A stretch of DNA of 64,000 nucleotides, from NCBI RefSeq assembly GCF_003173775.1, contig NZ_CP029552.1, positions 4,467,001 through 4,531,000 on the forward strand, in the 5' to 3' direction. How positions within the stretch are numbered: the stretch's first letter is position 1; the number at the start of each line of letters is the position of its first letter. A program made the position numbers and the translations under genes. Source of the stretch: Methylobacterium sp. 17Sr1-1 (GTDB taxonomy: Bacteria > Pseudomonadota > Alphaproteobacteria > Rhizobiales > Beijerinckiaceae). Shown piece after piece: positions 1 to 64,000 of this stretch. Under the pieces are notes generated by a model. That model saw only the letters and a list, made by a program, of their open reading frames with translations. It was not told where the DNA came from and ran no database searches.

Positions 1-664
1 CCGCCCGCCGGGGCGTCGAGACCTCCGCCACCGGCAGGGCGCCGTCGTCGGTCAGGGTCACGAAGCGCCGGCCGTCATAGGCGAGGAGCGCCCCGGTCTC
101 GATCTCGAAGAACCAGCCGTGCAGCGAGAGCCCGCCCTTGGCGAGCGCCGCCGCCACGCTCGGATGGGTGCGCAGATGGGCGAGCTGCACCACCACGTTC
201 TCGAGGGCGAGCGCCCGCAGGCGGTCCGTCGGGTCGATGTCGTCCGGATAGGCCTCGCAGACGATGCGCTCGGCGGCGTGGCTGTGGCGCAGCCAGGCGG
301 CGACGTTCGGCATCGCGGCGAGCGCGCCGGGCTGCATCAGCCCCTTCATGGCGCCGCAATCCGAGTGGCCGCAGACCACGATGTCGCGCACGCCGAGCGC
401 CACCACCGCGTACTCGATCGCCGAGGAGACGCCGCCGTTCATCTGCGAGAAGGGCGGCACGATGTTGCCGGCGTTGCGGCAGACGAACAGCTCGCCGGGG
501 CCGGCCTGGGTGATGTGCTCGGGCGCGACCCGGGAATCGGCGCAGGCGATGATCAGGGCCTTCGGCTGCTGGCCGTCGCGCACGAGGCGCTCGTACATCC
601 GCTGCTGACCGGGGAAGACGCTGCCGCGGAAGGCGGAGATGCCCTGGATGATGCTGCTGTCCAC
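1..664 (-). CDS. Beta-class carbonic anhydrase, 3' end outside window
   Basis: Interconverts CO2 and bicarbonate with an active-site zinc, in the cytoplasm. Counting from the GTG start, the zinc ligands and activating pair are visible: C41-A-D43-S-R45, then H100 and C103 in CGHSDCGAMKG. This is the complete beta-class (CynT/Can) set. About 221 codons are present and the C-terminus runs off the left edge. GTG was chosen because AAGGA lies six bases upstream on this strand and homologues start at about the same point. No cyanase or other partner is visible beside it, so a general CO2/bicarbonate supply role is the safe reading. The family call is secure; the exact subtype is not. Confidence 0.93.
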   Translation of the reverse strand, partial: MDSSIIQGISAFRGSVFPGQQRMYERLVRDGQQPKALIIACADSRVAPEHITQAGPGELFVCRNAGNIVPPFSQMNGGVSSAIEYAVVALGVRDIVVCGHSDCGAMKGLMQPGALAAMPNVAAWLRHSHAAERIVCEAYPDDIDPTDRLRALALENVVVQLAHLRTHPSVAAALAKGGLSLHGWFFEIETGALLAYDGRRFVTLTDDGALPVAEVSTPRRA

Positions 665-780
665 GGGGGGTCCTTGTGTGAAGGGCAGGAGAGTTCCGCC
701 GTTTGGGAATGCTGGCTTAGGTCGGCTCGCGCGTGCCCTGCCCCCGCGAGCGGCAGGGCTGTCCGGAGAAACTCTGCGCC

Positions 781-1035
781 TTACCGGCCGACCGCCCATC
801 GGCCGCCGCGCTCCAGCCCGTTGCCCCGCTCCGTCACCATCGGCTGACCCTGGATCTGCCCGGTGCCCGCCCGCTGCGACAGGTACGAGCGGGGATCGTG
901 GTAGGGATCGGAGACGTAGCTGCTCATGAAGCCGCCGCCCGCGGCCTGGCGGCTGCCCTCGCCGCCTTCGGCCTGCGCGGCGGCCGGCAGCGCGACGGTG
1001 GCGGCCAGAATGCTCAGGACGACGATCGTCTTCAT
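781..1035 (-). CDS. Small secreted protein of unknown function (84 aa)
   Basis: The N-terminus MKTIVVLSILAATVALPAAAQA is a clear signal peptide with an AxA-type cleavage site near residue 21. The mature part is only about 60 residues, rich in Gly, Ser and Arg, with no cysteine pair and no recognised domain. A strong ribosome site (GAGAGGATAG) lies just before the ATG. I recognise no family. A periplasmic or surface role is inferred from the signal peptide alone. It stands alone between the carbonic anhydrase gene and the divergent leader-ORF/ABC gene. Confidence 0.7.
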   Translation of the reverse strand: MKTIVVLSILAATVALPAAAQAEGGEGSRQAAGGGFMSSYVSDPYHDPRSYLSQRAGTGQIQGQPMVTERGNGLERGGRWAVGR

Positions 1036-1318
1036 CGAACTATCCTCTCTCGATCGACTGTAATGATGGACCGAACCGATCCGGTCCGGCGATGAAGATG
1101 AGGATCATCGAAGAAATCATCTTGCGATGTGCGACCACGCACCCAAGGGCATTCCGAACAATAATCCCGCATGCGATGCGACCGCGTGCGGCTCCGCACG
1201 TCTGTGCTGGGGATGGATGCCCTTGCGGCGGATGATCCGGGACGCGGGCCCGTCCGCCCGCCCGGCTTGACCGCTCCGGCCCGCGCGGCCCATACCTCGC
1301 GCAACATCGAGGAGGCCC

Positions 1319-1432
1319 ATGGTCACCATCGCGAGACGGCCCCCGGGCCTGACCCCGCGCACCGGGCCGGCGCGGCCCACCGGCGCCTCTCTCTCCGGCG
1401 CCCCCTCCCCCCGGTCCCGTCGCCCGCGCTGA
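1319..1432 (+). CDS. 37-codon leader ORF translationally coupled to the ABC gene
   Basis: An ATG with an excellent GAGGAGG ribosome site three bases upstream opens a 37-codon frame rich in Arg and Pro (starts MVTIARRPPG, ends RSRRPR). Its TGA overlaps the ATG of the downstream ABC gene as TGATG. The ABC gene has no comparable ribosome site of its own inside this frame, so re-initiation after the leader is the likely way it is translated. Several Pro-Pro and Arg-rich stretches could slow ribosomes. The peptide itself matches no family I know. An alternative is that the ABC gene starts further upstream in its own frame. Confidence 0.45.
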   Translation: MVTIARRPPGLTPRTGPARPTGASLSGAPSPRSRRPR

Positions 1433-4164
1433 TGGACCGCGATCCGATCGTCTTCGCCTGGCGCGCCGCCAAGCGCCGGCACGCCGCCGCCGTCGCGGTC
1501 GCCCTCGGGCTCGGCGGCCCGCTGGTCGGGCTCGGGCTGCTCGCCCTGCGCGACCTCGTCGACGAGCTGCTGGCGCTCGCCGAGCCGGGACGCGGGCCGA
1601 TTCACTTCCTCCACCTGGTGGTGCCGCTGCCGGAACGGTGGGGCGGCCACGGCCTGGTGCTGGTGCGCGGCTGGCCGCTGCCGGAGAGCGCCCTGACCCT
1701 GTGGGCGCTGGGCTGCCTGATCGGCGTCGCCCTGTCCCTCGCCCTCCTCGGCTGGGGCGTGGCGCGACTCTGCGTGACGGCGCAGGGAGAGGCGGTGCGC
1801 CACCTGCGGGAGCTCGCCGAGGACGCGATCCTGCGCTCCGGGCCGGCCGCCCGCGACGATGCGCGGGCGCTCGCCGGCCAGGTCGGGGCGGCGATCCGCG
1901 CCGCCGACGGGCTCTTGGCCGTCGGCATCCTGGTCCCGGCGCTGGCGGCGGGCGCCACGCTGGTGGCGCTCGCGGTCGCGGCGGCCGTGGCGCCGCGCCT
2001 CGTCGCGGTGGCGGGCATCAGCCTCGTGGCGGCGGCGCTCGCGCGCCAGCTCCTCATCGCCCGCACCGAGCGCCGGGACGACCAGCGCCGCCTGGAGGGC
2101 GCCGCCCTGGAGCGCGGCCTCACCGACCTGGTGCGGCGCCTGCCGGCGGTGCGGGCCCACGGCACCACCGCCTTCGAGCATGCCCGCCTCGGCCACGTCG
2201 CCGAGCGGGCCCGCCGGGCGCTGACGGCGACCGAGGACGAGCTCTCCCGCGCCCGCGCCCCGGCGCTGGCCCTCACGGTGCTGGTGCCGACGATCGTGCT
2301 CGCCGCCGCCCTCTGGCAGGGGCCGACGCCCACCGCCCCGGTGAGCGCCGGCGGCCTCTCGGCGGTGCTCGGGGCGCTGGCCGTGGCGTCGAGCGCGGTC
2401 GCCGCCTTCCTGCGCCAGAACCGGCGGCGGCGCGCCGCCCTGCCGGCCTTCCGGGAGATCGCCCGCGCCACCGCCTCGCTCGAGGCCCGCGCCCGGGCGC
2501 CGCGCCGGCTGCGCAGCCAGTCCGAGAATCTGCCCGACGGCGGGCCGATCGTGCTCGCCAACGTCGCGGCCTACGATCCGGCCTCGGGCGAGCGGCTGAT
2601 CGGCCTCGACCTCACCGTGCCGATGCCGGGCCACGTCGCGATCCTCGGCGACCGCGGCAGCGGCGGGCGGGTGCTGGCGGCCCTGATCGCCGGCCAGCTC
2701 GAACCCACCGCCGGGGCGGTCACCTATGCGGGCATCGACCTGCGCTCGGTCGAGCCGGCGGAGCGGGCCCGGCGCATCGCCTATGCGGGCGCCGAGCCGG
2801 TGCTGATGGCCGGCACGCTCCTGCAGAACCTGCTCTACGGCGATCCCGCCTTCGCCGACGGATCGAGCCCGGACGCCAGCACGCCGCATGCCGGCGAACT
2901 CGAGGAGCGGCTGGTCGAGGCCCTGGCGGTCACCGGGCTCGACCGGTTGGTCTATGGCCGGGGCCTGGCCAGCGTGCTGCCGCGCCGGCTCGACGCAGGC
3001 ACCGCAACGGCGATCGTCGAGACGCGGGACGCCCTGCGCGCCGCGCTGACGGCGGACCACGCCGCCCACCTGATCGAGCCGTTCGACCCCGCCCGCTACA
3101 ACCGCCAGGCGACGGTGGGCGAGAACATCCTGTTCGGGGCGCCGGTCGGCTCGGCCTTCTCGGAGGCGCGGCTCGCCGGCCATCCCTTCACCCGGGCGGT
3201 GCTGGAGGCCGAAGGCCTGACCCGGCCGATGACCGAGATGGGGCTCGCCATCGCCCGGGCCACCGTCGAGATCTTCTCCGACCTGCCGGACGACCACCCG
3301 CTCTTCGACGCCTTCTCGCTGTTTCCGGCCCGGGAGCGCGGCTTCTTCGAGGACCTGGTGGCGCGCCAGCCCGAGGCCTCCGGCTGGCGCCGCGGCCCCG
3401 CCGGCCAGCGCGACCGCGCCCGGCTGATCGGCCTGTGCCTGCGCTACAGCGAGACCCGGCACCGCTTCGGTCTCATCGACGAGGCGATGGAGGCGCGCCT
3501 CGTCGCGGCGAGGCGCACCTTCGCGGCGCTGCTGCCGGCCTCGCTCCAGGGCTCGGTGGAGTTCTACGACCCCGGCAAGGTCACCGCCGCGGCGAGCCTG
3601 GAGGAGAACCTGCTGTTCGGCCGCATCGCCGGCGCCGAGGCCGGGGCCGGGGCGCGGGTGCGCAGCCTGATGCAGGCGGTCCTGCGCGAGCGCGGCCTGG
3701 AGCGCACGGTCTACCGCTTCGGCCTCGCCAGCCAGGTCGATCCGCGGGCGGCCGACAGCGGCCTCGGCGGACGCGACGGCTTCACGCCCTCCGAGCGCAT
3801 GGCGATCGACCTCGCCCGCTGCCTGGTGCGCCGGCCCGACATCCTGGTGATCGGCCTTGCCCTCGACGACCGTGGCGCGCCCGAGATCATGGCGGGGATC
3901 GCGCGGCTGCGGGCGGCCCGGGCCGGGCGCGGCCTCGTGGTCTGCCTGCCGGACGAGTGCCGGCCGGATCAGTCCGGGTCGAATCTTGCAGCGCCCTTCG
4001 ACCTCGTGCTGCGGGCCGAGCGCAACACGGTGGTGCCGGCCGGCCACACCGGTCCCTCGTCGACTCCCCCCGAGGTGGGACTTCCCGCGACGGCCGCGCT
4101 CGGGCAGGATGCTGCAGAATCCACAGGGTCCGTGCGCGAGCACACCCGCTTAACGACAGATTAG
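1432..4164 (+). CDS. Large ABC-exporter-like protein with degenerate ATPase motifs
   Basis: 910 aa. The N-terminal half has several hydrophobic segments (about residues 20-45, 85-110, 160-205, 280-325) like a type IV ABC membrane domain. The C-terminal half is built like an ATPase but every catalytic motif is changed. The P-loop is G406-D-R-G-S-G-G-R413, so the Walker A lysine and Ser/Thr are lost. The signature region near residue 784 reads FTPSE instead of LSGGQ. Walker B (803-810) is DILVIGLA, without the Asp-Glu pair. The switch histidine is not visible. About 370 residues separate P-loop and signature, and this stretch repeats a 'T..ENLLFG'-like segment three times. From memory, large alphaproteobacterial ABC proteins share this split layout with intact motifs, so this is a diverged member. 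The start at 1432 gives MDRDPIVFAWRAAKRR, the expected N-terminus. The gene is probably not ATP-hydrolysing. Confidence 0.7.
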   Translation: MDRDPIVFAWRAAKRRHAAAVAVALGLGGPLVGLGLLALRDLVDELLALAEPGRGPIHFLHLVVPLPERWGGHGLVLVRGWPLPESALTLWALGCLIGVALSLALLGWGVARLCVTAQGEAVRHLRELAEDAILRSGPAARDDARALAGQVGAAIRAADGLLAVGILVPALAAGATLVALAVAAAVAPRLVAVAGISLVAAALARQLLIARTERRDDQRRLEGAALERGLTDLVRRLPAVRAHGTTAFEHARLGHVAERARRALTATEDELSRARAPALALTVLVPTIVLAAALWQGPTPTAPVSAGGLSAVLGALAVASSAVAAFLRQNRRRRAALPAFREIARATASLEARARAPRRLRSQSENLPDGGPIVLANVAAYDPASGERLIGLDLTVPMPGHVAILGDRGSGGRVLAALIAGQLEPTAGAVTYAGIDLRSVEPAERARRIAYAGAEPVLMAGTLLQNLLYGDPAFADGSSPDASTPHAGELEERLVEALAVTGLDRLVYGRGLASVLPRRLDAGTATAIVETRDALRAALTADHAAHLIEPFDPARYNRQATVGENILFGAPVGSAFSEARLAGHPFTRAVLEAEGLTRPMTEMGLAIARATVEIFSDLPDDHPLFDAFSLFPARERGFFEDLVARQPEASGWRRGPAGQRDRARLIGLCLRYSETRHRFGLIDEAMEARLVAARRTFAALLPASLQGSVEFYDPGKVTAAASLEENLLFGRIAGAEAGAGARVRSLMQAVLRERGLERTVYRFGLASQVDPRAADSGLGGRDGFTPSERMAIDLARCLVRRPDILVIGLALDDRGAPEIMAGIARLRAARAGRGLVVCLPDECRPDQSGSNLAAPFDLVLRAERNTVVPAGHTGPSSTPPEVGLPATAALGQDAAESTGSVREHTRLTTD

Positions 4165-4341
4165 GCCGTCCGAGGGAACCTTCATCTTGCGCTCATCGTT
4201 CGTGAGGCACATCTCTCGTGCACAGCCCACCATAGTGTCTTGCCGGACCGTCCGGCCGGAGCATCCGCCATGTGCGTCATCGCACATCCAACCCAGACAA
4301 CCCCCATCACGGTCGCCGGCATGACAACGAGGGGTCCTCTC

Positions 4342-5229
4342 ATGGAAGCCGGTCTGACGCTCCGGTTCTGGGGCGTCAGGGGGTCGACCTGTGCCTCCGG
4401 TCCGGAATTCGTGGAATTCGGCGGACATACCCCCTGCGTCGAGGTCCGCTGCGGCGAGCGGCTGTTCGTGATCGATGCCGGCACCGGCATCAACGCCTTC
4501 GGCGCACATCACCGCGACCGGCTGCCCCAGCGGGTCGACCTGCTCCTGAGCCACCTCCATCTCGACCATGTCGGCGGCCTGCCGTTCATGAAGCCGGCGG
4601 TGCTCGATCCCTCGCGCGAGATTCACACCTGGTGCGGCAACCTCGACGGCGCGAGCGCCGCCGAGCCCCTCGACCGGCTGTTCTCGCCGCCGCTCTTCCC
4701 GATCACCCTCGACGTGCTGCCCGCCCGCTTCGTCCATCACGGCTTCAGGGCCGGCGAGAGCCTGACCTTCCCGGACGGCGCCGTCGTCGACACCATCCCC
4801 CTCGAGCATCCCCAGGGCGCCACCGGCTACCGCTTCCGCCATGGCGGCCGCAGCGCCTGCTACATCAGCGACCTGGAGCATTCCGAGCCCTGGCCCGATC
4901 CGGCCCTGCTCGACTTCGTGCGCGGCGCGGACCTCGTGATCTACGACGGCATGTTCACGCAGGGCGAGTACCCGGCCTGCCGCGGCTGGGGTCACTCGAC
5001 CTGGCAGAAGGGCGTCGAGCTGTGCCGCGCCGGCGATGTCGGGCGGCTCGCCATCGTGCACCTCTATCCCCAGCACACCGACGCGCTGCTGCGCGACCTC
5101 GAGGGCCAGATGCAGGCCGACATGCCCGGCGCCTTCGTCGCCCGCGAGCGGCAGGAGATCACCTTCGCGGCGGTCGCGGCGGAGAGTTCGCGGCGCCGGC
5201 GGGTCGCGCGGGTGGCGGCCGTCGCCTGA
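4342..5229 (+). CDS. MBL-fold metallo-hydrolase
   Basis: 295 aa. The N-terminal LRFWGVRGS and DAGTGI segments and the metal motif H71-L-H73-L-D75-H76 are diagnostic of the metallo-beta-lactamase fold, in the PhnP/RNase Z-like phosphodiesterase branch. Further metal ligands are likely H156 or H158 of the LEHPQG stretch, the Asp in YISDLEH, and the C-terminal HLYPQH. Substrate is unknown; a phosphodiesterase acting on a cyclic nucleotide or similar ester is only an inference. The start at 4342 is preferred over 4240 and 4321 because GAGGGG precedes it and homologues begin at the same strand. It lies 177 bases after the degenerate ABC gene on the same strand and may be co-transcribed. Confidence 0.85.
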   Translation: MEAGLTLRFWGVRGSTCASGPEFVEFGGHTPCVEVRCGERLFVIDAGTGINAFGAHHRDRLPQRVDLLLSHLHLDHVGGLPFMKPAVLDPSREIHTWCGNLDGASAAEPLDRLFSPPLFPITLDVLPARFVHHGFRAGESLTFPDGAVVDTIPLEHPQGATGYRFRHGGRSACYISDLEHSEPWPDPALLDFVRGADLVIYDGMFTQGEYPACRGWGHSTWQKGVELCRAGDVGRLAIVHLYPQHTDALLRDLEGQMQADMPGAFVARERQEITFAAVAAESSRRRRVARVAAVA

Positions 5230-5325
5230 GAGCCTGTTCGAGCCGAACAGCCATTCCCGAACCCTCGACGTCATCCCGGGGCCGCGCAGCGGAACCCTGG
5301 ATAACCGCGAGGGTGTCACTTGAAG
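5230..5325. repeat. Interspersed palindromic repeat, family C copy 1
   Basis: Just after the MBL gene lies a hairpin (CTGTTCG-AGC-CGAACAG, 5234-5250) followed by a GTCATCCCGGGGCCGCGCAGCGG core. A related block is at 34350-34430 with the same CCGCGCAGCGGA core flanked by ATGAC-type ends. No T-run follows the hairpin, so it is not a standard terminator. It is probably a short mobile palindrome of the kind scattered in Rhizobiales genomes. Confidence 0.55.
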
Positions 5326-5375
5326 GAGAATCATCGCGGCTCGCTCACGCGAGGCAATGCCCCGCGCAAGGCACC

Positions 5376-6380
5376 TCAGAACGCCGCGGCGGCCCAGCCC
5401 GAGAGCAGCCCGGCGCCGAGCACCAGCACGAAGGCGGCGGCCCACAATTCGAGCACGCCGACCGCGATCGCGCCGCCCTGGCCGCGGCCGCCGGCGAGCC
5501 TGAGCGCCAGGGCCTTGGCGAAGACCGCGAGCGCCGCCAGCACCCCTGTGGTGAGCGCGGTGCCGAGTGCCATCGCGAGCGTCGCGGCCACGCCGGCCCA
5601 CAGGATGCCCTGCGACAGGGCGAAGACCAGCACCAGCACCGCGCCGGCACAGGGCCGGGTTCCGGCGGCCAGCACCACGCCGGCCTGCTCGCGCCAGCCC
5701 GCCAGGCGCTCCACCCTGGTGCCGTCGGCGAGACCCGCATGGCCGCAATCGGGCCCGCAGGCCGGCCCCGCCTCGCGGTTGAGGAGCCGGGCGAGCTGGC
5801 CGGCCTTGCGCCAGGTCACCGCCGCCCCGAGGAAAGCCACGCAGGCGAAGCCCGCGGTCTCGATCACCGTGCCGGCCTGGTTGAGGCCGGCGGCAGTCAG
5901 GCGCAGCAGCACCGCGCCGCCGCCGACCAGCGCCAGGGCGACCACGGCCTGAAGGAGCGCCGCAAGCAGGCTCAGGGCGAAGCCGCGCTTCAGGGCGCGT
6001 TCGCCCGCCATCAGGTAGCCGGCGATCACCGCCTTGCCGTGGCCCGGCCCGGCGGCGTGCAGGACTCCATACGTAAATCCGAGGCCGATCAGCGTCAGGG
6101 TGCCGTCGCGCCCGGCCTTGACCGCCGACACCGCCGCCTGGAGCGCCCGGGAGAAGCCGGCCTGCATCGCGAGCAGCCAGGCGCCGAGGCTGGTGGCGCC
6201 GGTGGGCGCCGCCTCGCGAAAGCCGATGCCGAAGGGCGAGCGCGGCGGCGCCCGGAAGCCCGGCGCCAGGAGCCCGAGCAGGCCTGCGAGCACGAGAGCG
6301 GCGGCCAGGACCGCGAGCGCCGCGAGGCCGAGCCGCTGCAGGCCGCGGGAGGGGGGCGTGAGGCTGAGCGTGCTCAGCAT
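5376..6380 (-). CDS. NicO/RcnA-type nickel/cobalt transporter
   Basis: 334 aa inner-membrane protein with about six hydrophobic segments. The family signature HAAGPGHGK (His-x4-Pro-Gly-His-Gly-Lys) is present near residue 107, and a second conserved block, GTRPCAGAVLVLVFA, is in the C-terminal half. A Cys/His-containing loop (CGPDCGHAG) between the two halves could bind metal. The start overlaps the last codons of the DUF1007 gene (ATGCTGA), so the two are translationally coupled. This pair is a known arrangement in which the periplasmic DUF1007 protein delivers or modulates the metal. Whether it imports or exports Ni/Co cannot be told from sequence. Confidence 0.88.
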   Translation of the reverse strand: MLSTLSLTPPSRGLQRLGLAALAVLAAALVLAGLLGLLAPGFRAPPRSPFGIGFREAAPTGATSLGAWLLAMQAGFSRALQAAVSAVKAGRDGTLTLIGLGFTYGVLHAAGPGHGKAVIAGYLMAGERALKRGFALSLLAALLQAVVALALVGGGAVLLRLTAAGLNQAGTVIETAGFACVAFLGAAVTWRKAGQLARLLNREAGPACGPDCGHAGLADGTRVERLAGWREQAGVVLAAGTRPCAGAVLVLVFALSQGILWAGVAATLAMALGTALTTGVLAALAVFAKALALRLAGGRGQGGAIAVGVLELWAAAFVLVLGAGLLSGWAAAAF

Positions 6381-7027
6381 GCGACGACGATCCGGTTGGC
6401 GAACTGCACCCCGTAGGTCGAGGCGGCGGTCATCGCCTCGAAGAACGCCTCCGACATGCCGGTCGCCGCGGGGGCCGGGGCGGCGCTCTTCGGCCGATGC
6501 GCCGTGGCGCGGCAACTGGCCGGGGCGCCCTTGAGCGTCGCGAAGCCGTCGCCATCGGCGAGGCTGAAGGCGACGAAGTAGGTCGGGTCGAAGACCTCGA
6601 GCGAGGCGGTACCGGCGACCGGTGCTTTGAGCGGCAGGGTGAAGCGCAAGGTGAGCTGCCCGTCGGCGAAGGTCATCGCCGGATCGGCCGCTTTGCCGAG
6701 ATCCTGCTTGCGGCCGTCGACCTTCAGGAGCGTGAAGTAGCCCTGCTCGCCGAGATTCTCGGCGTTGTCGCGGGCGAGCGCCGCCAGGGCCGCCGGGTTC
6801 ACCGGCCCGGTCGGCGACTGGCCGAGGCCCTGGATCGCGAAGGCGGAATAGGTCGGGTCGAAGGTCCAGGCGTGGCGCACCGCCCGCAACGCCCCGTCCG
6901 GCCCGTAATCGAGCTCGGCCCTCGTGGTGATCCAGACATGCGGATGCGCGAGCGCCGGAGTCGCCGCGACGAGCACGGCCCCGGAGACGAGGAACGGGAG
7001 GAGCGGGAGGCGATACGGGCGCGGCAT
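6374..7027 (-). CDS. DUF1007 family exported protein, partner of NicO
   Basis: 217 aa with a signal peptide ending in ATPALA, directly followed by HPHVWI, the conserved His-x-His motif at the mature N-terminus typical of DUF1007. That exposed HPH can bind a divalent metal. The family motif YSAFAIQGLGQ region and a C-terminal FFEAMTAAS stretch fit the family too. It overlaps the downstream NicO gene by seven bases, so both are made together. Role inferred: periplasmic accessory for nickel/cobalt movement. The start at 7027 has AAGGA about ten bases upstream and gives a proper signal peptide; the longer in-frame extension would place the signal peptide internally. Confidence 0.85.
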   Translation of the reverse strand: MPRPYRLPLLPFLVSGAVLVAATPALAHPHVWITTRAELDYGPDGALRAVRHAWTFDPTYSAFAIQGLGQSPTGPVNPAALAALARDNAENLGEQGYFTLLKVDGRKQDLGKAADPAMTFADGQLTLRFTLPLKAPVAGTASLEVFDPTYFVAFSLADGDGFATLKGAPASCRATAHRPKSAAPAPAATGMSEAFFEAMTAASTYGVQFANRIVVAC

Positions 7028-7205
7028 GACGCTTCGTCCTTCGGCGGTGCTCGCCCCTCGTGGTGAACCGGCGGCGACGCGCGGCGCCGTCCGGTGCGCA
7101 CTGGTCCCGCCGCATTGCGGCGGGAGCGGGGCGGGCGCCGCCGGTTTGCCCCTCCCCGCCTCTTCTGCCACTCCAGGCGGCGTCACACACGCGGGAGCAC
7201 CCGGC

Positions 7206-8057
7206 ATGAAGGACTTTCCGGCCGCCTACCAGGTTAGCGAGGGCTCGGCCCTGTCGGTCGACCGGCCGTTCTACGAGCGGATCGCCGCCGAGACCGGCGG
7301 GCGCACCCTCGTCGACGCGTTCACCATCCCGATCCGCACCGGGCGGGCCTGGAGCGTGCCGGCCGGCCACGTCTTCCGCGTCGTGGCGCCCGAGGGGCCG
7401 CAGGTCGGCGACCTCAACATCTGGAACCGGCACGACCCGCGCGAGCGGCTGTGGGCGGCGCGCACCCGCCAGCTCCAGGGCGCGCACGTCACCACCTTCG
7501 ACCGGCTGTGGTCGACCCTGCCGTTCCTGCGCCCGCTGGTCACGATCACGGCCGACAGCTTGAGCCATTACGGCACCGACGAGTATGGCGGCCGGGTCCA
7601 CGACCTGCTCGGCACCCGCTGCGACCCCTACGTCAACAAGCTGCTCACCGGCCAGGACTTCCACTTCCACTGCCACTCGAACCTCGTCCGCGCGGTGATG
7701 CCGTTCGGCCTGACCGAGTTCGACGTGCACGACGTGCTCAACGTGTTCCAGGTCACCGGCCTCAACCACGACGACCTGTACTTCATGCGCGACTGCCCGG
7801 CGCAGGCCGGCGACTACCTCGAATTCTTCGCCGAGATCGACCTGCTCTGCGCCCTCTCGACCTGCCCGGGCGGCGACCTCTCGGTGCCGCTCTGGGGCCC
7901 CGACGCCCGCGACCCGATCGACGTCTGCCGGCCCTTGGGCGTGGAGATCTACCGGCTGGCGCCGGAACTGACGGAGGGCTGGCAGAGCCCTGAAGTCGCG
8001 CCCTATCGCGGCCAGCACGGGCTGCGGCCCGAGAAAGGCTGGTGGGACAAGGCCTAG
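7206..8057 (+). CDS. DUF1989 / urea carboxylase-associated family protein
   Basis: 283 aa soluble protein. It shows the family's pattern: the AGHVFRV and GDLNIWN strands of a beta-barrel, CDPYVNKLLTG, the His/Cys cluster FHFHCHSN, and a conserved C-terminal VPLWGPDARDP block. In this family the Cys/His cluster binds a metal, probably zinc, and members often sit beside urea carboxylase or guanidine-carboxylase genes. Here there is no such gene nearby. The adjacent convergent gene encodes a TSUP permease. The reaction is not established for this branch. A GGGAG element precedes the ATG by about eight bases. Confidence 0.8.
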   Translation: MKDFPAAYQVSEGSALSVDRPFYERIAAETGGRTLVDAFTIPIRTGRAWSVPAGHVFRVVAPEGPQVGDLNIWNRHDPRERLWAARTRQLQGAHVTTFDRLWSTLPFLRPLVTITADSLSHYGTDEYGGRVHDLLGTRCDPYVNKLLTGQDFHFHCHSNLVRAVMPFGLTEFDVHDVLNVFQVTGLNHDDLYFMRDCPAQAGDYLEFFAEIDLLCALSTCPGGDLSVPLWGPDARDPIDVCRPLGVEIYRLAPELTEGWQSPEVAPYRGQHGLRPEKGWWDKA

Positions 8058-8059
8058 AT

Positions 8060-8815
8060 CTACCGCAGCGGCAGCGCCAGGCAGACCGCCAGCAGGATCA
8101 CCGTGTAGGCCACGGCCCGGAAAACCCGGTCGGAGGCGAGGCGAAAGCCGTGCGATCCGACCGCGAGGCCGAGTCCGTAGGGCAGGAGAAGCGGCAGGGC
8201 CTCGGCGAAGCGGGGGCCCGACAGCACCCCGGTCGCCGTGAACACCACGCCCGACACCAGGGTCGAGAGGCCGAAATAGGCCATCAGGTTGCCGCGCACC
8301 TGTCCGGCCGAGGCGCGCTGGCTGGCGAGCCAGAAGACGGCCAGCGGCATGCCGCCCAAAGCGGCAAAGCCGCTCGCCAGCCCCGAGGCGCCGCCGGTGG
8401 CGAGGGAGAGCGGCAGCGAGGGCACGCCGCGGTAGCGCCAGCCCGAGACCAGGGCGGCGAGCGCCAGCAGGATCGCCCCGGCGGTGATCCAGCGGGTGAC
8501 GCCGGGGTCGAGCCGCGTGAGGAGCCAGGCGCCGACCGGCAGCAGGAGCGTGGAGCCGACGAGCAGCGGGATCACCTCGCCCCAGGTCGCCCGCCGGGCG
8601 GAGCGGGCGCCGAACCACAGCGAGAACGGCGCGTCGACGACCCAGATCAGCCCGACCGCCGCCGCCGGCCCGACCGCGGCGGCGGCGATCGGCACGAACA
8701 CCATCGCGAAGCCGAAGCCGGTGAAGCCGCGCACCAGCCCGCCGACCAGGGCGGCGAGGAACAGGGTGGCGGCCCGGGCATCGAGAGGCAGGAGCGCGGC
8801 GAGAGCAGGCGGCAT
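8060..8815 (-). CDS. TSUP (TauE/SafE) family membrane permease
   Basis: 251 aa with about eight hydrophobic segments. The family signature is at the N-terminus, [14 protein letters not shown], and is partly repeated near residue 140 as [11 protein letters not shown], the two-fold repeat typical of TSUP proteins. The family moves anionic sulfur or carbon compounds such as sulfite, sulfoacetate or taurine-derived acids; the substrate here is unknown. It ends two bases from the convergent DUF1989 gene. No sulfur-metabolism gene lies nearby. Confidence 0.85.
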
Positions 8816-9008
8816 GATGCCACCACGCTGCCACGGCTACGGTTCGTCAAGATGTCGGCCGCAAGAGTGTCCGCGCGCGTTCACGGAACGTCCCGCGGTG
8901 GCGGCGGCGCCGTTTCCCGGCTACGGAGGCGGCGCCCTTCGCGCCGGGACGGTTTCGCGGCATGATGCGGGCGCCGCCTGCACCCACGGCAAGGACTTTC
9001 GAGCGGCG

Positions 9009-9566
9009 ATGAGCGAACCGATCCGCATCCTCGGCATCGATCCGGGCCTGCGCCGCACCGGCTGGGGCCTGATCACCGTCACGGGCACCCGCCTCGCCTT
9101 CGTGGCGAGCGGCACCGTGACCTCGAACGGCGACGACGACCTCGCCACCCGCCTGCGCACCCTGCACGAGGGCCTGACCAAGGTCGTCGCCACGCTTGCC
9201 CCCGACGAGGCGGCGGTCGAGGAGACCTTCGTCAACAAGGACGCCCAGGCGACCCTGAAGCTCGGCCATGCCCGCGCCGTCGCCCTGCTGGTGCCGGCTT
9301 TGGCCGGCCTGCCGGTGGCGGAATACGCCGCCAACCTGGTGAAGAAGACGGTGGTCGGCGCCGGCCACGCCGAGAAGGACCAGGTCGGCGCCATGGTGCG
9401 CTTCCTCCTGCCGAAGGCCACCGCCGACACCGCGGACGCCGCCGACGCACTCGCCATCGCCATCACCCATGCGAGCCACCGGGCGGCACGGGCCCGGGCG
9501 GCGACGCAGGCCGCAGCAGTGGGGCCGGGGGCGGCGCGGATCGCCCGGGCGGTGGCGCGGGGATAG
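9009..9566 (+). CDS. ruvC: Holliday junction resolvase RuvC
   Basis: 185 aa endonuclease that cuts four-way DNA junctions during recombination, working with RuvAB. The RNase H-like fold carries its four acidic residues: D11 in GIDPG, E71 in the VEETF strand, and D143 and D146 in ADAADALA. Length fits the family, with an Ala/Arg-rich tail. The gene is solitary here: no ruvA, ruvB or yebC follows, so it is probably expressed on its own. The 190-base gap to the divergent TSUP gene should hold its promoter, but I see no convincing -35/-10 pair. Confidence 0.96.
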
Positions 9567-9572
9567 AACGCA

Positions 9573-9606
9573 GATGGAAGCTTGGCGGTGATGGAAGCTT
9601 GGCGGT
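9573..9606. repeat. Perfect 17-bp tandem duplication
   Basis: GATGGAAGCTTGGCGGT occurs twice in direct contact, from seven bases after the ruvC stop to about 64 bases before the next start codon. It may be a recent slip duplication or a paired regulatory site for the downstream gene. Confidence 0.8.
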
Positions 9607-9669
9607 GACAGAGTTCGAAGATGGTCCTGAAGGGTGGCTGCGTCGCGCGCCGGCTGCTAGATCGGAGCC

Positions 9670-10443
9670 ATGCGCGGTCTATCCGATTGGCTCGGCGGCC
9701 GAAGGTCGTCCGGACGGCATGGCGATGGCGGAGCCGAGCGGCCCGATGGAGCCGCCGGCGATCCCTATGCCCTTCTCTCCGTCCGGCTCGGCGATTACCC
9801 GCCCGACACGCCGCTCCACCGCGGTGATCACCGGGGGCTGACACGGGAGCAGCGCGCCGAGAACTTGGCCCAGTTCCTGGCCCGCGACGCCGACCGGATC
9901 GCCGTCCTCGTCTCCCGGCTCGCCCGTGAAGGGCTCGACGGGGCCGCCGTGCTGAAGGGCGACGAAGCGGCGCTGGTCGAGGGGCGACGGATCGATGCGT
10001 GGCTGGCCGGCTGGGTCCCGCATCGCCCCTTCGATCCCGTACTGGGCGACGTCGAGGTCAACGCACCGCGTGCTCGCTGGTTCGCGAGCGACCGCGCGGG
10101 TGCGGATCTCGTGTTCAGCTTCATCTCCGATCTGGCACGACTCAACGCCGCGGCCATCGCCGCGGCCGATCCGTTGTTTTCATGGGCGGTCGTCGAGGAC
10201 GCGCTGGACGGTGCGATCACCGGCGGCCCGGTCGACAACCCCCGGGGGGAGCCGAGCGACCGGCGTTACCACCTCTGCCTCGTCAGGGACGCTTTCGACG
10301 GCTCGGTGCCGGTCGTCCTCGACGTGCCGCTCGCGGTGCTCGGCCTGGTGCATGGGCGCATGTCGCCGCTCGGTCTACCGGTGTCGGCGGAGTTCCCGAT
10401 CGGGTTGCAGGCGATCCGGTCCGGCGCGTACGCTCGGACGTGA
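9670..10443 (+). CDS. Protein of unknown function (257 aa)
   Basis: I do not recognise this protein. It has no signal peptide and no membrane segment. It is acidic, with an Arg/Gly-rich first 30 residues, a predicted helical block around residues 55-110 (LTREQRAENLAQFLARDADRI and on), and a central WVPHRPFDPVLGDVEVN region. Codon use is GC-rich and third-position strong, supporting a real gene. The GGAG before the ATG is only two bases away, which is too close, so the true start may be elsewhere. It is followed by a stretch of about 230 bases (10444-10676) in which I see nothing. Confidence 0.55.
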   Translation: MRGLSDWLGGRRSSGRHGDGGAERPDGAAGDPYALLSVRLGDYPPDTPLHRGDHRGLTREQRAENLAQFLARDADRIAVLVSRLAREGLDGAAVLKGDEAALVEGRRIDAWLAGWVPHRPFDPVLGDVEVNAPRARWFASDRAGADLVFSFISDLARLNAAAIAAADPLFSWAVVEDALDGAITGGPVDNPRGEPSDRRYHLCLVRDAFDGSVPVVLDVPLAVLGLVHGRMSPLGLPVSAEFPIGLQAIRSGAYART

Positions 10444-10676
10444 CCGGACCGGCCACCGTCGGGCTATCGAAGCGATCCCCGGGGGATTCGAAAACGCGGT
10501 CTGCCCGGGGCGCAGGTGAAGCGGATCAACCTCCACCGGTCTCCGTCACGCCGTAGCGCCGGTCGGGTCGGGACGTTTCACAGGCTTCGCAGAATGGCGG
10601 CCGCTACCGCGGCGAATCCCGCGTCGCGGTGGAAACCCGGCGGGCTCGCCCCCCTTGCAAGCCCGCCGAGCGCCCC

Positions 10677-10995
10677 TCAGCGCCCGCCGCCCACGAACGA
10701 CACGATGGCTGCGGTCGAGGCGCCCGGAATAGGTCGAGAGGGTGCCGGCGAGGCCCCGCACCGCGTCGGCGAGGTCGCCGGTCTGCGTCGCCGGTGGCGG
10801 CCTGGATCGTGGCGGCCTGCCGGGTGATCTGGTCCATCGCCCGGGCGGTCTGGCCGGCGAGCTCCTTGACCTCGGCGGCCACCACCGCGAAGCCGTGTCC
10901 CGCCGCACCGGCCCGCGCCGCCTCGATCGCGGCGTCCAGCGCCAGGAGGTTGGTCCGGCTGGCGATGGGCTTGATCATGGCCGCCACTGCATCTC
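10677..10995 (-). pseudogene. Remnant of a methyl-accepting chemotaxis protein
   Basis: On this strand the frame encodes the highly conserved hairpin tip of a chemoreceptor signalling domain ([19 protein letters not shown], then [18 protein letters not shown]). The reading then shifts: the sequence continues as [13 protein letters not shown] in a second frame and ends as IVSFVGGGR plus stop in a third. There is no sensor, membrane or HAMP part, and no start. The core is very close to the same stretch of the intact receptor at 23929-25605, so it may derive from a relative of that gene. It lies about 50 bases upstream of the ivd promoter. Confidence 0.85.
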
Positions 10996-11045
10996 GCCCG
11001 TCCGCGGAGGCGGACCGCCGCACCCTGCGGACGGCGCGAGCAGGC

Positions 11046-11074
11046 TTGTCTTAAAAAACGATCGTTCGTATGAA
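11046..11074 (+). promoter_or_regulatory. Promoter of the leucine operon with palindromic operator in its spacer
   Basis: A -35-like TTGTCT (11046-11051), a 17-base spacer and a -10-like TATGAA (11069-11074) stand about 27 bases before the ivd start. The spacer holds a perfect palindrome, AACGATCGTT (11057-11066). A repressor bound there would block RNA polymerase. A TetR- or MerR-type regulator of branched-chain acyl-CoA catabolism is the natural candidate, but this is inferred from position only. Confidence 0.6.
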
Positions 11075-11100
11075 TGGGGAAAATCCGAGGGAGGGCGCCG

Positions 11101-12273
11101 ATGATCCCGAACGCCGCGCGTGAGTTCAATTTCGGCCTGGGCGAGACCGCCGAGGCGATCCGCGACAGCGTGCGCAGCTTCGCGCAGGACAGGATCGCGC
11201 CGCGGGCCGAGGAGATCGACCGCACCAACACCTTCCCGCGCGACCTCTGGCCCGAGATGGGGGCGCTCGGCCTCCACGGCATCACGGTCGAGGAGGAGTA
11301 CGGGGGCCTCGGCCTCGGCTACCTCGCCCATTGCGTGGCGATGGAGGAGGTGTCGCGGGCCTCGGCCTCGGTCGGCCTGTCCTACGGCGCGCACTCGAAT
11401 TTGTGCGTCAACCAGATCCGCCGCAACGGCTCGGACGCGCAGAAGCGCAAGTACCTGCCGAAGCTCATCTCCGGCGAGCATGTCGGGGCGCTCGCCATGT
11501 CGGAGCCGGGCGCCGGCTCGGACGTGGTGTCGATGCGCACCCGCGCCGAGAAGAAGGGCGACCGCTACGTCCTGACCGGCTCGAAGATGTGGATCACCAA
11601 CGGTCCCGTGGCCGAGACCCTGGTGGTCTACGCCAAGACCGATCCGGGGGCGGGTTCGCGCGGCATCACCGCCTTCCTGGTCGAGAAGGGCATGAAGGGC
11701 TTTTCGACAGCCCAGAAGCTCGACAAGCTCGGCATGCGCGGCTCGGATACCTGCGAACTGGTCTTCGAGGAGTGCGAGATTCCGGAAGAGAACGTGCTCG
11801 GCCAGGTCGGCCGCGGCGTCAACGTGCTGATGTCGGGCCTCGACTACGAGCGGGCGGTGCTCGCCGCCGGACCGCTCGGCATCATGCAGGCCTGCCTCGA
11901 CGTGGTGATGCCCTACATCCACGAGCGCAAGCAGTTCGGCCAGCCGATCGGCGAGTTCCAGCTCGTCCAGGGCAAGCTCGCCGACATGTACGTCTCGACC
12001 AACGCCGCCAAGGCCTACGTCTATGCGGTGGCGCAGGCCTGCGACCGCGGCGAGACCACCCGCGAGGACGCCGCCGGCGCGATCCTCTACGCCGCCGAGC
12101 GGGCGACGCAATGCGCGCTGGACGCGATCCAGCTTCTCGGCGGCAACGGCTACATCAACGACTACCCGACCGGGCGGCTCCTGCGCGACGCCAAGCTCTA
12201 CGAGATCGGCGCCGGCACCAGCGAGATCCGCCGGATGCTGATCGGCCGCGAGCTCTTCACGAAGTCCGCCTGA
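11101..12273 (+). CDS. ivd: Isovaleryl-CoA dehydrogenase
   Basis: 390 aa flavoprotein that oxidises isovaleryl-CoA to 3-methylcrotonyl-CoA in leucine breakdown, passing electrons to ETF. Acyl-CoA dehydrogenase features run in order: N-terminal helical domain, the flavin-contact [11 protein letters not shown] near residue 140 and MWITNG near 165, and C-terminal QLLGGNGY plus GAGTSEIRR. The catalytic base is placed as in isovaleryl-CoA dehydrogenases: E250 in [12 protein letters not shown], not the later position used by most acyl-CoA dehydrogenases. A GGGAGGG ribosome site precedes the ATG. First gene of a five-gene run with both carboxylase subunits, a hydratase and a lyase, which fits leucine catabolism. 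Confidence 0.93.
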
Positions 12274-12284
12274 GGTCGAGCCCG

Positions 12285-13892
12285 ATGCCGGTCATCCCCA
12301 CCAGCGCCGACCTCGCCTCAGGGGCGGCGGAGCAGAACCGCGCCGCCTGGGGCGAGCTGCGCCAAGCCCTCAAGGCCCACCGCGCCAAGGCCGCCGCCGG
12401 CGGGCCGGAGCGCGCCCGCGAGCGCCACGTCGCCCGCGGCAAGCTCCTGCCGCGCGACCGGGTCCTGCGCCTGCTCGATCCGGGCTCGCCCTTCCTCGAG
12501 GTCGGGGCGCTCGCCGCGAACGGGATGTACGGCGACGACATCCACGCCGCCGGCCTCATCACCGGCATCGGCCGGGTGGCGGGCCGCGAGGTGATGGTGG
12601 TCTGCAACGACGCCACCATCAAGGGCGGCACCTACTACCCGCTCACCGTCAAGAAGCACCTGCGGGCGCAGGAGATCGCGCTCCAGAACCGCCTGCCCTG
12701 CCTCTATCTGGTCGATTCCGGCGGCGCCAACCTGCCGCAGCAGACCGAAGTCTTTCCCGACCGCGAGCATTTCGGCCGCATCTTCTACAACCAGGCGCAG
12801 ATGTCGGCCGCCGGCATCCCGCAGATCGCCTGCGTGATGGGCTCCTGCACCGCCGGCGGCGCCTACGTGCCGGCGATGTCGGACGAGAGCGTGATCGTGC
12901 GCCGCCAGGGCACGATCTTCCTCGGCGGCCCGCCGCTGGTGAAGGCCGCGACCGGCGAGGTGGTGAGCGCCGAGGATCTCGGCGGCGCCGACGTCCATGC
13001 CCGGCTGTCGGGCGTGGCCGACCATTACGCCACCGACGATGCCCACGCGCTCGCGATCCTGCGCCGCATCGTCGGCGGCCTCAACACCGTCAAGCGCCCG
13101 GACCTCGACATCGCGGCCCCCGTCGATCCGGCCTACGACGTCTCCGACCTCGACGCCCTGGTGCCGACCGACCTGCGCAAGCAGTACGACGCCCGCGAGC
13201 TGATCGGCCGCCTCGTCGACGGCTCGGAATTCGACGAGTTCAAGCGACTCTACGGCACCACGCTCGTCACGGGCTTTGCCCGCCTGCACGGCATGCCGGT
13301 CGGGATCCTGGCCAATAACGGCATCCTCTACTCGGAGAGCGCGCTCAAGGGCGCGCACTTCATCGAGCTGTGCTGCCAGCGCCGGATCCCCCTGGTCTTC
13401 CTCCAGAACATCTCCGGCTTCATGGTCGGGCGCGAGGTCGAGGCCGGCGGCATCGCCAAGAACGGCGCCAAGCTCGTCACGGCCGTCGCCACCGCGGCGG
13501 TGCCGAAGCTCACGCTGATCGTCGGCGGCTCCTACGGGGCGGGCAATTACGGCATGTGCGGCCGGGCCTATTCGCCCCGCTTCCTGTTCGCCTGGCCGAA
13601 TTCGCGCATCTCGGTGATGGGCGCCGAACAGGCGGCCAGCGTGCTCGCCACCGTCCGCCGCGACAACATCGAGGCCGGCGGCGGTGCCTGGAGCCCGGAG
13701 GAGGAGGAGGCGTTCAAGGCGCCGATCCGCGCCGGGTTCGAGGAGGAGGGCTCGCCCTACTACGCCACCGCGCGGCTGTGGGACGACGGCATCATCCTGC
13801 CGGAGGAGACGCGCCGGGTGCTCGCCCTCTCGCTCTCCGCCTGCCTCAACGCGCCGGTGCCGGAGACCCGGTTCGGCCTGTTCCGGATGTGA
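12285..13892 (+). CDS. mccB: Methylcrotonyl-CoA carboxylase, carboxyltransferase (beta) subunit
   Basis: 535 aa. Transfers the carboxyl group from biotin to 3-methylcrotonyl-CoA, giving 3-methylglutaconyl-CoA. It has the two crotonase-like carboxyltransferase halves: the first with [19 protein letters not shown] and [17 protein letters not shown], the second with [20 protein letters not shown] and [16 protein letters not shown]. These are the signatures of MCC beta rather than propionyl-CoA carboxylase. The first 60 residues are the usual helical lead. It starts 11 bases after ivd stops and ends seven bases before the alpha subunit, so the three are one operon. Confidence 0.93.
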
Positions 13893-13899
13893 GGACGCC

Positions 13900-15842
<1,943 letters not shown>

Positions 15843-15846
<4 letters not shown>

Positions 15847-16337
15847 GCACGATCCCGGTCTCGACCCATCCGCGCGGCGGGCTGTACTTCGAGGATTTCG
15901 AGGTCGGCGCGACGCTCCGCCATCGCCTCACCCGCACGGTGACGCAGATGGACAACATGCTCTTCTCCAACATGACCCTCAACCCGCAGCCGCTCCACAT
16001 CGACGCGCATTTCTGCGCCACCGAGACCGAGTGGGGCAAACCGCTGATGAACTCGCTGTTCACCCTCGGGCTGATGATCGGCATCTCGGTCAACGACACC
16101 ACCGTCGGCACCACGATCGGCAACCTCGGCATGACCGAGACGCGCTTTCCCGCGCCGTTGTTCGAGGGCGACACGGTGAACGTGACGACGGAGGTCGTCG
16201 CCAAGCGCGAGTCGCGCTCGCGGCCGGAGGCCGGCATCGTCGAGTTCGTCCACCGCGCCTACAAGCAGGACGGCACGCTGGTGGCCGAGTGCCGCCGCCA
16301 GGCGATGATGCGCAAGCGCCCCGCGGCGGAGGCGTGA
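15843..16337 (+). CDS. MaoC-family hydratase of the leucine operon
   Basis: 164 aa single hot-dog domain. The hydratase motif is seen around residues 45-60: N-P-x-P-L-H-x-D, with the Asp/His pair of MaoC-type (R)-specific enoyl-CoA hydratases. The GTG start overlaps the mccA stop by four bases. In most organisms an enoyl-CoA hydratase of the crotonase fold hydrates 3-methylglutaconyl-CoA; none is present here. In Mycobacterium tuberculosis a MaoC protein (Rv2499c) sits with the same carboxylase and a CitE-type lyase. By analogy this enzyme may hydrate methylglutaconyl-CoA, and perhaps itaconyl-CoA, to the stereo-isomer the lyase uses. The substrate is inferred from context only. Confidence 0.82.
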
Positions 16338-16385
16338 GCGCCGGCCCGGCTTGCCGGGGCTTACGCCGCGGGTGACATTCCTCCT

Positions 16386-16520
16386 CCCACCCACGACCTC
16401 ATCCTGAGGTGCCGGAGCGCAGCGAAGGCCTGGAAGGAGGGCTCCAGCGATCACCGCGGCATCTGGAGCCCTGCTTCCAGGCCCACTGCGTTCGCACCTC
16501 AGGATGAGGTCGCGGGTGGG
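16386..16520. repeat. Large palindrome, family A copy 1
   Basis: A 135-base imperfect inverted repeat begins CCCACCCACGACC and ends in the matching GGTCGCGGGTGGG. Its arms both contain CCTCATCCTGAGGTGC, and the tip has GCGGCATCTGGAG. The outer 28 bases pair with one mismatch; the middle pairs less well and the inner part pairs again. It separates the MaoC gene from the CitE-like gene inside the leucine operon. Copy 2 is at 51583-51717. No open frame is carried. Confidence 0.85.
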
Positions 16521-16644
16521 ATAAAGTGCACCTCGCAAAACCCCCGCCGCGCTGACGCCGCCACAGCCAGCGACAACGGCGATCGGGAGTTTTGTGAGAG
16601 ACACTAAGAATAATCGTCAGATCAGACCAGGCAGGCTCCCCGTC

Positions 16645-17511
16645 ATGCGCTCGTTGCTGTTCGTGCCCGGCGACTCCCCCCGCAAGCAGGAGAAGGGTCT
16701 GGAGGTCGGGGCCGACGCCCTGATCCTCGACCTGGAGGATTCCGTCGCGCTGGCCGAAAAGCCGAAGGCCCGCGAGGTCGCAGCCGGCTTCCTCGCGCGA
16801 ATGCGGGACCAGGCCGGCCGGCCAAGGCTCTATGTCCGCGTCAACGCCCTCGACACCGGCCTCACCGAGGACGACCTCGCCGCGGTGATGCCGCACGCCC
16901 CCGACGGGATCATGCTGCCCAAGGCGGAGGGCGGTCCCTCGGTGGCGCATCTCGGCGCCCGCCTCGCGGTCCACGAGGCCGAACACGGGTTGCCCGACGG
17001 CGCCACCCGCATCCTGCCGATCGCCACCGAGACAGCCCGGGCGGTGTTCGCGCTGTCCACCCTGCCGGGAGCGAGCCCACGGCTTTCCGGCGTCACCTGG
17101 GGCGCGGAGGACCTCTCGGCCGACATCGGCGCCGAGACCAACCGGGGGGAGGACGGCGCCTGGAGCGCGCCGTTCGGGCTCGCCCGCAACCTGACCCTGA
17201 TGGCGGCGGCCGCGGCGGAAGTCGACGCCATCGACACCATCAACGCCCACTTCCGCGATCTCGACGGCCTCGCCCGCGAGTGCCGCGCGGCGCGGCGCGA
17301 CGGGTTCGTCGGCAAGATGGCGATTCACCCGGCGCAGGTCGCGGTGATCAACGAGGCCTTCACGCCGACGCCGGCCGCGCTCGCCCAGGCGCGGAAGGTC
17401 GTGGCGGCCTTCGCCGAAGCGCCGGGCGTCGGCGTCGTCGGGATCGACGGCGAGATGTTCGACCGGCCGCACCTGCGGCGGGCGGAGCGGTTGCTGGCGC
17501 GGGTGGGGTGA
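16645..17511 (+). CDS. HpcH/HpaI (CitE-like) CoA-ester lyase, candidate HMG-CoA/citramalyl-CoA lyase
   Basis: 288 aa TIM-barrel enzyme of the CitE/malyl-CoA lyase family. It shows the substrate-binding SLLFVPGD start, the LDLEDSV metal/acid strand, a MLPKAEG strand, WGAEDLSADIG, and the C-terminal GKMAIHPAQV. These enzymes cleave 3-hydroxyacyl-CoA thioesters with Mg2+. Its place behind ivd, mccBA and maoC matches the M. tuberculosis leucine/itaconate locus, where the CitE-type Rv2498c cleaves HMG-CoA and citramalyl-CoA, and no standard HMG-CoA lyase gene is nearby. I infer that role; malyl-CoA thioesterase or lyase activity is an alternative. The ATG at 16645 gives the family's MRSLLFVPGDS start; a GTG at 16594 with GGGAG upstream would add 17 residues. 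Confidence 0.8.
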   Translation: MRSLLFVPGDSPRKQEKGLEVGADALILDLEDSVALAEKPKAREVAAGFLARMRDQAGRPRLYVRVNALDTGLTEDDLAAVMPHAPDGIMLPKAEGGPSVAHLGARLAVHEAEHGLPDGATRILPIATETARAVFALSTLPGASPRLSGVTWGAEDLSADIGAETNRGEDGAWSAPFGLARNLTLMAAAAAEVDAIDTINAHFRDLDGLARECRAARRDGFVGKMAIHPAQVAVINEAFTPTPAALAQARKVVAAFAEAPGVGVVGIDGEMFDRPHLRRAERLLARVG

Positions 17512-17512
17512 G

Positions 17513-17743
17513 ATGGTGCGGATGGAGGCGGACGGAGACGCACTCGCCCGGCGCGCCTTGGAAGAACTCGCGGTCGAGGAATTCCAGGCCGGGCGGCTGA
17601 CCCAGCCCGAGTTGCGCCGCCGCCTCGGCTTCGGCACCCGGATGGCGCTCGACGCTTTCCTCAAGGAGCGCAGTCTCTACGCCGACTACGATCAGGTGGA
17701 CCTGACGCAGGATCCGCGCGACCTCGATCGCATCGGCCTGTGA
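17513..17743 (+). CDS. UPF0175 family small protein (antitoxin-like)
   Basis: 76 aa. The central ALEELAVEEFQAGRLTQPELRR followed by LGFGTRMALDAFLKERS is the UPF0175 pattern: a helix-turn-helix-like fold often found as an antitoxin beside a PIN-domain (DUF3368) gene. No PIN gene follows here, so it is an orphan. Its ATG lies two bases after the stop of the CoA-ester lyase gene, so it may be read with the leucine operon. Function is unproven. Confidence 0.72.
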   Translation: MVRMEADGDALARRALEELAVEEFQAGRLTQPELRRRLGFGTRMALDAFLKERSLYADYDQVDLTQDPRDLDRIGL

Positions 17744-17817
17744 CGCGCTCTGCGGTCTCCACCCAGCGGGCCCGGCGAGAAAGGAACCGCAGAGTTCAGA
17801 TCGCAGACAAGGCTGTC

Positions 17818-18072
17818 TCAGGATGCTCCGAGCGGGGCGACGCTCATCCTGAGCCCGAGCCGGTGCAGCAGGTCGATGACGGCGGCCGGATGCGTCGCCC
17901 CCGCCTGCACCTCTCCGCGAGCGAGGCCGCGCGCCCGTGCGACGGCGTCGAGCGCACGAGCGACGAGCGCCGGATCGTCCTCGGCGAGCACCGCTTCGAG
18001 GTAGGCGGCGATCCGCTCCGGGCTGTCGAGGTAGTCCGCCGTATCGTAGGGGGTGAGCCGGACGTCTGTCAT
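17818..18072 (-). CDS. HigA-like addiction-module antitoxin with shortened HTH region
   Basis: 84 aa. The first half matches the 'putative addiction module antidote' family (HI1420 type): TPYDTADYLDSPERIAAYLEA, then EDDPALVARALDAVARARGLA. In the family this is followed by a helix-turn-helix (pattern roughly 'QxAxxAGLxRExLYxxLSxxGNP'). Here only GEVQAGATHPAAVIDLLHRLGLRM remains, so about 15-20 residues of the HTH appear lost while the frame is kept. DNA binding is therefore doubtful. It follows the remnant of its toxin gene. ATG 18072 is preferred; 18084 is also possible. Confidence 0.7.
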   Translation of the reverse strand: MTDVRLTPYDTADYLDSPERIAAYLEAVLAEDDPALVARALDAVARARGLARGEVQAGATHPAAVIDLLHRLGLRMSVAPLGAS

Positions 18073-18109
18073 GATTGTCACCATCGACGTTCAGAGGGCC
18101 GCTGCCAAG

Positions 18110-18298
18110 GAAGTAGACTCTGTAGCAAGGGCCGACATGAACGCGCATCTCGCTCACGCCATCACCGACCGGAGCCACGTCGCCCGGATTCCCGAGCGCC
18201 AGCCGGTCGATCCTCCTGGCGATCTGGGCGAATGCCGCCGCATCGCGCAGCCTCGAGAACCACGCCGCAAACTCGGGATGCTGCTGTATGCGCGCCAT
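18110..18298 (-). pseudogene. Truncated HigB/RelE-like toxin gene
   Basis: From ATG 18298 the frame encodes ARIQQHPEFAAWFSRLRD, IARRIDRLALGNPGDVAPVG, and VSEMRVHVGPCYRVYF, a good match to the HigB-like toxins paired with the HI1420 antitoxin family. Similarity stops at residue 63. The expected C-terminal third (a hydrophobic strand, then 'GGDKxxQxxDI') is missing, and the frame runs on through the antitoxin gene in the wrong register without a stop. The toxin is almost surely inactive. Confidence 0.78.
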
Positions 18299-18447
18299 GA
18301 CGTTACGGCATCGATGATGCCTCGTGTACCGGGGCTCGGGTTGACGGGCAAGCGCGCAGCCACCGTCGTCATCGCGAGCCCTTCCTTGCAATCCTGACGC
18401 AACCGCGCGGCCAACGCGCGGGCCATCTCCCGGGAGACCGCCCCACG

Positions 18448-19617
18448 ATGCCCCAATCCGCCCTCCTCGCCCGCCTCCCCGACGCCCTGGCGGCCGCCCT
18501 GAAGGCCCCGGCTTACGCCGCCCACCTCGCCGGGATCGACCCCGCCACCGTGACCGACCGGGCGGCGCTCGCCCGCCTGCCGGTCCTGCGCAAGGGCGAG
18601 ATGCCGGCGCGCCAGCGCGAGGCCCTGCCCTTCGGCGGCTTCGTGCCGGGGCCGGCCGGGGAATTTCCCCGCCTGTTCACCTCGCCGGGGCCGATCTTCG
18701 AGCCGCAGCGGGCCGGCGAGGATCCGTGGGGCGGCGCGCCGGCGCTCGCGGCCGCGGGCTTCCGGGCCGGCGAGGTGGTGCTCAACACCTTCGGCTACCA
18801 CCTGACGCCGGGCGGCTTCATCTTCGACACCGCCGCGCGGGCGCTCGGCTGCGCGGTGATCCCGGCCGGGCCCGGCAACACCGAGCAGCAGCTCGACCTG
18901 ATCGAGGCCTACCGGCCCGCCGGCTATGTCGGCACGCCGGACTTCCTCAAGGTGCTGCTCGATGCCGGCGCCAAGGCCGGGCGGGACGTGTCGTCGCTGA
19001 CGAAGGCGCTCGTCTCGGGCGCCGCCTTCCCGCCCTCGCTCCAGGCCGAGTTCCGGGAGCGCGGCATCGCCGCAGCCCAAGCCTACGCCACGGCGGATGT
19101 CGGCTTCATCGCCTACGAGACGCCGGGGGAACCCGGCCTCCTCGTCAGTGACGGGCTGATCCTCGAGATCGTGCGGCCGGGCACCGGCGATCCGGTGCCG
19201 CAGGGCGAGGTCGGCGAGATCGTCGTCACGGTGCTCGACCTCGACCGGCCGCTCATCCGCTACGCGCTCGGCGACCTCACGGCGGCCTTGCCGGGGGGCA
19301 CGCGCATCCGCGGCTGGATGGGCCGGGCCGACCAGGCCGCCAAGGTGAAGGGCATGTTCGTGCGCCCCGAGCAGGTCGCCGAGATCGCCCGCCGCCACCC
19401 GGAGCTCGGGCGCCTGCGCCTGGTGGTGACCCGGGCCGACGAGGCCGACGTCATGACCCTGCGGGCGGAGACCGGGACGACCGACGCCGCCCTGGCCGAG
19501 GCGGTGACCGAGACCCTGCGGGCGGTGACGAAGCTGCGCGGCACGGTCGAGATCGTCGATCCCGGCAGCCTGCCCAACGACGGCAAGGTCATCGCCGACG
19601 AGCGGCCGGTGGGCTGA
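18448..19617 (+). CDS. PaaK-like AMP-dependent CoA ligase
   Basis: 389 aa, shaped like phenylacetate-CoA ligase: it activates an aromatic or other carboxylic acid to a CoA thioester through an acyl-adenylate. Visible landmarks are FTSPGP (in place of the Ser/Thr-rich P-loop), YVGTPDFLK, AYATADVGFIAYE (family 'YGxxE' region), and the hinge region IRYALGDLTA followed by IRGWMGRADQAAKVKGMFV. The P-loop is weaker than in canonical PaaK, so substrate and activity are uncertain. Such genes often sit next to Liv-type transporters with an acyl-CoA synthetase, as found here 7 kb downstream, so the two may serve one pathway. Confidence 0.78.
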   Translation: MPQSALLARLPDALAAALKAPAYAAHLAGIDPATVTDRAALARLPVLRKGEMPARQREALPFGGFVPGPAGEFPRLFTSPGPIFEPQRAGEDPWGGAPALAAAGFRAGEVVLNTFGYHLTPGGFIFDTAARALGCAVIPAGPGNTEQQLDLIEAYRPAGYVGTPDFLKVLLDAGAKAGRDVSSLTKALVSGAAFPPSLQAEFRERGIAAAQAYATADVGFIAYETPGEPGLLVSDGLILEIVRPGTGDPVPQGEVGEIVVTVLDLDRPLIRYALGDLTAALPGGTRIRGWMGRADQAAKVKGMFVRPEQVAEIARRHPELGRLRLVVTRADEADVMTLRAETGTTDAALAEAVTETLRAVTKLRGTVEIVDPGSLPNDGKVIADERPVG

Positions 19618-19878
19618 CGGCCGCGGGCGGCGGACATTCAGGGCCGCCGCCCGTCATATCGTCTAGTCTCGCCCCCGAAGCATCATTCCCAAATTGACGA
19701 CATTCGTGCCCGCCATATCGTCATCAAGACGCAGCGCTGCCAGCAATTCGCGTTAGAACATCCCCCTTCGGCATCCGCCGGCCGCGCGCGGCTCGATTTT
19801 CCATCGGCCCGAATTCCGCTCCGCATTGATGTCTCTCTAGGTTGTGATAGTGTCTCCGCACGAATCGGGGACAGGCGC

Positions 19879-20736
19879 ATGTCGAACGTGGCGGGCAAAG
19901 CCTATGGCATGAACGTCGTGACGCCGATCCGGCCGCGATGGACTTGGCTCAATCGCTTCATCTTCATGGTGGCGCGGGTCTTTCCCGGGACTCTGTCGGG
20001 TCTTCTCGGCCTGTCGCTGATCCACTTCGCCCGCTGGGTGATCATCCGGCGCGACCAGTGGCCCCAGCGCGGCCAGCCGAAGCAGGTGCTCGCCAACGAC
20101 ACCATGCTGTTCTGCAGCAACTTCAACGGCACCTGGGACCAGTACATCGACGCGTTCGCGGACGGCATTCCCAACGGGCTCGACCTGTTCTGGTACGGCA
20201 GCACCAAGTACCCGAACTCGATCCCGATCACCCCGTTCAAGTCGTACATCCGGGCGAACCAGGTCGATACCGGCTACTACTACAACGCGACGCCGGGCAG
20301 CGGCCAGCGCGACATCAAGCTGGCGCTGCAGCTCGCCGCCGCCCTGCGGGCGGTGAGGCCGGACGGCGGCGACGACGCCCTCGCGGCGGCCTTCGACCGG
20401 GTGCTCGCCGAGAACCAGGGCTGCCTCGGCACGCCGGGCTACGGGCCGGTGGCGAGCCGCGACACCGCGATCGCCGACCTGCATCGCTGCGCCATGGTGC
20501 GGGCCCGCTGGGGCCGGGAGGGCAGCGGCCCGCCGCCGGTGGAGGTCGTCCAGGCGGCGCCCACCCAGAAAAGCGAGGTGCCCGCCCCGGACGGCGGGGG
20601 GCCCGCCCTGGAGAGCATCGAGGCGGCCCCGCGCGCCGACGCGTCGGCCTCGCAGGCCGGCGAGGTCCGGGCCACCGTCGAGGCCCTGATCAAGGGCCGC
20701 ACCCGCCGCAGCGCCGCGCGCCGCCAAGATCGCTGA
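19879..20736 (+). CDS. Unknown protein with one membrane segment, first of the peroxidase cluster
   Basis: 285 aa. I do not recognise the family. A hydrophobic stretch around residues 28-52 (FIFMVARVFPGTLSGLLGLS) is likely membrane-embedded. It is followed by a conserved-looking folded part with many aromatic residues (FCSNFNGTWDQYIDAF, LFWYGSTKYPN, GYYYNATPG), a helical segment, and a low-complexity Ala/Pro/Glu tail of about 70 residues. It is preceded by 260 bases of noncoding DNA that is less GC-rich than its surroundings and probably carries the promoter. Same strand as, and 40 bases before, another unknown gene and then a DyP peroxidase. Role unknown. Confidence 0.7.
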   Translation: MSNVAGKAYGMNVVTPIRPRWTWLNRFIFMVARVFPGTLSGLLGLSLIHFARWVIIRRDQWPQRGQPKQVLANDTMLFCSNFNGTWDQYIDAFADGIPNGLDLFWYGSTKYPNSIPITPFKSYIRANQVDTGYYYNATPGSGQRDIKLALQLAAALRAVRPDGGDDALAAAFDRVLAENQGCLGTPGYGPVASRDTAIADLHRCAMVRARWGREGSGPPPVEVVQAAPTQKSEVPAPDGGGPALESIEAAPRADASASQAGEVRATVEALIKGRTRRSAARRQDR

Positions 20737-20768
20737 CCGGACGCGCTGACCGGACGCGCTGACCAGGA
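20731..20768. repeat. Short tandem repeat, 13-bp unit, nearly three copies
   Basis: CGCTGACCGGACG is repeated twice in tandem and followed by a partial third copy (CGCTGACCAGG). The first unit contains the TGA stop of the upstream gene, and the partial copy leads into the ribosome site of the next gene. Copy number may vary and change the spacing between the two genes. Confidence 0.8.
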
Positions 20769-20776
20769 GAGCCGAG

Positions 20777-21706
20777 ATGCCGAACCTCGACGGCGGTCAC
20801 TACTTCTTCACCGCGATCGTGCCGATCAAGAACGACGTCATCGTCGAGCACGAGGGCCTGCGCAGCTCCCCCGTCCACATGGTGCGTGAGGCGCTGGAGA
20901 CGCTGCCCACCGCCCTGCAATCGCCGGAGGCGGTGAAGGTCGGGATCCAGAGCCCCTTCGCCCGCTCGTCGCGCACGCATTTCGCCCGTTTCGTCGTGCT
21001 CGACCAGCCGTTCTTCAACGGGCGCGACCACAGCGACGCGGTGTCGGACGCCGTGCATCAGACTGACCTGCTGATCCCGCAGGCCAACGACGTCCTCGCC
21101 TGCCCCTACCTCCTGGTGATGATCGACTTCGACCCGGAGGGGCCCGACCCGGCGCGGCGCTACTGCGAGGAGCTCTGGGGGCTGATGCCACGCGAGCTCG
21201 AGGCGGTGTTCCGCTTCTGCTACGGCTTCCGCGAGGTCCGCGACGGAAAGTCCTTCGCCGACTTCCTGCTGCCGTGCCAGGTCGAGACGACGATGCCGTT
21301 CAACGATTACTGGATCGGCAAGCCGCCCCTGTCGTCGCCCTCGCGCTGGCTGGTGATCGCCCCGCCGGCCCTCGGGGTGGCGCTGCCGCTCCTCGCCGCC
21401 CTCTTTCACCTCGTGCGCTGGCCCACCGGCCTGGTCCTGGCGCTGGTGCTCGGCCTCGCGGGCGTCGCGGTCGATTACTGGATCGTGATGCGCCGCGGCG
21501 CCCGGCCGCTGCCCGCGGCGCCGGACGCGACCCTGCGGCACGTGCTGAAGGCGCTCTACCTGCAGCAGGCCTTCACCCGCTTCGCCATCGCCCAGCAGGG
21601 GGCCACCCTGCCGGCGCGCGGGGCGGCGTTCCGGCAGTTCCTCGCCACCCACCGCCCGGCGGACATCGCCGGCCCGACGCAGGCCCCCGGGGTGATCGGC
21701 AGCTGA
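20777..21706 (+). CDS. Unknown protein with two C-proximal membrane segments, peroxidase cluster
   Basis: 309 aa, no family recognised. The first 190 residues look soluble (GGHYFFTAIVPIKND, ARFVVLDQPFFNGRDH, ACPYLLVMIDFDPEGPDP, LPCQVETTMPFNDYW). Two close hydrophobic segments follow around residues 192-235 (WLVIAPPALGVALPLL, then VLALVLGLAGVAVDYWIV), giving a hairpin in the membrane with both ends in the cytoplasm. A GGAGAG ribosome site lies before the ATG. Position between the other unknown protein and the DyP gene, all on one strand, suggests a shared task, perhaps holding the peroxidase system at the membrane; this is inference. Confidence 0.72.
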   Translation: MPNLDGGHYFFTAIVPIKNDVIVEHEGLRSSPVHMVREALETLPTALQSPEAVKVGIQSPFARSSRTHFARFVVLDQPFFNGRDHSDAVSDAVHQTDLLIPQANDVLACPYLLVMIDFDPEGPDPARRYCEELWGLMPRELEAVFRFCYGFREVRDGKSFADFLLPCQVETTMPFNDYWIGKPPLSSPSRWLVIAPPALGVALPLLAALFHLVRWPTGLVLALVLGLAGVAVDYWIVMRRGARPLPAAPDATLRHVLKALYLQQAFTRFAIAQQGATLPARGAAFRQFLATHRPADIAGPTQAPGVIGS

Positions 21707-21772
21707 CGCCGCCGGCCGGCCCCGCCCGACCGATCCCGGCCTGCGCGCCGCACCTCGCCCGGAACCCACGGC

Positions 21773-23470
21773 ATGACGACCCTCCTCGACCTCGCCGACA
21801 TCCAGGGCGGCATCCTGCGGGCCTATGGCCGGCAGGGCTTCCCCAAGGCCCGCGCCTTCTTCCTGACCGTGCGCGGCGACGGACGCGAGGGCCGCGCCTT
21901 CGTGGAGCGCTTGCGGCCGCTCGTCACCACCGCCGCGCGCTGGAAGGACCCCGAGCGCGGCGAGGCGCTGGTGCGCCGCCGCGCCCCGCGCCTCAAGGAC
22001 GTGGCCCGCGCCGAGGGCGAGGCCGACTATCCGGGCGAGGTGACCCTGGTGAAGCCGAAAGTGACGCTCAACCTCGCCTTCACCTTCTACGGCCTCCTCG
22101 CCCTCGGCGTCCCGGTGCGCACCCTGCGGGGCATGCCCGACGAGTTCATCGACGGCATGGCGCAGCGGGCCGAGATCCTCGGCGACGACCCCTTCCGCGA
22201 CAAACGCGACCCGGTCTGGCGCGACTCCTCCGGCGAGAACCGCGTCCATATCGTGGTGATGCTGAACGCGCAGATGGAGGCGGACGGCACGCCGGTCGCC
22301 GAGCTCGAGGCGGAGACGCAACGCCTGCGCGACCTGTGCGGGGCGTCCGGCGGCCAAGTCGTGCTCCTGGCCGGCACCGGGCCGGACGGGGCCGACTTCC
22401 AGGAGATGTCGGCGGTCCTGAGCCCGGGCGAGCACGGCCTCGCAGCCACCAACAAGGAGCATTTCGGGCTCTCGGACGGCTTCGGCGACCCGGTCTTCGA
22501 GGGCCAGTTCCCGCCGGCGCTGGAGGCGCTGCGGGTGATCGGCGGCGGCAAGCTGCTGCCCGACCAGACCTGGGCGCCGCTCGCCACCGGCGAGTTCCTG
22601 CTCGGCTACCCCGACGAGGCGCAGGAGGTCCCCGGCGCGGCGATGCCGATCGAGTTCAGCCGCAACGGCACCTTCATGGCCTATCGCAAGCTGCACGAGA
22701 ACGTCGAGAGCTTCGCGACCTACATCCGCCAGCAGGGCGCGCGCTATGCCGCGATCCACGGCATCCCCCAGGCGGAGGCCGAGGCGACCCTGCGCGCCAA
22801 GCTGGTCGGGCGCTGGGAGGACGGGATTCCGCTCCAGGCCGCGCCGACCCATGCCGACTGGCTGGCGTTCCAGGCGGAACTGGCCAAGGCCAAGGCCGCC
22901 CGGGACAAGCCGAAGCTCGCCGCGCTCGCCCTGCGCTACACCGACTTCACGTATCGCGACGACCTTTCCGGCACCACCTGCCCGGTCGCCGCCCATATGC
23001 GCCGGGCCAACCCGCGCGACATGCTCGACCCGCACGTCACCGACCCGGACCCGAAGGCCGGCGACGGCTCGGCGCTGGTCAACCGCCGCCGCATCCTGCG
23101 CCGCGGCCTGCCCTATGGCGGCCCGTCCCAGGGCGGCAGCGGCCGGGATTCCGGCGAGCAGGGCATCATCTTCCTGGCGATCTGCACCAACCTGTTCCGC
23201 CAGTTCGAGTTCGTGCAGCAGCAATGGATGCAGTACGGCCTCGACTTCAACGCCGGCAGCGACACCTGCCCGTTGATCGGCAACCACCCGAAGGGCGGCT
23301 CCCATCACGATCCGAAGCTCGTGATCGCGGTCGAGCCGGGCAGCGGGCAGCGGCCCTACATCTGCAACGACCTGCCCCAGCTCGTGGAGCCCCGCGGCGG
23401 CGACTACTTCTTCGTGCCGAGCATGACGGCGCTCCGCCTGATCGGCACGGGCATCACCGACCCGACCTAG
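21773..23470 (+). CDS. DyP-type heme peroxidase
   Basis: 565 aa, a long-form dye-decolourising peroxidase that oxidises substrates with H2O2. Key sites are intact: the distal GxxDG motif as GLSDG with D235, the proximal heme ligand H408 in CPVAAHMRRANPRD, the distal Arg in RRILRRGLPYG, and the FLAICTNLFRQFEFVQQQW helix. There is no signal peptide, so it is cytoplasmic unless a partner tethers it. It ends at a TAG only one base out of register with a downstream P450 C-terminus, so it may once have been part of a peroxidase-P450 fusion. Third in a run with two unknown membrane-linked proteins. Substrate unknown. Confidence 0.87.
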   Translation: MTTLLDLADIQGGILRAYGRQGFPKARAFFLTVRGDGREGRAFVERLRPLVTTAARWKDPERGEALVRRRAPRLKDVARAEGEADYPGEVTLVKPKVTLNLAFTFYGLLALGVPVRTLRGMPDEFIDGMAQRAEILGDDPFRDKRDPVWRDSSGENRVHIVVMLNAQMEADGTPVAELEAETQRLRDLCGASGGQVVLLAGTGPDGADFQEMSAVLSPGEHGLAATNKEHFGLSDGFGDPVFEGQFPPALEALRVIGGGKLLPDQTWAPLATGEFLLGYPDEAQEVPGAAMPIEFSRNGTFMAYRKLHENVESFATYIRQQGARYAAIHGIPQAEAEATLRAKLVGRWEDGIPLQAAPTHADWLAFQAELAKAKAARDKPKLAALALRYTDFTYRDDLSGTTCPVAAHMRRANPRDMLDPHVTDPDPKAGDGSALVNRRRILRRGLPYGGPSQGGSGRDSGEQGIIFLAICTNLFRQFEFVQQQWMQYGLDFNAGSDTCPLIGNHPKGGSHHDPKLVIAVEPGSGQRPYICNDLPQLVEPRGGDYFFVPSMTALRLIGTGITDPT

Positions 23471-23883
23471 AGGACGGCTCGATCGCGCCCCACCTGTTCG
23501 AGGCCCTGCGCTTCCGCCCGCTCAACCCGGTGATCTACCGCCGGGCGATGCGCGACGCGATCCCAGCCCCCGGTACCCTGCGCGCCCGCCGCATCCCGGA
23601 GGGCACGATGGTGTTCGCCGCCAACCTGCCGGCGATGTTCGATCCCCTGGCGGTGCCGCAGCCGGGCCGGTTCCGCACCGACCGGCCGTGGGACACCTAC
23701 ATGCTGTGGGGCCACAGCCTGCACCTGTGCTTCGGCGCGCATCTCAACCGCGCGACCCTGCCCGGCCTGCTCAAGCCCCTCCTCGCCCGCCCGTCCCCCT
23801 GCGCCGCGCCGAAGGCGCGCGGGCGCATCGACACGCAGGGCACGCCGTTCCCGGTCCACCTCGAGGTGGTGTTCGAGGCCTGA
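23471..23883 (+). pseudogene. C-terminal third of a cytochrome P450, out of frame with the DyP gene
   Basis: Read in the next frame, directly after the DyP stop, are about 137 codons with P450 landmarks: the K-helix E-x-x-R in FEALRFRPLNPVIYRR, the meander (PAMFDPLAVPQPGRF), and the heme-ligand loop WGHSLHLCFGAHLNRA with its cysteine, then the L-helix. The first 250 or so residues of a P450, including the oxygen-binding I-helix, are absent. There is no start codon or ribosome site. A single-base shift would fuse it to the DyP protein. Either a decayed fusion, a programmed frameshift, or a sequencing error. Confidence 0.75.
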
Positions 23884-23928
23884 CGGCGGGGCGAGCGTCG
23901 CCGTCGGGCCCGTTCGAGCGCTGGGCCG

Positions 23929-25605
23929 TCAGGCCGCCCGGACCTGCGCCAGGAAGTGCGCCACCTCGGCCGAGAGGCGCTCGGACTGGCGCGACAGCTC
24001 GGTGGCCGCGCCCAGCACCTGGCTCGCCGCCGCCCCCGTCTCCTCCGCCGCGCCCGCCACGCCCGCGATGTTGCCCGTCACCTCCCCGGTGCCGGCCGCC
24101 GCCTGGCTGACGTTGCGCACGATCTCCTGCGTCGCCGCCCCCTGCTCCTCCACCGCCGCGGCGATCGAGGTCGCCACGCCCGAGATCTCCTCGATCCGCG
24201 CCGTGATCTGGCCGATCGCCCCCGCCGCCTGACCCGTCGAGGCCTGGATCGCCGCGATCTGGCTCGTGATCTCCTCGGTGGCTCGTGCCGTCTGGCCCGC
24301 CAACTCCTTCACCTCGGCCGCCACCACCGCGAAGCCGCGGCCCGCGGCGCCCGCGCGCGCGGCCTCGATGGTGGCGTTGAGCGCCAAGAGGTTGGTCTGG
24401 GCCGCGATCGACGAGATCAGCCCGACCACGTCGCCGATGCGCGCGGTGGCCTCGGTCAGCGCGCGGACCTGATGGGCGGTCCGGCCGGCCTCGGCGACGG
24501 CGGCCTGGGCGAGGCGGGCGGAGCCGTCGACCTGGCGGCCGATCTCCTGCACCGAGGCGCCGAGCTCTTCGGCGGCCGCCGCGACGGTCTCGACGTTGGA
24601 CGCGGCCTCCTCGGCGGCGGCCGCGACGGCGGTGGACTGGGCCGCGGTCTGCGTCGCCGTGGCGGTCATGGTCTGGGCGGTCCCGCGCAGCTCGCCCGAG
24701 GCCGACGCGACGGTGGCGACGACGCCGGTGATCGAGGCCTCGAAGCCCTGGATCAGCTCGTTGAGCGAGGCGGCGCGGCGCATCCGGCGCAGCTCCTCGG
24801 CCTCGCTCTCGCCGCGCAGGCGCTCGCGCTCGATCGCGTTGTCGCGGAACACCAGCACCGCGCGGGCCATCGCCCCGACCTCGTCGCGCCGCCCGGCCTC
24901 CGGCACCGCGAGGTCGGTGCGGCCCTGCGCGAGAGAACCCATGGCGCCGCGCAGGGATTCCATCGGCCGCACCACCGAGCGGACGATCAGGAGAGAGGCG
25001 CCGCCGAGGACGAGCACGATGAGGAGGCCGGCGACGGCGAGGCGCTCGATCTGTGCGACGATCATCTCGCGCAGGTCGCTGACATACTCGCTGACGCCGA
25101 TGGAGAAGCCGAAGGGCGCGTAGTAGCGAAACAGCCCGATCTTCGGCACGGCCGCCGTCGCGCCCTCCGGCACCCAGGTGTAGCGGAACGTCGCCACCCC
25201 GTCCCGCGCCGCCCGGGGCATCACGTCGGCGACGTAGCGAAAGCCGGTCGAATCGGTCACGCCCATCAGGTTGCGGCCGACCACCTTCGCGGAGGGGTGG
25301 GCGATCACGGTGCCGGCGGCGTCGTTGACGAACAGGTAATTGTCGCGGCCGTGCCGCATCGCCGCGATGTCGGCGAGCGCCGCCTCGCGGGCCGCCGCCT
25401 CGCTCATCTCGGCCTTCTCGGCCTTCTGCCGGTAGCGCTCGACGACGTTGGCCGCGGCCTCGGTGATGAGCGCCATCCGCTCGACGCGCTGCGCCAGCAT
25501 CGCCTCGTACTGATAATTGAGCGCAATCCCACCCAGGGCGACCAGGCTCAACGTCGCGAGTGCGATCAGCAGGGCGAACTTGCGGGGAAGGGTGAGCACG
25601 AACAT
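23929..25605 (-). CDS. Methyl-accepting chemotaxis protein with Cache sensor
   Basis: 558 aa chemoreceptor. TM1 is at about residues 8-30, a periplasmic single-Cache domain ([19 protein letters not shown]) runs to about 185, then TM2 (about 190-210), HAMP, and a long coiled-coil signalling domain with the conserved tip [19 protein letters not shown] and [20 protein letters not shown]. Such Cache domains commonly sense small carboxylates. It signals through CheW/CheA. A GGAG element precedes the ATG by about nine bases. It stands alone, so it is an orphan receptor; the remnant at 10677-10995 is a close relative of its signalling tip. Confidence 0.92.
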
Positions 25606-25868
25606 GGGGCAGCCGCTCCGGATCCGGTCCTCGCCGGATGTCCCGTTGGACCTAGAGGGCTGGTCGTGAACGCTCGGTATACATTGTAAGCGCTTGGAAC
25701 GATTTGTGCACGATCGCGAAGATCTTGACCGTGCGGCATCGGGCGGTGACGGTACATATGGCCGCGTCCGGGCACGGCCGCCGCCCGGCGTCCCGGGGAC
25801 CAGCGCCTGATCGCTGTGCGATGCGGTCGCGAACGGCGCATGTCCGGCGAGCGGGCGTTCCATCGCAA

Positions 25869-26053
25869 GCCACTCCCCTTTCCCGGACGACTGCAACGAA
25901 GTGGAAGGAGATCCGGGATCCAGCACAAGAAGTCGCGAAGCGTCCTTGTGCCTGCAACGGTGCAGCATTCGGAGCCGCTTCGCGGCACTTCCTGTGCTGG
26001 ATCCCGGATCTCCTTCCGCTGACGCTCCAGTCGTCCGGGGAAGGGGGAGTGGC
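25869..26053. repeat. Large palindrome, family B copy 1
   Basis: A 185-base inverted repeat has ends GCCACTCCCC and GGGGGAGTGGC, long arms containing TTCCCGGACGACTG, GGAAGGAGATCCGGGATCCA and the reverse of these, and an inner pair GCGAAGCG/CGCTTCGCG. Sister copies are at 31722-31903 and 40013-40193. It occupies most of the 490-base gap between the chemoreceptor and TetR genes; the rest of the gap (25606-25868) should hold the receptor promoter. Short open frames inside it are by-products of the repeat. Confidence 0.88.
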
Positions 26054-26094
26054 TTACGATCGGCGAATGAGTCTCCGTTTCGACGGAGAATGCT

Positions 26095-26748
26095 TCAACC
26101 GACTCCCGCCCTGAGCGCCCCGCGCCGCCGCGGCGCCACCGCGGCCGCCGCCGGCTCCCCGCCGCGGGCGAGCGCCAGCACCATGCCGGTGAAGATCTCC
26201 TGCAACGCCGTCGTCGAGAGCCGCCCCTCCGGCTTGTACCAGGTGCAGATGCCCGACAGCATCGCGAGGATCGCCAGGGTCGCCATCCGGGTGTCGGCGA
26301 GCCGGAACTCGCCGGTGGCGCAGCCGTGGTCGAGGATGTCGCCGAGCTTGCGCTCGTAGTCGCGCCGCATCGCCACCACGGCGGCGAGGTTGTCGGGCTC
26401 CAGGCTGCGCAGCTCCGAGTAGCAGATGAACACCTCCTGCGGCCGCTCGACGTGATAGGCGACGTGGAATTCGGTGAACCGGGTCAGCCGCTCTTCCCCG
26501 GTCCCCTCCGCCAGCAGGGCCGCGTCGAGGGCGGCGTGCAGGTCGAGCATGTGCCCGCGGATGAGGTCGAACAGGAATTCCTGCTTGTTGCGGAAGTAGT
26601 TGTAGAGCGAGCCCTGCTGGATGCCGACCTCGGCCGCGAGCTGGCGCAGGCTCATCGCGGCGTAGCCGTGGGTGGCGATCAGGCTCAACCCCGCCCGCCG
26701 GATGGCCTCCTCGGTCCGCGGTCCCGACGAGCCTGCGATACGCGCCAT
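26095..26748 (-). CDS. TetR family transcriptional regulator
   Basis: 217 aa. The N-terminal helix-turn-helix is clear (EEAIRRAGLSLIATHGYAAMSLRQLAAEVGIQ, then GSLYNYFRNKQEFLFDLI). The C-terminal ligand domain fits the branch that controls fatty-acid or branched-chain acyl-CoA genes (conserved YELRSLEPDN-like block). Divergently placed from the LivG/acyl-CoA synthetase/LivHM cluster, so it most likely represses that cluster and itself, releasing DNA when it binds an acyl-CoA. That ligand is inferred from the acyl-CoA synthetase gene in the same cluster. Confidence 0.88.
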   Translation of the reverse strand: MARIAGSSGPRTEEAIRRAGLSLIATHGYAAMSLRQLAAEVGIQQGSLYNYFRNKQEFLFDLIRGHMLDLHAALDAALLAEGTGEERLTRFTEFHVAYHVERPQEVFICYSELRSLEPDNLAAVVAMRRDYERKLGDILDHGCATGEFRLADTRMATLAILAMLSGICTWYKPEGRLSTTALQEIFTGMVLALARGGEPAAAAVAPRRRGALRAGVG

Positions 26749-26813
26749 GCTGCCCCTAACCCCGCCCTCACGGGGCGTGCCGCCCCACGACTTTCGTCGG
26801 CCCAGTGTAGCAC

Positions 26814-26847
26814 TTGACGCTCGGAAAAAAACAGTCGAACGTATTTT
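26814..26847 (+). promoter_or_regulatory. Possible promoter and TetR operator before the Liv/acyl-CoA synthetase cluster
   Basis: In the least GC-rich part of the divergent gap there is TTGACG (26814-26819) and, further on, TATTTT (26842-26847), but the 22-base spacing is too long for a normal pair. Imperfect half-sites ACGCTCG (26817-26823) and CGAACGT (26836-26842) face each other across 12 bases. This is a weak call supported mainly by position. Confidence 0.3.
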
Positions 26848-26941
26848 CATCACGGATGACCGGGACGCATACCCGGCATCCCAGAATGGCAGAGCGGCGC
26901 CGGACACGAGCGCGGCCGCCATCCTCAGGGGAGGATCAGGC

Positions 26942-27751
26942 GTGGCGGAAACCCTCGCGGTTCGCCAGATCTCGTTGCGCTTCGGCGGCGTCAAGGCGCT
27001 GACGGATGTCAGCTTCGCGGTCGAGAAGGGCGAACTCTTTTCGATCATCGGCCCGAACGGCGCCGGCAAGACCTCGATGATCAACTGCATCTCGGGCCGC
27101 TACCGGCCGTCCGAGGGCCAGATCCTGCTCGACGGGCGCGACATCACGAAGGCGACGCCGAACCAGCGTCCGAATCTCGGCATCGGCCGCACCTTCCAGA
27201 ACCTCGCGCTGTTCCACCACATGAGCGTGCTCGACAACATCCTGGTCGGGCGCCACCACCTGATGCGCAACAACTTCGTCACCGGCTCGCTGTACTGGCT
27301 GCCCGGTGTCCAGAGCGAGGAGCTGGCGCATCGCCGCCGGGTCGAGGAGATCATCGACTTCCTCGACCTCCAGGCCTACCGCAAGGCGCCTGCCGGCACC
27401 CTCTCCTACGGGTTGCGCAAGCGGGTCGAGCTCGCCCGCGCCATGGCGCTCGAGCCCAAGCTGATCCTCCTCGACGAGCCGATGGCCGGCATGAACCTCG
27501 AGGAGAAGGAGGACATGGCCCGCTACATCGTCGACCTCAACGAGGAGTTCGGCATGACCGTCGTGATGATCGAGCACGACATGGGCGTGGTCATGGACAT
27601 CTCGCACCGGGTGATGGTGCTCGATTTCGGCCGCCGCATCGCGCTCGGCCGCCCCGAGGCGGTCCTGGCCGATCCGCACGTGCGAAAGGCCTATCTCGGC
27701 GAGGAGGACGAGGAACCGGCCTCGCCCGAACCGGTCAGGGCGGTGTCGTGA
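26942..27751 (+). CDS. Liv-type ABC transporter ATPase (LivG-like)
   Basis: 269 aa. Complete ATPase: Walker A GPNGAGKT, Q-loop FQNLALF, signature LSYGLRKRVELARA, Walker B LILLDEP, and switch His in VVMIEHDM. The signature has LSYG instead of LSGG, a known variation in this group. The long insert between Q-loop and signature is typical of LivG-like subunits. The start is the GTG at 26942, seven bases after GGAGG. It overlaps the next gene as TGATG. It powers uptake together with the LivH, LivM and LivF-like subunits that follow. Confidence 0.92.
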   Translation: MAETLAVRQISLRFGGVKALTDVSFAVEKGELFSIIGPNGAGKTSMINCISGRYRPSEGQILLDGRDITKATPNQRPNLGIGRTFQNLALFHHMSVLDNILVGRHHLMRNNFVTGSLYWLPGVQSEELAHRRRVEEIIDFLDLQAYRKAPAGTLSYGLRKRVELARAMALEPKLILLDEPMAGMNLEEKEDMARYIVDLNEEFGMTVVMIEHDMGVVMDISHRVMVLDFGRRIALGRPEAVLADPHVRKAYLGEEDEEPASPEPVRAVS

Positions 27752-29682
27752 TGACGGACTTCACCGCGCGGGCAGAGAGCGCCGACACCTTCCCGAAGCT
27801 CCTGCGCCTCAACGCCGCCGAGCACCCGCACGAGGTCGCGCTGCGGGAAAAGATCTTCGGGCTCTGGCGCCCGACGACCTGGGCCGAGTACCACGCCCGC
27901 ACCCGCGCCTTCGCGCTGGGCCTCTCCGATCTCGGCATCGACAACGGCGACGTCGTCGGGCTGATCGGCGACAACCGGCCCGACTGGGTGGCGGGCGAGA
28001 TCGCCGCCCACGCGCTCGGCGCCCTGTCGCTCGGCCTCTACCGCGACGCGCTCGAGGACGAGGTCCAGTACCTCCTGGCCTTCGCCGGGGTGAAGGCGGT
28101 GATCGCCGAGGACGAGGAGCAGGTCGACAAGCTCCTCAACCTCGCCGACGGCGTGCCGACCTTGCGCCACATCGTGTTCTGCGACCCCCGCGGGATGCGC
28201 AAATACGACGATCCGCGCCTGATCTCGGCGGACGCCCTCGCGGCCAGGGGCGAGGCCCTGCACGCGGCCGATCCCGGCCTCTACGACCGGATGGTCGACG
28301 CGACCCGGGCCGAGGCGGTGGCGATCCTCTGCACCACGTCGGGCACCACGGCGCGGCCGAAGCTCGCGATGCTGAGCGGCGGCCGCGTGCTCCGCCACTG
28401 CGCCCGCTACCTCGCCGCCGACCCGAAGGGGCCGGAGGACGACTACGTCTCGGTGCTGCCGCTGCCCTGGATCATGGAGCAGGTCTACGCGCTGGGCCAG
28501 GCGCTCCTCTCTCGCATGAAGGTCAACTTCGTCGAGGATGCCGACACGCTGATGCACGACTTCCGGGAGATCGCCCCGACCTTCGTGCTGTTCGCCCCCC
28601 GGGTCTGGGAGGCGGTCGCCGCCGACGTGCGCGCCCGGATGATGGACGCCTCGCCGTTCAAGCGCGCCCTCTACGAGCGCGGCATGACGATGGGGCTCTC
28701 CGCCCTCGACAAGGGGACGCGCTCAGCCGCCGCCGACGCCCTGCTGTTCCGGGCCCTGCGCGACCGGCTCGGCTTCACGCGGCTGACCTCGGCCGCCACC
28801 GGCGGCGCGGCGCTCGGGCCCGACACGTTCCGGTTCTTCCGCGCCATGGGCGTGCCGCTGCGCCAGCTCTACGGCCAGACCGAGACGCTCGGCGCCTACA
28901 CCCTGCACCGGGGCGAGACGGTCGATTTCGACACGGTCGGCGTGCCGTTCGACGACAGCATCGAGATCCGGGTGCTCGATCCCGACCGCAACGGCATCGG
29001 CGAGGTGCTGGCGCGCCACGCCAACATGTTCCACGGCTACTACAAGGCCGATCCGAACGCCCCGAGCGACGTGCGCGACGGCTGGATGCACACCGGCGAT
29101 GCCGGCTACGTCGACAAGAAGGGCGAACTGGTCGTCATCGACCGGATCAAGGACCTTGCCGTCAACGCCCATGGCGAGCGCTTCTCGCCGCAATACATCG
29201 AGAACAAGCTGAAGTTCAGCCCTTACGTCGCCGAGGCCGTGATCCTCGGCGCCGGGCGCGAGTACCTGGCGGCCCTGATCTGCATCCGCTACGCGGTCGT
29301 CGCGAAATGGGCGGAGAAGAACCGCATCGCCTTCACCACCTATTCCGACCTCGCGTCGAAGCCGGCGGTGATCGCGCTGATCCGTGCCGAAGTCGAGCGG
29401 GTGAATGCGGGTCTTACGGACGTGCAGCGCGTCGCCAAGTTCGTGCTCCTCTACAAGGAGCTCGACGCCGACGACGGCGAATTGACCCGCACCCGCAAGG
29501 TCCGCCGCGGCGTCATCAACGAGAAGTATTCCGACCTGATCGACACGATCTATGCCGGCGCGCCGAGCTACCGGGTCGATACGGTGATCCGGTTCCAGGA
29601 CGGCACGACGCAACGCATCCGCACCACCCTGCCGGTGATCGACCTCACGGCGGCTCCCGCCACCCTCGCCGCCGCCGAATAG
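27751..29682 (+). CDS. AMP-dependent acyl-CoA synthetase (long-chain type)
   Basis: 643 aa. Makes an acyl-CoA from a carboxylic acid, ATP and CoA. Landmarks are the P-loop LCTTSGTTARPK, LYGQTET, GWMHTGDAGYVD, and the hinge DRIKDLAVNAHGERFSP. Its size and insert pattern fit the large FadD15/FAA1-like branch. It starts with TGATG overlap behind the ATPase and ends 13 bases before the LivH-like gene, so it is made as part of the transporter operon: import and activation are coupled. Whether the acid is aromatic, alicyclic or fatty cannot be read from the sequence. Confidence 0.9.
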   Translation: MTDFTARAESADTFPKLLRLNAAEHPHEVALREKIFGLWRPTTWAEYHARTRAFALGLSDLGIDNGDVVGLIGDNRPDWVAGEIAAHALGALSLGLYRDALEDEVQYLLAFAGVKAVIAEDEEQVDKLLNLADGVPTLRHIVFCDPRGMRKYDDPRLISADALAARGEALHAADPGLYDRMVDATRAEAVAILCTTSGTTARPKLAMLSGGRVLRHCARYLAADPKGPEDDYVSVLPLPWIMEQVYALGQALLSRMKVNFVEDADTLMHDFREIAPTFVLFAPRVWEAVAADVRARMMDASPFKRALYERGMTMGLSALDKGTRSAAADALLFRALRDRLGFTRLTSAATGGAALGPDTFRFFRAMGVPLRQLYGQTETLGAYTLHRGETVDFDTVGVPFDDSIEIRVLDPDRNGIGEVLARHANMFHGYYKADPNAPSDVRDGWMHTGDAGYVDKKGELVVIDRIKDLAVNAHGERFSPQYIENKLKFSPYVAEAVILGAGREYLAALICIRYAVVAKWAEKNRIAFTTYSDLASKPAVIALIRAEVERVNAGLTDVQRVAKFVLLYKELDADDGELTRTRKVRRGVINEKYSDLIDTIYAGAPSYRVDTVIRFQDGTTQRIRTTLPVIDLTAAPATLAAAE

Positions 29683-29695
29683 GGGCCATGAGGCC

Positions 29696-30589
29696 ATGAA
29701 CACCCACCTGCTGCTCCAGCTCGTCGTCAACGGGCTGATCGTCGGCGCCCTCTACGGCGTGGTCGCGATGAGCTTCGTCCTGATCTACAAGGCGAGCCAG
29801 GTCGTGAACTTCGCGCAGGGCGAGTTCCTGCTCATCGGCGCCTGGGTGTGCTGGTGGCTGCTCACCACCTACCAGCTGCCGTTCCTGGTCGGCATGGCGG
29901 TCACCTTCGCGTTCATGCTGGTCTTCGGCATCGCCCTCCAGGTGGTGGTGCTGCGGCCGCTCATCGGCGAGCCCATCATCTCGGTCATCATGGTGACGAT
30001 CGGCCTGTCGATCTTCTTCCAGGCCCTGTGCAAGTGGCTGTTCGGCGTCTTCGCCCAGCCCTTCCCGCCGATCTTCTCCACCCAGTCGGTGTCGTTCCTC
30101 GGGCTGGAGATCCAGACCGTGTACCTGATGAGCCTCGGCATCTCGGTCGCCATGATGGCGGGCTTCGCCTGGTTCTTCCGCTACTCGAAGCACGGGCTGG
30201 CCATGCGGGCCACCGCCTTCAACCAGCAGGTGGCGCAGTCGCTGGGGATCTCGGTGCGCAACGTCTTCGCCCTCGCCTGGGCGATCTCGGCGGTGGTCTC
30301 GTCGGTCGCCGGCATCGTGGTCGGCATCGTCAACGGCGTGTCCTCGGCCCTCTCGCTCTACGGCATCAAGGTCTTCCCGGCGGTCATCCTCGGCGGGCTC
30401 GACTCGGTCGTCGGCGCGGTGATCGGCGGCCTGGTGATCGGGGTGCTGGAGAACGTCGCGCAATACGTCGACGGCCAGTACCTGCACTGGGGCAACCTCT
30501 ACGAGATCGTTCCCTTCTACGTCCTGGTGGTGATCCTGATGATCAAGCCCTACGGCCTGTTCGGCACCCGCGACATCGAGCGCGTCTGA
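29696..30589 (+). CDS. Liv-type ABC transporter permease (LivH-like)
   Basis: 297 aa with eight or more membrane segments. The family's signature is the N-terminal GALYGVVAMSFVLIYKASQVVNFAQGEF and the C-terminal FPAVILGGLDSVVGAVIGG loop that contacts the ATPase. It forms a heterodimer with the LivM-like permease. Its stop overlaps the next start (TGATG). Expression is set by the upstream divergent control region shared with the TetR gene. Confidence 0.92.
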   Translation: MNTHLLLQLVVNGLIVGALYGVVAMSFVLIYKASQVVNFAQGEFLLIGAWVCWWLLTTYQLPFLVGMAVTFAFMLVFGIALQVVVLRPLIGEPIISVIMVTIGLSIFFQALCKWLFGVFAQPFPPIFSTQSVSFLGLEIQTVYLMSLGISVAMMAGFAWFFRYSKHGLAMRATAFNQQVAQSLGISVRNVFALAWAISAVVSSVAGIVVGIVNGVSSALSLYGIKVFPAVILGGLDSVVGAVIGGLVIGVLENVAQYVDGQYLHWGNLYEIVPFYVLVVILMIKPYGLFGTRDIERV

Positions 30590-31662
30590 TGGCGACCCAG
30601 AGCCTGATCCCTGCCGGCGACTACCGCACGACGTATGCCGCCGACACCACCATCTTCCCGACCGCCGGCAGCCGCTACGCGGTCTGGGCCGGGCTGGCGC
30701 TGCTCTGCCTCGCCCCGCTCGTCCTCGACCGCTACTGGCTGAGCCTGCTGATCCAGATCGGCTACTTCGCGGTCGCGGCCTTGGGCCTCAACATCCTGGT
30801 CGGCTTCACCGGGCAGATCTCGATCGGGCACGCCGCCTTCTTCGGCTTCGGCGCCTTCGCGTCGGCCTGGCTGTCGAACAACTACGGCATCCCGGTCTTC
30901 TTCGCGATCCCGCTCGCGGGCGTCCTGACCACCGCGATCGGGCTGATCTTCGGCCTGCCGGCGGCCCGGCTGAAGGGCCTCTACCTCGCCATCGCGACGC
31001 TCGCCGCGCAGTACATCCTCCAGGACTTCTTCGCCCGGGCGAACTGGTTCACCGGCGGCGTCGCCGGCACGGCGGCGGAGGCCTTCTCGATCTTCGGGTT
31101 CAGCTTCGATACCGACCACCGCTACTTCTACGTGGTGCTGGCCTACCTGGTGCTGACCTTCGTGCTCGCCACCAACCTGATGCGCTCCCGCGACGGGCGG
31201 GCGCTGGTGGCGGTGCGCGACCACTATCTCTCGGCGGAGATGATGGGGATCAATCTCACCCGCTACCGCACCCTGTCCTTCGGCCTCTCGGCCTTCTTTG
31301 CCGGCATCGGCGGCGCGCTCTACGCGCATTACCTGCAATTCGTCTCGGTCGAGGGCTTCGGGATCCTGCTCTCGATCCAGTTCCTCGGCATGATCATCAT
31401 CGGGGGCCTCGGCTCGATCATGGGCACGCTGATGGGCACCGCCTTCATGGTGCTGGTGCCCGAGGCCATGGGTTGGCTCACCGACGCCGTGCGCGGCTCC
31501 TCCCTCGACCGGGCGCTCGCGCTCAAGGACAACCTGTCCTTCCTGCGCGAGATGGCGATCGGCCTCGTGATCGTGCTGTTCCTGATGTTCGAGCCCGACG
31601 GGCTCGCCCACCGCTGGCGCCAGATCAAGGCGTACTGGAAGCTGTACCCGTTCTCGCACTGA
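30589..31662 (+). CDS. Liv-type ABC transporter permease (LivM-like)
   Basis: 357 aa with about ten membrane segments after a 35-residue cytoplasmic lead (the LivM extension). Recognised by GLNILVGFTGQISIGHAAFFGFGA and, near the C-terminus, FLGMIIIGGLGSIMGTLMG, the ATPase-coupling loop. Pairs with the LivH-like permease. The gene is followed by 339 noncoding bases filled mostly by a palindromic repeat, so the binding protein gene downstream is set apart from the permeases. Confidence 0.92.
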   Translation: MATQSLIPAGDYRTTYAADTTIFPTAGSRYAVWAGLALLCLAPLVLDRYWLSLLIQIGYFAVAALGLNILVGFTGQISIGHAAFFGFGAFASAWLSNNYGIPVFFAIPLAGVLTTAIGLIFGLPAARLKGLYLAIATLAAQYILQDFFARANWFTGGVAGTAAEAFSIFGFSFDTDHRYFYVVLAYLVLTFVLATNLMRSRDGRALVAVRDHYLSAEMMGINLTRYRTLSFGLSAFFAGIGGALYAHYLQFVSVEGFGILLSIQFLGMIIIGGLGSIMGTLMGTAFMVLVPEAMGWLTDAVRGSSLDRALALKDNLSFLREMAIGLVIVLFLMFEPDGLAHRWRQIKAYWKLYPFSH

Positions 31663-31721
31663 CGACCATCGACCGACACGACAGGAGGATAGCGGCAGCA
31701 TCGGGCGGTCTGCTCACGACA

Positions 31722-31903
31722 AGCCCCCCTTTCCCGAACGACTGAAACGAAGTGGAAGGAGATCCGGGATCCAGCAGAGGAAGTGCCGCGAAGCGGCTCC
31801 GCAGATTGCAACGTTGCACACAGGCAGTCGCTTCGCGAAGTTTTACAGCTGGATCCCGGATCTCCTTCCGCTGACGCTGCAGTCGTCCGGGAAAGGGCGA
31901 GGC
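31722..31903. repeat. Large palindrome, family B copy 2
   Basis: About 182 bases with the same arms as copy 1 (TTCCCGAACGACTG, GGAAGGAGATCCGGGATCCA, inner CGCTTCGCGAAG). It lies between the LivM-like permease gene and the binding-protein gene. The 98 bases after it, up to the GGAGG of the binding-protein gene, may contain that gene's own promoter; nothing else is seen in the gap. Confidence 0.87.
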
Positions 31904-32001
31904 CTACGAAAAATCGGCCTGGCCATCACGTCCTGTCGTATATCTTTGGACACCATCGACGAGGCTGGCGAACCAGCCCATCACCGGAGGAAACCAAACC
32001 C

Positions 32002-33273
32002 ATGCTTCGCCTGTCCCTCGCCTCGGCCGCCGCCCTCGCTCTCGCCGTGCCGGCGCTGGCCGCCGAGATCCCGATCGGCCACCTCGCCGACCAGAGCGGC
32101 GCCACCTCCGATGTCGGCGTGCCCTACGCCCAAGGAGTGGCCGACGCCCTCGCCTACGTGAACCGCAAGGGCGGCATCAAGGGCGAGAAGATGAACGTCG
32201 AATCGGTCGATTACGGCTACCAGGTGCCCCGCGCCGTCGCGCTCTACAAGAAGTGGACCGGCGGGCGCGACAAGGTCGCGGCGATCCAGGGCTGGGGCAC
32301 CGCCGACACCGAGGCGCTCTCGGCCTTCGTCACCAAGGACGAGGTGCCCTACATCTCCGGCTCCTACGCCGCGCAGGTGAGCGATCCGACCGGCGCCAGC
32401 GGCAAGGCCAAGGCCGCGCCCTACAACTTCTTCTACGGCCCGTCCTACTCGGATTCCTTACGCGCCATGCTGCTATGGGCGGCCGACGACTGGAAGGCCA
32501 AGGGCAAGACCGGCAAGCCGAAATACGTTCATATGGGCGGCAACCACCCCTACCCGAACTCGCCCAAGGAAGCCGGCGAGGCGATGGCGAAGGACCTCGG
32601 CTTCGACGTGCTGCCGGCGATCGTCTTCGCGCTGGCGCCGGGCGACTACACCGCCCAGTGCCTGACCGCCAAGAATGCCGGCGCCAACTACGCCTATCTC
32701 GGCAACACCGGCGGCTCGAACATCTCGCTGCTCAAGTCCTGCAAGTCGGTCGGCACCGACATCCAGTTCATGGGCAACGTCTGGGGCATGGACGAGAACG
32801 CCGCCAAGGCGGCCGGCGAGGCGGCGAACGGCGTCGTCTTCCCGGTCCGCACCGCGGCGGTGAGCGGCAGCACCGCGCCGGGCATGGCGATGGCGGCCGA
32901 GATCTCGAAGGTGTCGGACGCCGCCGGCACCGCGTATCGCCCGGTGCACTACTACACCGGCATCTGCGCCGCCCTCTACATGACCGAGGCGCTCGCCTGG
33001 GCCAAGGACAACGGTGGCCTGGCCGGTCCCAACGTCCGCAAGGGTTTCTACCAGAAGAAGGACTGGGTGCCGGCCGGCATGGAGGGCGTCTGCGTCCCCT
33101 CGACCTGGTCGCCGACCGACCATCGCGGGATGATGGAGGTGCACATCTACCGCGCCAAGATCTCGGGTCCGACCGACGGGGCGCTGCCCGACCTGATGAA
33201 GGCCGGCACGATCAAGCTCGAGCCGGTCAAGACCGTGACGCTGCCGCGGAAGAGCGAGTGGCAGGGGTGGTGA
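32002..33273 (+). CDS. Periplasmic substrate-binding protein of the Liv-type transporter
   Basis: 423 aa with a signal peptide (MLRLSLASAAALALAVPALAA). It has the two-lobed type I binding-protein fold: IPIGHLADQSGATSDVG, GVADALAYVNRKGGIKG, a central PYPNSPKEAGEAMAKDLGF, and VHYYTGICAALYMTEALAWA. It captures the compound in the periplasm and docks on the LivH/LivM-like pair. The substrate is probably an organic acid, judged from the acyl-CoA synthetase in the operon, rather than an amino acid. A good ribosome site (GGAGGAAA) precedes the ATG. Flanked on both sides by large palindromes. Confidence 0.9.
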   Translation: MLRLSLASAAALALAVPALAAEIPIGHLADQSGATSDVGVPYAQGVADALAYVNRKGGIKGEKMNVESVDYGYQVPRAVALYKKWTGGRDKVAAIQGWGTADTEALSAFVTKDEVPYISGSYAAQVSDPTGASGKAKAAPYNFFYGPSYSDSLRAMLLWAADDWKAKGKTGKPKYVHMGGNHPYPNSPKEAGEAMAKDLGFDVLPAIVFALAPGDYTAQCLTAKNAGANYAYLGNTGGSNISLLKSCKSVGTDIQFMGNVWGMDENAAKAAGEAANGVVFPVRTAAVSGSTAPGMAMAAEISKVSDAAGTAYRPVHYYTGICAALYMTEALAWAKDNGGLAGPNVRKGFYQKKDWVPAGMEGVCVPSTWSPTDHRGMMEVHIYRAKISGPTDGALPDLMKAGTIKLEPVKTVTLPRKSEWQGW

Positions 33274-33300
33274 GGACCGCCCCTCACAGCTGACCCTCCC

Positions 33301-33480
33301 CGAACCCTCCCCCCTCTGCGGGGGAGGGTGGCCCCTGCGTCAGCAGGGGTCGGGAGAGGGGACGCCGCTTCCGGAGAGGTCGCGCGCTCGATGAAGGGCG
33401 CCCCCTTGGATCAGCGTCGCGCTGCCCTTCTCCCGGCCCGCTCCGCGGGCCGCCCTCCCCCGCAGAGGGGGGAGGGTTCG
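33301..33480. repeat. Inverted repeat with perfect 28-bp arms (family D)
   Basis: Bases 33301-33328 and 33453-33480 are exact reverse complements (CGAACCCTCCCCCCTCTGCG and the rest). Smaller hairpins lie inside: CCCCTGCGTCAGCAGGGG and GGCCCGCTCCGCGGGCC. It fills the gap between the binding protein and the LivF-like ATPase. No T-run follows, so it is a stable RNA structure rather than a classical terminator. Confidence 0.88.
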
Positions 33481-33512
33481 ACGTCGCATCTCGCTGAAAC
33501 GAAAGCCGTCCG

Positions 33513-34349
<837 letters not shown>

Positions 34350-34430
34350 GCGCCTGTTTCGCTCGACGCTCCCGAAACCCCGGTGTCATTTTGGGGCCGC
34401 GCAGCGGAGCCCGGAATGACACCCAGGGCT
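34350..34430. repeat. Interspersed palindromic repeat, family C copy 2
   Basis: Directly after the LivF-like stop lies a short palindrome with GTGTCATTTTGGGGCCGCGCAG and its counterpart GGAATGACAC. It shares the CCGCGCAGCGGA core and the preceding GCCTGTT-like hairpin with the block at 5230-5325. It may act as the 3' end structure of the transporter transcript. Confidence 0.6.
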
Positions 34431-34515
34431 TCACCGCCACCGCGTGGAGCGACGAGGACATCCTCGCAGCAAGACCGGTCAGGACGCTCCTGCTTCCCTC
34501 CGTCATGATGACGGC

Positions 34516-35409
34516 ATGGATCGCGCCCCCGCCCATCGAGCCCCCTCGCCCACGCCCGACCTCGTCGCCGACACGCTCGCCTGGATCGAGCGGCACCTCG
34601 ACGAGCGCCTGACGCTCGCCCGCCTCGCCGACCGCGCGGGCCTGTCGCCCTATCATTTCTCGCGCCTGTTCACTGCCCGGATGGGCCTCGCGCCGATGGC
34701 CCATGTGCGCGGGCGCCGGCTGGTGCGGGCGGCACGGCGCCTCGCCGCGGAGCCCGACCTGCGGCTCGTCGACCTCGCCTTCGAGGCGGGCTTCGAATCC
34801 CAGGAAGCCTTCACCCGCGCCTTCGGACGCCGTTTCGGGGTCACCCCCGGCCGCTTCCGCCGCGGCCTCGCGCCCCTCCCCCCGGACGGAGACCCCGCCA
34901 TGCCGACACCCGAGACCTCCCGCGCCGTCGCCCGCCTGCCCGGCCTCGTGACCCGCGACGCGTTCACCGTCGCCGGCCCGACACGGCGCTTCGACCAGGC
35001 GACCGCGTCGACCATCCCCGACCTCTGGTCCACGATGATCCGCGGCCTGCCGTTCGTCGACGGACAGGTGCCGAGCTGGGCTACCTACGGCGTCGTCTGG
35101 AGCGCCGACAAGGAGGAGGGCAGCTTCGACTACATGGCCGGCATCGGCGTACGGCCTCAGGGCGCCCTGCCCGCAGGATTCGAGAGGAAGACGATCCCGG
35201 CGGCGACTTACGCGGTGTTCCGGGTCACCCTGGACGGCACGGCCCTGCACCCGCAGATGAAGGGCGCGATGGCGGCGATCTGGGGCGAGCTCGTCCCGGC
35301 CTCGGGCCTCACGGTCGCCGACGGCCCGGATTTCGAGCTCTATGACGGCCGCTTCGCCCCCGACCGGCCGGGCACCGTCATCGCCGTGCACGTGCCCGTG
35401 ACGACGTGA
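34516..35409 (+). CDS. AraC family regulator with GyrI-like effector domain
   Basis: 297 aa. The N-terminal AraC DNA-binding domain has two helix-turn-helix units (LTLARLADRAGLSPYHFSRL and VDLAFEAGFESQEAFTRAFGR, with the FGVTPGRFR end). The C-terminal half from about residue 135 is a GyrI-like small-molecule binding domain (the VRPQGALPAGFERKTIPAATYAVF block), the Rob/SoxS-related layout that senses hydrophobic drugs. Often linked to efflux genes; the convergent DMT exporter 20 bases away is a candidate target but this is speculative. The start at 34516 is the first that gives a compact protein. Confidence 0.88.
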   Translation: MDRAPAHRAPSPTPDLVADTLAWIERHLDERLTLARLADRAGLSPYHFSRLFTARMGLAPMAHVRGRRLVRAARRLAAEPDLRLVDLAFEAGFESQEAFTRAFGRRFGVTPGRFRRGLAPLPPDGDPAMPTPETSRAVARLPGLVTRDAFTVAGPTRRFDQATASTIPDLWSTMIRGLPFVDGQVPSWATYGVVWSADKEEGSFDYMAGIGVRPQGALPAGFERKTIPAATYAVFRVTLDGTALHPQMKGAMAAIWGELVPASGLTVADGPDFELYDGRFAPDRPGTVIAVHVPVTT

Positions 35410-35430
35410 CCGAGAACCGGGGCTTGAGGA

Positions 35431-36396
35431 TCACGATTCTGTCGGCGCGGAGGTCGCGGATCCCCGCGCCGGCCTCCACCGCAGCACCCGCCCGTCGATC
35501 GCCACCAGCCCCAGCCCGATCAGCGCCATGCCGAGGAGCTGGCGCGGCACCACCGGCTCGCCGAGCACCAGGGCGCCGAGCAGCAGCGCCGAGACCGGGA
35601 TCAGGAAGGTGACGAGCATCAGGTTGGTGGCGCCGGCGCTCGCCAGCAGGCGGAAGAAGATCACGTAGGCGAGCGCCGTCGAGAGCGCCGCGAGGCCGAT
35701 GACCGCCGCGATCGCCGCGACGGGCGGCGCGGCCAGGGTCCAGGGCCGGTCGACCGCGAGGGCGGCGGGCCCGAGCAGCAAGGTCGCGGCGGCGACCTGG
35801 CCGGCGGCGGCCGAGAGCGGTGGGATGCCCATGCGCTTGAAGCGCCGCCCGTAGATTCCCGCGAAGGCGTAGGAGAGCGCGGCGAGCAGGACCGCGCCCT
35901 GCGCCATCGCCTCGCCTCCGAGACCGGCGAGAACCGAGGGGCCGACCATCACGGCGACGCCCGCGAGGCCGGCCAGCACGCCGGCGAGGCGGTTGCCGGT
36001 CAGGCGCTCGTCGTCGGTCAGCACGTGCGCCACGAGCACGCCGAAGAGCGGCGTGGTGGCGTTGAGGATCGCGGCGAGGCCCGAGGCGATGTGGGTCTGC
36101 CCCCAGGCGATGAGGCAGAACGGCACCGCGTTGTTGAGGAAGGCCGCGCCCAGGAAGGCCAGCCAGACCGAGGCGCCCCGCGGCATCGGGATCCCGCGCA
36201 GCCGGAGCACCAGGGCGAGGATCGCGGCGGCGAGGCCGACGCGCAGGCTCACCAGGGTGAGCGGCGGCAGCGCCCGCAGGGCGACGCCGACGAAGAAGAA
36301 CGAGCCGCCCCACAGCACCGAGAGGCCGAGGAGCAGGCCCCATTCCGCCGGGGTCATCGGACGATTGGAGATGGGGCGGTTGGCAGAGGGCTGCAT
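35431..36396 (-). CDS. EamA/DMT superfamily transporter
   Basis: 321 aa with ten membrane segments in two EamA repeats. The first repeat begins near WGLLLGLSVLWGGSFFFVGVAL and ends near residue 150; the second begins at GAVLLAALSYAFAGIYGRR. Conserved NAVPFCLIAWGQ and AYVIFFRLLASAGATNLML stretches fit the drug/metabolite exporters of this family. The substrate is unknown. It lies convergent to the AraC gene. The alternative start at the second Met (MTPAEWG) would remove 13 polar residues. Confidence 0.87.
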   Translation of the reverse strand: MQPSANRPISNRPMTPAEWGLLLGLSVLWGGSFFFVGVALRALPPLTLVSLRVGLAAAILALVLRLRGIPMPRGASVWLAFLGAAFLNNAVPFCLIAWGQTHIASGLAAILNATTPLFGVLVAHVLTDDERLTGNRLAGVLAGLAGVAVMVGPSVLAGLGGEAMAQGAVLLAALSYAFAGIYGRRFKRMGIPPLSAAAGQVAAATLLLGPAALAVDRPWTLAAPPVAAIAAVIGLAALSTALAYVIFFRLLASAGATNLMLVTFLIPVSALLLGALVLGEPVVPRQLLGMALIGLGLVAIDGRVLRWRPARGSATSAPTES

Positions 36397-36512
36397 CGGA
36401 TCTCGGCTCTCCGGGGTGGATGCCGCACCCTGACGCAGGGGTACCCCCGCGGCATCCCGTTCCTTGCGGTCAATGTCGGCGACGACGATGCCGGTGGTCG
36501 ATGCTCGGCGGA

Positions 36513-36743
36513 TCAGTCCCGCCAGAACGGCTTCTCGGCCTCGCGCAGGGCGTCGCTCCGCGACAGGCCGACATCCTTGAGGAGCCCCTCGGGGCAGGCC
36601 ATCAGGGCGCGGCGCTCGCGCCGGCGGTCGGCCCACAATTCGAGCCGCTGGATCAGCGTGACGGCGGCGCGCCGGCGCGGCGGCGCGATGCGGATGGTGG
36701 GAACGAGGCGCAGGTTTCCTCGGCCAGCGACGAGGCTCGTCAT
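36513..36743 (-). CDS. DUF1127 small protein
   Basis: 76 aa, basic. The C-terminal half carries the DUF1127 motif: LIQRLELWADRRRERRALMACPEG with LLKDVGLSRSDALREAEKPFWRD. In other Rhizobiales such Arg-rich small proteins bind RNA or affect stress and phosphate responses; the role here is unknown. It is divergent from a LysR gene 130 bases away. The gap has facing repeats TTGCTCG (36770-36776) and CGAGCAA (36807-36813) that could be a regulator site. Confidence 0.82.
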   Translation of the reverse strand: MTSLVAGRGNLRLVPTIRIAPPRRRAAVTLIQRLELWADRRRERRALMACPEGLLKDVGLSRSDALREAEKPFWRD

Positions 36744-36873
36744 GGCTGTCTCCGGATGGGACGGATGGGTTGCTCGATGAGGAGAGATTGCCTTTCGGGC
36801 GCTCGGCGAGCAAACCAGATCGACTCGTCCGCCGACGCAGGAAATCTGGGTCACGTCCCACCGGGGTCGCCTC

Positions 36874-37830
36874 ATGTCCCTCGACCGCAATCCCCGCCGC
36901 CGCCTGCCGCCGCTCAACGCGGTGCGGGCCTTCGAGGCCGCCTCGCGCCACCCCACCTTCCACGAGGCCGGGGACGAGCTCGGGGTCAGCGCCGGCGCGG
37001 TGGCGCAGCAGGTGAAGATCCTGGAGGGCTGGTTCGGCCTCCCCCTGTTCCGCCGCCTGCCGAGCCGGGGCGTCGCCCTGACCCCGGCGGGCCAGCGCTT
37101 CGCCGCCGCCGCCGGCGAGGTGCTCGATCACCTCGCCGAGGCCACCGCCCGCCTGCGCCGCCAGGGCCAGGACCACGTGCTGACGGTGAGCACCACCCAT
37201 TCCTTCGCCAGCCTGTGGCTGATCCCGCGCATCGGCAGCTTCCGGGCGCAACATCCGGACCTCGACGTGCGGGTGGTGGCCAACAATCGCCTGGTGGACT
37301 TTTCCCGCGACGACACGGACGTGGCGATCCGGCACGGGCGCGGGCGCTATCCGGGCCTGCGCTCGGACCTCCTGATGCACGACGTCGTCTTCCCGGTCTG
37401 CAGCCCGAGCCTTCGCGACGGCGAGCCGCCCCTGCGCTCTCCCCAAGACCTCGCTCGCCACACGCTGCTCCACGACGACGACCCGATCGACATCGAGGCG
37501 GTGGACTGGCCGCAATGGCTCGCGGCGGCGGGCGTCACCGGCATCGACGCCTCGCGCGGACCGCGCTTCACCCACACCTTCATGATTCTCCAGGTCGCCA
37601 CCGCCGGCGGCGGGGTCGGCCTCGCCACCCGGGTGCTGGGGGGCGACCTCGTCGCGGGGATCGGCCGGCTCCATTCGGGACAAGCCGGGTTCGGCCTGGT
37701 GCGGCCCTTCCCCGACGAGGTGCCGAGCCCCTACAGCTTCTTCCTCGTCACCCCGACCGAGACCGACGCCCCGAAGGTCGCCCGCTTCCGCGAGTGGATC
37801 ACCGCGCAGGCGGAGGCGTGGAACCGGTGA
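36874..37830 (+). CDS. LysR family regulator (GcvA-like)
   Basis: 318 aa. Winged helix-turn-helix at residues 12-75 with the GcvA-subgroup pattern RRLPPLNAVRAFEAASRH and AGAVAQQVKILEGWFG. The effector domain has VSTTHSFASLWLIPRIGSF. Members of this subgroup often act on the gene across the divergent gap, here the DUF1127 gene. Ligand unknown. The last 32 bases overlap a possible small gene on the other strand. Confidence 0.9.
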   Translation: MSLDRNPRRRLPPLNAVRAFEAASRHPTFHEAGDELGVSAGAVAQQVKILEGWFGLPLFRRLPSRGVALTPAGQRFAAAAGEVLDHLAEATARLRRQGQDHVLTVSTTHSFASLWLIPRIGSFRAQHPDLDVRVVANNRLVDFSRDDTDVAIRHGRGRYPGLRSDLLMHDVVFPVCSPSLRDGEPPLRSPQDLARHTLLHDDDPIDIEAVDWPQWLAAAGVTGIDASRGPRFTHTFMILQVATAGGGVGLATRVLGGDLVAGIGRLHSGQAGFGLVRPFPDEVPSPYSFFLVTPTETDAPKVARFREWITAQAEAWNR

Positions 37831-37975
37831 GCGGGGGAACGGCCGCCTCGGCCTCCCCGCACCACGAGACGCCCCGCCCCTCGCCGAGCAGGATCCAGGT
37901 GCCGGGGTCGGGCGAGGCCCGGCCCGGGAGCAGGCCGAGGAGGAAGGCGGCGAGACGCGAGAACCAGGACGACAT
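37799..37975 (-). CDS. Possible small membrane protein (58 aa)
   Basis: Starts MSSWFSRLAAFLLGLLPG, an amphipathic or membrane-inserting helix, then a Pro/Gly-rich remainder ending in PPPAR. It lies between the two LysR genes, and its end overlaps the 3' end of the upstream LysR gene on the other strand by 32 bases. The ribosome site is weak and too far (GGAG 12 bases away). A doubtful gene; noted because nothing else explains the 37831-38139 gap. Confidence 0.3.
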   Translation of the reverse strand: MSSWFSRLAAFLLGLLPGRASPDPGTWILLGEGRGVSWCGEAEAAVPPLTGSTPPPAR

Positions 37976-38139
37976 GATGGGGTGCGGACTCCGCCGGATC
38001 GGGCGCGGTCGGTCCGCGACCCGGTGACGACAGCTTTGCACGGGCCCGGCCGCGGCTTCCATGATCGAGCGTTCCACTTTCTTGGCGTCGCGTCCCCTCG
38101 TTCGTCGTCGGCGCCCCCGCGCGGCTCGCGGGAGCCGTC

Positions 38140-39036
38140 TCACCCCCGCAAAGCCGCGTGCGCCGCGAGGAAATCCACGAAGCAGCGGATGCGCGAGGAC
38201 AGCCGCTCGTGCCCCGCATAGAGGGCGTGGATGTCCTCCGCGTCGCCCGGATTGAACACCTCCAGCACCGGCACGAGGCGGCCGGCCGCGATGTCCTCGT
38301 CGACGTGGAAGCGGGCGAGCCGCGCGAGGCCGGCGCCGCCGAGCGCCATCAGCCGCACCACCTCCCCGGAATTGCCGAAGAAGTTGCCGTGGACCGGCCG
38401 CTGCGACACCGCCCCGTCGACCAGGAACGGCCAGGTGTCGAGGGAGCGGCGGAAGCTGAAGTTGAGGCAGTTGTGGTCGGGAAGCGCGTCCGGATGGGCG
38501 GGCGTGCCGCGCTCGTCGAGATAGGCGGGTGCGGCCACCACCGCGAGGCGGCTGCGGCCCAGGAGCTTCGCCCGCAGGCGGGTGTCGCGCAGCGGCCCGA
38601 TGCGGATCGCCACGTCGGCCCGCGCCTCGACGAGGTCGACCACGTCGTCGGTGAGCGCGAGATCGACCCGCATCCGCGGCTGCTGACCGAGGAAGCGCGG
38701 CAGCACCGGCAGGATCACCCGCATGCCGAACGGCACCGAGGCGTTGACCCGGAGCAGGCCGCTCGGCTGGGCGGCGTCGCGGCCGAAACTGTCCTCGATC
38801 GCGTCGAACTCGGCGATCAGCTCGCCCGCCCGGGCGAGGTACGATTCGCCCTCCGGCGTCAGGGTCATCGCCCGCGTGGTGCGCCGGATCAGCCCGACGC
38901 CGAGGCGTGCCTCGAGGCGTGCCACCGCTCGGCTCACCGCCGAGGGCGTGCAGCGCAGGGCCTTGGCGGCGGAGGCGAAGCTGCCGCGGCGCGCCACCTG
39001 CACGAAGGCCTCCATCTCGCCGAGCCGGTTGTCCAT
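38140..39036 (-). CDS. LysR family regulator
   Basis: 298 aa. N-terminal winged helix-turn-helix (MEAFVQVARRGSFASAAKAL, SAVSRAVARLEARLGVGLI), then a type 2 periplasmic-binding-fold effector domain (LRVNASVPFGMRVILPVLPRF). Belongs to the large group that controls a divergently placed oxidoreductase gene, as here. It is 106 bases from the SDR start, with a perfect palindrome close to its own ATG, which fits autorepression and activation of the SDR gene. Ligand not deducible. Confidence 0.9.
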   Translation of the reverse strand: MDNRLGEMEAFVQVARRGSFASAAKALRCTPSAVSRAVARLEARLGVGLIRRTTRAMTLTPEGESYLARAGELIAEFDAIEDSFGRDAAQPSGLLRVNASVPFGMRVILPVLPRFLGQQPRMRVDLALTDDVVDLVEARADVAIRIGPLRDTRLRAKLLGRSRLAVVAAPAYLDERGTPAHPDALPDHNCLNFSFRRSLDTWPFLVDGAVSQRPVHGNFFGNSGEVVRLMALGGAGLARLARFHVDEDIAAGRLVPVLEVFNPGDAEDIHALYAGHERLSSRIRCFVDFLAAHAALRG

Positions 39037-39060
39037 GGGCCGTCCATTGTTGCGTCCGAT

Positions 39061-39075
39061 GCACGATCATCGTGC
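39061..39075. promoter_or_regulatory. Perfect palindromic operator between LysR and SDR genes
   Basis: GCACGAT-C-ATCGTGC is an exact 7+1+7 dyad. It sits 25 bases upstream of the LysR start and 68 bases before the SDR start, the usual location of a LysR recognition site. Confidence 0.65.
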
Positions 39076-39142
39076 CGCCGCGCGCGCTGGTCATCAATCG
39101 CCGCCGTCGTCATCTCGGGGCCTCCAGAGACGGAGACCGACC

Positions 39143-39937
39143 ATGGACCTCAAGATCGACGGCAAGACCGCCCTCGTCACCGGCGCCACCGCGGGCATCG
39201 GCCTCGCCATCGCCCGCCGCCTGGCGGCGGAGGGCGCCGCTTTGGTGCTGCCCGGGCGCTCCCGAGCGAAGCTCGACGCGGCGGCGAAAGAGATCGCCGC
39301 CGAGCCCGGTGCGCGGGCGCCCCGCACGGTGCTGGCCGATCCGGCGACGGCCGACGGTGCGGCGGCCCTGGTCGCGGCGGTTCCGGAAGTCGACATCCTG
39401 GTCAACAACCTCGGCATCTACGAATCGAAGGCGTTCGAGGAGATCACCGATTCCGACTGGCACCGCCTGTTCGAGGTCAACGTGGTCTCGGGGGCGCGGC
39501 TGGCCCAGGCCTATTTCCCCGGCATGCTGGCGCGGAAGTCCGGGCGGATCGTGTTCGTGTCGAGCGAGTCCGGCCTCGTGCCGCCGCCCGACATGCTGCA
39601 CTACGCGGTGTCGAAGACCGCCCAGCTCACCATCGCCCGGGGCCTGGCGCAGCGCACCCGCGGCACCGGCGTGACGGTGAACGCGGTGATGCCCGGCCCG
39701 ACCCGCTCGGAGGGCATCGTGGACTTTTTGAAGAGCGTCGCCTCCGACCCGAATGCGCCGGCGGACGAGCTGGAGGCGGAGTTCTTCCGGGTCCACCGCC
39801 CGCTCTCGCTGCTGGCCCGGATGATCGATCCCGAGGAGATCGCCGGCCTCGTGGCCTATCTCGCGAGCCCGCTCGCGGCGGCGACCAACGGGGCGAGCCT
39901 GCGGGTCGAGGGCGGGATCGTGCCGACCATCGCGTGA
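39143..39937 (+). CDS. Short-chain dehydrogenase/reductase
   Basis: 264 aa classical SDR. The nucleotide loop is TGATAGIG, the structural NNLG is at about residue 90, and the catalytic Ser (FVSSESG) and Tyr-x3-Lys (YAVSK) are present. An Arg soon after the second strand (GRSRAKL) favours NADPH. The C-terminal VEGGIVPTI closes the fold. It reduces or oxidises a small carbonyl or alcohol that is not identifiable. Divergent from a LysR gene which most likely controls it. Confidence 0.88.
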   Translation: MDLKIDGKTALVTGATAGIGLAIARRLAAEGAALVLPGRSRAKLDAAAKEIAAEPGARAPRTVLADPATADGAAALVAAVPEVDILVNNLGIYESKAFEEITDSDWHRLFEVNVVSGARLAQAYFPGMLARKSGRIVFVSSESGLVPPPDMLHYAVSKTAQLTIARGLAQRTRGTGVTVNAVMPGPTRSEGIVDFLKSVASDPNAPADELEAEFFRVHRPLSLLARMIDPEEIAGLVAYLASPLAAATNGASLRVEGGIVPTIA

Positions 39938-40012
39938 TGCGAAGAGCACCATCCTATCGAGCTGCGACACGGGACATGACGTCGGCCGGGGCGTACTGGA
40001 CAGGCTTTTACA

Positions 40013-40193
40013 AGCTCTTCCCTTTCCCGGACGACTGACGCATCAGCGGAAGGAGATCCGGGATCCAGCAATCAAACTTCGCGAAGCGTCCGTCTGTCAG
40101 CAACGCCGCAGCAGAGAGAGCCGCTTCGCGGCACTTCTCTCCTGGATCCCGGATCTCCTTCCGCTACCGCTCCAGTCGTCCGGGAGAGGGGGC
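40013..40193. repeat. Large palindrome, family B copy 3
   Basis: About 181 bases with the same arms as the copies at 25869 and 31722 (TTTCCCGGACGACTG, GGAAGGAGATCCGGGATCCA, inner GCGAAGCG/CGCTTCGC). Lies between the convergent 3' ends of the SDR gene and the nucleotidyltransferase gene. Confidence 0.88.
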
Positions 40194-40214
40194 GGGGGCA
40201 CATCGGGCGATGTT

Positions 40215-40997
40215 TCATGGCACCGCCCCGACGCCCGGTACCCCAGGTCGGCCGAGGGACGACCCCTCTTCCCCGGGCTCCGCCGGCCCGAGGAGCGCCA
40301 TCGCGGCGCGGTAGCCGTTGAGCGTGCCGGTATCGACGTAGGCGGTGCCGGCGCAGACACCCGTCGCCCGGCCGCCTGCGTCGAGCCAGGCATTGACGAG
40401 GGTGCCGATATACTCGTCGCGGCACTGCCGCGCCTGCCAGAGGCCGTGCAGCTCGGCGAGGATGCGGCCGGTGAGCTTGAACGCCCCCCAGACCCAGGAC
40501 GAGGCGGCGTCCTGCCGCTTCACCTGGATCTCCCGCACCGCGTCGCCGTCGAGCACCACGGCGTCGAACAGCTCCGGCCGCTCGACCGGGAAGAGCAGGA
40601 AGGACAGCCCGTCGGCCGGCAGGCGCGCCAGCCCGTCATCCGGGAACCACACCGTGTCGGGCAGGCCGACCAGCACCGGCTCGTCGGGGGCGATCAGCGG
40701 CAGGGCGCGAAACAGCGCGTCGCACAGGCCCGCGGGGCGCGGCTGCACCACGTAGGCGATCGGCGCCGGCCCGTAGCCGGAGCCGTAATACTCGACGATG
40801 TCGGACTTGCCCGGGGCGATCACGAAGCAGATCTTGTCCGCGCCGCCGCGGATCATCCGCTCGACGACGTACTCGCTCACCGCGCAAGGCCGCTCGGCCC
40901 CGTCGCGCAGGCGGCTGCCGACCGGCAGCAATTCCTTGGAGAAGGCGAGCGGCTGGATGCGGCTGCCGCGGCCCGCGGCCGGAACGATGCCCCACAT
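40215..40997 (-). CDS. Sugar-nucleotide pyrophosphorylase-like nucleotidyltransferase
   Basis: 260 aa. The N-terminal IVPAAGRGSRIQPLAFSKELLPVG is the classical GxGxRhhPhTxxxxK(E/P)hhPh motif of glucose-1-phosphate thymidylyl-/uridylyltransferases, with SEYVVERMIRGGADKICFVIAPGKSD following. It forms a nucleotide-sugar from a sugar phosphate. The catalytic Asp is probably in GLPDTVWFPD. It starts six bases after the glycosyltransferase ends, with GGAGG inside the end of that gene: a two-gene operon for making and transferring a sugar. Which sugar is unknown. Confidence 0.87.
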   Translation of the reverse strand: MWGIVPAAGRGSRIQPLAFSKELLPVGSRLRDGAERPCAVSEYVVERMIRGGADKICFVIAPGKSDIVEYYGSGYGPAPIAYVVQPRPAGLCDALFRALPLIAPDEPVLVGLPDTVWFPDDGLARLPADGLSFLLFPVERPELFDAVVLDGDAVREIQVKRQDAASSWVWGAFKLTGRILAELHGLWQARQCRDEYIGTLVNAWLDAGGRATGVCAGTAYVDTGTLNGYRAAMALLGPAEPGEEGSSLGRPGVPGVGAVP

Positions 40998-41003
40998 GCG
41001 GTG

Positions 41004-42101
41004 TCACGCCTCCATCGTGATAGGATTCCGGGCGACGGGGTGTCGGGCCGCGTCGAGGATGGCCTCCAGCTCCGCCGCCCGGTGCGCGGCGGTGTGGTGG
41101 TCGAGGGTGCGGGCGCGCCCGGCTTGCGCGATGCGGCGCAACTCCGCGTCGCTCCGATCGAGGGCGGCGAGCACGGCGTCGGGCGTCTCGGCGAGCAGGA
41201 TCTCCTCGCCGGGCCGGTAGAAGGCGTCGAGCCCGTCGAAGGCGTCGCTCAGCAAAGCGGCGCCGCAGGCCGTCGCCTCGAACAGCCGGCCCGACGGGCA
41301 CCAGCCCATGGCGGCCATCGCCGCCCGCGTGACGTTGAGGGTCAGGCGCGAGGAGGCGTAGAAGGAAGGATGCTCCTGCGGGGCCAGATGGCGCACGAAG
41401 AAGATGTTGTCGGTCCAGGGAAAATCCTGCGGGTACTGCGCCCCGCCGATCAGGAAGCGCCGGTCCGGCCGTTGCCGCGCCGGCTCGACGAGGCAGGACA
41501 GCACCTTGGCCTGCCGGTCGGCCGCGTAGGTGCCGAGATAGGAGAGGTCGGCGGCATACTGCGCTCGGGCTGCCGCCGGCCGGTGCACCTCCGGGTCGAC
41601 ATGGCCGTAGAGCGCCGCCGTGCGGCGCGCACCGAGATCGTCCCGGAGCGCGTCGAGCGCCGGGCCGCCGGTATAGCTGAGCACGAGGTCGAAGCCGGAA
41701 TATCCTCGCGGCCCGACGTAATCCACCGCCTCGCCGCGGCGCAAGGAATCGAGGGTGACGGGGGTGTCGAGGTCGTAGAACACCCGCAAGCCCGAAGATC
41801 CCAGGACGAGGTCGGTGGCCGCGTGCGCGTCGGGGCAGTAGGAGGTCACCATCGCGACGTCGGCCTCCATCACGTCGCGGGCGGCCTGTCCCCGGATCTC
41901 CGCCCAGTCGGAGAACAGCACCAGGCGCCCGTTCGGGATCTCGGTCAGGTCGCGGTGGGGGGCGTAGAAGGGCAGGTCGCGCTCGTAGAACACCACGCTG
42001 TGGCCGCGGCGGGCGAGCGCCCGGACCAGGCCCCGCCACAGGGTCGCGTGGCCGTTGCCCCAGGACGAGCTGATCGTCAGGCCGAAGACCACGAGCCTCA
42101 T
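41004..42101 (-). CDS. CgeB-like glycosyltransferase
   Basis: 365 aa GT-B-type enzyme. The N-terminal FGLTISSSWGNGHATLWRGLVRALARRGH and VVFYERDLPFYAPHRDL and the C-terminal PSGRLFEATACGAALLSDAFDGLDAFYRPGEE match the CgeB family (first named from Bacillus spore coat maturation, common in many bacteria). The Glu of RLFEA is the usual nucleotide-sugar contact. The ATG at 42101 is chosen for the GGGAGGAG six bases upstream. Probably modifies a surface glycan with the sugar nucleotide made by the next gene. Confidence 0.85.
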   Translation of the reverse strand: MRLVVFGLTISSSWGNGHATLWRGLVRALARRGHSVVFYERDLPFYAPHRDLTEIPNGRLVLFSDWAEIRGQAARDVMEADVAMVTSYCPDAHAATDLVLGSSGLRVFYDLDTPVTLDSLRRGEAVDYVGPRGYSGFDLVLSYTGGPALDALRDDLGARRTAALYGHVDPEVHRPAAARAQYAADLSYLGTYAADRQAKVLSCLVEPARQRPDRRFLIGGAQYPQDFPWTDNIFFVRHLAPQEHPSFYASSRLTLNVTRAAMAAMGWCPSGRLFEATACGAALLSDAFDGLDAFYRPGEEILLAETPDAVLAALDRSDAELRRIAQAGRARTLDHHTAAHRAAELEAILDAARHPVARNPITMEA

Positions 42102-42179
42102 CCGGTCTCCTCCCTTGTCTCGCATCGCGTGCGTTTCCGCGTCGCATCCTCGCGGCGCCGGGAGTGAACGCATGCCGGC

Positions 42180-43058
42180 TTGATCCGTTCAGGACCGAAC
42201 ATTGCGCTTTTCCGGCAAGCGTGGCGGGCGGGCCCGAACCACCGCCAGGCTCGGCCGTTGAGGGAGACCACCCGCGCTCTCGAAGGCCCCGCCCGGTTGC
42301 TCCGCGTCCTCACCTACAACGTGCGCCGCTGCCTCGGCGCCGACGGCCGTCTCGATCCGGAGCGCATCGCCGCGGTGATCGCCGCCTGCCGGGCGGACGT
42401 GGTGGCGCTCCAGGAGCTCGATGTCGGCCGCGCCCGCAGCGGCGGGATCGACCAGGCGCAAGCGATCGCCGCCCATCTCGGCATGCGCTCCCACTTCCAC
42501 CCGGCGATGCAGGTGATGGAGGAGTTTTACGGCGACGCGATCCTGACCGCCCTGCCCTCGCGGCTGGTGCGGGCGGCGGGCCTGCCGGAGCGGGAGGGTT
42601 GCGAGCCCCGCGGTGCGCTCTGGGCCGCCATCACCGCCGGCGACACCGAGGTGCAGGTCGTCACGACGCATCTCGGCCTCGGCCGGGGCGAGCGGCGGGC
42701 ACAGGCCGAGGCGCTGCTCGGGCCGGCCTTCCTCGGCGATCCGGCCTGCCGCGACCCGGTGGTGCTGCTTGGCGACTTCAACGCCCTGCCGGGCTCGCAC
42801 GTGCATCGCCGCCTCGCGGCCCGGCTGCCGGACGCGCAGGGCGCAGGGGCCTGGCTGCGGCCGACCTTCCCGGCCCGCCTGCCGCTCCTGCGCATCGACC
42901 ACGTCTTCGTCAGCCGCGGCATCGCAGTGCGGGGGGTGCGCACGGTCGGCGGCAGGCTCGCCCGGATCGCCTCCGACCACCTGCCGCTCGTCGCCGACCT
43001 CGACCTCGCGCCGGTCTCCGCTCCCCGCATCCCCGTACCCCGAGAGGAACCCGCGTGA
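42180..43058 (+). CDS. Endonuclease/exonuclease/phosphatase (EEP) family protein
   Basis: 292 aa at most. EEP fold residues are visible: LTYNVRR (Asn), VVALQELDVGRA (catalytic Glu), VVTTHLGL (His), VVLLGDFNALP (Asp/Asn) and the final SDHLPLVAD (Asp-His). Such proteins cleave phosphodiesters in nucleic acids or in phospholipids and sphingolipids. The stop overlaps the start of a YbhN-like gene (GTGA). In E. coli the related ybhP sits with clsB and ybhN, so a lipid role is likely. The start is uncertain: TTG 42180 gives the longest frame, and a later TTG near 42258 would trim the non-conserved first 26 residues. Confidence 0.82.
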   Translation: MIRSGPNIALFRQAWRAGPNHRQARPLRETTRALEGPARLLRVLTYNVRRCLGADGRLDPERIAAVIAACRADVVALQELDVGRARSGGIDQAQAIAAHLGMRSHFHPAMQVMEEFYGDAILTALPSRLVRAAGLPEREGCEPRGALWAAITAGDTEVQVVTTHLGLGRGERRAQAEALLGPAFLGDPACRDPVVLLGDFNALPGSHVHRRLAARLPDAQGAGAWLRPTFPARLPLLRIDHVFVSRGIAVRGVRTVGGRLARIASDHLPLVADLDLAPVSAPRIPVPREEPA

Positions 43059-44053
43059 CGCAGGCTCAAGGACGAACCAAAGACAAGGAAGAGACCTCCG
43101 CGCGCCGCCGGTTCTGGACCATCCTCCTCACCGTGCTGAGCGTCGCGCTCGGCGGCTACCTGCTCTACCGGACGCTCGCCGGCTACAGCCTGAGCCAGCT
43201 GGTCGAATCGGTGCGGGCGCTCCCCGCCGGCCGGCTCGCCGCCGCCGGGGGCTTTGCCGCCGCGAGCTATCTCTGCCTCACCGGCATCGACTGGCTGGCG
43301 CTCCGCGCCGCTGGCAGGCCCCTGCCCTATCCGCGGGTGGCGCTCGCGGCCTTCATCAGCCTGTCGCTCGGCCACAGCATCGGCTTTGCCGGCTTGAGCA
43401 GCGGAGCGATCCGCTACCGCTTCTACACCCGCTGGGGCCTCGGGACCGCGGACGTCGCCAAGGCGGTCCTGTTCTGCGGCGTCACCGTCGCGGTCGGCCT
43501 GATGGCGCTCGGCGCCGTCGCGGTGCTGGTCCATCCCGACCTCGCCCGGGAGGTGACGGGTTTGGGCAAGGGCGCGGTGCTGGCGGCGGGCCTCGCCTGC
43601 GCGGGCGGCGTCGCGGTCTATCTCGGCCTCGCCGCCTGGTGGCGGAAGCCCCTGACCTTCCGGCGCTGGTCGATCGAGATGCCGCCGCTGCCGCTCGCGG
43701 CGGCGCAGGTGGGCCTGGGCGCGGTCAACTTCGCCCTGGTCTCGGCCTGCCTGCACCAGGTGCTGTCGGCGGTCTCCGACGTCGGCTACCTCGCCGTCGC
43801 CTCGGTCTTCGTCATCGCCAACGCGGCGGTGCTGATCACCCACGTGCCCGGCGGCGTCGGGGTGATCGAGAGCGTGGTCGTCCATCTCCTGCCGAAGACC
43901 GACGTGATCGGCCCGCTGATCGCCTTCCGGTGCCTGTACTTCCTCGGCCCCCTGGCGCTCGGCCTCCTCGCCTTCGCGGCGACCGAGGCGGTGTTCCGGT
44001 GGCGCGACGCGGGCGGGGCGTCGCGGGAGGCCGCCCCGGCGCGTCCGTCGTGA
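43055..44053 (+). CDS. YbhN-like (lysylphosphatidylglycerol synthase flippase-domain) membrane protein
   Basis: 332 aa with seven to eight membrane segments. Conserved family positions are SLGHSIGFAGLSSGAIRYRFY, and further on NAAVLITHVPGGVGVIESV. This is the flippase-type domain of MprF without its aminoacyl-transferase part. It starts at GTG with GAGGAA before it, overlapping the EEP gene, so the two are made together. Probably moves or handles a phospholipid in the inner membrane; a phospholipase-D/cardiolipin-synthase-like gene is 0.9 kb downstream on the other strand. Confidence 0.85.
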   Translation: MTQAQGRTKDKEETSARRRFWTILLTVLSVALGGYLLYRTLAGYSLSQLVESVRALPAGRLAAAGGFAAASYLCLTGIDWLALRAAGRPLPYPRVALAAFISLSLGHSIGFAGLSSGAIRYRFYTRWGLGTADVAKAVLFCGVTVAVGLMALGAVAVLVHPDLAREVTGLGKGAVLAAGLACAGGVAVYLGLAAWWRKPLTFRRWSIEMPPLPLAAAQVGLGAVNFALVSACLHQVLSAVSDVGYLAVASVFVIANAAVLITHVPGGVGVIESVVVHLLPKTDVIGPLIAFRCLYFLGPLALGLLAFAATEAVFRWRDAGGASREAAPARPS

Positions 44054-44108
44054 TCCGCGCGTGGCGGTGGTCGGGGGAATGCGCTATACGAGGGGGGTGG
44101 AGATTCTG

Positions 44109-44333
44109 ATGAAAACGCGCGCTCCAATCCACCGGCACACGCGAAAGCCGCCCCTGCCTGGGGACGCGGTCGAGCGTCGCATTCCGCGTGAGGAGATGCT
44201 CCGAGCCGGCGACGATCCGGGGCTGACCATCGTGTCGGCCGAGCAATTCGACGCACTCCTCGCCTTGCTCGACGATCCGCCGACCGTGTCGGACGAGCTT
44301 CGACGCGAAGTCGCAAACCGTCGCTGGGTGTGA
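44109..44333 (+). CDS. Small protein resembling the C-terminus of DUF1778/TacA antitoxins
   Basis: 74 aa. The second half, TIVSAEQFDALLALLDDPPTVSDELRREV, resembles the toxin-binding tail of TacA-type antitoxins ('LSxxxFxxFLxxLDxPPxPNxxLR'). The ribbon-helix-helix DNA-binding half is missing; instead there is a basic segment (MKTRAPIHRHTRKPPLPG). GGAG lies six bases before the ATG. It ends 11 bases from the convergent GNAT gene. It may be a reduced antitoxin that works by direct binding only, or a remnant. Confidence 0.55.
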   Translation: MKTRAPIHRHTRKPPLPGDAVERRIPREEMLRAGDDPGLTIVSAEQFDALLALLDDPPTVSDELRREVANRRWV

Positions 44334-44343
44334 GGCGAGCGGC

Positions 44344-44871
44344 TCAGGGCAGCCGCATCAGTTCATCGGCCATGGACATCGGCAGCACCATCCGGGTCGT
44401 CCCGCTGGTGATATTTGTGACGGGCGTGAAGCGATGATGGGCGTAGAGCCGCTGTGCCTTCTCGCCCGCAGCATCCACGATGACGAGCGCTCCGCCCACG
44501 TGCTCCTGCGCACGCAGCGCCCGACCGATGGCGGCGAGCGTCAGGTCACGACCGATACCCTGGCCCTGGAGCGTCCGGTCCACCGCCAGACGCGCGATGA
44601 GGATGCCCGGGATGACGAGCGGCGTGCCGTGTGGCCGAAGGCGTCGTGGCAGCGAGTCCCGCGCGACGATGCCCGGTGCCAATCCGAAGAAGGCAGCGGC
44701 CCGCATCGTGCCGGCATAGGTGGCGACGAAGACGCGCGTGAGGCCGCGCCGGTCGTTCGCGAGGCCGTGCTCGCGTAGCCAGGCACTCTGACCGTCGAGA
44801 TCGGCCGTTCCGGCGTCGAAGGCGCTCAGCTCATGGCGTTCTGTCAGCCGCACGAGATCGGACAGTTCCAC
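44344..44871 (-). CDS. GNAT acetyltransferase, TacT-like
   Basis: 175 aa GNAT fold. The CoA-binding motif is IARLAVDRTLQGQGIGRDLTLAAIGRAL, and the next block ALVIVDAAGEKAQRLYAHHRF has the Tyr near the catalytic site. The pattern and length fit the TacT/AtaT toxin branch, which acetylates aminoacyl-tRNA. The N-terminal ELSAFDAGTADLDGQSAWLREHG block ('F.CG...LD..L') is also typical. GTG start with GGAGG before it. No RHH antitoxin precedes it, as would be normal; the only candidate partner is the convergent small gene. Could instead be a harmless acetyltransferase. Confidence 0.75.
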   Translation of the reverse strand: MELSDLVRLTERHELSAFDAGTADLDGQSAWLREHGLANDRRGLTRVFVATYAGTMRAAAFFGLAPGIVARDSLPRRLRPHGTPLVIPGILIARLAVDRTLQGQGIGRDLTLAAIGRALRAQEHVGGALVIVDAAGEKAQRLYAHHRFTPVTNITSGTTRMVLPMSMADELMRLP

Positions 44872-44943
44872 GCAGACCTCCGGGATGATGCATCCCGGTT
44901 ACTGCGACGTCCTGCAATGACGCAAGGGCACCATTGAGAGCCC

Positions 44944-46365
44944 CTACGCCGTCCCGAACGGCCGCTCCGGGTCGAGCAGCTCGGAGCTGACCAGAGGATC
45001 GAGCAGGCCCTCCTCCTCCGGCACCTCGCAGACGCGCAAGGAGCGCGGCCCGCCCATATGGGCCCGGATCGCCGCGATCAGGCCCCCCTCAGTGATCGCC
45101 GCGGCCATCACGTCGGGCGCCACGCCGAGATGCTCGGCCACGAGGCGGTCGCGCAAGGCCCGGAGCGCGGCGCGCTCCTCGGCGTTCCGGGCCTCGACCG
45201 CGAGGTCGCACTCGGTGTCGAGGGCGACCGAGCGGTTGTTGAGGTTCGAGGAGCCGATGCGCAGGAAGCGGTCGTCGATCAGGACGAGCTTGGCGTGGAT
45301 CTCGATCTCGCAATCGCCCTCGGGCCCCGGCACCACCGGATAGGCGACGAACAGGCGCCCGAAGCGGTCGATGGCGCGCAGGCGGCGCAGCACCCGGTCG
45401 CGTGGGGTCCCCATGGCGACGCGCTCGGTGAAGTTGTGCGAGCGGCGCGTCAGCACCACCACGATCTCGGGCCCGTCCTCGACTGCCAGATGGGCGGCGA
45501 GCGCATCGGCGACGAAGTTTGCGGTGAGGTACTGCGCCTCGAGGTAGATCGTCTCCTTGGCGGAGGCCAGGGACGCGGCGGTGAGCGCCGCCGCCTCCTC
45601 GACCGAGGGCTCGTCGCCCTGGAGCGGCATGGTGCGGGCGATGCCGACCGGGATCTCGGTGAAGAGCGGATCCAGGCCCTGCGGCCAGAGCGGGCCGGCC
45701 CCCGTCACCGGCGCCAGCACCTCGCCGGTGGCGGCGCGCCAGCGCTCGCGGGCGACGTCGCCGAGCCGGGCGGCGGCCTCGCCGTCCACCGCCATCTGCA
45801 GGTCGTGCACCGGCGGGTAGAGCTCGCCGTCGGGATTGGTGCGCAACGGATCGCCGGCCGTGTGGGCGGTGGTGTCCCAGCGCCCGACCGTGAGGTCGAT
45901 GCCGCCGCAGAAGGCGATCCGGTCGTCGATGCAGACGAGCTTCTGGTGATGGGCGGCGTAGAGCGGGTGATGCGTGTCGAGGCGCAGGGTGACGTGTGGA
46001 TGCGCCTCCCACTCGGCCCCGAACAGGAGCGGCAGCGCCGCGCCCGGCCCGTGCAGGGTCGCGACGCTCCAGACCAGCACCCGCACCTGGAGCCCGGGCC
46101 GGCGCGCGGCGAGATCGCGCAGGAGCGGCCCGAGGGGCGGCGACTCCTCCGGGCTCGCATCGTGGCGCAGGCGGATGCGCCCGTCGAAGTCCCACCCGAC
46201 GATCAGGATCGAATGCCGAGCCTGGCGCAGCGCGTCCTCCAGCCGGGCGAAGTACTCGGCGGAGTCGATCATCACCGCGACCCGCTCGGCCCGCGCCACG
46301 CACCAGCAGGTGCGGCCGGGCTGAAGGAGGGTCTCGGTCGCGTCGCGCGCAGGATCGATGGTCAT
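44944..46365 (-). CDS. Phospholipase D-like / cardiolipin synthase-like protein
   Basis: 473 aa with both HKD motifs: H140-Q-K142 with D147 (HHQKLVCIDD) and HAKLVLIDDRFLRIGSSNLNNRS near residue 370. Two HKD copies make one active site with a covalent phosphohistidine. It lacks obvious membrane helices, so it is peripheral. It could make cardiolipin, as ClsB in E. coli, or cleave phospholipids. Its nearness to EEP and YbhN-like genes, the same trio as ybhP-clsB-ybhN in E. coli, supports a phospholipid role, though the order and strand differ here. Confidence 0.85.
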   Translation of the reverse strand: MTIDPARDATETLLQPGRTCWCVARAERVAVMIDSAEYFARLEDALRQARHSILIVGWDFDGRIRLRHDASPEESPPLGPLLRDLAARRPGLQVRVLVWSVATLHGPGAALPLLFGAEWEAHPHVTLRLDTHHPLYAAHHQKLVCIDDRIAFCGGIDLTVGRWDTTAHTAGDPLRTNPDGELYPPVHDLQMAVDGEAAARLGDVARERWRAATGEVLAPVTGAGPLWPQGLDPLFTEIPVGIARTMPLQGDEPSVEEAAALTAASLASAKETIYLEAQYLTANFVADALAAHLAVEDGPEIVVVLTRRSHNFTERVAMGTPRDRVLRRLRAIDRFGRLFVAYPVVPGPEGDCEIEIHAKLVLIDDRFLRIGSSNLNNRSVALDTECDLAVEARNAEERAALRALRDRLVAEHLGVAPDVMAAAITEGGLIAAIRAHMGGPRSLRVCEVPEEEGLLDPLVSSELLDPERPFGTA

Positions 46366-46540
46366 GGGGTGCTCGTCACTCCTGCATTCCTGTCAAGGTC
46401 CGGAACGGCAGCCGGGGCCGTCCGTTCCGGTCCGACGGGAGACGCACAGGCGATTCGCCCGGCCGGCTGCCGTTGCGGTTTCCAACGCCGGACCGGTTCC
46501 CTACCTTGGCCCCGGCAGGTCGGAGGCGGATCCCGTTTCG

Positions 46541-49954
<3,414 letters not shown>

Positions 49955-50105
49955 GATCCTTCCCCGGGGCCAGCCTGACGCCAGCCAGGGCGGCTAGCCT
50001 CGCTCCTTGCCCGCTCTTCACAGGGGCGGCCCGAGTGAACGAATCGGCCCCGGTGACGGTTGCCTCTCGGCCGCCGCAATCGGCACTATGCTCGGCACGG
50101 GTGAG

Positions 50106-50879
50106 ATGACCTCGCGGATGCAGCGCGGAATGACGACGCGAACCGGCGACGTGGTGGGATGGTCCTGGTCGGGCGGCGGATCCGAGGGACCGCCCCGGCC
50201 CCGGTGGAGCCTGCGCCGACGCCTCGCCCTCGGCCTCGCCGGCTTAGGGCTCGCCGGGGGCCTCGCCCTCGCCCTCGGCTTCCTCGCCTTCGTGGCCGGC
50301 CTCGCCCGCTCCGAGCGGATACCGCTCGGCCCCTCCGACGGCATCGTGGCGCTCACCGGCGGGGCGCAACGCATCGAGGACGCGATGGACCTGCTCGCCG
50401 GCGGCTACGGCCGGCGGCTCCTCATCACCGGCGTCAACGAGCGCACCAGCCGCGACGAGATCGCCCGGCTCAACCCGGGCCAGCAGCACCTGATCGACTG
50501 CTGCGTCGACCTCGACTACCGAGCCCGCAACACCATCGGCAACGCCATCGAGATCCGGCGCTGGATGCGCGAGAACGGTTTTCGGAGTGTCGCGGTGGTG
50601 ACCTCGAACTACCACATGCCGCGCACCCTGGTGGAGCTCGACCACGCGCTGGCCGAGGGCCACCAGGTGGTGCCGCACCCGGTCGTCCCCGAGGGGGTCG
50701 ATCCCGACCAGTGGTGGCGCCACCCGGCCTCGGCGCGGCTGCTCGCCTCGGAATACGCCAAGTTCCTGGTCGCCTGGGTCCGCACCCGGTTCGAGACCGA
50801 CCCCGAGCATTCGAGCGCGGCGGTGCTGGTCAGCCGCGGCCACCCGGTGAAGATGGTGGCCGAGCCGCTGGTGCGGTGA
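50106..50879 (+). CDS. YdcF-like (DUF218) membrane protein
   Basis: 257 aa from the ATG at 50106. One membrane helix near residues 42-66 (LALGLAGLGLAGGLALALGFLAF), then the DUF218 Rossmann-like domain: GIVALTGGAQRIEDAMDLL, RRLLITGVN, DYRARNTIGNAIEIRRWMRENGF, and VVTSNYHMPRTLVEL. The family is tied to envelope sugar or lipid metabolism, and members bind S-adenosylmethionine or act on vancomycin-type resistance, but no reaction is settled. Alternative starts at 50118 and 50130 would shorten the cytoplasmic tail; no ribosome site decides between them. Confidence 0.8.
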   Translation: MTSRMQRGMTTRTGDVVGWSWSGGGSEGPPRPRWSLRRRLALGLAGLGLAGGLALALGFLAFVAGLARSERIPLGPSDGIVALTGGAQRIEDAMDLLAGGYGRRLLITGVNERTSRDEIARLNPGQQHLIDCCVDLDYRARNTIGNAIEIRRWMRENGFRSVAVVTSNYHMPRTLVELDHALAEGHQVVPHPVVPEGVDPDQWWRHPASARLLASEYAKFLVAWVRTRFETDPEHSSAAVLVSRGHPVKMVAEPLVR

Positions 50880-50909
50880 ACCTCCGGACCCTCCTGCGCG
50901 ACGCCCCGA

Positions 50910-51497
50910 TCAGGCGATGGCGTAATCCCCCGGCGCGATGTCGGCGCTGCGCAGGAAGATCTGCAGGGCCGGCTGCATCGACCGGTGCAGGTGCGCCAGG
51001 TCGTCGCGCTCGGCCCCGAGCGCCCGGGTCATCGCCTCCTCCAGGCCGCCCGCCCCGTAGGGCGCCGCGCCGTCCACCGCCGGCACCCCGCGGGCCTCGT
51101 CCCAGCCCATGGCGAGGCGACGGATCAGGGCGACGTGCTCGGGGCCGACCTCGAACACGATCTGCTCGGGCGACGTTCCCGTGCTCTCGTCGCGAAACAC
51201 GTCGGAGACGTGGGACAGGTCGAGCTTGGTCAGGGGGTTGTGGTAGCTGTAGCGGCCGGGCTTGAGGTCGGCATGATGCAGGAAGGCGACCAGCGCCTCG
51301 CCGACCGCCCGGTGCTCCTCCGCCGCGCCCTCGTCGTCGCCGGTGACGTTGGCGATGTCGCCGTCGCGGTCGAGGCTGCCGTACGGCGCGTCCGGGTGGA
51401 TCACCGGAGCGCCCTGCCCCGCCGGGTCCCAGGCCACGACCAGCCGCCGGATCAGGGCGATGCGCTCAAGCGTGATCTCGGTGGTGCGGCTGGTCAT
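50910..51497 (-). CDS. Unknown protein with a tandem 80-residue duplication
   Basis: 195 aa, acidic, no signal peptide or membrane segment. It consists of two copies of one unit. The first unit has ITLERIALIRRLVVAWDP, DAPYGSLD and ADLKPGRYSY; the second has VGPEHVALIRRLAMGWDE, AAPYGAGG and ADIAPGDYAI. Both have a matching order: helix, 'APYG' turn, second helix with HRA/HRS, and 'AD(L/I)xPGxY' end. I recognise no family. The neighbour is a YdcF gene facing it, 30 bases away. The start at 51497 has GGAG nine bases upstream. Confidence 0.72.
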   Translation of the reverse strand: MTSRTTEITLERIALIRRLVVAWDPAGQGAPVIHPDAPYGSLDRDGDIANVTGDDEGAAEEHRAVGEALVAFLHHADLKPGRYSYHNPLTKLDLSHVSDVFRDESTGTSPEQIVFEVGPEHVALIRRLAMGWDEARGVPAVDGAAPYGAGGLEEAMTRALGAERDDLAHLHRSMQPALQIFLRSADIAPGDYAIA

Positions 51498-51582
51498 CAA
51501 GGGGTTCTCCGTGAGGCCCCTCTGTAGAGCATTGGGTCGGCAGGGGGGAGTCCGGGTGCAGGACCCGCGCCGCTTTCAGACT

Positions 51583-51717
51583 ATCCCACCCTGAACCTCA
51601 TCCTGAGGTGCGACCGAAGGGAGCCTCGAAGGAGACCTCCAGAAGTCGTAGCGGCATCTGGAGGTCTCCTTCGAGGCTCCCTTCGGTCGCACCTCAGGAT
51701 GAGGTTCAGGGTGGGAT
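51583..51717. repeat. Perfect palindrome, family A copy 2, 61-bp arms
   Basis: Bases 51583-51643 and 51657-51717 are exact reverse complements with a 13-base loop. The arms carry the CCTCATCCTGAGGTGC core also seen at 16386-16520, and the loop region shares GCGGCATCTGGAG. Perfect arms this long suggest recent spread or active conversion between the arms. Lies between the LivF-like gene and the duplicated unknown gene. Confidence 0.95.
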
Positions 51718-51775
51718 TGACCGGTTGCTTGCGGGGGTGTTCCGTCCGGCCGGATAGATCCTCACACCCGGACGG

Positions 51776-52483
51776 TCAGATCCCCAGATACACCCGCCGC
51801 ACCTCCGGATCGTCCCGCAGGGTCGCGGCCGGCCCCGAGAGCATCAGGCGGCCGGTCTGGAGCACGTAGGCGCGGTCGGCGATGCCGAGCGACTCGGCGA
51901 GGCGCTGTTCGACGAGCAGGATCGTCGTGCCCGAGGCGCGGATCGCCTCGATGGCGGAAAAAATCTCGTCGACGAGCTTGGGCATGATGCCCTGCGAAGG
52001 CTCGTCGAGCATCAGGAGGCGCGGCCGCGTCATCAGGGCGCGGCCGATGGCGAGCATCTGCTGCTCGCCGCCCGAGAGGGTGCCGGCGCGTTGCGGCAGG
52101 CGCTCCTTGAGGCGGGGGAACAGGGAGAAGACCCGCTCCAGCGGAGCCTCGCGGTCGGCGGCCTTGCGATGGAGATAGCTGCCGAGCCGCAGGTTGTCGG
52201 CGACCGACAGGCGCGGGAACAGCCGCTTGTTCTCCGGCACGTAGGCGATGCCCTTGGCGGTGATGGCGTGGCCCGGCAGCCCGTCGAGGCGGGCGCCGTC
52301 GAACACCACCTCGCCGGATTTCGGCCGCTCCATCCCGGCGATGGATTTCAGGAGCGTCGACTTGCCGGCCCCGTTGGCGCCGGCCACCACGACGATCTCG
52401 CCGGCATCGACCTCGATCGAGATGCCCTGGATGGCCAACAGGCCCTGATAGGCGGTGGAGAGCCCGCGGACCTCAAGCAGCAC
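51776..52483 (-). CDS. Liv-type ABC transporter ATPase (LivF-like), second transporter
   Basis: 235 aa, the standard LivF length. Walker A GANGAGKS, signature TLSGGEQQMLAIGRA, Walker B LLMLDEPSQG, and Gln in place of the switch His (LLVEQRL). It starts at a GTG that lies 11 bases inside the end of the LivG-like gene, so it is translationally coupled. The last gene of the second transporter operon. The following noncoding 60 bases lead into the family A palindrome, which could end the mRNA. Confidence 0.92.
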   Translation of the reverse strand: MLLEVRGLSTAYQGLLAIQGISIEVDAGEIVVVAGANGAGKSTLLKSIAGMERPKSGEVVFDGARLDGLPGHAITAKGIAYVPENKRLFPRLSVADNLRLGSYLHRKAADREAPLERVFSLFPRLKERLPQRAGTLSGGEQQMLAIGRALMTRPRLLMLDEPSQGIMPKLVDEIFSAIEAIRASGTTILLVEQRLAESLGIADRAYVLQTGRLMLSGPAATLRDDPEVRRVYLGI

Positions 52484-53213
52484 GGTGACGCTCCCCCAGA
52501 TAGGCGGTGATGACGCCCTCGTGGCGCACGACCTCGGTCGGGTGGCCCTCGGCGAGGACGCGGCCGAGATGCAGCACCACGGCGCGATCGACGAGCGGCA
52601 TCACCACCTCCATCACGTGCTCGACCATGATCACGGTGACGCCGCTCGCCGCCACCTTGCGGATCAGCTCGACCCCGGCCTTGGCCTCGCTGGGAGTGAG
52701 CCCCGTCAGCACCTCGTCGAGGAGGAGGAGCTTCGGCTCGGTGGCGAGCGCCCGCGCCACTTCCAGGCGGCGCTTCTCCGGCGGCGTCAGCTCGCCGGCC
52801 ACGGCGTCCGCGCGGTGGCTCAAGCCCGCGAAGTCGAGGGTTTCGAGCGCCACCCGCCGCGCCGCCGCGGCGCTGGCGTGGCGGGCGAACCCCCCGACGA
52901 TGACGTTCTCGATGACGTTCATCGAGTCGAACGAGCGCGGCACCTGGAAGGTGCGGGCGATGCCGCGCCGGCAGCGCTCGGGCGCCGAGAGCGGGGTGAT
53001 GTCCTCGCCGCGAAAGAAGATTTTTCCCTCGCTCGGCTGGTAGGTGCCGGAGATCAGGTTGAACAGCGTCGACTTGCCGGCGCCGTTCGGCCCGAGCAGG
53101 CCGAGGATCTGGCCCTCCGGCACGTCGAGGCTGACGTCGGCATTGGCGACGAGGCCGCCGAAGCGCAGCGTGACGTGGTCGATGCGCAGCAAGGGCGACG
53201 TTGCAGCAGGCAT
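52473..53213 (-). CDS. Liv-type ABC transporter ATPase (LivG-like), second transporter
   Basis: 246 aa. Walker A GPNGAGKS, Q-loop FQVPRSF, a signature reading ELTPPEKRRLEVARA (LTPPE instead of LSGGQ, a common form in this branch), Walker B LLLLDEVLTGL and switch His in VIMVEHVM. It starts two bases before the LivM-like gene ends its frame and overlaps LivF. Substrate is set by the binding protein at the head of the operon. Confidence 0.91.
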   Translation of the reverse strand: MPAATSPLLRIDHVTLRFGGLVANADVSLDVPEGQILGLLGPNGAGKSTLFNLISGTYQPSEGKIFFRGEDITPLSAPERCRRGIARTFQVPRSFDSMNVIENVIVGGFARHASAAAARRVALETLDFAGLSHRADAVAGELTPPEKRRLEVARALATEPKLLLLDEVLTGLTPSEAKAGVELIRKVAASGVTVIMVEHVMEVVMPLVDRAVVLHLGRVLAEGHPTEVVRHEGVITAYLGERHRAA

Positions 53214-53215
53214 GC

Positions 53216-54256
53216 TCACGGTGTGGCCTCCTCGTTGCGGGCCTTGCGGGTGCGGCGAAAGAGGCTCAGCACGCCCTCGGGCCGGGCGAGCGCCACCACC
53301 ATCACGAGGACCCCGTAGAGCATCAGGTCGAGGCCGTTGCCGCTGCCGCCGAGATAGGAGCGGCTGATCTCGGTGAGCGGGATCAGGATCGCGGCGCCGA
53401 CGAGAGGCCCCCACAGGGTGCCGATGCCGCCGAGCACCGCCGGGAGGGCGAAGAGCAGCGAGAAGCGGAAGCTCATCACGCTCTCGGGATCGATGTAGGA
53501 GACGTAGGCCGCGTAGAAGCCGCCGCCGATGGCGGTGAAGAAGGCCGAGACCGCGGCCGCCGCCATCTTGGAGCGGAAGACCTCGACGCCGAGGCTCTCG
53601 GCGGCCTGGGCGTCGTCCTTGACCGCGCGCCACCAGTAGCCCCAGCGCGAGCCCTCGATCAGCCAGGTCACGAACCAGACCACCGCCAGGAAGCCGACCG
53701 CGAAGTGGACGTACGGGACCTTGTCGCGGGCGAATTGCAGCGTCCACCACGAATCGGGGTTGAACGGCCACTGGATGCCCATCGCGCCGCCGACGAACTC
53801 CCAGTTGTGGACGAGCAGCAGGCCGATCTCCGCGATCACGATGGTGGCGATCGAGAAGTAGTGGCCGGCCAGCCGGAAGCACGGATAGCCGAGGATCAGC
53901 GCCACGACGGCCGACAATGCCCCGCCCGCCAGCATGCCGAACCACGGCAGCACGCCGTAATTGACGAAGAGGACCGAGGTCGCGTAGGCGCCGAAGCCGA
54001 AATACAGCGCGTGGCCGAGCGACACCTGACCGCAATAGCCGCCCAGGATGTTCCAGCTCTGCGACAAAGCGGCGTACATCAGGGTGAGGATCAGGACGTT
54101 CTGGAGGTAGACGTCGCGGATGCCGTAGGGGAGCGCGGCGAGGCCGGAGAAGACCAGGGCGGCGACGATCAGCTTGCGCCGGCGCCGGCCTGCGTAGCTC
54201 GCCTCGGCCCGGGCGGGGGCGGAGCCCGGCGCGAGGGCGGTGGTCAGCGTGGTCAT
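53216..54256 (-). CDS. Liv-type ABC transporter permease (LivM-like), second transporter
   Basis: 346 aa with about nine membrane segments. Identified by SQSWNILGGYCGQVSLGHALYFGFGAYAT and the C-terminal ALPAVLGGIGTLWGPLVGAAIL coupling loop. The start overlaps the LivH-like stop (TGATG), so permeases are made in equal amounts. The Arg-rich lead (YAGRRRRK) is on the cytoplasmic side. Confidence 0.92.
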   Translation of the reverse strand: MTTLTTALAPGSAPARAEASYAGRRRRKLIVAALVFSGLAALPYGIRDVYLQNVLILTLMYAALSQSWNILGGYCGQVSLGHALYFGFGAYATSVLFVNYGVLPWFGMLAGGALSAVVALILGYPCFRLAGHYFSIATIVIAEIGLLLVHNWEFVGGAMGIQWPFNPDSWWTLQFARDKVPYVHFAVGFLAVVWFVTWLIEGSRWGYWWRAVKDDAQAAESLGVEVFRSKMAAAAVSAFFTAIGGGFYAAYVSYIDPESVMSFRFSLLFALPAVLGGIGTLWGPLVGAAILIPLTEISRSYLGGSGNGLDLMLYGVLVMVVALARPEGVLSLFRRTRKARNEEATP

Positions 54257-55134
54257 CAGAGCCTCCCGAACAGGCCTTGCGGCCGCGCGAACACCACCGC
54301 GAGGTAGAGGGCGTAGACGCCGACGGACTTCAGCGCCGGCGGCAGGATCACCGCCGTGAAGGCCTCGACGAGGCCGACGATGATCCCGGCGACGAGCGCG
54401 CCGCCGACGCTGCCGAAGCCGCCGAGCGCCACCGTGACGTAGGCGATGAGGGCGAAGCTCGCCCCGACCTGGGGGTGGATGTAGTAGAAGATCGCCAGCA
54501 CCGCCCCGGCGAGACCGACGAGCGCGGCGCCGAGACCCCAGCCGAGGGCGAAGACCCGGTTGCGGTCGATGCCGACCAGCGCCACCGCGCCCTGGTCCTC
54601 GCGGGTCGCCTCCAGCGCGCGGCCGAAATCGGTGCGGCTCATCAGGAGGTGCAGCCCCCCGAAGGCGGCGAGGGAGACCACGGCACCGAAGATCTGCGGC
54701 CAGGGCAGGAAGATCCCGCCGAGTTCGAGGGTGCGCCCGCCGAGCCAGGTATCCTGGACGTTGCGGTAATCGGGCGTGAACAGGTACTGGGCGGCGCCCT
54801 GGAGCAGGATCGCGAGCCCGAAGGTCGCGAAGATCTGCACCATGCCCTGGTTGGCCTTGGCCCGCATGGCGAAGCGGACCACGCCCATGTAGGCGGCGGC
54901 TCCCAGCATGAAGAGCAGGGCCGCGACCAGCGGCATCAGCACCACCGGATCGAGCCGGGTGACCAGCACCAGCCCGAAGGTCGCGTACATCGCCAGCATC
55001 AGGAACTCGCCGTGGGCGAAGTTCACCACGTCCATCAGGCCGAAGATGAGGGAGAGTCCGACCGCGATCAGGGCGTAGATCAAGCCCATCAGGAGGCCGC
55101 TCGCCAGCACCTGCACCAGGGCTTGCGTCGTCAT
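54256..55134 (-). CDS. Liv-type ABC transporter permease (LivH-like), second transporter
   Basis: 292 aa with about eight membrane segments and the LivH signature GLIYALIAVGLSLIFGLMDVVNFAHGEFLML; the C-terminal TVALGGFGSVGGALVAGI is the ATPase contact. Leads the permease-ATPase part of the operon (H, M, G, F order on this strand). The binding protein gene lies 290 bases upstream, separated by a large palindrome. Confidence 0.92.
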   Translation of the reverse strand: MTTQALVQVLASGLLMGLIYALIAVGLSLIFGLMDVVNFAHGEFLMLAMYATFGLVLVTRLDPVVLMPLVAALLFMLGAAAYMGVVRFAMRAKANQGMVQIFATFGLAILLQGAAQYLFTPDYRNVQDTWLGGRTLELGGIFLPWPQIFGAVVSLAAFGGLHLLMSRTDFGRALEATREDQGAVALVGIDRNRVFALGWGLGAALVGLAGAVLAIFYYIHPQVGASFALIAYVTVALGGFGSVGGALVAGIIVGLVEAFTAVILPPALKSVGVYALYLAVVFARPQGLFGRL

Positions 55135-55199
55135 GGGGGTCGGGGCTCCGGTGAGCGGCGCGCGAATACGGGATTGTCACCAAGTCTGGCGCGGGATCC

Positions 55200-55392
55200 C
55201 CTCTCCAGGCGATGCCGGGCCTGCCCGGTATCGCTCCAAGGTGTGGGAGAGGGGTAGGGGTGAGGGTGGCGCGCTTCCGTGCAAGGCTCCGAACGTTGAG
55301 CTGCGCAGCTCGACGCTCGGTGCCTGATCCTGAACCCGAGCCACCCTCACCCCCGGCCCCTCTCCCACACGGGAGAGGGGAGGTGTGCTTCA
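55200..55392. repeat. Inverted repeat between binding-protein and LivH-like genes (family E)
   Basis: Facing arms GTGTGGGAGAGGGG...GAGGGTGGC (55241-55270) and GCCACCCTCACC...TCTCCCACAC (55340-55370) pair almost fully. Between them is a smaller hairpin, GAGCTGCGCAGCTC (55299-55312). A further outer hairpin, TGCCGGGCCTGCCCGGTA, lies at 55213-55230. No T-run. The whole 55135-55424 gap holds nothing else I can name. Confidence 0.85.
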
Positions 55393-55424
55393 CCTCGCGT
55401 CGTTCAGCATAAAGAACGACCGGG

Positions 55425-56675
55425 TTACGTGTTCATCGGCCACTTGGCCGGCGCCACCGCGGCGGCATCCGGGAAGATCGTGACGAACTTGTCGCCGATC
55501 CATTGCAGCAGCACCGGGTCGGCATGGGTGTTCTGGCCGTCCGGCCCGAACGCCACCTTGGTCCAGGGCATGATCGTGCGGGTGCCCGGGATGTCGGTGG
55601 CGGCGAGCGCGGCGCGGATCTTCTGGCCGTCGGTCGAGCCGGCGCGGTCGAGGGCGTCGGCGAGCACGATCAGCGCCATGAACTGGCGCGAGGAATTGTC
55701 GTTGAGGTCGCGGCCGGCCCGGGCCTTGTACATGTTGTTCACCGTCGCGACCATCGGACGCTTGGCGGCGAGGTCGAGGGAGAAGCTGCCGCGGGAGATC
55801 AGGCCCTGGAGCTTGTCGCCGACGGTGTCGTAGGTCACCTTCTCGGAGAAGCCGGCGGCCTGCGCGATCATGCTCTTCGGCTTGTAGCCGAGCTCGGCCA
55901 TGGTCTTGGTGAGCAGGATCGCGTCGGTGGTGTAGCTCGTCGGCAGCAGCACGTCGGCGTTGGCGGTCTTGAGCTGCTGTACCTCGGCGGTGAGCGAGGG
56001 CGAGTTGCTCTTGTACTTCACGTCGGCGACGAGCTTGTAGCCGCGCTCGCCTGCCAGCTTGCGCTGCACGTTGGCCGAGTCGACGCCGTAGATCGTGTCC
56101 TCGAAGAACAGCGCGATCGAGTCGATCGTCTTGCCCTGCTTGCGCTGGGCATCGAGGAAGTCGAACATCGCGGTCGAGAACATCTCGTCGTGCGCGGCCG
56201 GGCGGAAGAAGAGCTTCAGGCCCTTGCGGTGCAGGCTCGGCGAGGAGGAATCGGCGCAGACGAAGGGCATGCCGTAGCGCTCGGCGGTGGCGCTGACGGT
56301 AGCGGAGACCGCCGACTGGTAGCAGCCGACGAGGGCCGAGACCTTGTCCTGGGTGATGAGGCGCTCGGCCTCGGCGCGGCCCTTCTGCGGATCGGCCTGA
56401 TGGTCGGCGAAGACGAGGCGGATCTTGGCGCCGCCCATGCCGGCGAGGCCCGCGCCCTTGGCGGTCGGCAGGTCGAGGTCGTGGTCGTTGTTGATGATGT
56501 CGAGCGCCGTCTCGATGGCGTGGCGGGCATCGACGCCCATCTGCGCGCTCGCCCCCGACATGGGGTAGAGCACGCCGACCACCACCTCCGGTGCGGCCGC
56601 GCGGGCCGGTGCGCCGCGGAGCGAGGCGAGGGAGAGGGCACCGGCCCCGACCAAGAGTTCTCGACGACGAATCAT
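55425..56675 (-). CDS. Periplasmic binding protein with Tat-type signal, second transporter
   Basis: 416 aa. The N-terminus MIRRRELLVGAGALSLASL carries a twin-arginine motif, so export is likely by the Tat route in folded form. Type I binding fold of the Liv/urea-amide group: VGVLYPMSGASAQMGVDARHAIETALDIIN, VFADHQADPQKGRAEAERLI, VSALVGCYQSAVSATVSATAERYG. The GGAGG five bases before the ATG is strong. The ligand is probably an amino acid, amide or short organic acid. It starts 162 bases downstream of the DUF1445 gene; that gap contains a dyad AGCTGT-GA-ACAGCT (56746-56759). Confidence 0.9.
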   Translation of the reverse strand: MIRRRELLVGAGALSLASLRGAPARAAAPEVVVGVLYPMSGASAQMGVDARHAIETALDIINNDHDLDLPTAKGAGLAGMGGAKIRLVFADHQADPQKGRAEAERLITQDKVSALVGCYQSAVSATVSATAERYGMPFVCADSSSPSLHRKGLKLFFRPAAHDEMFSTAMFDFLDAQRKQGKTIDSIALFFEDTIYGVDSANVQRKLAGERGYKLVADVKYKSNSPSLTAEVQQLKTANADVLLPTSYTTDAILLTKTMAELGYKPKSMIAQAAGFSEKVTYDTVGDKLQGLISRGSFSLDLAAKRPMVATVNNMYKARAGRDLNDNSSRQFMALIVLADALDRAGSTDGQKIRAALAATDIPGTRTIMPWTKVAFGPDGQNTHADPVLLQWIGDKFVTIFPDAAAVAPAKWPMNT

Positions 56676-56837
56676 GCGCTGGCCTCCAGGGGCTTTCAGA
56701 TGTCCTCTAAGCCTCATTCCGCGTCCTTTGAACGGCCTGTTGCCAAGCTGTGAACAGCTGGCGTCGAAACGGTCGCAGGCCCGGCCGCGGCATGATGCAC
56801 GAACAAGAGTCCAAGACGAATCGGTTGGGAACGACTT

Positions 56838-57638
56838 CTAGAGAACGGCGAACTCGCTGTTGCGCCGGTCGGTGATCAGCATGCAGCCGGGGGCGTGGGT
56901 GATGGCGAAGGCCGGCCGCACGGCGGCGATCACCGATTGCGGGGTGACGCCGCAGGCCCAGAAGACCGGGATCTCGTCGTCGCGGATCTCGACCGGATCG
57001 CCGTAATCGGGCGCCCCGATGTCGCGGATGCCGATCAGGTCCGGCCGGCCGAGATGCACCGGCGCGCCGTGGACGGAGGGGAAGCGCGAGGTGATCTGCA
57101 CCGCCCGGATCGCCTGGGCGGGGGTGAGGGGCCGCATCGACACCACCATCGGCCCGGCGAACCGGCCGGCCGGGGCGCACGGAACGCTGGTGCGGTACAT
57201 CGGCACCCGCACCCCCATCTCGACGTGGCGCAGGGGGAGCCCGTCCTCGGCCATCGCGGCCTCGAACGAGTAGGAGCAGCCGATCACGAAGGCCACGAGG
57301 TCGTCGCGCCACAGATCGGCGACGGAGTCCCGCTCCTCGGCCACCTCGCCGTCGCGCCAGACCCGGTAGCCGGCGACGTCGGTGGCGATGTCGAGATCGA
57401 GGCCGAGCTCGGGGATCGTCCGCTCGCCCTTCGCCGAGACGCCGATGATCGGGCAGGATTTCGGGTTGCGCTGGGCGAAGAGCAGGAACTCGTCGGCGAG
57501 ATCGGCGGGCAGCACCGCGAGGTTGCCCTGGACGTAGCCGTCGGCGATGCCGGCGGTGCAGCCGGTGATGGTGCCGCTGCGGCAGGCGAGGCGCGCCGCC
57601 TCGCCGCTCATCCGCGCCCGATCGAAGGGAAGGGTCAT
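56838..57638 (-). CDS. DUF1445 / UPF0317 putative hydro-lyase
   Basis: 266 aa, full family length. Conserved positions include [67 protein letters not shown] and a C-terminal FWACGVTPQ followed by [12 protein letters not shown]. The two cysteines in FVIGCSYSF and FWACGV are invariant in the family as I remember it. In mammals the same domain is fused to DUF4392 in D-glutamate cyclase; the reaction of the bacterial stand-alone protein is not established. It sits between a LysR gene and a Liv-type transporter on one strand, so it probably acts on the transported compound. Confidence 0.88.
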
Positions 57639-57731
57639 CGCCACTCCTCTGCCCGGAACTTTTCGTGCCCAGCAATGCGCCATGATCACATCGTAGGCAG
57701 GTAAGCGCCAATCATCATTTCGCATCGGTTT

Positions 57732-57750
57732 CGATAAGATCCGCTTATCG
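57732..57750. promoter_or_regulatory. LysR-type operator upstream of the DUF1445 gene
   Basis: CGATAAG-ATCCG-CTTATCG is a perfect 7+5+7 dyad that contains the classical LysR T-N11-A pattern (T57735 and A57747). It lies about 94-112 bases before the DUF1445 start and just after the LysR stop codon, the right place for an activator site. It could also act as a hairpin at the end of the LysR mRNA, but there is no T-run. Confidence 0.65.
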
Positions 57751-57759
57751 CCAAGGGGA

Positions 57760-58656
57760 TCACCGGCGCCAGTCCGGCGAGGCCGCGACCTCGCAGGCGA
57801 GCCGCGCCGCCGTCGCGGCGAGCCCGTCGTCGGGGGCACTGGGATAGGTGGCGGTGAAGTGGATGTCCGGCAGGGCCGGCGCCGGGGCGATGATCCGCAG
57901 CGCGCCCTCCTCGATGTCCCGGCGCACCACCTCGGGCGGGATCACCCCGATGCCGATCCCCTCCCGCGCCATCCGTACGATGGTGGAGAGCGAGGCGTTG
58001 CTGTGCAGGCGCGGCGGCGGCAGGTTCGATTGCGCCAGCATCTCGCGCAAGGACACGTAGGGGTTGGTGTTCTTCGGGTAGGTGATGAGCGGGTGCTTCA
58101 GCAGGCTCTCCAGGCTCACCTCGCCGGGGCCGAGATCGAGCCCCGGCGCGGCGATCCAGGCCAGGGACACGCTGCAGAGCGGCAGGTTGACCAGGTTCGG
58201 CATGGTGATCGGCCCGACCAGGAAGGCGAGGTCGAGGTCGCGGTTGAGCAGCGCGTCGCGCATCGTGGGCGAGATGTCGACCGCGATGTCGACGGTGATC
58301 CCCGGATAGGCCTCGTTCATCCGGGCGATGAAGCGCATCAGCCAGGTATGCACGATGGTGTCCGACACGCCGAGACGCAGCACGCCGCGCATCGCCCCGG
58401 GCCCGGCCACCGCCTGCATCATCTCGGTGCGCAGGCGCAGGAAGCGCTCGGCGTAAGTCAGGAGGTCGCGGCCCTTCGCCGTCAGCACCACCGAGCGGGC
58501 GCGCCGCTCGGACAGCCGCACCCCGAACTCCTCCTCGAGCGCCGCGATGCGCTGCGACACCGCCGGCTGCGAGGTGTGCATCCGCTCCGCCGCCTTGCGG
58601 AAGCTGCACAGCGAGGCGGTCCAGTAGAAGATCTCCAGGCTTCTCAGTTCCGCCAT
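57760..58656 (-). CDS. LysR family regulator of the DUF1445/transporter locus
   Basis: 298 aa. Winged helix-turn-helix ([40 protein letters not shown]), then an effector domain starting [20 protein letters not shown]. On the same strand as DUF1445 and the binding protein, 121 bases upstream of the former, with a T-N11-A dyad between them. Most likely the local activator; the effector may be the transported compound or its hydration product. The large family F palindrome lies behind its start. Confidence 0.9.
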
Positions 58657-58760
58657 GCCCCGTCCCGGATCGCCCGCGGGACGAGAATGGAGCAAGGTTC
58701 GGACCATGCGCAAATGGCGGCGGCCTGCGGCGGAATGGCGAGAGGTTGGACGCGGGCCTT

Positions 58761-59070
58761 CTCCTCTCCCCGACAGATCCCGGGCTTGCCCGGGATCTGC
58801 AAGCGATAGGCGAAGTCGGGCAAGCCCGACTTCTCGCGGGGAGAGGGCCGTGTCACCGTTCAGGTGACGCGGCGAGCGGAGGCGAAGCCGAAGCGGGGGT
58901 GAGGGGTGTTTCCGGAAGAGCCTCGCGCGTCGAGACCCCCTCACCCCCGCCCTTCGGGCTCCCTGAGCCCCTTCGGAGCTCAGGCCTCTCCCCGCGAGAA
59001 GTCGGGCATGCCCGGCTTCGTCCCTCGCTTGCAGATCCCGGGCAGGCCCGGGATCTGTCGGGGAGAGGGG
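58761..59070. repeat. 310-bp nested palindrome (family F)
   Basis: Outer arms of about 88 bases (58761-58849 and 58983-59070) pair with few mismatches, and each carries a self-complementary CAGATCCCGGGCTTGCCCGG-type block and a GAAGTCGGGCAAGCCCGACTTC-type block. The spacer itself holds a second inverted pair (CGGGGGTGAGGGG against CCCCTCACCCCCG). It fills the 459-base gap between divergent LysR and MocR genes, so it separates or contains their promoters. No coding frame of note. Confidence 0.9.
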
Positions 59071-59115
59071 AAACCCGCGCCTCATCCTTCCGCCAACGAC
59101 CCGTCGCACCGGTCC

Positions 59116-60609
59116 ATGCTAGACGTCGCTTCGGATGGACAGGACCAGGCCAGTTTGGACGCAATCCCTCCCCGCACGCTCTCCGCCAGCGCCCGCATCG
59201 GCGCCGACCTGAAGGCGCAGATCGCCGCGGGCCTCTATCCGCCCGGTGCGGCCCTGCCCTCGACCCGGGCGCTGGCGGCGGAGCTCGGGGTCTCGCGCAC
59301 CACCGTGACGGCGGCCTACGACCAGCTCGTCGCCGAGGGCTACCTGGAGACGCGGCCGGGCGCCCGGACGCGGGTCGCCGCCGGCATCCTGCCGAGCGCG
59401 GCCCCGGCCCCGGCCGGGCCGAACCCGGCGCCCCGCCTCTCCGCCTTCGGGCGGCGCATCCTGGCGGAACCGACGCCCGCTTCCCTGCCGGCGCCGGCGA
59501 TCGACTTCCGCTACGGCGACCTCTCGGGCGACGATTTTCCGGTCCTCGCCTGGCGGCGGGCGCTCACCGCGGCCCTGCTGCGCCGGCCGGCCCGGCTCGG
59601 CTACGGCGATCCGCGCGGGCTCCCCGCATTGCGCGCCGCGCTCCAGGCCTATCTCTGGCGGGCGCGCGGCCTCAGCTGCGGCCTCGACCAGATCGTCGTG
59701 GTCAACGGCTCGCAGCAGGGGATCGACCTCTGCGCCCGGCTCCTCGTCGATCCCGGCGACCGGGTGGTGATGGAGGATCCGGGCTACGGGGCGGCGCGAA
59801 AAGTCTTCGCCGCCGCCGGCGCCGCGATCGTGCCGGTCCCGGTCGATTCGGAGGGCCTGCAGACCGGGCGCCTCCCGGACATCGGTCCGGCGCGGCTCGC
59901 CTACGTCACGCCCTCGCACCAGTTCCCCCTCGGCGGCGTGCTGCCCGCCGCCCGCCGGCAGGCGCTGCTGGCCTGGGCGGAGGCCTGCGGCGCGACGATC
60001 GTCGAGGACGATTACGACGGCGAGTACCGCTTCGACGCGCGGCCGGTGGAGGCGCTGCAAAGCCTCGACCGGGCGGGGCGCGTCGTCTATGCCGGCACGG
60101 TCTCCAAGACCCTCTCGCCGCAACTGCGCCTCGGCTACCTGGTGGTGCCCGAGGGCTTGGCTGCCGCCTTCGCGGAGGCCAAGCGCCTCGCCGACCGACA
60201 GGCGCCGGGGCTGGAACAGGCCGCCCTCGCCGCCCTCCTGGGGAACGGCGGCTACGAGCGCCACCTGCGCCAGGCGCGGCGGCGCAATGCCGGCCGGCGC
60301 GCCGCGCTGCTCGCCGCTCTCGCAGAGAGTTTCGGCGGACGGGTGCGCGTCGAGGGCGCGGCGGCGGGCCTGCACCTCGTCGCCTGGTTCGAGGGCGTCC
60401 CGGCGGCGGCCGAGGCCGGAATCGCCGCGGCGGCGCGGGTGGCGGGGATCGGCGTCTACCCGGTCGGCCCGCTCTACCATGACGCGCTGGCGCGGCCGGA
60501 CCGGGCCGGACTGCTCCTCGGCTTCGCCGGCAGCGAGCCCGAGACGATCCGGACCGGCATCCGCCGCCTCGCCGCGGCTTTCGACGACGGACCTCCCATC
60601 GGGATGTGA
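59116..60609 (+). CDS. MocR-type regulator (GntR HTH fused to aminotransferase fold)
   Basis: 497 aa. The N-terminal GntR-like winged helix (LKAQIAAGLYPPGAALPSTRALAAELGVSRTTV) is joined by a linker to a fold-type I aminotransferase domain from about residue 130. The pyridoxal-phosphate lysine is K331 in VSKTLSPQLRLGY; the Asp and Tyr of the cofactor pocket are in EDDYDGEY. Related regulators include PdxR (vitamin B6 synthesis), GabR and TauR. Effector unknown. The ATG at 59116 is preferred; the ribosome site is not strong. Confidence 0.9.
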   Translation: MLDVASDGQDQASLDAIPPRTLSASARIGADLKAQIAAGLYPPGAALPSTRALAAELGVSRTTVTAAYDQLVAEGYLETRPGARTRVAAGILPSAAPAPAGPNPAPRLSAFGRRILAEPTPASLPAPAIDFRYGDLSGDDFPVLAWRRALTAALLRRPARLGYGDPRGLPALRAALQAYLWRARGLSCGLDQIVVVNGSQQGIDLCARLLVDPGDRVVMEDPGYGAARKVFAAAGAAIVPVPVDSEGLQTGRLPDIGPARLAYVTPSHQFPLGGVLPAARRQALLAWAEACGATIVEDDYDGEYRFDARPVEALQSLDRAGRVVYAGTVSKTLSPQLRLGYLVVPEGLAAAFAEAKRLADRQAPGLEQAALAALLGNGGYERHLRQARRRNAGRRAALLAALAESFGGRVRVEGAAAGLHLVAWFEGVPAAAEAGIAAAARVAGIGVYPVGPLYHDALARPDRAGLLLGFAGSEPETIRTGIRRLAAAFDDGPPIGM

Positions 60610-60838
60610 CCGGGACGGCCGGCCGGCGAGGGGCGCCGCCCCACCCTCGCCGTCACCTCGCCCGTCATGACGTCCCGGTTCGAGCGAGCCTCGGCCCGAT
60701 CGGGCCTCGGATACTTCCCACAGTATATGACCAAGGGACAACTCCGAAACAATTGCCGGATGCAGCGCCGACACGCCCGAATCTAAGCGTTCGGCAAGGA
60801 ATCCCCCCTAGCCCGACAGCAGAGGCAGCATCCGGCCG

Positions 60839-63445
60839 GTGCATCGCTCCGGCCCTTTCCCGAGGGTCTCCGTGCAGCAACCATCTCCAGCATCGGCGGC
60901 GCCCCCGGGTCAGGGGGGGCGGCGGGAGGTCAGGCTCGGGCGCCGGCTCTGGGGCACCGCCCTCCTCCTCGCGGCGGGGCTCGTCGCCCTCACGGCGATC
61001 GTCATCGCGCCCTCGGTCGCGGCCTATCGCGATGGCCAGAGCAACCTCGTGCTCATCAGCCGGCTGCGCCAGGTGCTCGAGGCCGCCAACCGTCTCTCGG
61101 CGGAGCGCGGCCCGGCGAACGTCGCGATGTCGATCGCGCCCGGCAGCGATCCGGCGGCACAAGGACGGCTCGCCGCGTTCCGGACGGCGAGCGACGGCGC
61201 CCTCGCGGCCCTGCGCGGGCCGGCGAAGGACGAGCCCGGCCACGCCCTCCCCTACGGCCTCCTCGCGGCGACCGCCGTCCGGCTCGACGAGGCGCGGCGG
61301 GACGTCGACCGGGTGGCCGGCCTGCCGGCGGCGGAGCGGGGCCTGGAGGACATCACCGGTGCGATCGCCCGGATGATCGCCGTGGTCGACACCTTCCAGG
61401 ACGTGGTCGCCTGGGAGATCCGCGAGATCGGCAGGGCCGATCCGGCGCTTGCCGGATCGGCCCTGATCGGCCACGCGGTGAGCGACCTGCGCGAGTATGG
61501 CGGCCGGATCGGCTCCGCCATCATCCCGGCCGTCGCCGTGCACCGCCCCCTCGACGCCCGCCAGTTCACCGACGCCACGCAGATCCGGGGCCGTATTCAG
61601 GAGTTGCTGCGGCTGCTGCGCGGCCAGGCGGCGTTCGGGCCCGGGCAGCCCATGGAGGGGCTGTTTCGCGAGGTCGAGGTGACCTTCGCCAGGCGGGGGC
61701 TCGGCCTGATCGAGGCGACGATCGCGGAAGGGCGCGCCTCGGGCCGCTACACGCTCACCGCCGACGAGCTCACCCGCCGCTACGTGCCGACCCTGAAGCC
61801 GGTCGAGGCCCTGCGCGAGCGCTACCTCGCCGGCATGGTCGCGGGCTTCGCCGCCGAGCGCGACGCGGTGCGCACGCGGCTCCTCGCGGTCGCCTGCGGC
61901 ACCGTCGCGATCCTCGTCCTGCTGGTCGCCCTGCTGCAATCCCTGCGCGCCTCGGTGCTGCGCCCGCTCCTGGTCGCGCGGGAGACCGCGATGACGCTGG
62001 CCGAGGGCGGCGTGCCCGCCGCCCGCCCGCTGCCGGCCCTGCGCATCGTCGAGATCCGTCGGCTGTTCGACGCGCTCTCGGTGCTGGAGGATCGGCTGCG
62101 CGAGCGCGCCCGCCTGATGGAGACCCTGCGCCGGCAGGCCGAGACGGACGGCCTGACCGGCCTGAGCAACCGCCGCGGCCTCGCCCTGGCGATCGGGCGC
62201 ACCGCCCCCGAGCGGCCGGCCGCCGCCCTGATGATCGATCTCGACGGCTTCAAGAAGGTCAACGACACGCTCGGCCACGAGGCGGGCGACGACCTGATCC
62301 GGCAGGCCGGCGCCCGCCTCTGCGCCTGCATCGGAACGGCCGGCCTCGTCGCCCGGATGGGCGGCGACGAGTTCGCGGTCCTGCTGCCCGGCTGCGACGA
62401 GGCCGCCGCGGTCACGGTCGCCGGGACGATCCTGCACAGCCTCTCCGAGCCGTTCCCGGTCGACGGCCAGACCATCCATATCGGGGCGAGCATCGGCATC
62501 GCGCTCAGTCCCGCGCACGGCCCCCTCGCCGACGGGCTGCTCGCCAGCGCCGACATGGCGCTCTACGAGGCCAAGCGCGCCGGGCGGCATTGCCACCGCG
62601 TGTTCACGTCCTCCCTGCGCGACGCCACCCTGGCCTGGACCGCGCGCCAGCAGGAACTGCCCCGGGCGCTGGCGGCCGGGGAGTTCGCGCTGGTCTACCA
62701 GCCGCAGGTGCGCCTCTCCGACCGCCGGATCGTCGGCGCCGAGGCCCTGATCCGCTGGCGCCATCCCCGGCTCGGCCTGCTCGCGCCGGGCGAGTTCCTG
62801 GCCCCCCTCGAGGCGAGCCGGCTCGCCGCGCCGGTGGGCCGCTGGGTGCTCCGCGAGGCCTGCACGCAGGCCGCCGCCTGGCGCCGGGACGGGGCGGGCG
62901 ACCTGCGCGTCAGCGTCAACCTGTTCGGCGCGCAGTTCCACTCGGTGAGCCTCGTCGACGAGGTGCGGGCGGCGCTCGCCGATTCCGGCCTGCCGGCCTC
63001 GGCCCTCGAGCTGGAGATCACCGAGACCATCATCCTGCAGCACGACGAGGCCCTCATCGCCCCGCTGCGGGCGCTGCGCGACCTCGGCATCGGGCTCGCC
63101 TTCGACGATTACGGCACCGGCTACGCCTCCTTGAGCCTGCTCAAGCGCTTCCCGCTCACGCGCCTGAAGATCGACCGCTCCTTCGTGCAGGGCATGGAGG
63201 CCTCAGGCCAGGACGAGACGGGCCTCGACCAGGCGATCCGGGACCGGGCGATCGTCCAGTCGGTGCTGACTCTCGGCCGCAGCTTCGGCCTTTCGGTGAC
63301 CGCCGAGGGCGTCGAGACCGAGGCGGTGGCCGGGCGCCTCCTCGCGAAGGGCTGCGAGGAGGCGCAGGGCTACCTGTTCGGCCGGCCGATGCCGGCGGAG
63401 GCCTTCGCGGCGCTATTGCAGCCGGAGGAGCGGCGCCGGGCGTGA
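60839..63445 (+). CDS. Membrane GGDEF-EAL cyclic-di-GMP enzyme
   Basis: 868 aa. TM1 about residues 38-62, a periplasmic sensor of about 285 residues without a recognised name, TM2 about 347-368, a HAMP-like linker, then GGDEF and EAL domains. The active sites look intact: GGDEF in RMGGDEFAVLL, EAL in GAEALIRWRHP, with LEITET, DDYGTGYAS, KIDRSFV and AEGVET following. So it could both make and break cyclic-di-GMP; the net direction cannot be told. No RxxD inhibitory site precedes GGDEF. The start is either GTG 60839 or GTG 60872, the latter with a better GAGGG site. Confidence 0.92.
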   Translation: MHRSGPFPRVSVQQPSPASAAPPGQGGRREVRLGRRLWGTALLLAAGLVALTAIVIAPSVAAYRDGQSNLVLISRLRQVLEAANRLSAERGPANVAMSIAPGSDPAAQGRLAAFRTASDGALAALRGPAKDEPGHALPYGLLAATAVRLDEARRDVDRVAGLPAAERGLEDITGAIARMIAVVDTFQDVVAWEIREIGRADPALAGSALIGHAVSDLREYGGRIGSAIIPAVAVHRPLDARQFTDATQIRGRIQELLRLLRGQAAFGPGQPMEGLFREVEVTFARRGLGLIEATIAEGRASGRYTLTADELTRRYVPTLKPVEALRERYLAGMVAGFAAERDAVRTRLLAVACGTVAILVLLVALLQSLRASVLRPLLVARETAMTLAEGGVPAARPLPALRIVEIRRLFDALSVLEDRLRERARLMETLRRQAETDGLTGLSNRRGLALAIGRTAPERPAAALMIDLDGFKKVNDTLGHEAGDDLIRQAGARLCACIGTAGLVARMGGDEFAVLLPGCDEAAAVTVAGTILHSLSEPFPVDGQTIHIGASIGIALSPAHGPLADGLLASADMALYEAKRAGRHCHRVFTSSLRDATLAWTARQQELPRALAAGEFALVYQPQVRLSDRRIVGAEALIRWRHPRLGLLAPGEFLAPLEASRLAAPVGRWVLREACTQAAAWRRDGAGDLRVSVNLFGAQFHSVSLVDEVRAALADSGLPASALELEITETIILQHDEALIAPLRALRDLGIGLAFDDYGTGYASLSLLKRFPLTRLKIDRSFVQGMEASGQDETGLDQAIRDRAIVQSVLTLGRSFGLSVTAEGVETEAVAGRLLAKGCEEAQGYLFGRPMPAEAFAALLQPEERRRA

Positions 63446-63568
63446 CGGGATCGGGAATGGCCTGCGCCGGGACGCGCGACATCCGGGGCGCGACGGCCGG
63501 CTCGGTTCCGTCCGGTCCCCCGGCGTGGTAGCGAGGCCGCTTATCGTCCTCGAACCCGCGTCCCCCGC

Positions 63569-64000
63569 ATGAACCCCATCTTCGCCGACCTGCCGACCAC
63601 CGTGTTCGAGGTGATGTCGGCACTCGCCCGGGAGACCGGCGCCGTGAATCTCGGCCAGGGCTTCCCGGACGATCCGGGCCCGGCCGACGTGCGCGCCAAG
63701 GCCGCCGAGGCGGTGGTGGAGGGCTGGAACCAGTACCCGCCGATGATGGGGCTGCCGGAGCTGCGCCGGGCGGTCGCCGCGCATTACGCGCATTGGCAGG
63801 GGCTCGACCTCGATCCCGAGACCGAGGTGATGGTGACGTCGGGTGCCACCGAGGCGCTCGCCGGCGCCCTGATGGCCCTGATCGAGCCCGGCGACGAGGT
63901 CGTGCTGTTCGAGCCGATGTACGACGCCTACCTGCCGCTGGTCCGCCGGGCCGGCGGGGTGCCGCGCTTCGTCACCCTGACGCCGCCGCATTTCCGGATC
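63569..64000 (+). CDS. Class I/II PLP-dependent aminotransferase, 3' end outside window
   Basis: The first 144 codons are present. The N-terminus TVFEVMSALARETGAVNLGQGFPDDPGP, WNQYPPMMGLPELRRAVAAHY, and VMVTSGATEALAGALMALIEPGDEV with FEPMYDAYLP match fold-type I aminotransferases of the YbdL/kynurenine-aminotransferase branch, which handle methionine or aromatic amino acids. The lysine that holds the cofactor lies beyond the window. It follows the GGDEF-EAL gene by 124 bases, with no clear link. Confidence 0.9.
   Translation, partial: MNPIFADLPTTVFEVMSALARETGAVNLGQGFPDDPGPADVRAKAAEAVVEGWNQYPPMMGLPELRRAVAAHYAHWQGLDLDPETEVMVTSGATEALAGALMALIEPGDEVVLFEPMYDAYLPLVRRAGGVPRFVTLTPPHFRI

Follow-up and report, generated by a model that had tools for sequence, protein, structure and literature searches.

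A conserved gene set, in which two related proteins (U1 and U2) precede a DyP-type haem peroxidase and, in most loci, a cytochrome P450, is present in the window (the whole 64,000 nt stretch of Methylobacterium sp. 17Sr1-1 DNA analysed here), where alignment to relatives identifies the P450 piece as the remnant of a deleted gene. We tentatively propose that the set acts at the membrane in oxidising lipids, fatty acids among them, with DyP handling hydroperoxides and the P450 rearranging them without an electron-transfer partner, and that the window holds a P450-deleted copy. The earlier note had suggested an unnamed oxidative system tied to the membrane, and this is partly upheld: the gene set is conserved, neither of the two U families has a Pfam or NCBIfam name, and no description of the U1-U2-DyP-P450 set was found in the open-access papers searched.

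U1 (19879..20736, 285 aa), U2 (20777..21706, 309 aa), DyP (21773..23470, 565 aa) and the P450 piece (23470..23883) are all encoded on the + strand. The intergenic gaps are 40 bp (U1/U2) and 66 bp (U2/DyP), and the P450 frame starts inside the DyP stop codon, in a different reading frame. The single strand, the short gaps, the complete DyP and the out-of-register P450 piece flush with the DyP stop are all as the earlier note described them. The same gene order recurs in distant genomes, so that the arrangement is more than chance.

DyP peroxidases are widespread, and to our knowledge their natural substrates are largely unknown; we know of no fatty-acid dioxygenase activity among them. The DyP of the window is complete, as judged by its C-terminal end and catalytic residues. 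Asp235 (in GLSDG), His408 and Arg443 are invariant in all 19 aligned sequences, at positions matching those of solved DyPs, and the protein ends in DPT, as do all 18 aligned relatives. At E ≤ 1e-3 the orthologue profile finds 20 sequences of solved DyPs, with a best E of 1.7e-55 and 8re3, 7anv, 6fsl and 5c2i as the nearest, and shares with them the catalytic Asp/His/Arg and the C-terminal region. The window set differs from these peroxidases in its U partner proteins and in the scores of its DyP, which fall below the family cut-offs of TIGR01413 (76.1 bits, cut-off 100.5), PF21105 (25.1, cut-off 27.5) and PF20628 (19.5, cut-off 20).

Neither Pfam (E ≤ 10) nor NCBIfam (E ≤ 1) yielded a match to U1, which has 2341 homologues at E ≤ 0.001 and precedes U2 in all 24 loci that extend to it. 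It carries an HxxR motif (His49, Arg52), and its family shares the motif 'SNFxGxWDxYIDxF'. With distant members added, the U1 family is homologous to U2 (hhalign probability 97%, E 1e-10); with narrow profiles the match is weak (probability 23%, E 9e-4). The possibility that U1 and U2 are copies of a DyP domain was rejected, hhalign of either against DyP being insignificant (E about 0.2). Residues ~5–177 of U2 are predicted from its structure model to form a dimeric alpha/beta-barrel (ferredoxin-like) domain, and two membrane helices span residues ~190–241. Foldseek matches of this model were insignificant (best E 0.58), the top ones being antibiotic-biosynthesis-monooxygenase and polyketide-cyclase domains, while the U1 model was poor (pLDDT 52.8) and not fit for structure search. 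One membrane segment had been assigned to U1 and two to U2. The latter are clear (Kyte-Doolittle 2.2–2.3, windows from residues 192 and 219), but the former, at residues 27–45, is doubtful because its hydropathy is borderline (1.65) and it directly precedes and abuts IHFARW, a motif common to U1 relatives.

The linkage of these genes is a matter of direct observation. U1, U2 and DyP are adjacent in 23/23 loci where all three are visible, and in the narrow clade the P450 adjoins DyP in 20 of 24 loci. The U family occurs in 27 of 398 Pseudomonadota genomes. U genes lying mostly away from peroxidases were looked for as a refutation, which failed: a DyP gene lies within 5 kb of U in all 27 genomes, and for 43 of the 44 U rows, the exception being a 34-position fragment. 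All 44 U rows were used in the 5-kb count, and the dropped DyP and P450 rows, which were on other contigs or in some cases far away or fragmentary on the same contig, could not change any such count. A P450 is nearby in 16 of the 27 genomes (counting the window remnant as one) and 11 have no nearby P450 of the set's family, so the P450 is not obligatory. Several genomes carry the set fused. P450-U-U-DyP forms a single ORF of ~1,400 residues in Mesorhizobium-type genomes (L083, L084, L085), DyP and P450 share an ORF in L048, and P450, U and DyP matches fall within one open frame in G638, G663 and G831. Database labels on such fusions read 'cytochrome P450' or 'Dyp-type peroxidase'. In viral contigs, 77 pattern matches yielded no confirmed virus-borne copy.

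At the place corresponding to the window piece, close relatives have a complete P450 gene of ~450 codons, and by alignment to these the piece is a deletion remnant of a full-length gene. It retains the last 137 codons, from the K-helix to the C terminus, and aligns (84%) to residues 316–450 of the 452-aa P450 of L001 (Methylobacterium nonmethylotrophicum), where the four-gene set is intact. The piece amounts to ~30% of that gene, less than the half P450 first supposed. At the junction (23468..23475), placed by comparison with L001 12790–12860 and 13730–13830, the DyP stop is fused to P450 codon ~316 and ~950 bp of L001 are absent. As the match runs from residue 316 onwards, the ExxR motif (EALR, 23500..23511, + strand; E326–R329 of P450 alignment A6) and the haem-binding Cys loop (WGHSLHLCFG, 23707..23736, + strand; WGxGxHxCFG in close relatives) are present and the I-helix is absent. 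The piece therefore does not contain a complete P450 fold, the residues before ~316 having been deleted. It scores 13.6 bits against PF00067 (cut-off 22.8) and is the only match to its P450 family in the window genome. All 13 relatives in alignment A6 have Gly398 in the haem loop, where the remnant has Ser. With the I-helix and about 315 codons gone, a short working enzyme was rejected, and the piece is not a functioning half-enzyme but the stump of a deleted full-length gene. A single frameshifted DyP-P450 fusion gene in the window strain was also ruled out, because the two are separate genes in close relatives.

What remains able to function in the window strain is the U1-U2-DyP half alone. 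It is conceivable, though in our view somewhat unlikely, that the locus is a dying operon without present function, ended by the P450 deletion. The remnant with its altered haem loop would fit such a history, as would the loss of the P450 through a second, different deletion in G394, the closest relative read. Between these two P450-less genomes, pN/pS is 0.67 for U1 and 0.48 for U2, compared with 0.29–0.43 and 0.26–0.37 in the other five pairs, and the raised values suggest that the window copy may be decaying altogether. However, U1, U2 and DyP are open and full length with pN/pS still below 1, and U-DyP occurs without a nearby set-family P450 in 4/24 narrow-clade and 11/27 wide loci, indicating that the trio is able to persist without it.

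E326, R329 and C402 are invariant in 13/13 intact P450 relatives, which thus have the ExxR motif and Cys haem loop of P450s, and PF00067 was above cut-off in two of the three scanned. They share these features with bacterial P450 monooxygenases such as CYP113A1 and 5vws, the latter matched by the profile at E 5.6e-23, and differ in a borderline hydrophobic N terminus and, in the main clade, in having Pro-Thr in place of Asp/Glu-Thr in the I-helix. Across 38 genomes, Pro-Thr was found in 31, an acid in two and neither in five; four of 42 rows had been dropped from this count (the duplicates L041, L042 and L044, and a second, partial L095 row). The acid was absent from three of three further genomes. 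Controls were the best-scoring P450s from eight of these genomes. Of 30 loci, two belong to the set and four of the other 28 were unreadable; the acid of the acid-alcohol pair was present in 24/24 readable controls. The pair that is the hallmark of O2-activating P450 monooxygenases is therefore not characteristic of the set's P450s. Loss of the acid is no proof of peroxide use, since acid-alcohol pairs also assist H2O2-driven turnover according to a review (PMC9112060). When 1,555 ORFs with a minimum length of 100 aa were clustered across 31 loci, no redox-partner gene recurred, and no family occurred in more than four of the 31 loci beyond U, DyP, P450, GST and overlapping shadow ORFs. Ferredoxins of under 100 residues escape this clustering, so a small redox partner may exist.

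GST follows the P450 in 8/20 loci, and lipid-type genes are neighbours in a minority of loci. A patatin gene lies within 5 kb in 3/32 genomes (two genera; 0.40 expected) and a catalase-family gene in 2/32 (0.08 expected), one of which (G834) is below the family cut-off. Catalase-family genes adjoin U-DyP in L089 (G642), L094 (G666) and G834, the L094 gene being outside the 2/32 count. Their identification as catalase-related allene oxide synthases was rejected; the L089 gene weakly matched ordinary catalases and the L094 gene gave no match. G834 also has a relative of fatty-acid alpha-dioxygenase near the set (E 8e-57 to 4kvj), an enrichment that is not significant alone (one observed, 0.10 expected), and LCAT, FadL and RoxA-like genes are found near the set in some loci. 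Weighing against a lipid role, other neighbours include ABC-transporter and cyclase-TPR genes, GMC oxidoreductases (L098, L101) and a tyrosinase adjoining U-DyP (L097). The lipid-type neighbours, an enrichment seen in few loci, lend indirect support to the peroxidase-P450 lipid oxidation raised in the earlier note, although fatty-acid oxidation itself is still something that we infer, as is the function of the set as a whole.

In the proposed scheme, the two-helix anchor of U2 would sit in the membrane and U1, which would share its barrel domain, would help to hold DyP (and likewise the P450) against the inner membrane. The substrate would be either a lipid of the membrane or a fatty acid in free form. 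Reaction with H2O2 or a lipid hydroperoxide would convert DyP to compound I, which would power the oxidation; DyP would probably either produce or consume lipid hydroperoxides. The P450, in which the acid of the pair is missing, would use peroxide, either as a hydroperoxide isomerase or as a peroxygenase. Where a downstream GST is found, it would clear the electrophilic product.

Alternatively, the set could be a tailoring or aromatic-oxidation module (for pigment, polyketide or lignin-derived phenols), in which DyP oxidises a phenol, U1 and U2 serve as DABB-type oxygenases or cyclases that need no cofactor, and hydroxylation falls to the P450. The top, insignificant fold matches of U2, the tyrosinase and GMC oxidoreductase neighbours, and the activity on dyes and lignin models reported in a DyP paper (PMC8230527) agree with this. 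However, a scan of 44 neighbour proteins, selected from the larger total, turned up no polyketide or NRPS gene, the P450 lacks the O2-activating acid, and the membrane anchor and the patatin, LCAT and FadL neighbours are hard to account for, making such a module unlikely. Defence against lipid peroxidation, with DyP reducing membrane lipid hydroperoxides, P450 and GST removing the rest, and no signal or nutrient product, is consistent with the catalase-family and GST neighbours, with DyP being a peroxidase and with the U2 anchor. It is also unlikely, as a spread as patchy as 27/398 genomes is unusual for a general defence, and the alpha-dioxygenase and RoxA-like neighbours would produce oxidised lipids, not remove them. 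A sequencing or assembly artefact as the source of the P450 piece is very improbable, given that the window genome is a single contig of 100% completeness, that in G394 this gene is damaged in another way, and that the remnant additionally differs at a site that is invariant elsewhere.

The U family, found in our sample only beside DyP, in some genomes fused with a P450 that lacks the acid and sometimes surrounded by genes of lipid handling, points to a physiological role that can be tested for one branch of DyPs. For enzyme engineering, the set offers a natural P450 system of four domains that may be driven by peroxide.

The U proteins gave no sequence match to DABB/ABM domains and differ from them in the membrane anchor, the HxxR motif, the 'SNFxGxWDxYIDxF' motif (U1 family) and the partnership with DyP. 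In cyanobacteria, a 10S-dioxygenase works with a catalase-related hydroperoxide lyase (PMC13049297). This pair resembles the set in that a haem oxygenase is accompanied by a second, distinct haem enzyme that takes the hydroperoxide, and catalase-family genes are likewise found near U-DyP; the oxygenase superfamily differs, and the catalase neighbours are not tied to that lyase subfamily. The fungal dioxygenase-P450 fusions (linoleate diol synthases, Ppo; DOX-LDS/AOS/EAS), which according to PMC13049297 and PMC11719350 join a haem peroxidase-type enzyme to a P450 possibly acting without a reductase, are alike in this coupling and in their lipid context. Their partner is a cyclooxygenase-like (animal haem peroxidase) domain, whereas that of the bacterial set is DyP: PF03098, the cyclooxygenase-like dioxygenase domain of the fungal DOX-CYP family, had no match in the window genome and none in 22 of the 32 genomes with the set. 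The bacterial set also has two extra U domains, in the order P450-U-U-DyP. The set is likely a membrane-docked, DyP-based lipid-(hydro)peroxide module working in a way similar to these fusions, suggesting that bacterial peroxidase-P450 lipid oxidation tandems arose independently of those in fungi and animals. A fuller version, which we offer as more doubtful, is a two-haem lipid-oxidation machine in which a membrane-docked P450 without O2 activation is fed (hydro)peroxides by DyP on dimeric-barrel U scaffolds, all within one polypeptide in the case of Mesorhizobium and its relatives; U1 and U2 would be a new DyP-dedicated family, and the whole an independent bacterial counterpart of fungal Ppo.

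Two unnamed proteins, U1 (19879–20736) and U2 (20777–21706), are encoded in the window ahead of a complete DyP-superfamily peroxidase (DyP, 21773–23470), and the last 137 codons of a cytochrome P450 (23470–23883) follow in a frame differing from that of DyP, all on the forward strand. A P450 portion at the DyP stop, out of register, had been described in an earlier note and is borne out, as its frame opens within the DyP stop codon at 23470. U1 and U2 found no match in Pfam (E ≤ 10) or NCBIfam (E ≤ 1), are homologous to each other (hhalign probability 97%, E 1e-10) and have an HxxR motif in common. The window DyP scores under each of the curated cut-offs (PF21105, 25.1/27.5; PF20628, 19.5/20; TIGR01413, 76.1/100.5); a profile of 19 DyP orthologues matched solved DyPs, the best being 8re3 (E 1.7e-55), and Asp235 (in GLSDG), His408 and Arg443 are invariant in 19/19 orthologues. 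Ahead of U1 and in the same orientation (18448–19617) lies an AMP-binding ligase gene resembling phenylacetate-CoA ligase, and among 26 loci compared a counterpart adjoins the set only in L001 and L010. The window genome also carries one full catalase and three short catalase-like matches (G000:C1 982848, 3509022, 5574684).

Scanning genome contigs with U2 located 25 loci, including those of Methylobacterium, Sphingomonas, Caulobacter, Agrobacterium, roseomonads, Rhodobacteraceae and Burkholderia; set-bearing relatives include M. nonmethylotrophicum (L001), M. tarhaniae (L010) and M. haplocladii (L011). U1 is upstream of U2 in all 24 loci whose contig extends that far, DyP is downstream of U2 in 24/24, and the whole U1-U2-DyP trio can be seen in 23. 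A P450 of this family adjoins DyP in 20/24 loci, directly downstream on the same strand in 19 and on the opposite strand in L022; none was found beside DyP in the other four checked (L003, L005, L008, L021). A glutathione S-transferase (GST) gene follows the P450 in 8 of the 20, by Pfam assignment in three. Within the genus, U2 was found in 5/111 genomes, and a diverged U-DyP-P450 set in three additional genomes (G386, G406, G433) was missed by the U2 profile. The U1 profile matched 8/385 genomes of the class, with DyP adjoining in all eight, a P450 of this family in six and the remnant in the window genome; no such P450 was seen in the stretch examined beside U1-DyP in G320.

A wider U-family profile matched 27/398 Pseudomonadota genomes. 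Loci were picked by similarity to U, not to DyP, and DyP lies within 5 kb of U in 27/27. A P450 of this family lies within 5 kb of U in 16/27, one being the window remnant. The genes are also found fused: L083, L084 and L085 each have a single ORF of 1,411–1,535 residues in the order P450-U-U-DyP, DyP and P450 share one ORF in L048, and matches to P450, U and DyP fall within one open frame in G638, G663 and G831. Used as a protein query, the U-U portion of the L083 fusion gave 1,325 proteins; among the 120 listed, many are about 1,400 residues long, come from Mesorhizobium as well as from Nitratireductor, Chelativorans and Aquamicrobium, and are annotated either as 'cytochrome P450' or as 'Dyp-type peroxidase family'. 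L033 (1480–3261) has three U-like segments in a row ahead of a DyP that, judged by eye, is like the solved 8re2/8re3 type, with no P450 in the stretch read.

In L001, a 452-codon P450 gene starts 7 bp past the DyP stop. The window piece corresponds only to residues 316–450 of its product, so about 950 bp have been lost. ExxR and the haem cysteine are kept, the I-helix is gone, and a haem-loop glycine invariant in 13 relatives (alignment A6) is serine. The piece is the sole match to its P450 family in the window genome (one contig, 6.54 Mb). The piece is the remnant of a deleted gene, full-length in L001, rather than half of a functioning enzyme, and only U1-U2-DyP remain of the set in this strain. 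Among relatives with DNA read, the closest is G394 (DyP 90% identical), though a protein match 93% identical to U1 (P0001) indicates that closer ones exist. The P450 of G394 is reduced to some 38 codons at its start and 23 at its end. The two lesions are not derivable from each other, and the gene has therefore been cut by two separate deletions. Between these two P450-less genomes, pN/pS is 0.67 for U1 (other five pairs, 0.29–0.43), 0.48 for U2 (0.26–0.37) and 0.42 for DyP (other pairs, 0.35–0.45), which hints, on few substitutions, at weaker constraint on U1 and U2 after P450 loss. The remnant shows no clear difference (0.58 and 0.64 against two intact genes; intact pair, 0.55).

The residue before the conserved I-helix threonine, an acid in O2-activating P450s, was scored in the set. 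Pro-Thr occurs in 31/38 genomes and Asp-Thr in two (L047, L051), the other five being without acid; three further sets of the genus have Pro-Gln. Control P450s outside the set, from eight of the same genomes, have Asp or Glu in 24/24 readable cases (28 fetched). Related P450s at other loci of the genus keep the acid (Glu-Thr) in 8/8 read, with no U or DyP match in the stretches fetched. Upstream genes were scanned at three of these (L149, L151, L155) and include a RoxA-like c-type cytochrome, whose nearest solved structure at L151 is 4b2n, which we take to be the rubber oxygenase RoxA. This sister branch lies near a RoxA-like cytochrome, not U-DyP, as if the P450 family paired with different haem oxygenases.

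The absent acid may point away from O2 activation in the set P450s. One review (PMC9112060) states that, when turnover is driven by O2, disrupting the acid-alcohol pair hinders conversion of compound 0 to compound I; it also credits such pairs with assisting H2O2-driven turnover, so the absence is suggestive and no proof. Fungal and mammalian P450s using hydroperoxide or endoperoxide are described as self-sufficient (PMC13049297), and no recurrent redox-partner gene was seen near the set among ORFs of at least 100 aa. From these points together, we infer that the set P450 is a hydroperoxide isomerase or peroxygenase.

Neighbours of divergent U-DyP loci were scanned with Pfam using 44 proteins, a subset selected by position and size. 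They include patatin (L093, L048), FadL/TodX (L093), LCAT (L047), a RoxA-like cytochrome (L086), catalase family (L089, L094), GMC oxidoreductase (L098, L101), tyrosinase (L097) and ABC transporters (L092, L049); at L090, an animal-haem-peroxidase gene is closest to fatty acid alpha-dioxygenase (E 8e-57). Within 5 kb, patatin occurs in 3/32 genomes, two of one genus (expected 0.40 under uniform placement, Poisson p 0.008), catalase in 2/32, one under cut-off (expected 0.08, p 0.003), and alpha-dioxygenase in 1/32 (expected 0.10, p 0.10), these being single-family p values from few loci for families chosen after the neighbours had been viewed. The counts support a lipid context for the set. Genes for class III cyclases, TPR proteins or both are found repeatedly by U-DyP in rhizobial-type and other genomes (Pfam; L083 2712–4490, L085 1836–3608, L096 11683–14874, L094 1790–5218; TPR only, L084 1158–2906, L100 4953–6611), and in L083, L084, L085 and L100 they are the immediate upstream neighbours; the association may be regulatory. 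In G148:C107 (3334–7258), a second DyP has a patatin gene on one side and a weak catalase-family match on the other, with no U match on the contig, so the grouping of lipid and haem genes with DyP may not be confined to loci of the U family.

Beyond gene linkage, the mechanism is what we infer. Fatty acid would come from patatin/LCAT or FadL where these are present; U2 (and U1) would hold DyP at the membrane; DyP would form compound I and oxidise lipid or use lipid hydroperoxide; the P450, encoded alongside or fused to DyP, would rearrange the hydroperoxide with no need of NAD(P)H; and GST, where present, would remove the product.

No description of an architecture of DyP, dedicated partner family and P450 was found in the open-access papers searched. 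In its proposed working, the DyP-P450 set is similar to the fungal DOX-CYP family, but it is not a member, because its peroxidase belongs to another superfamily.
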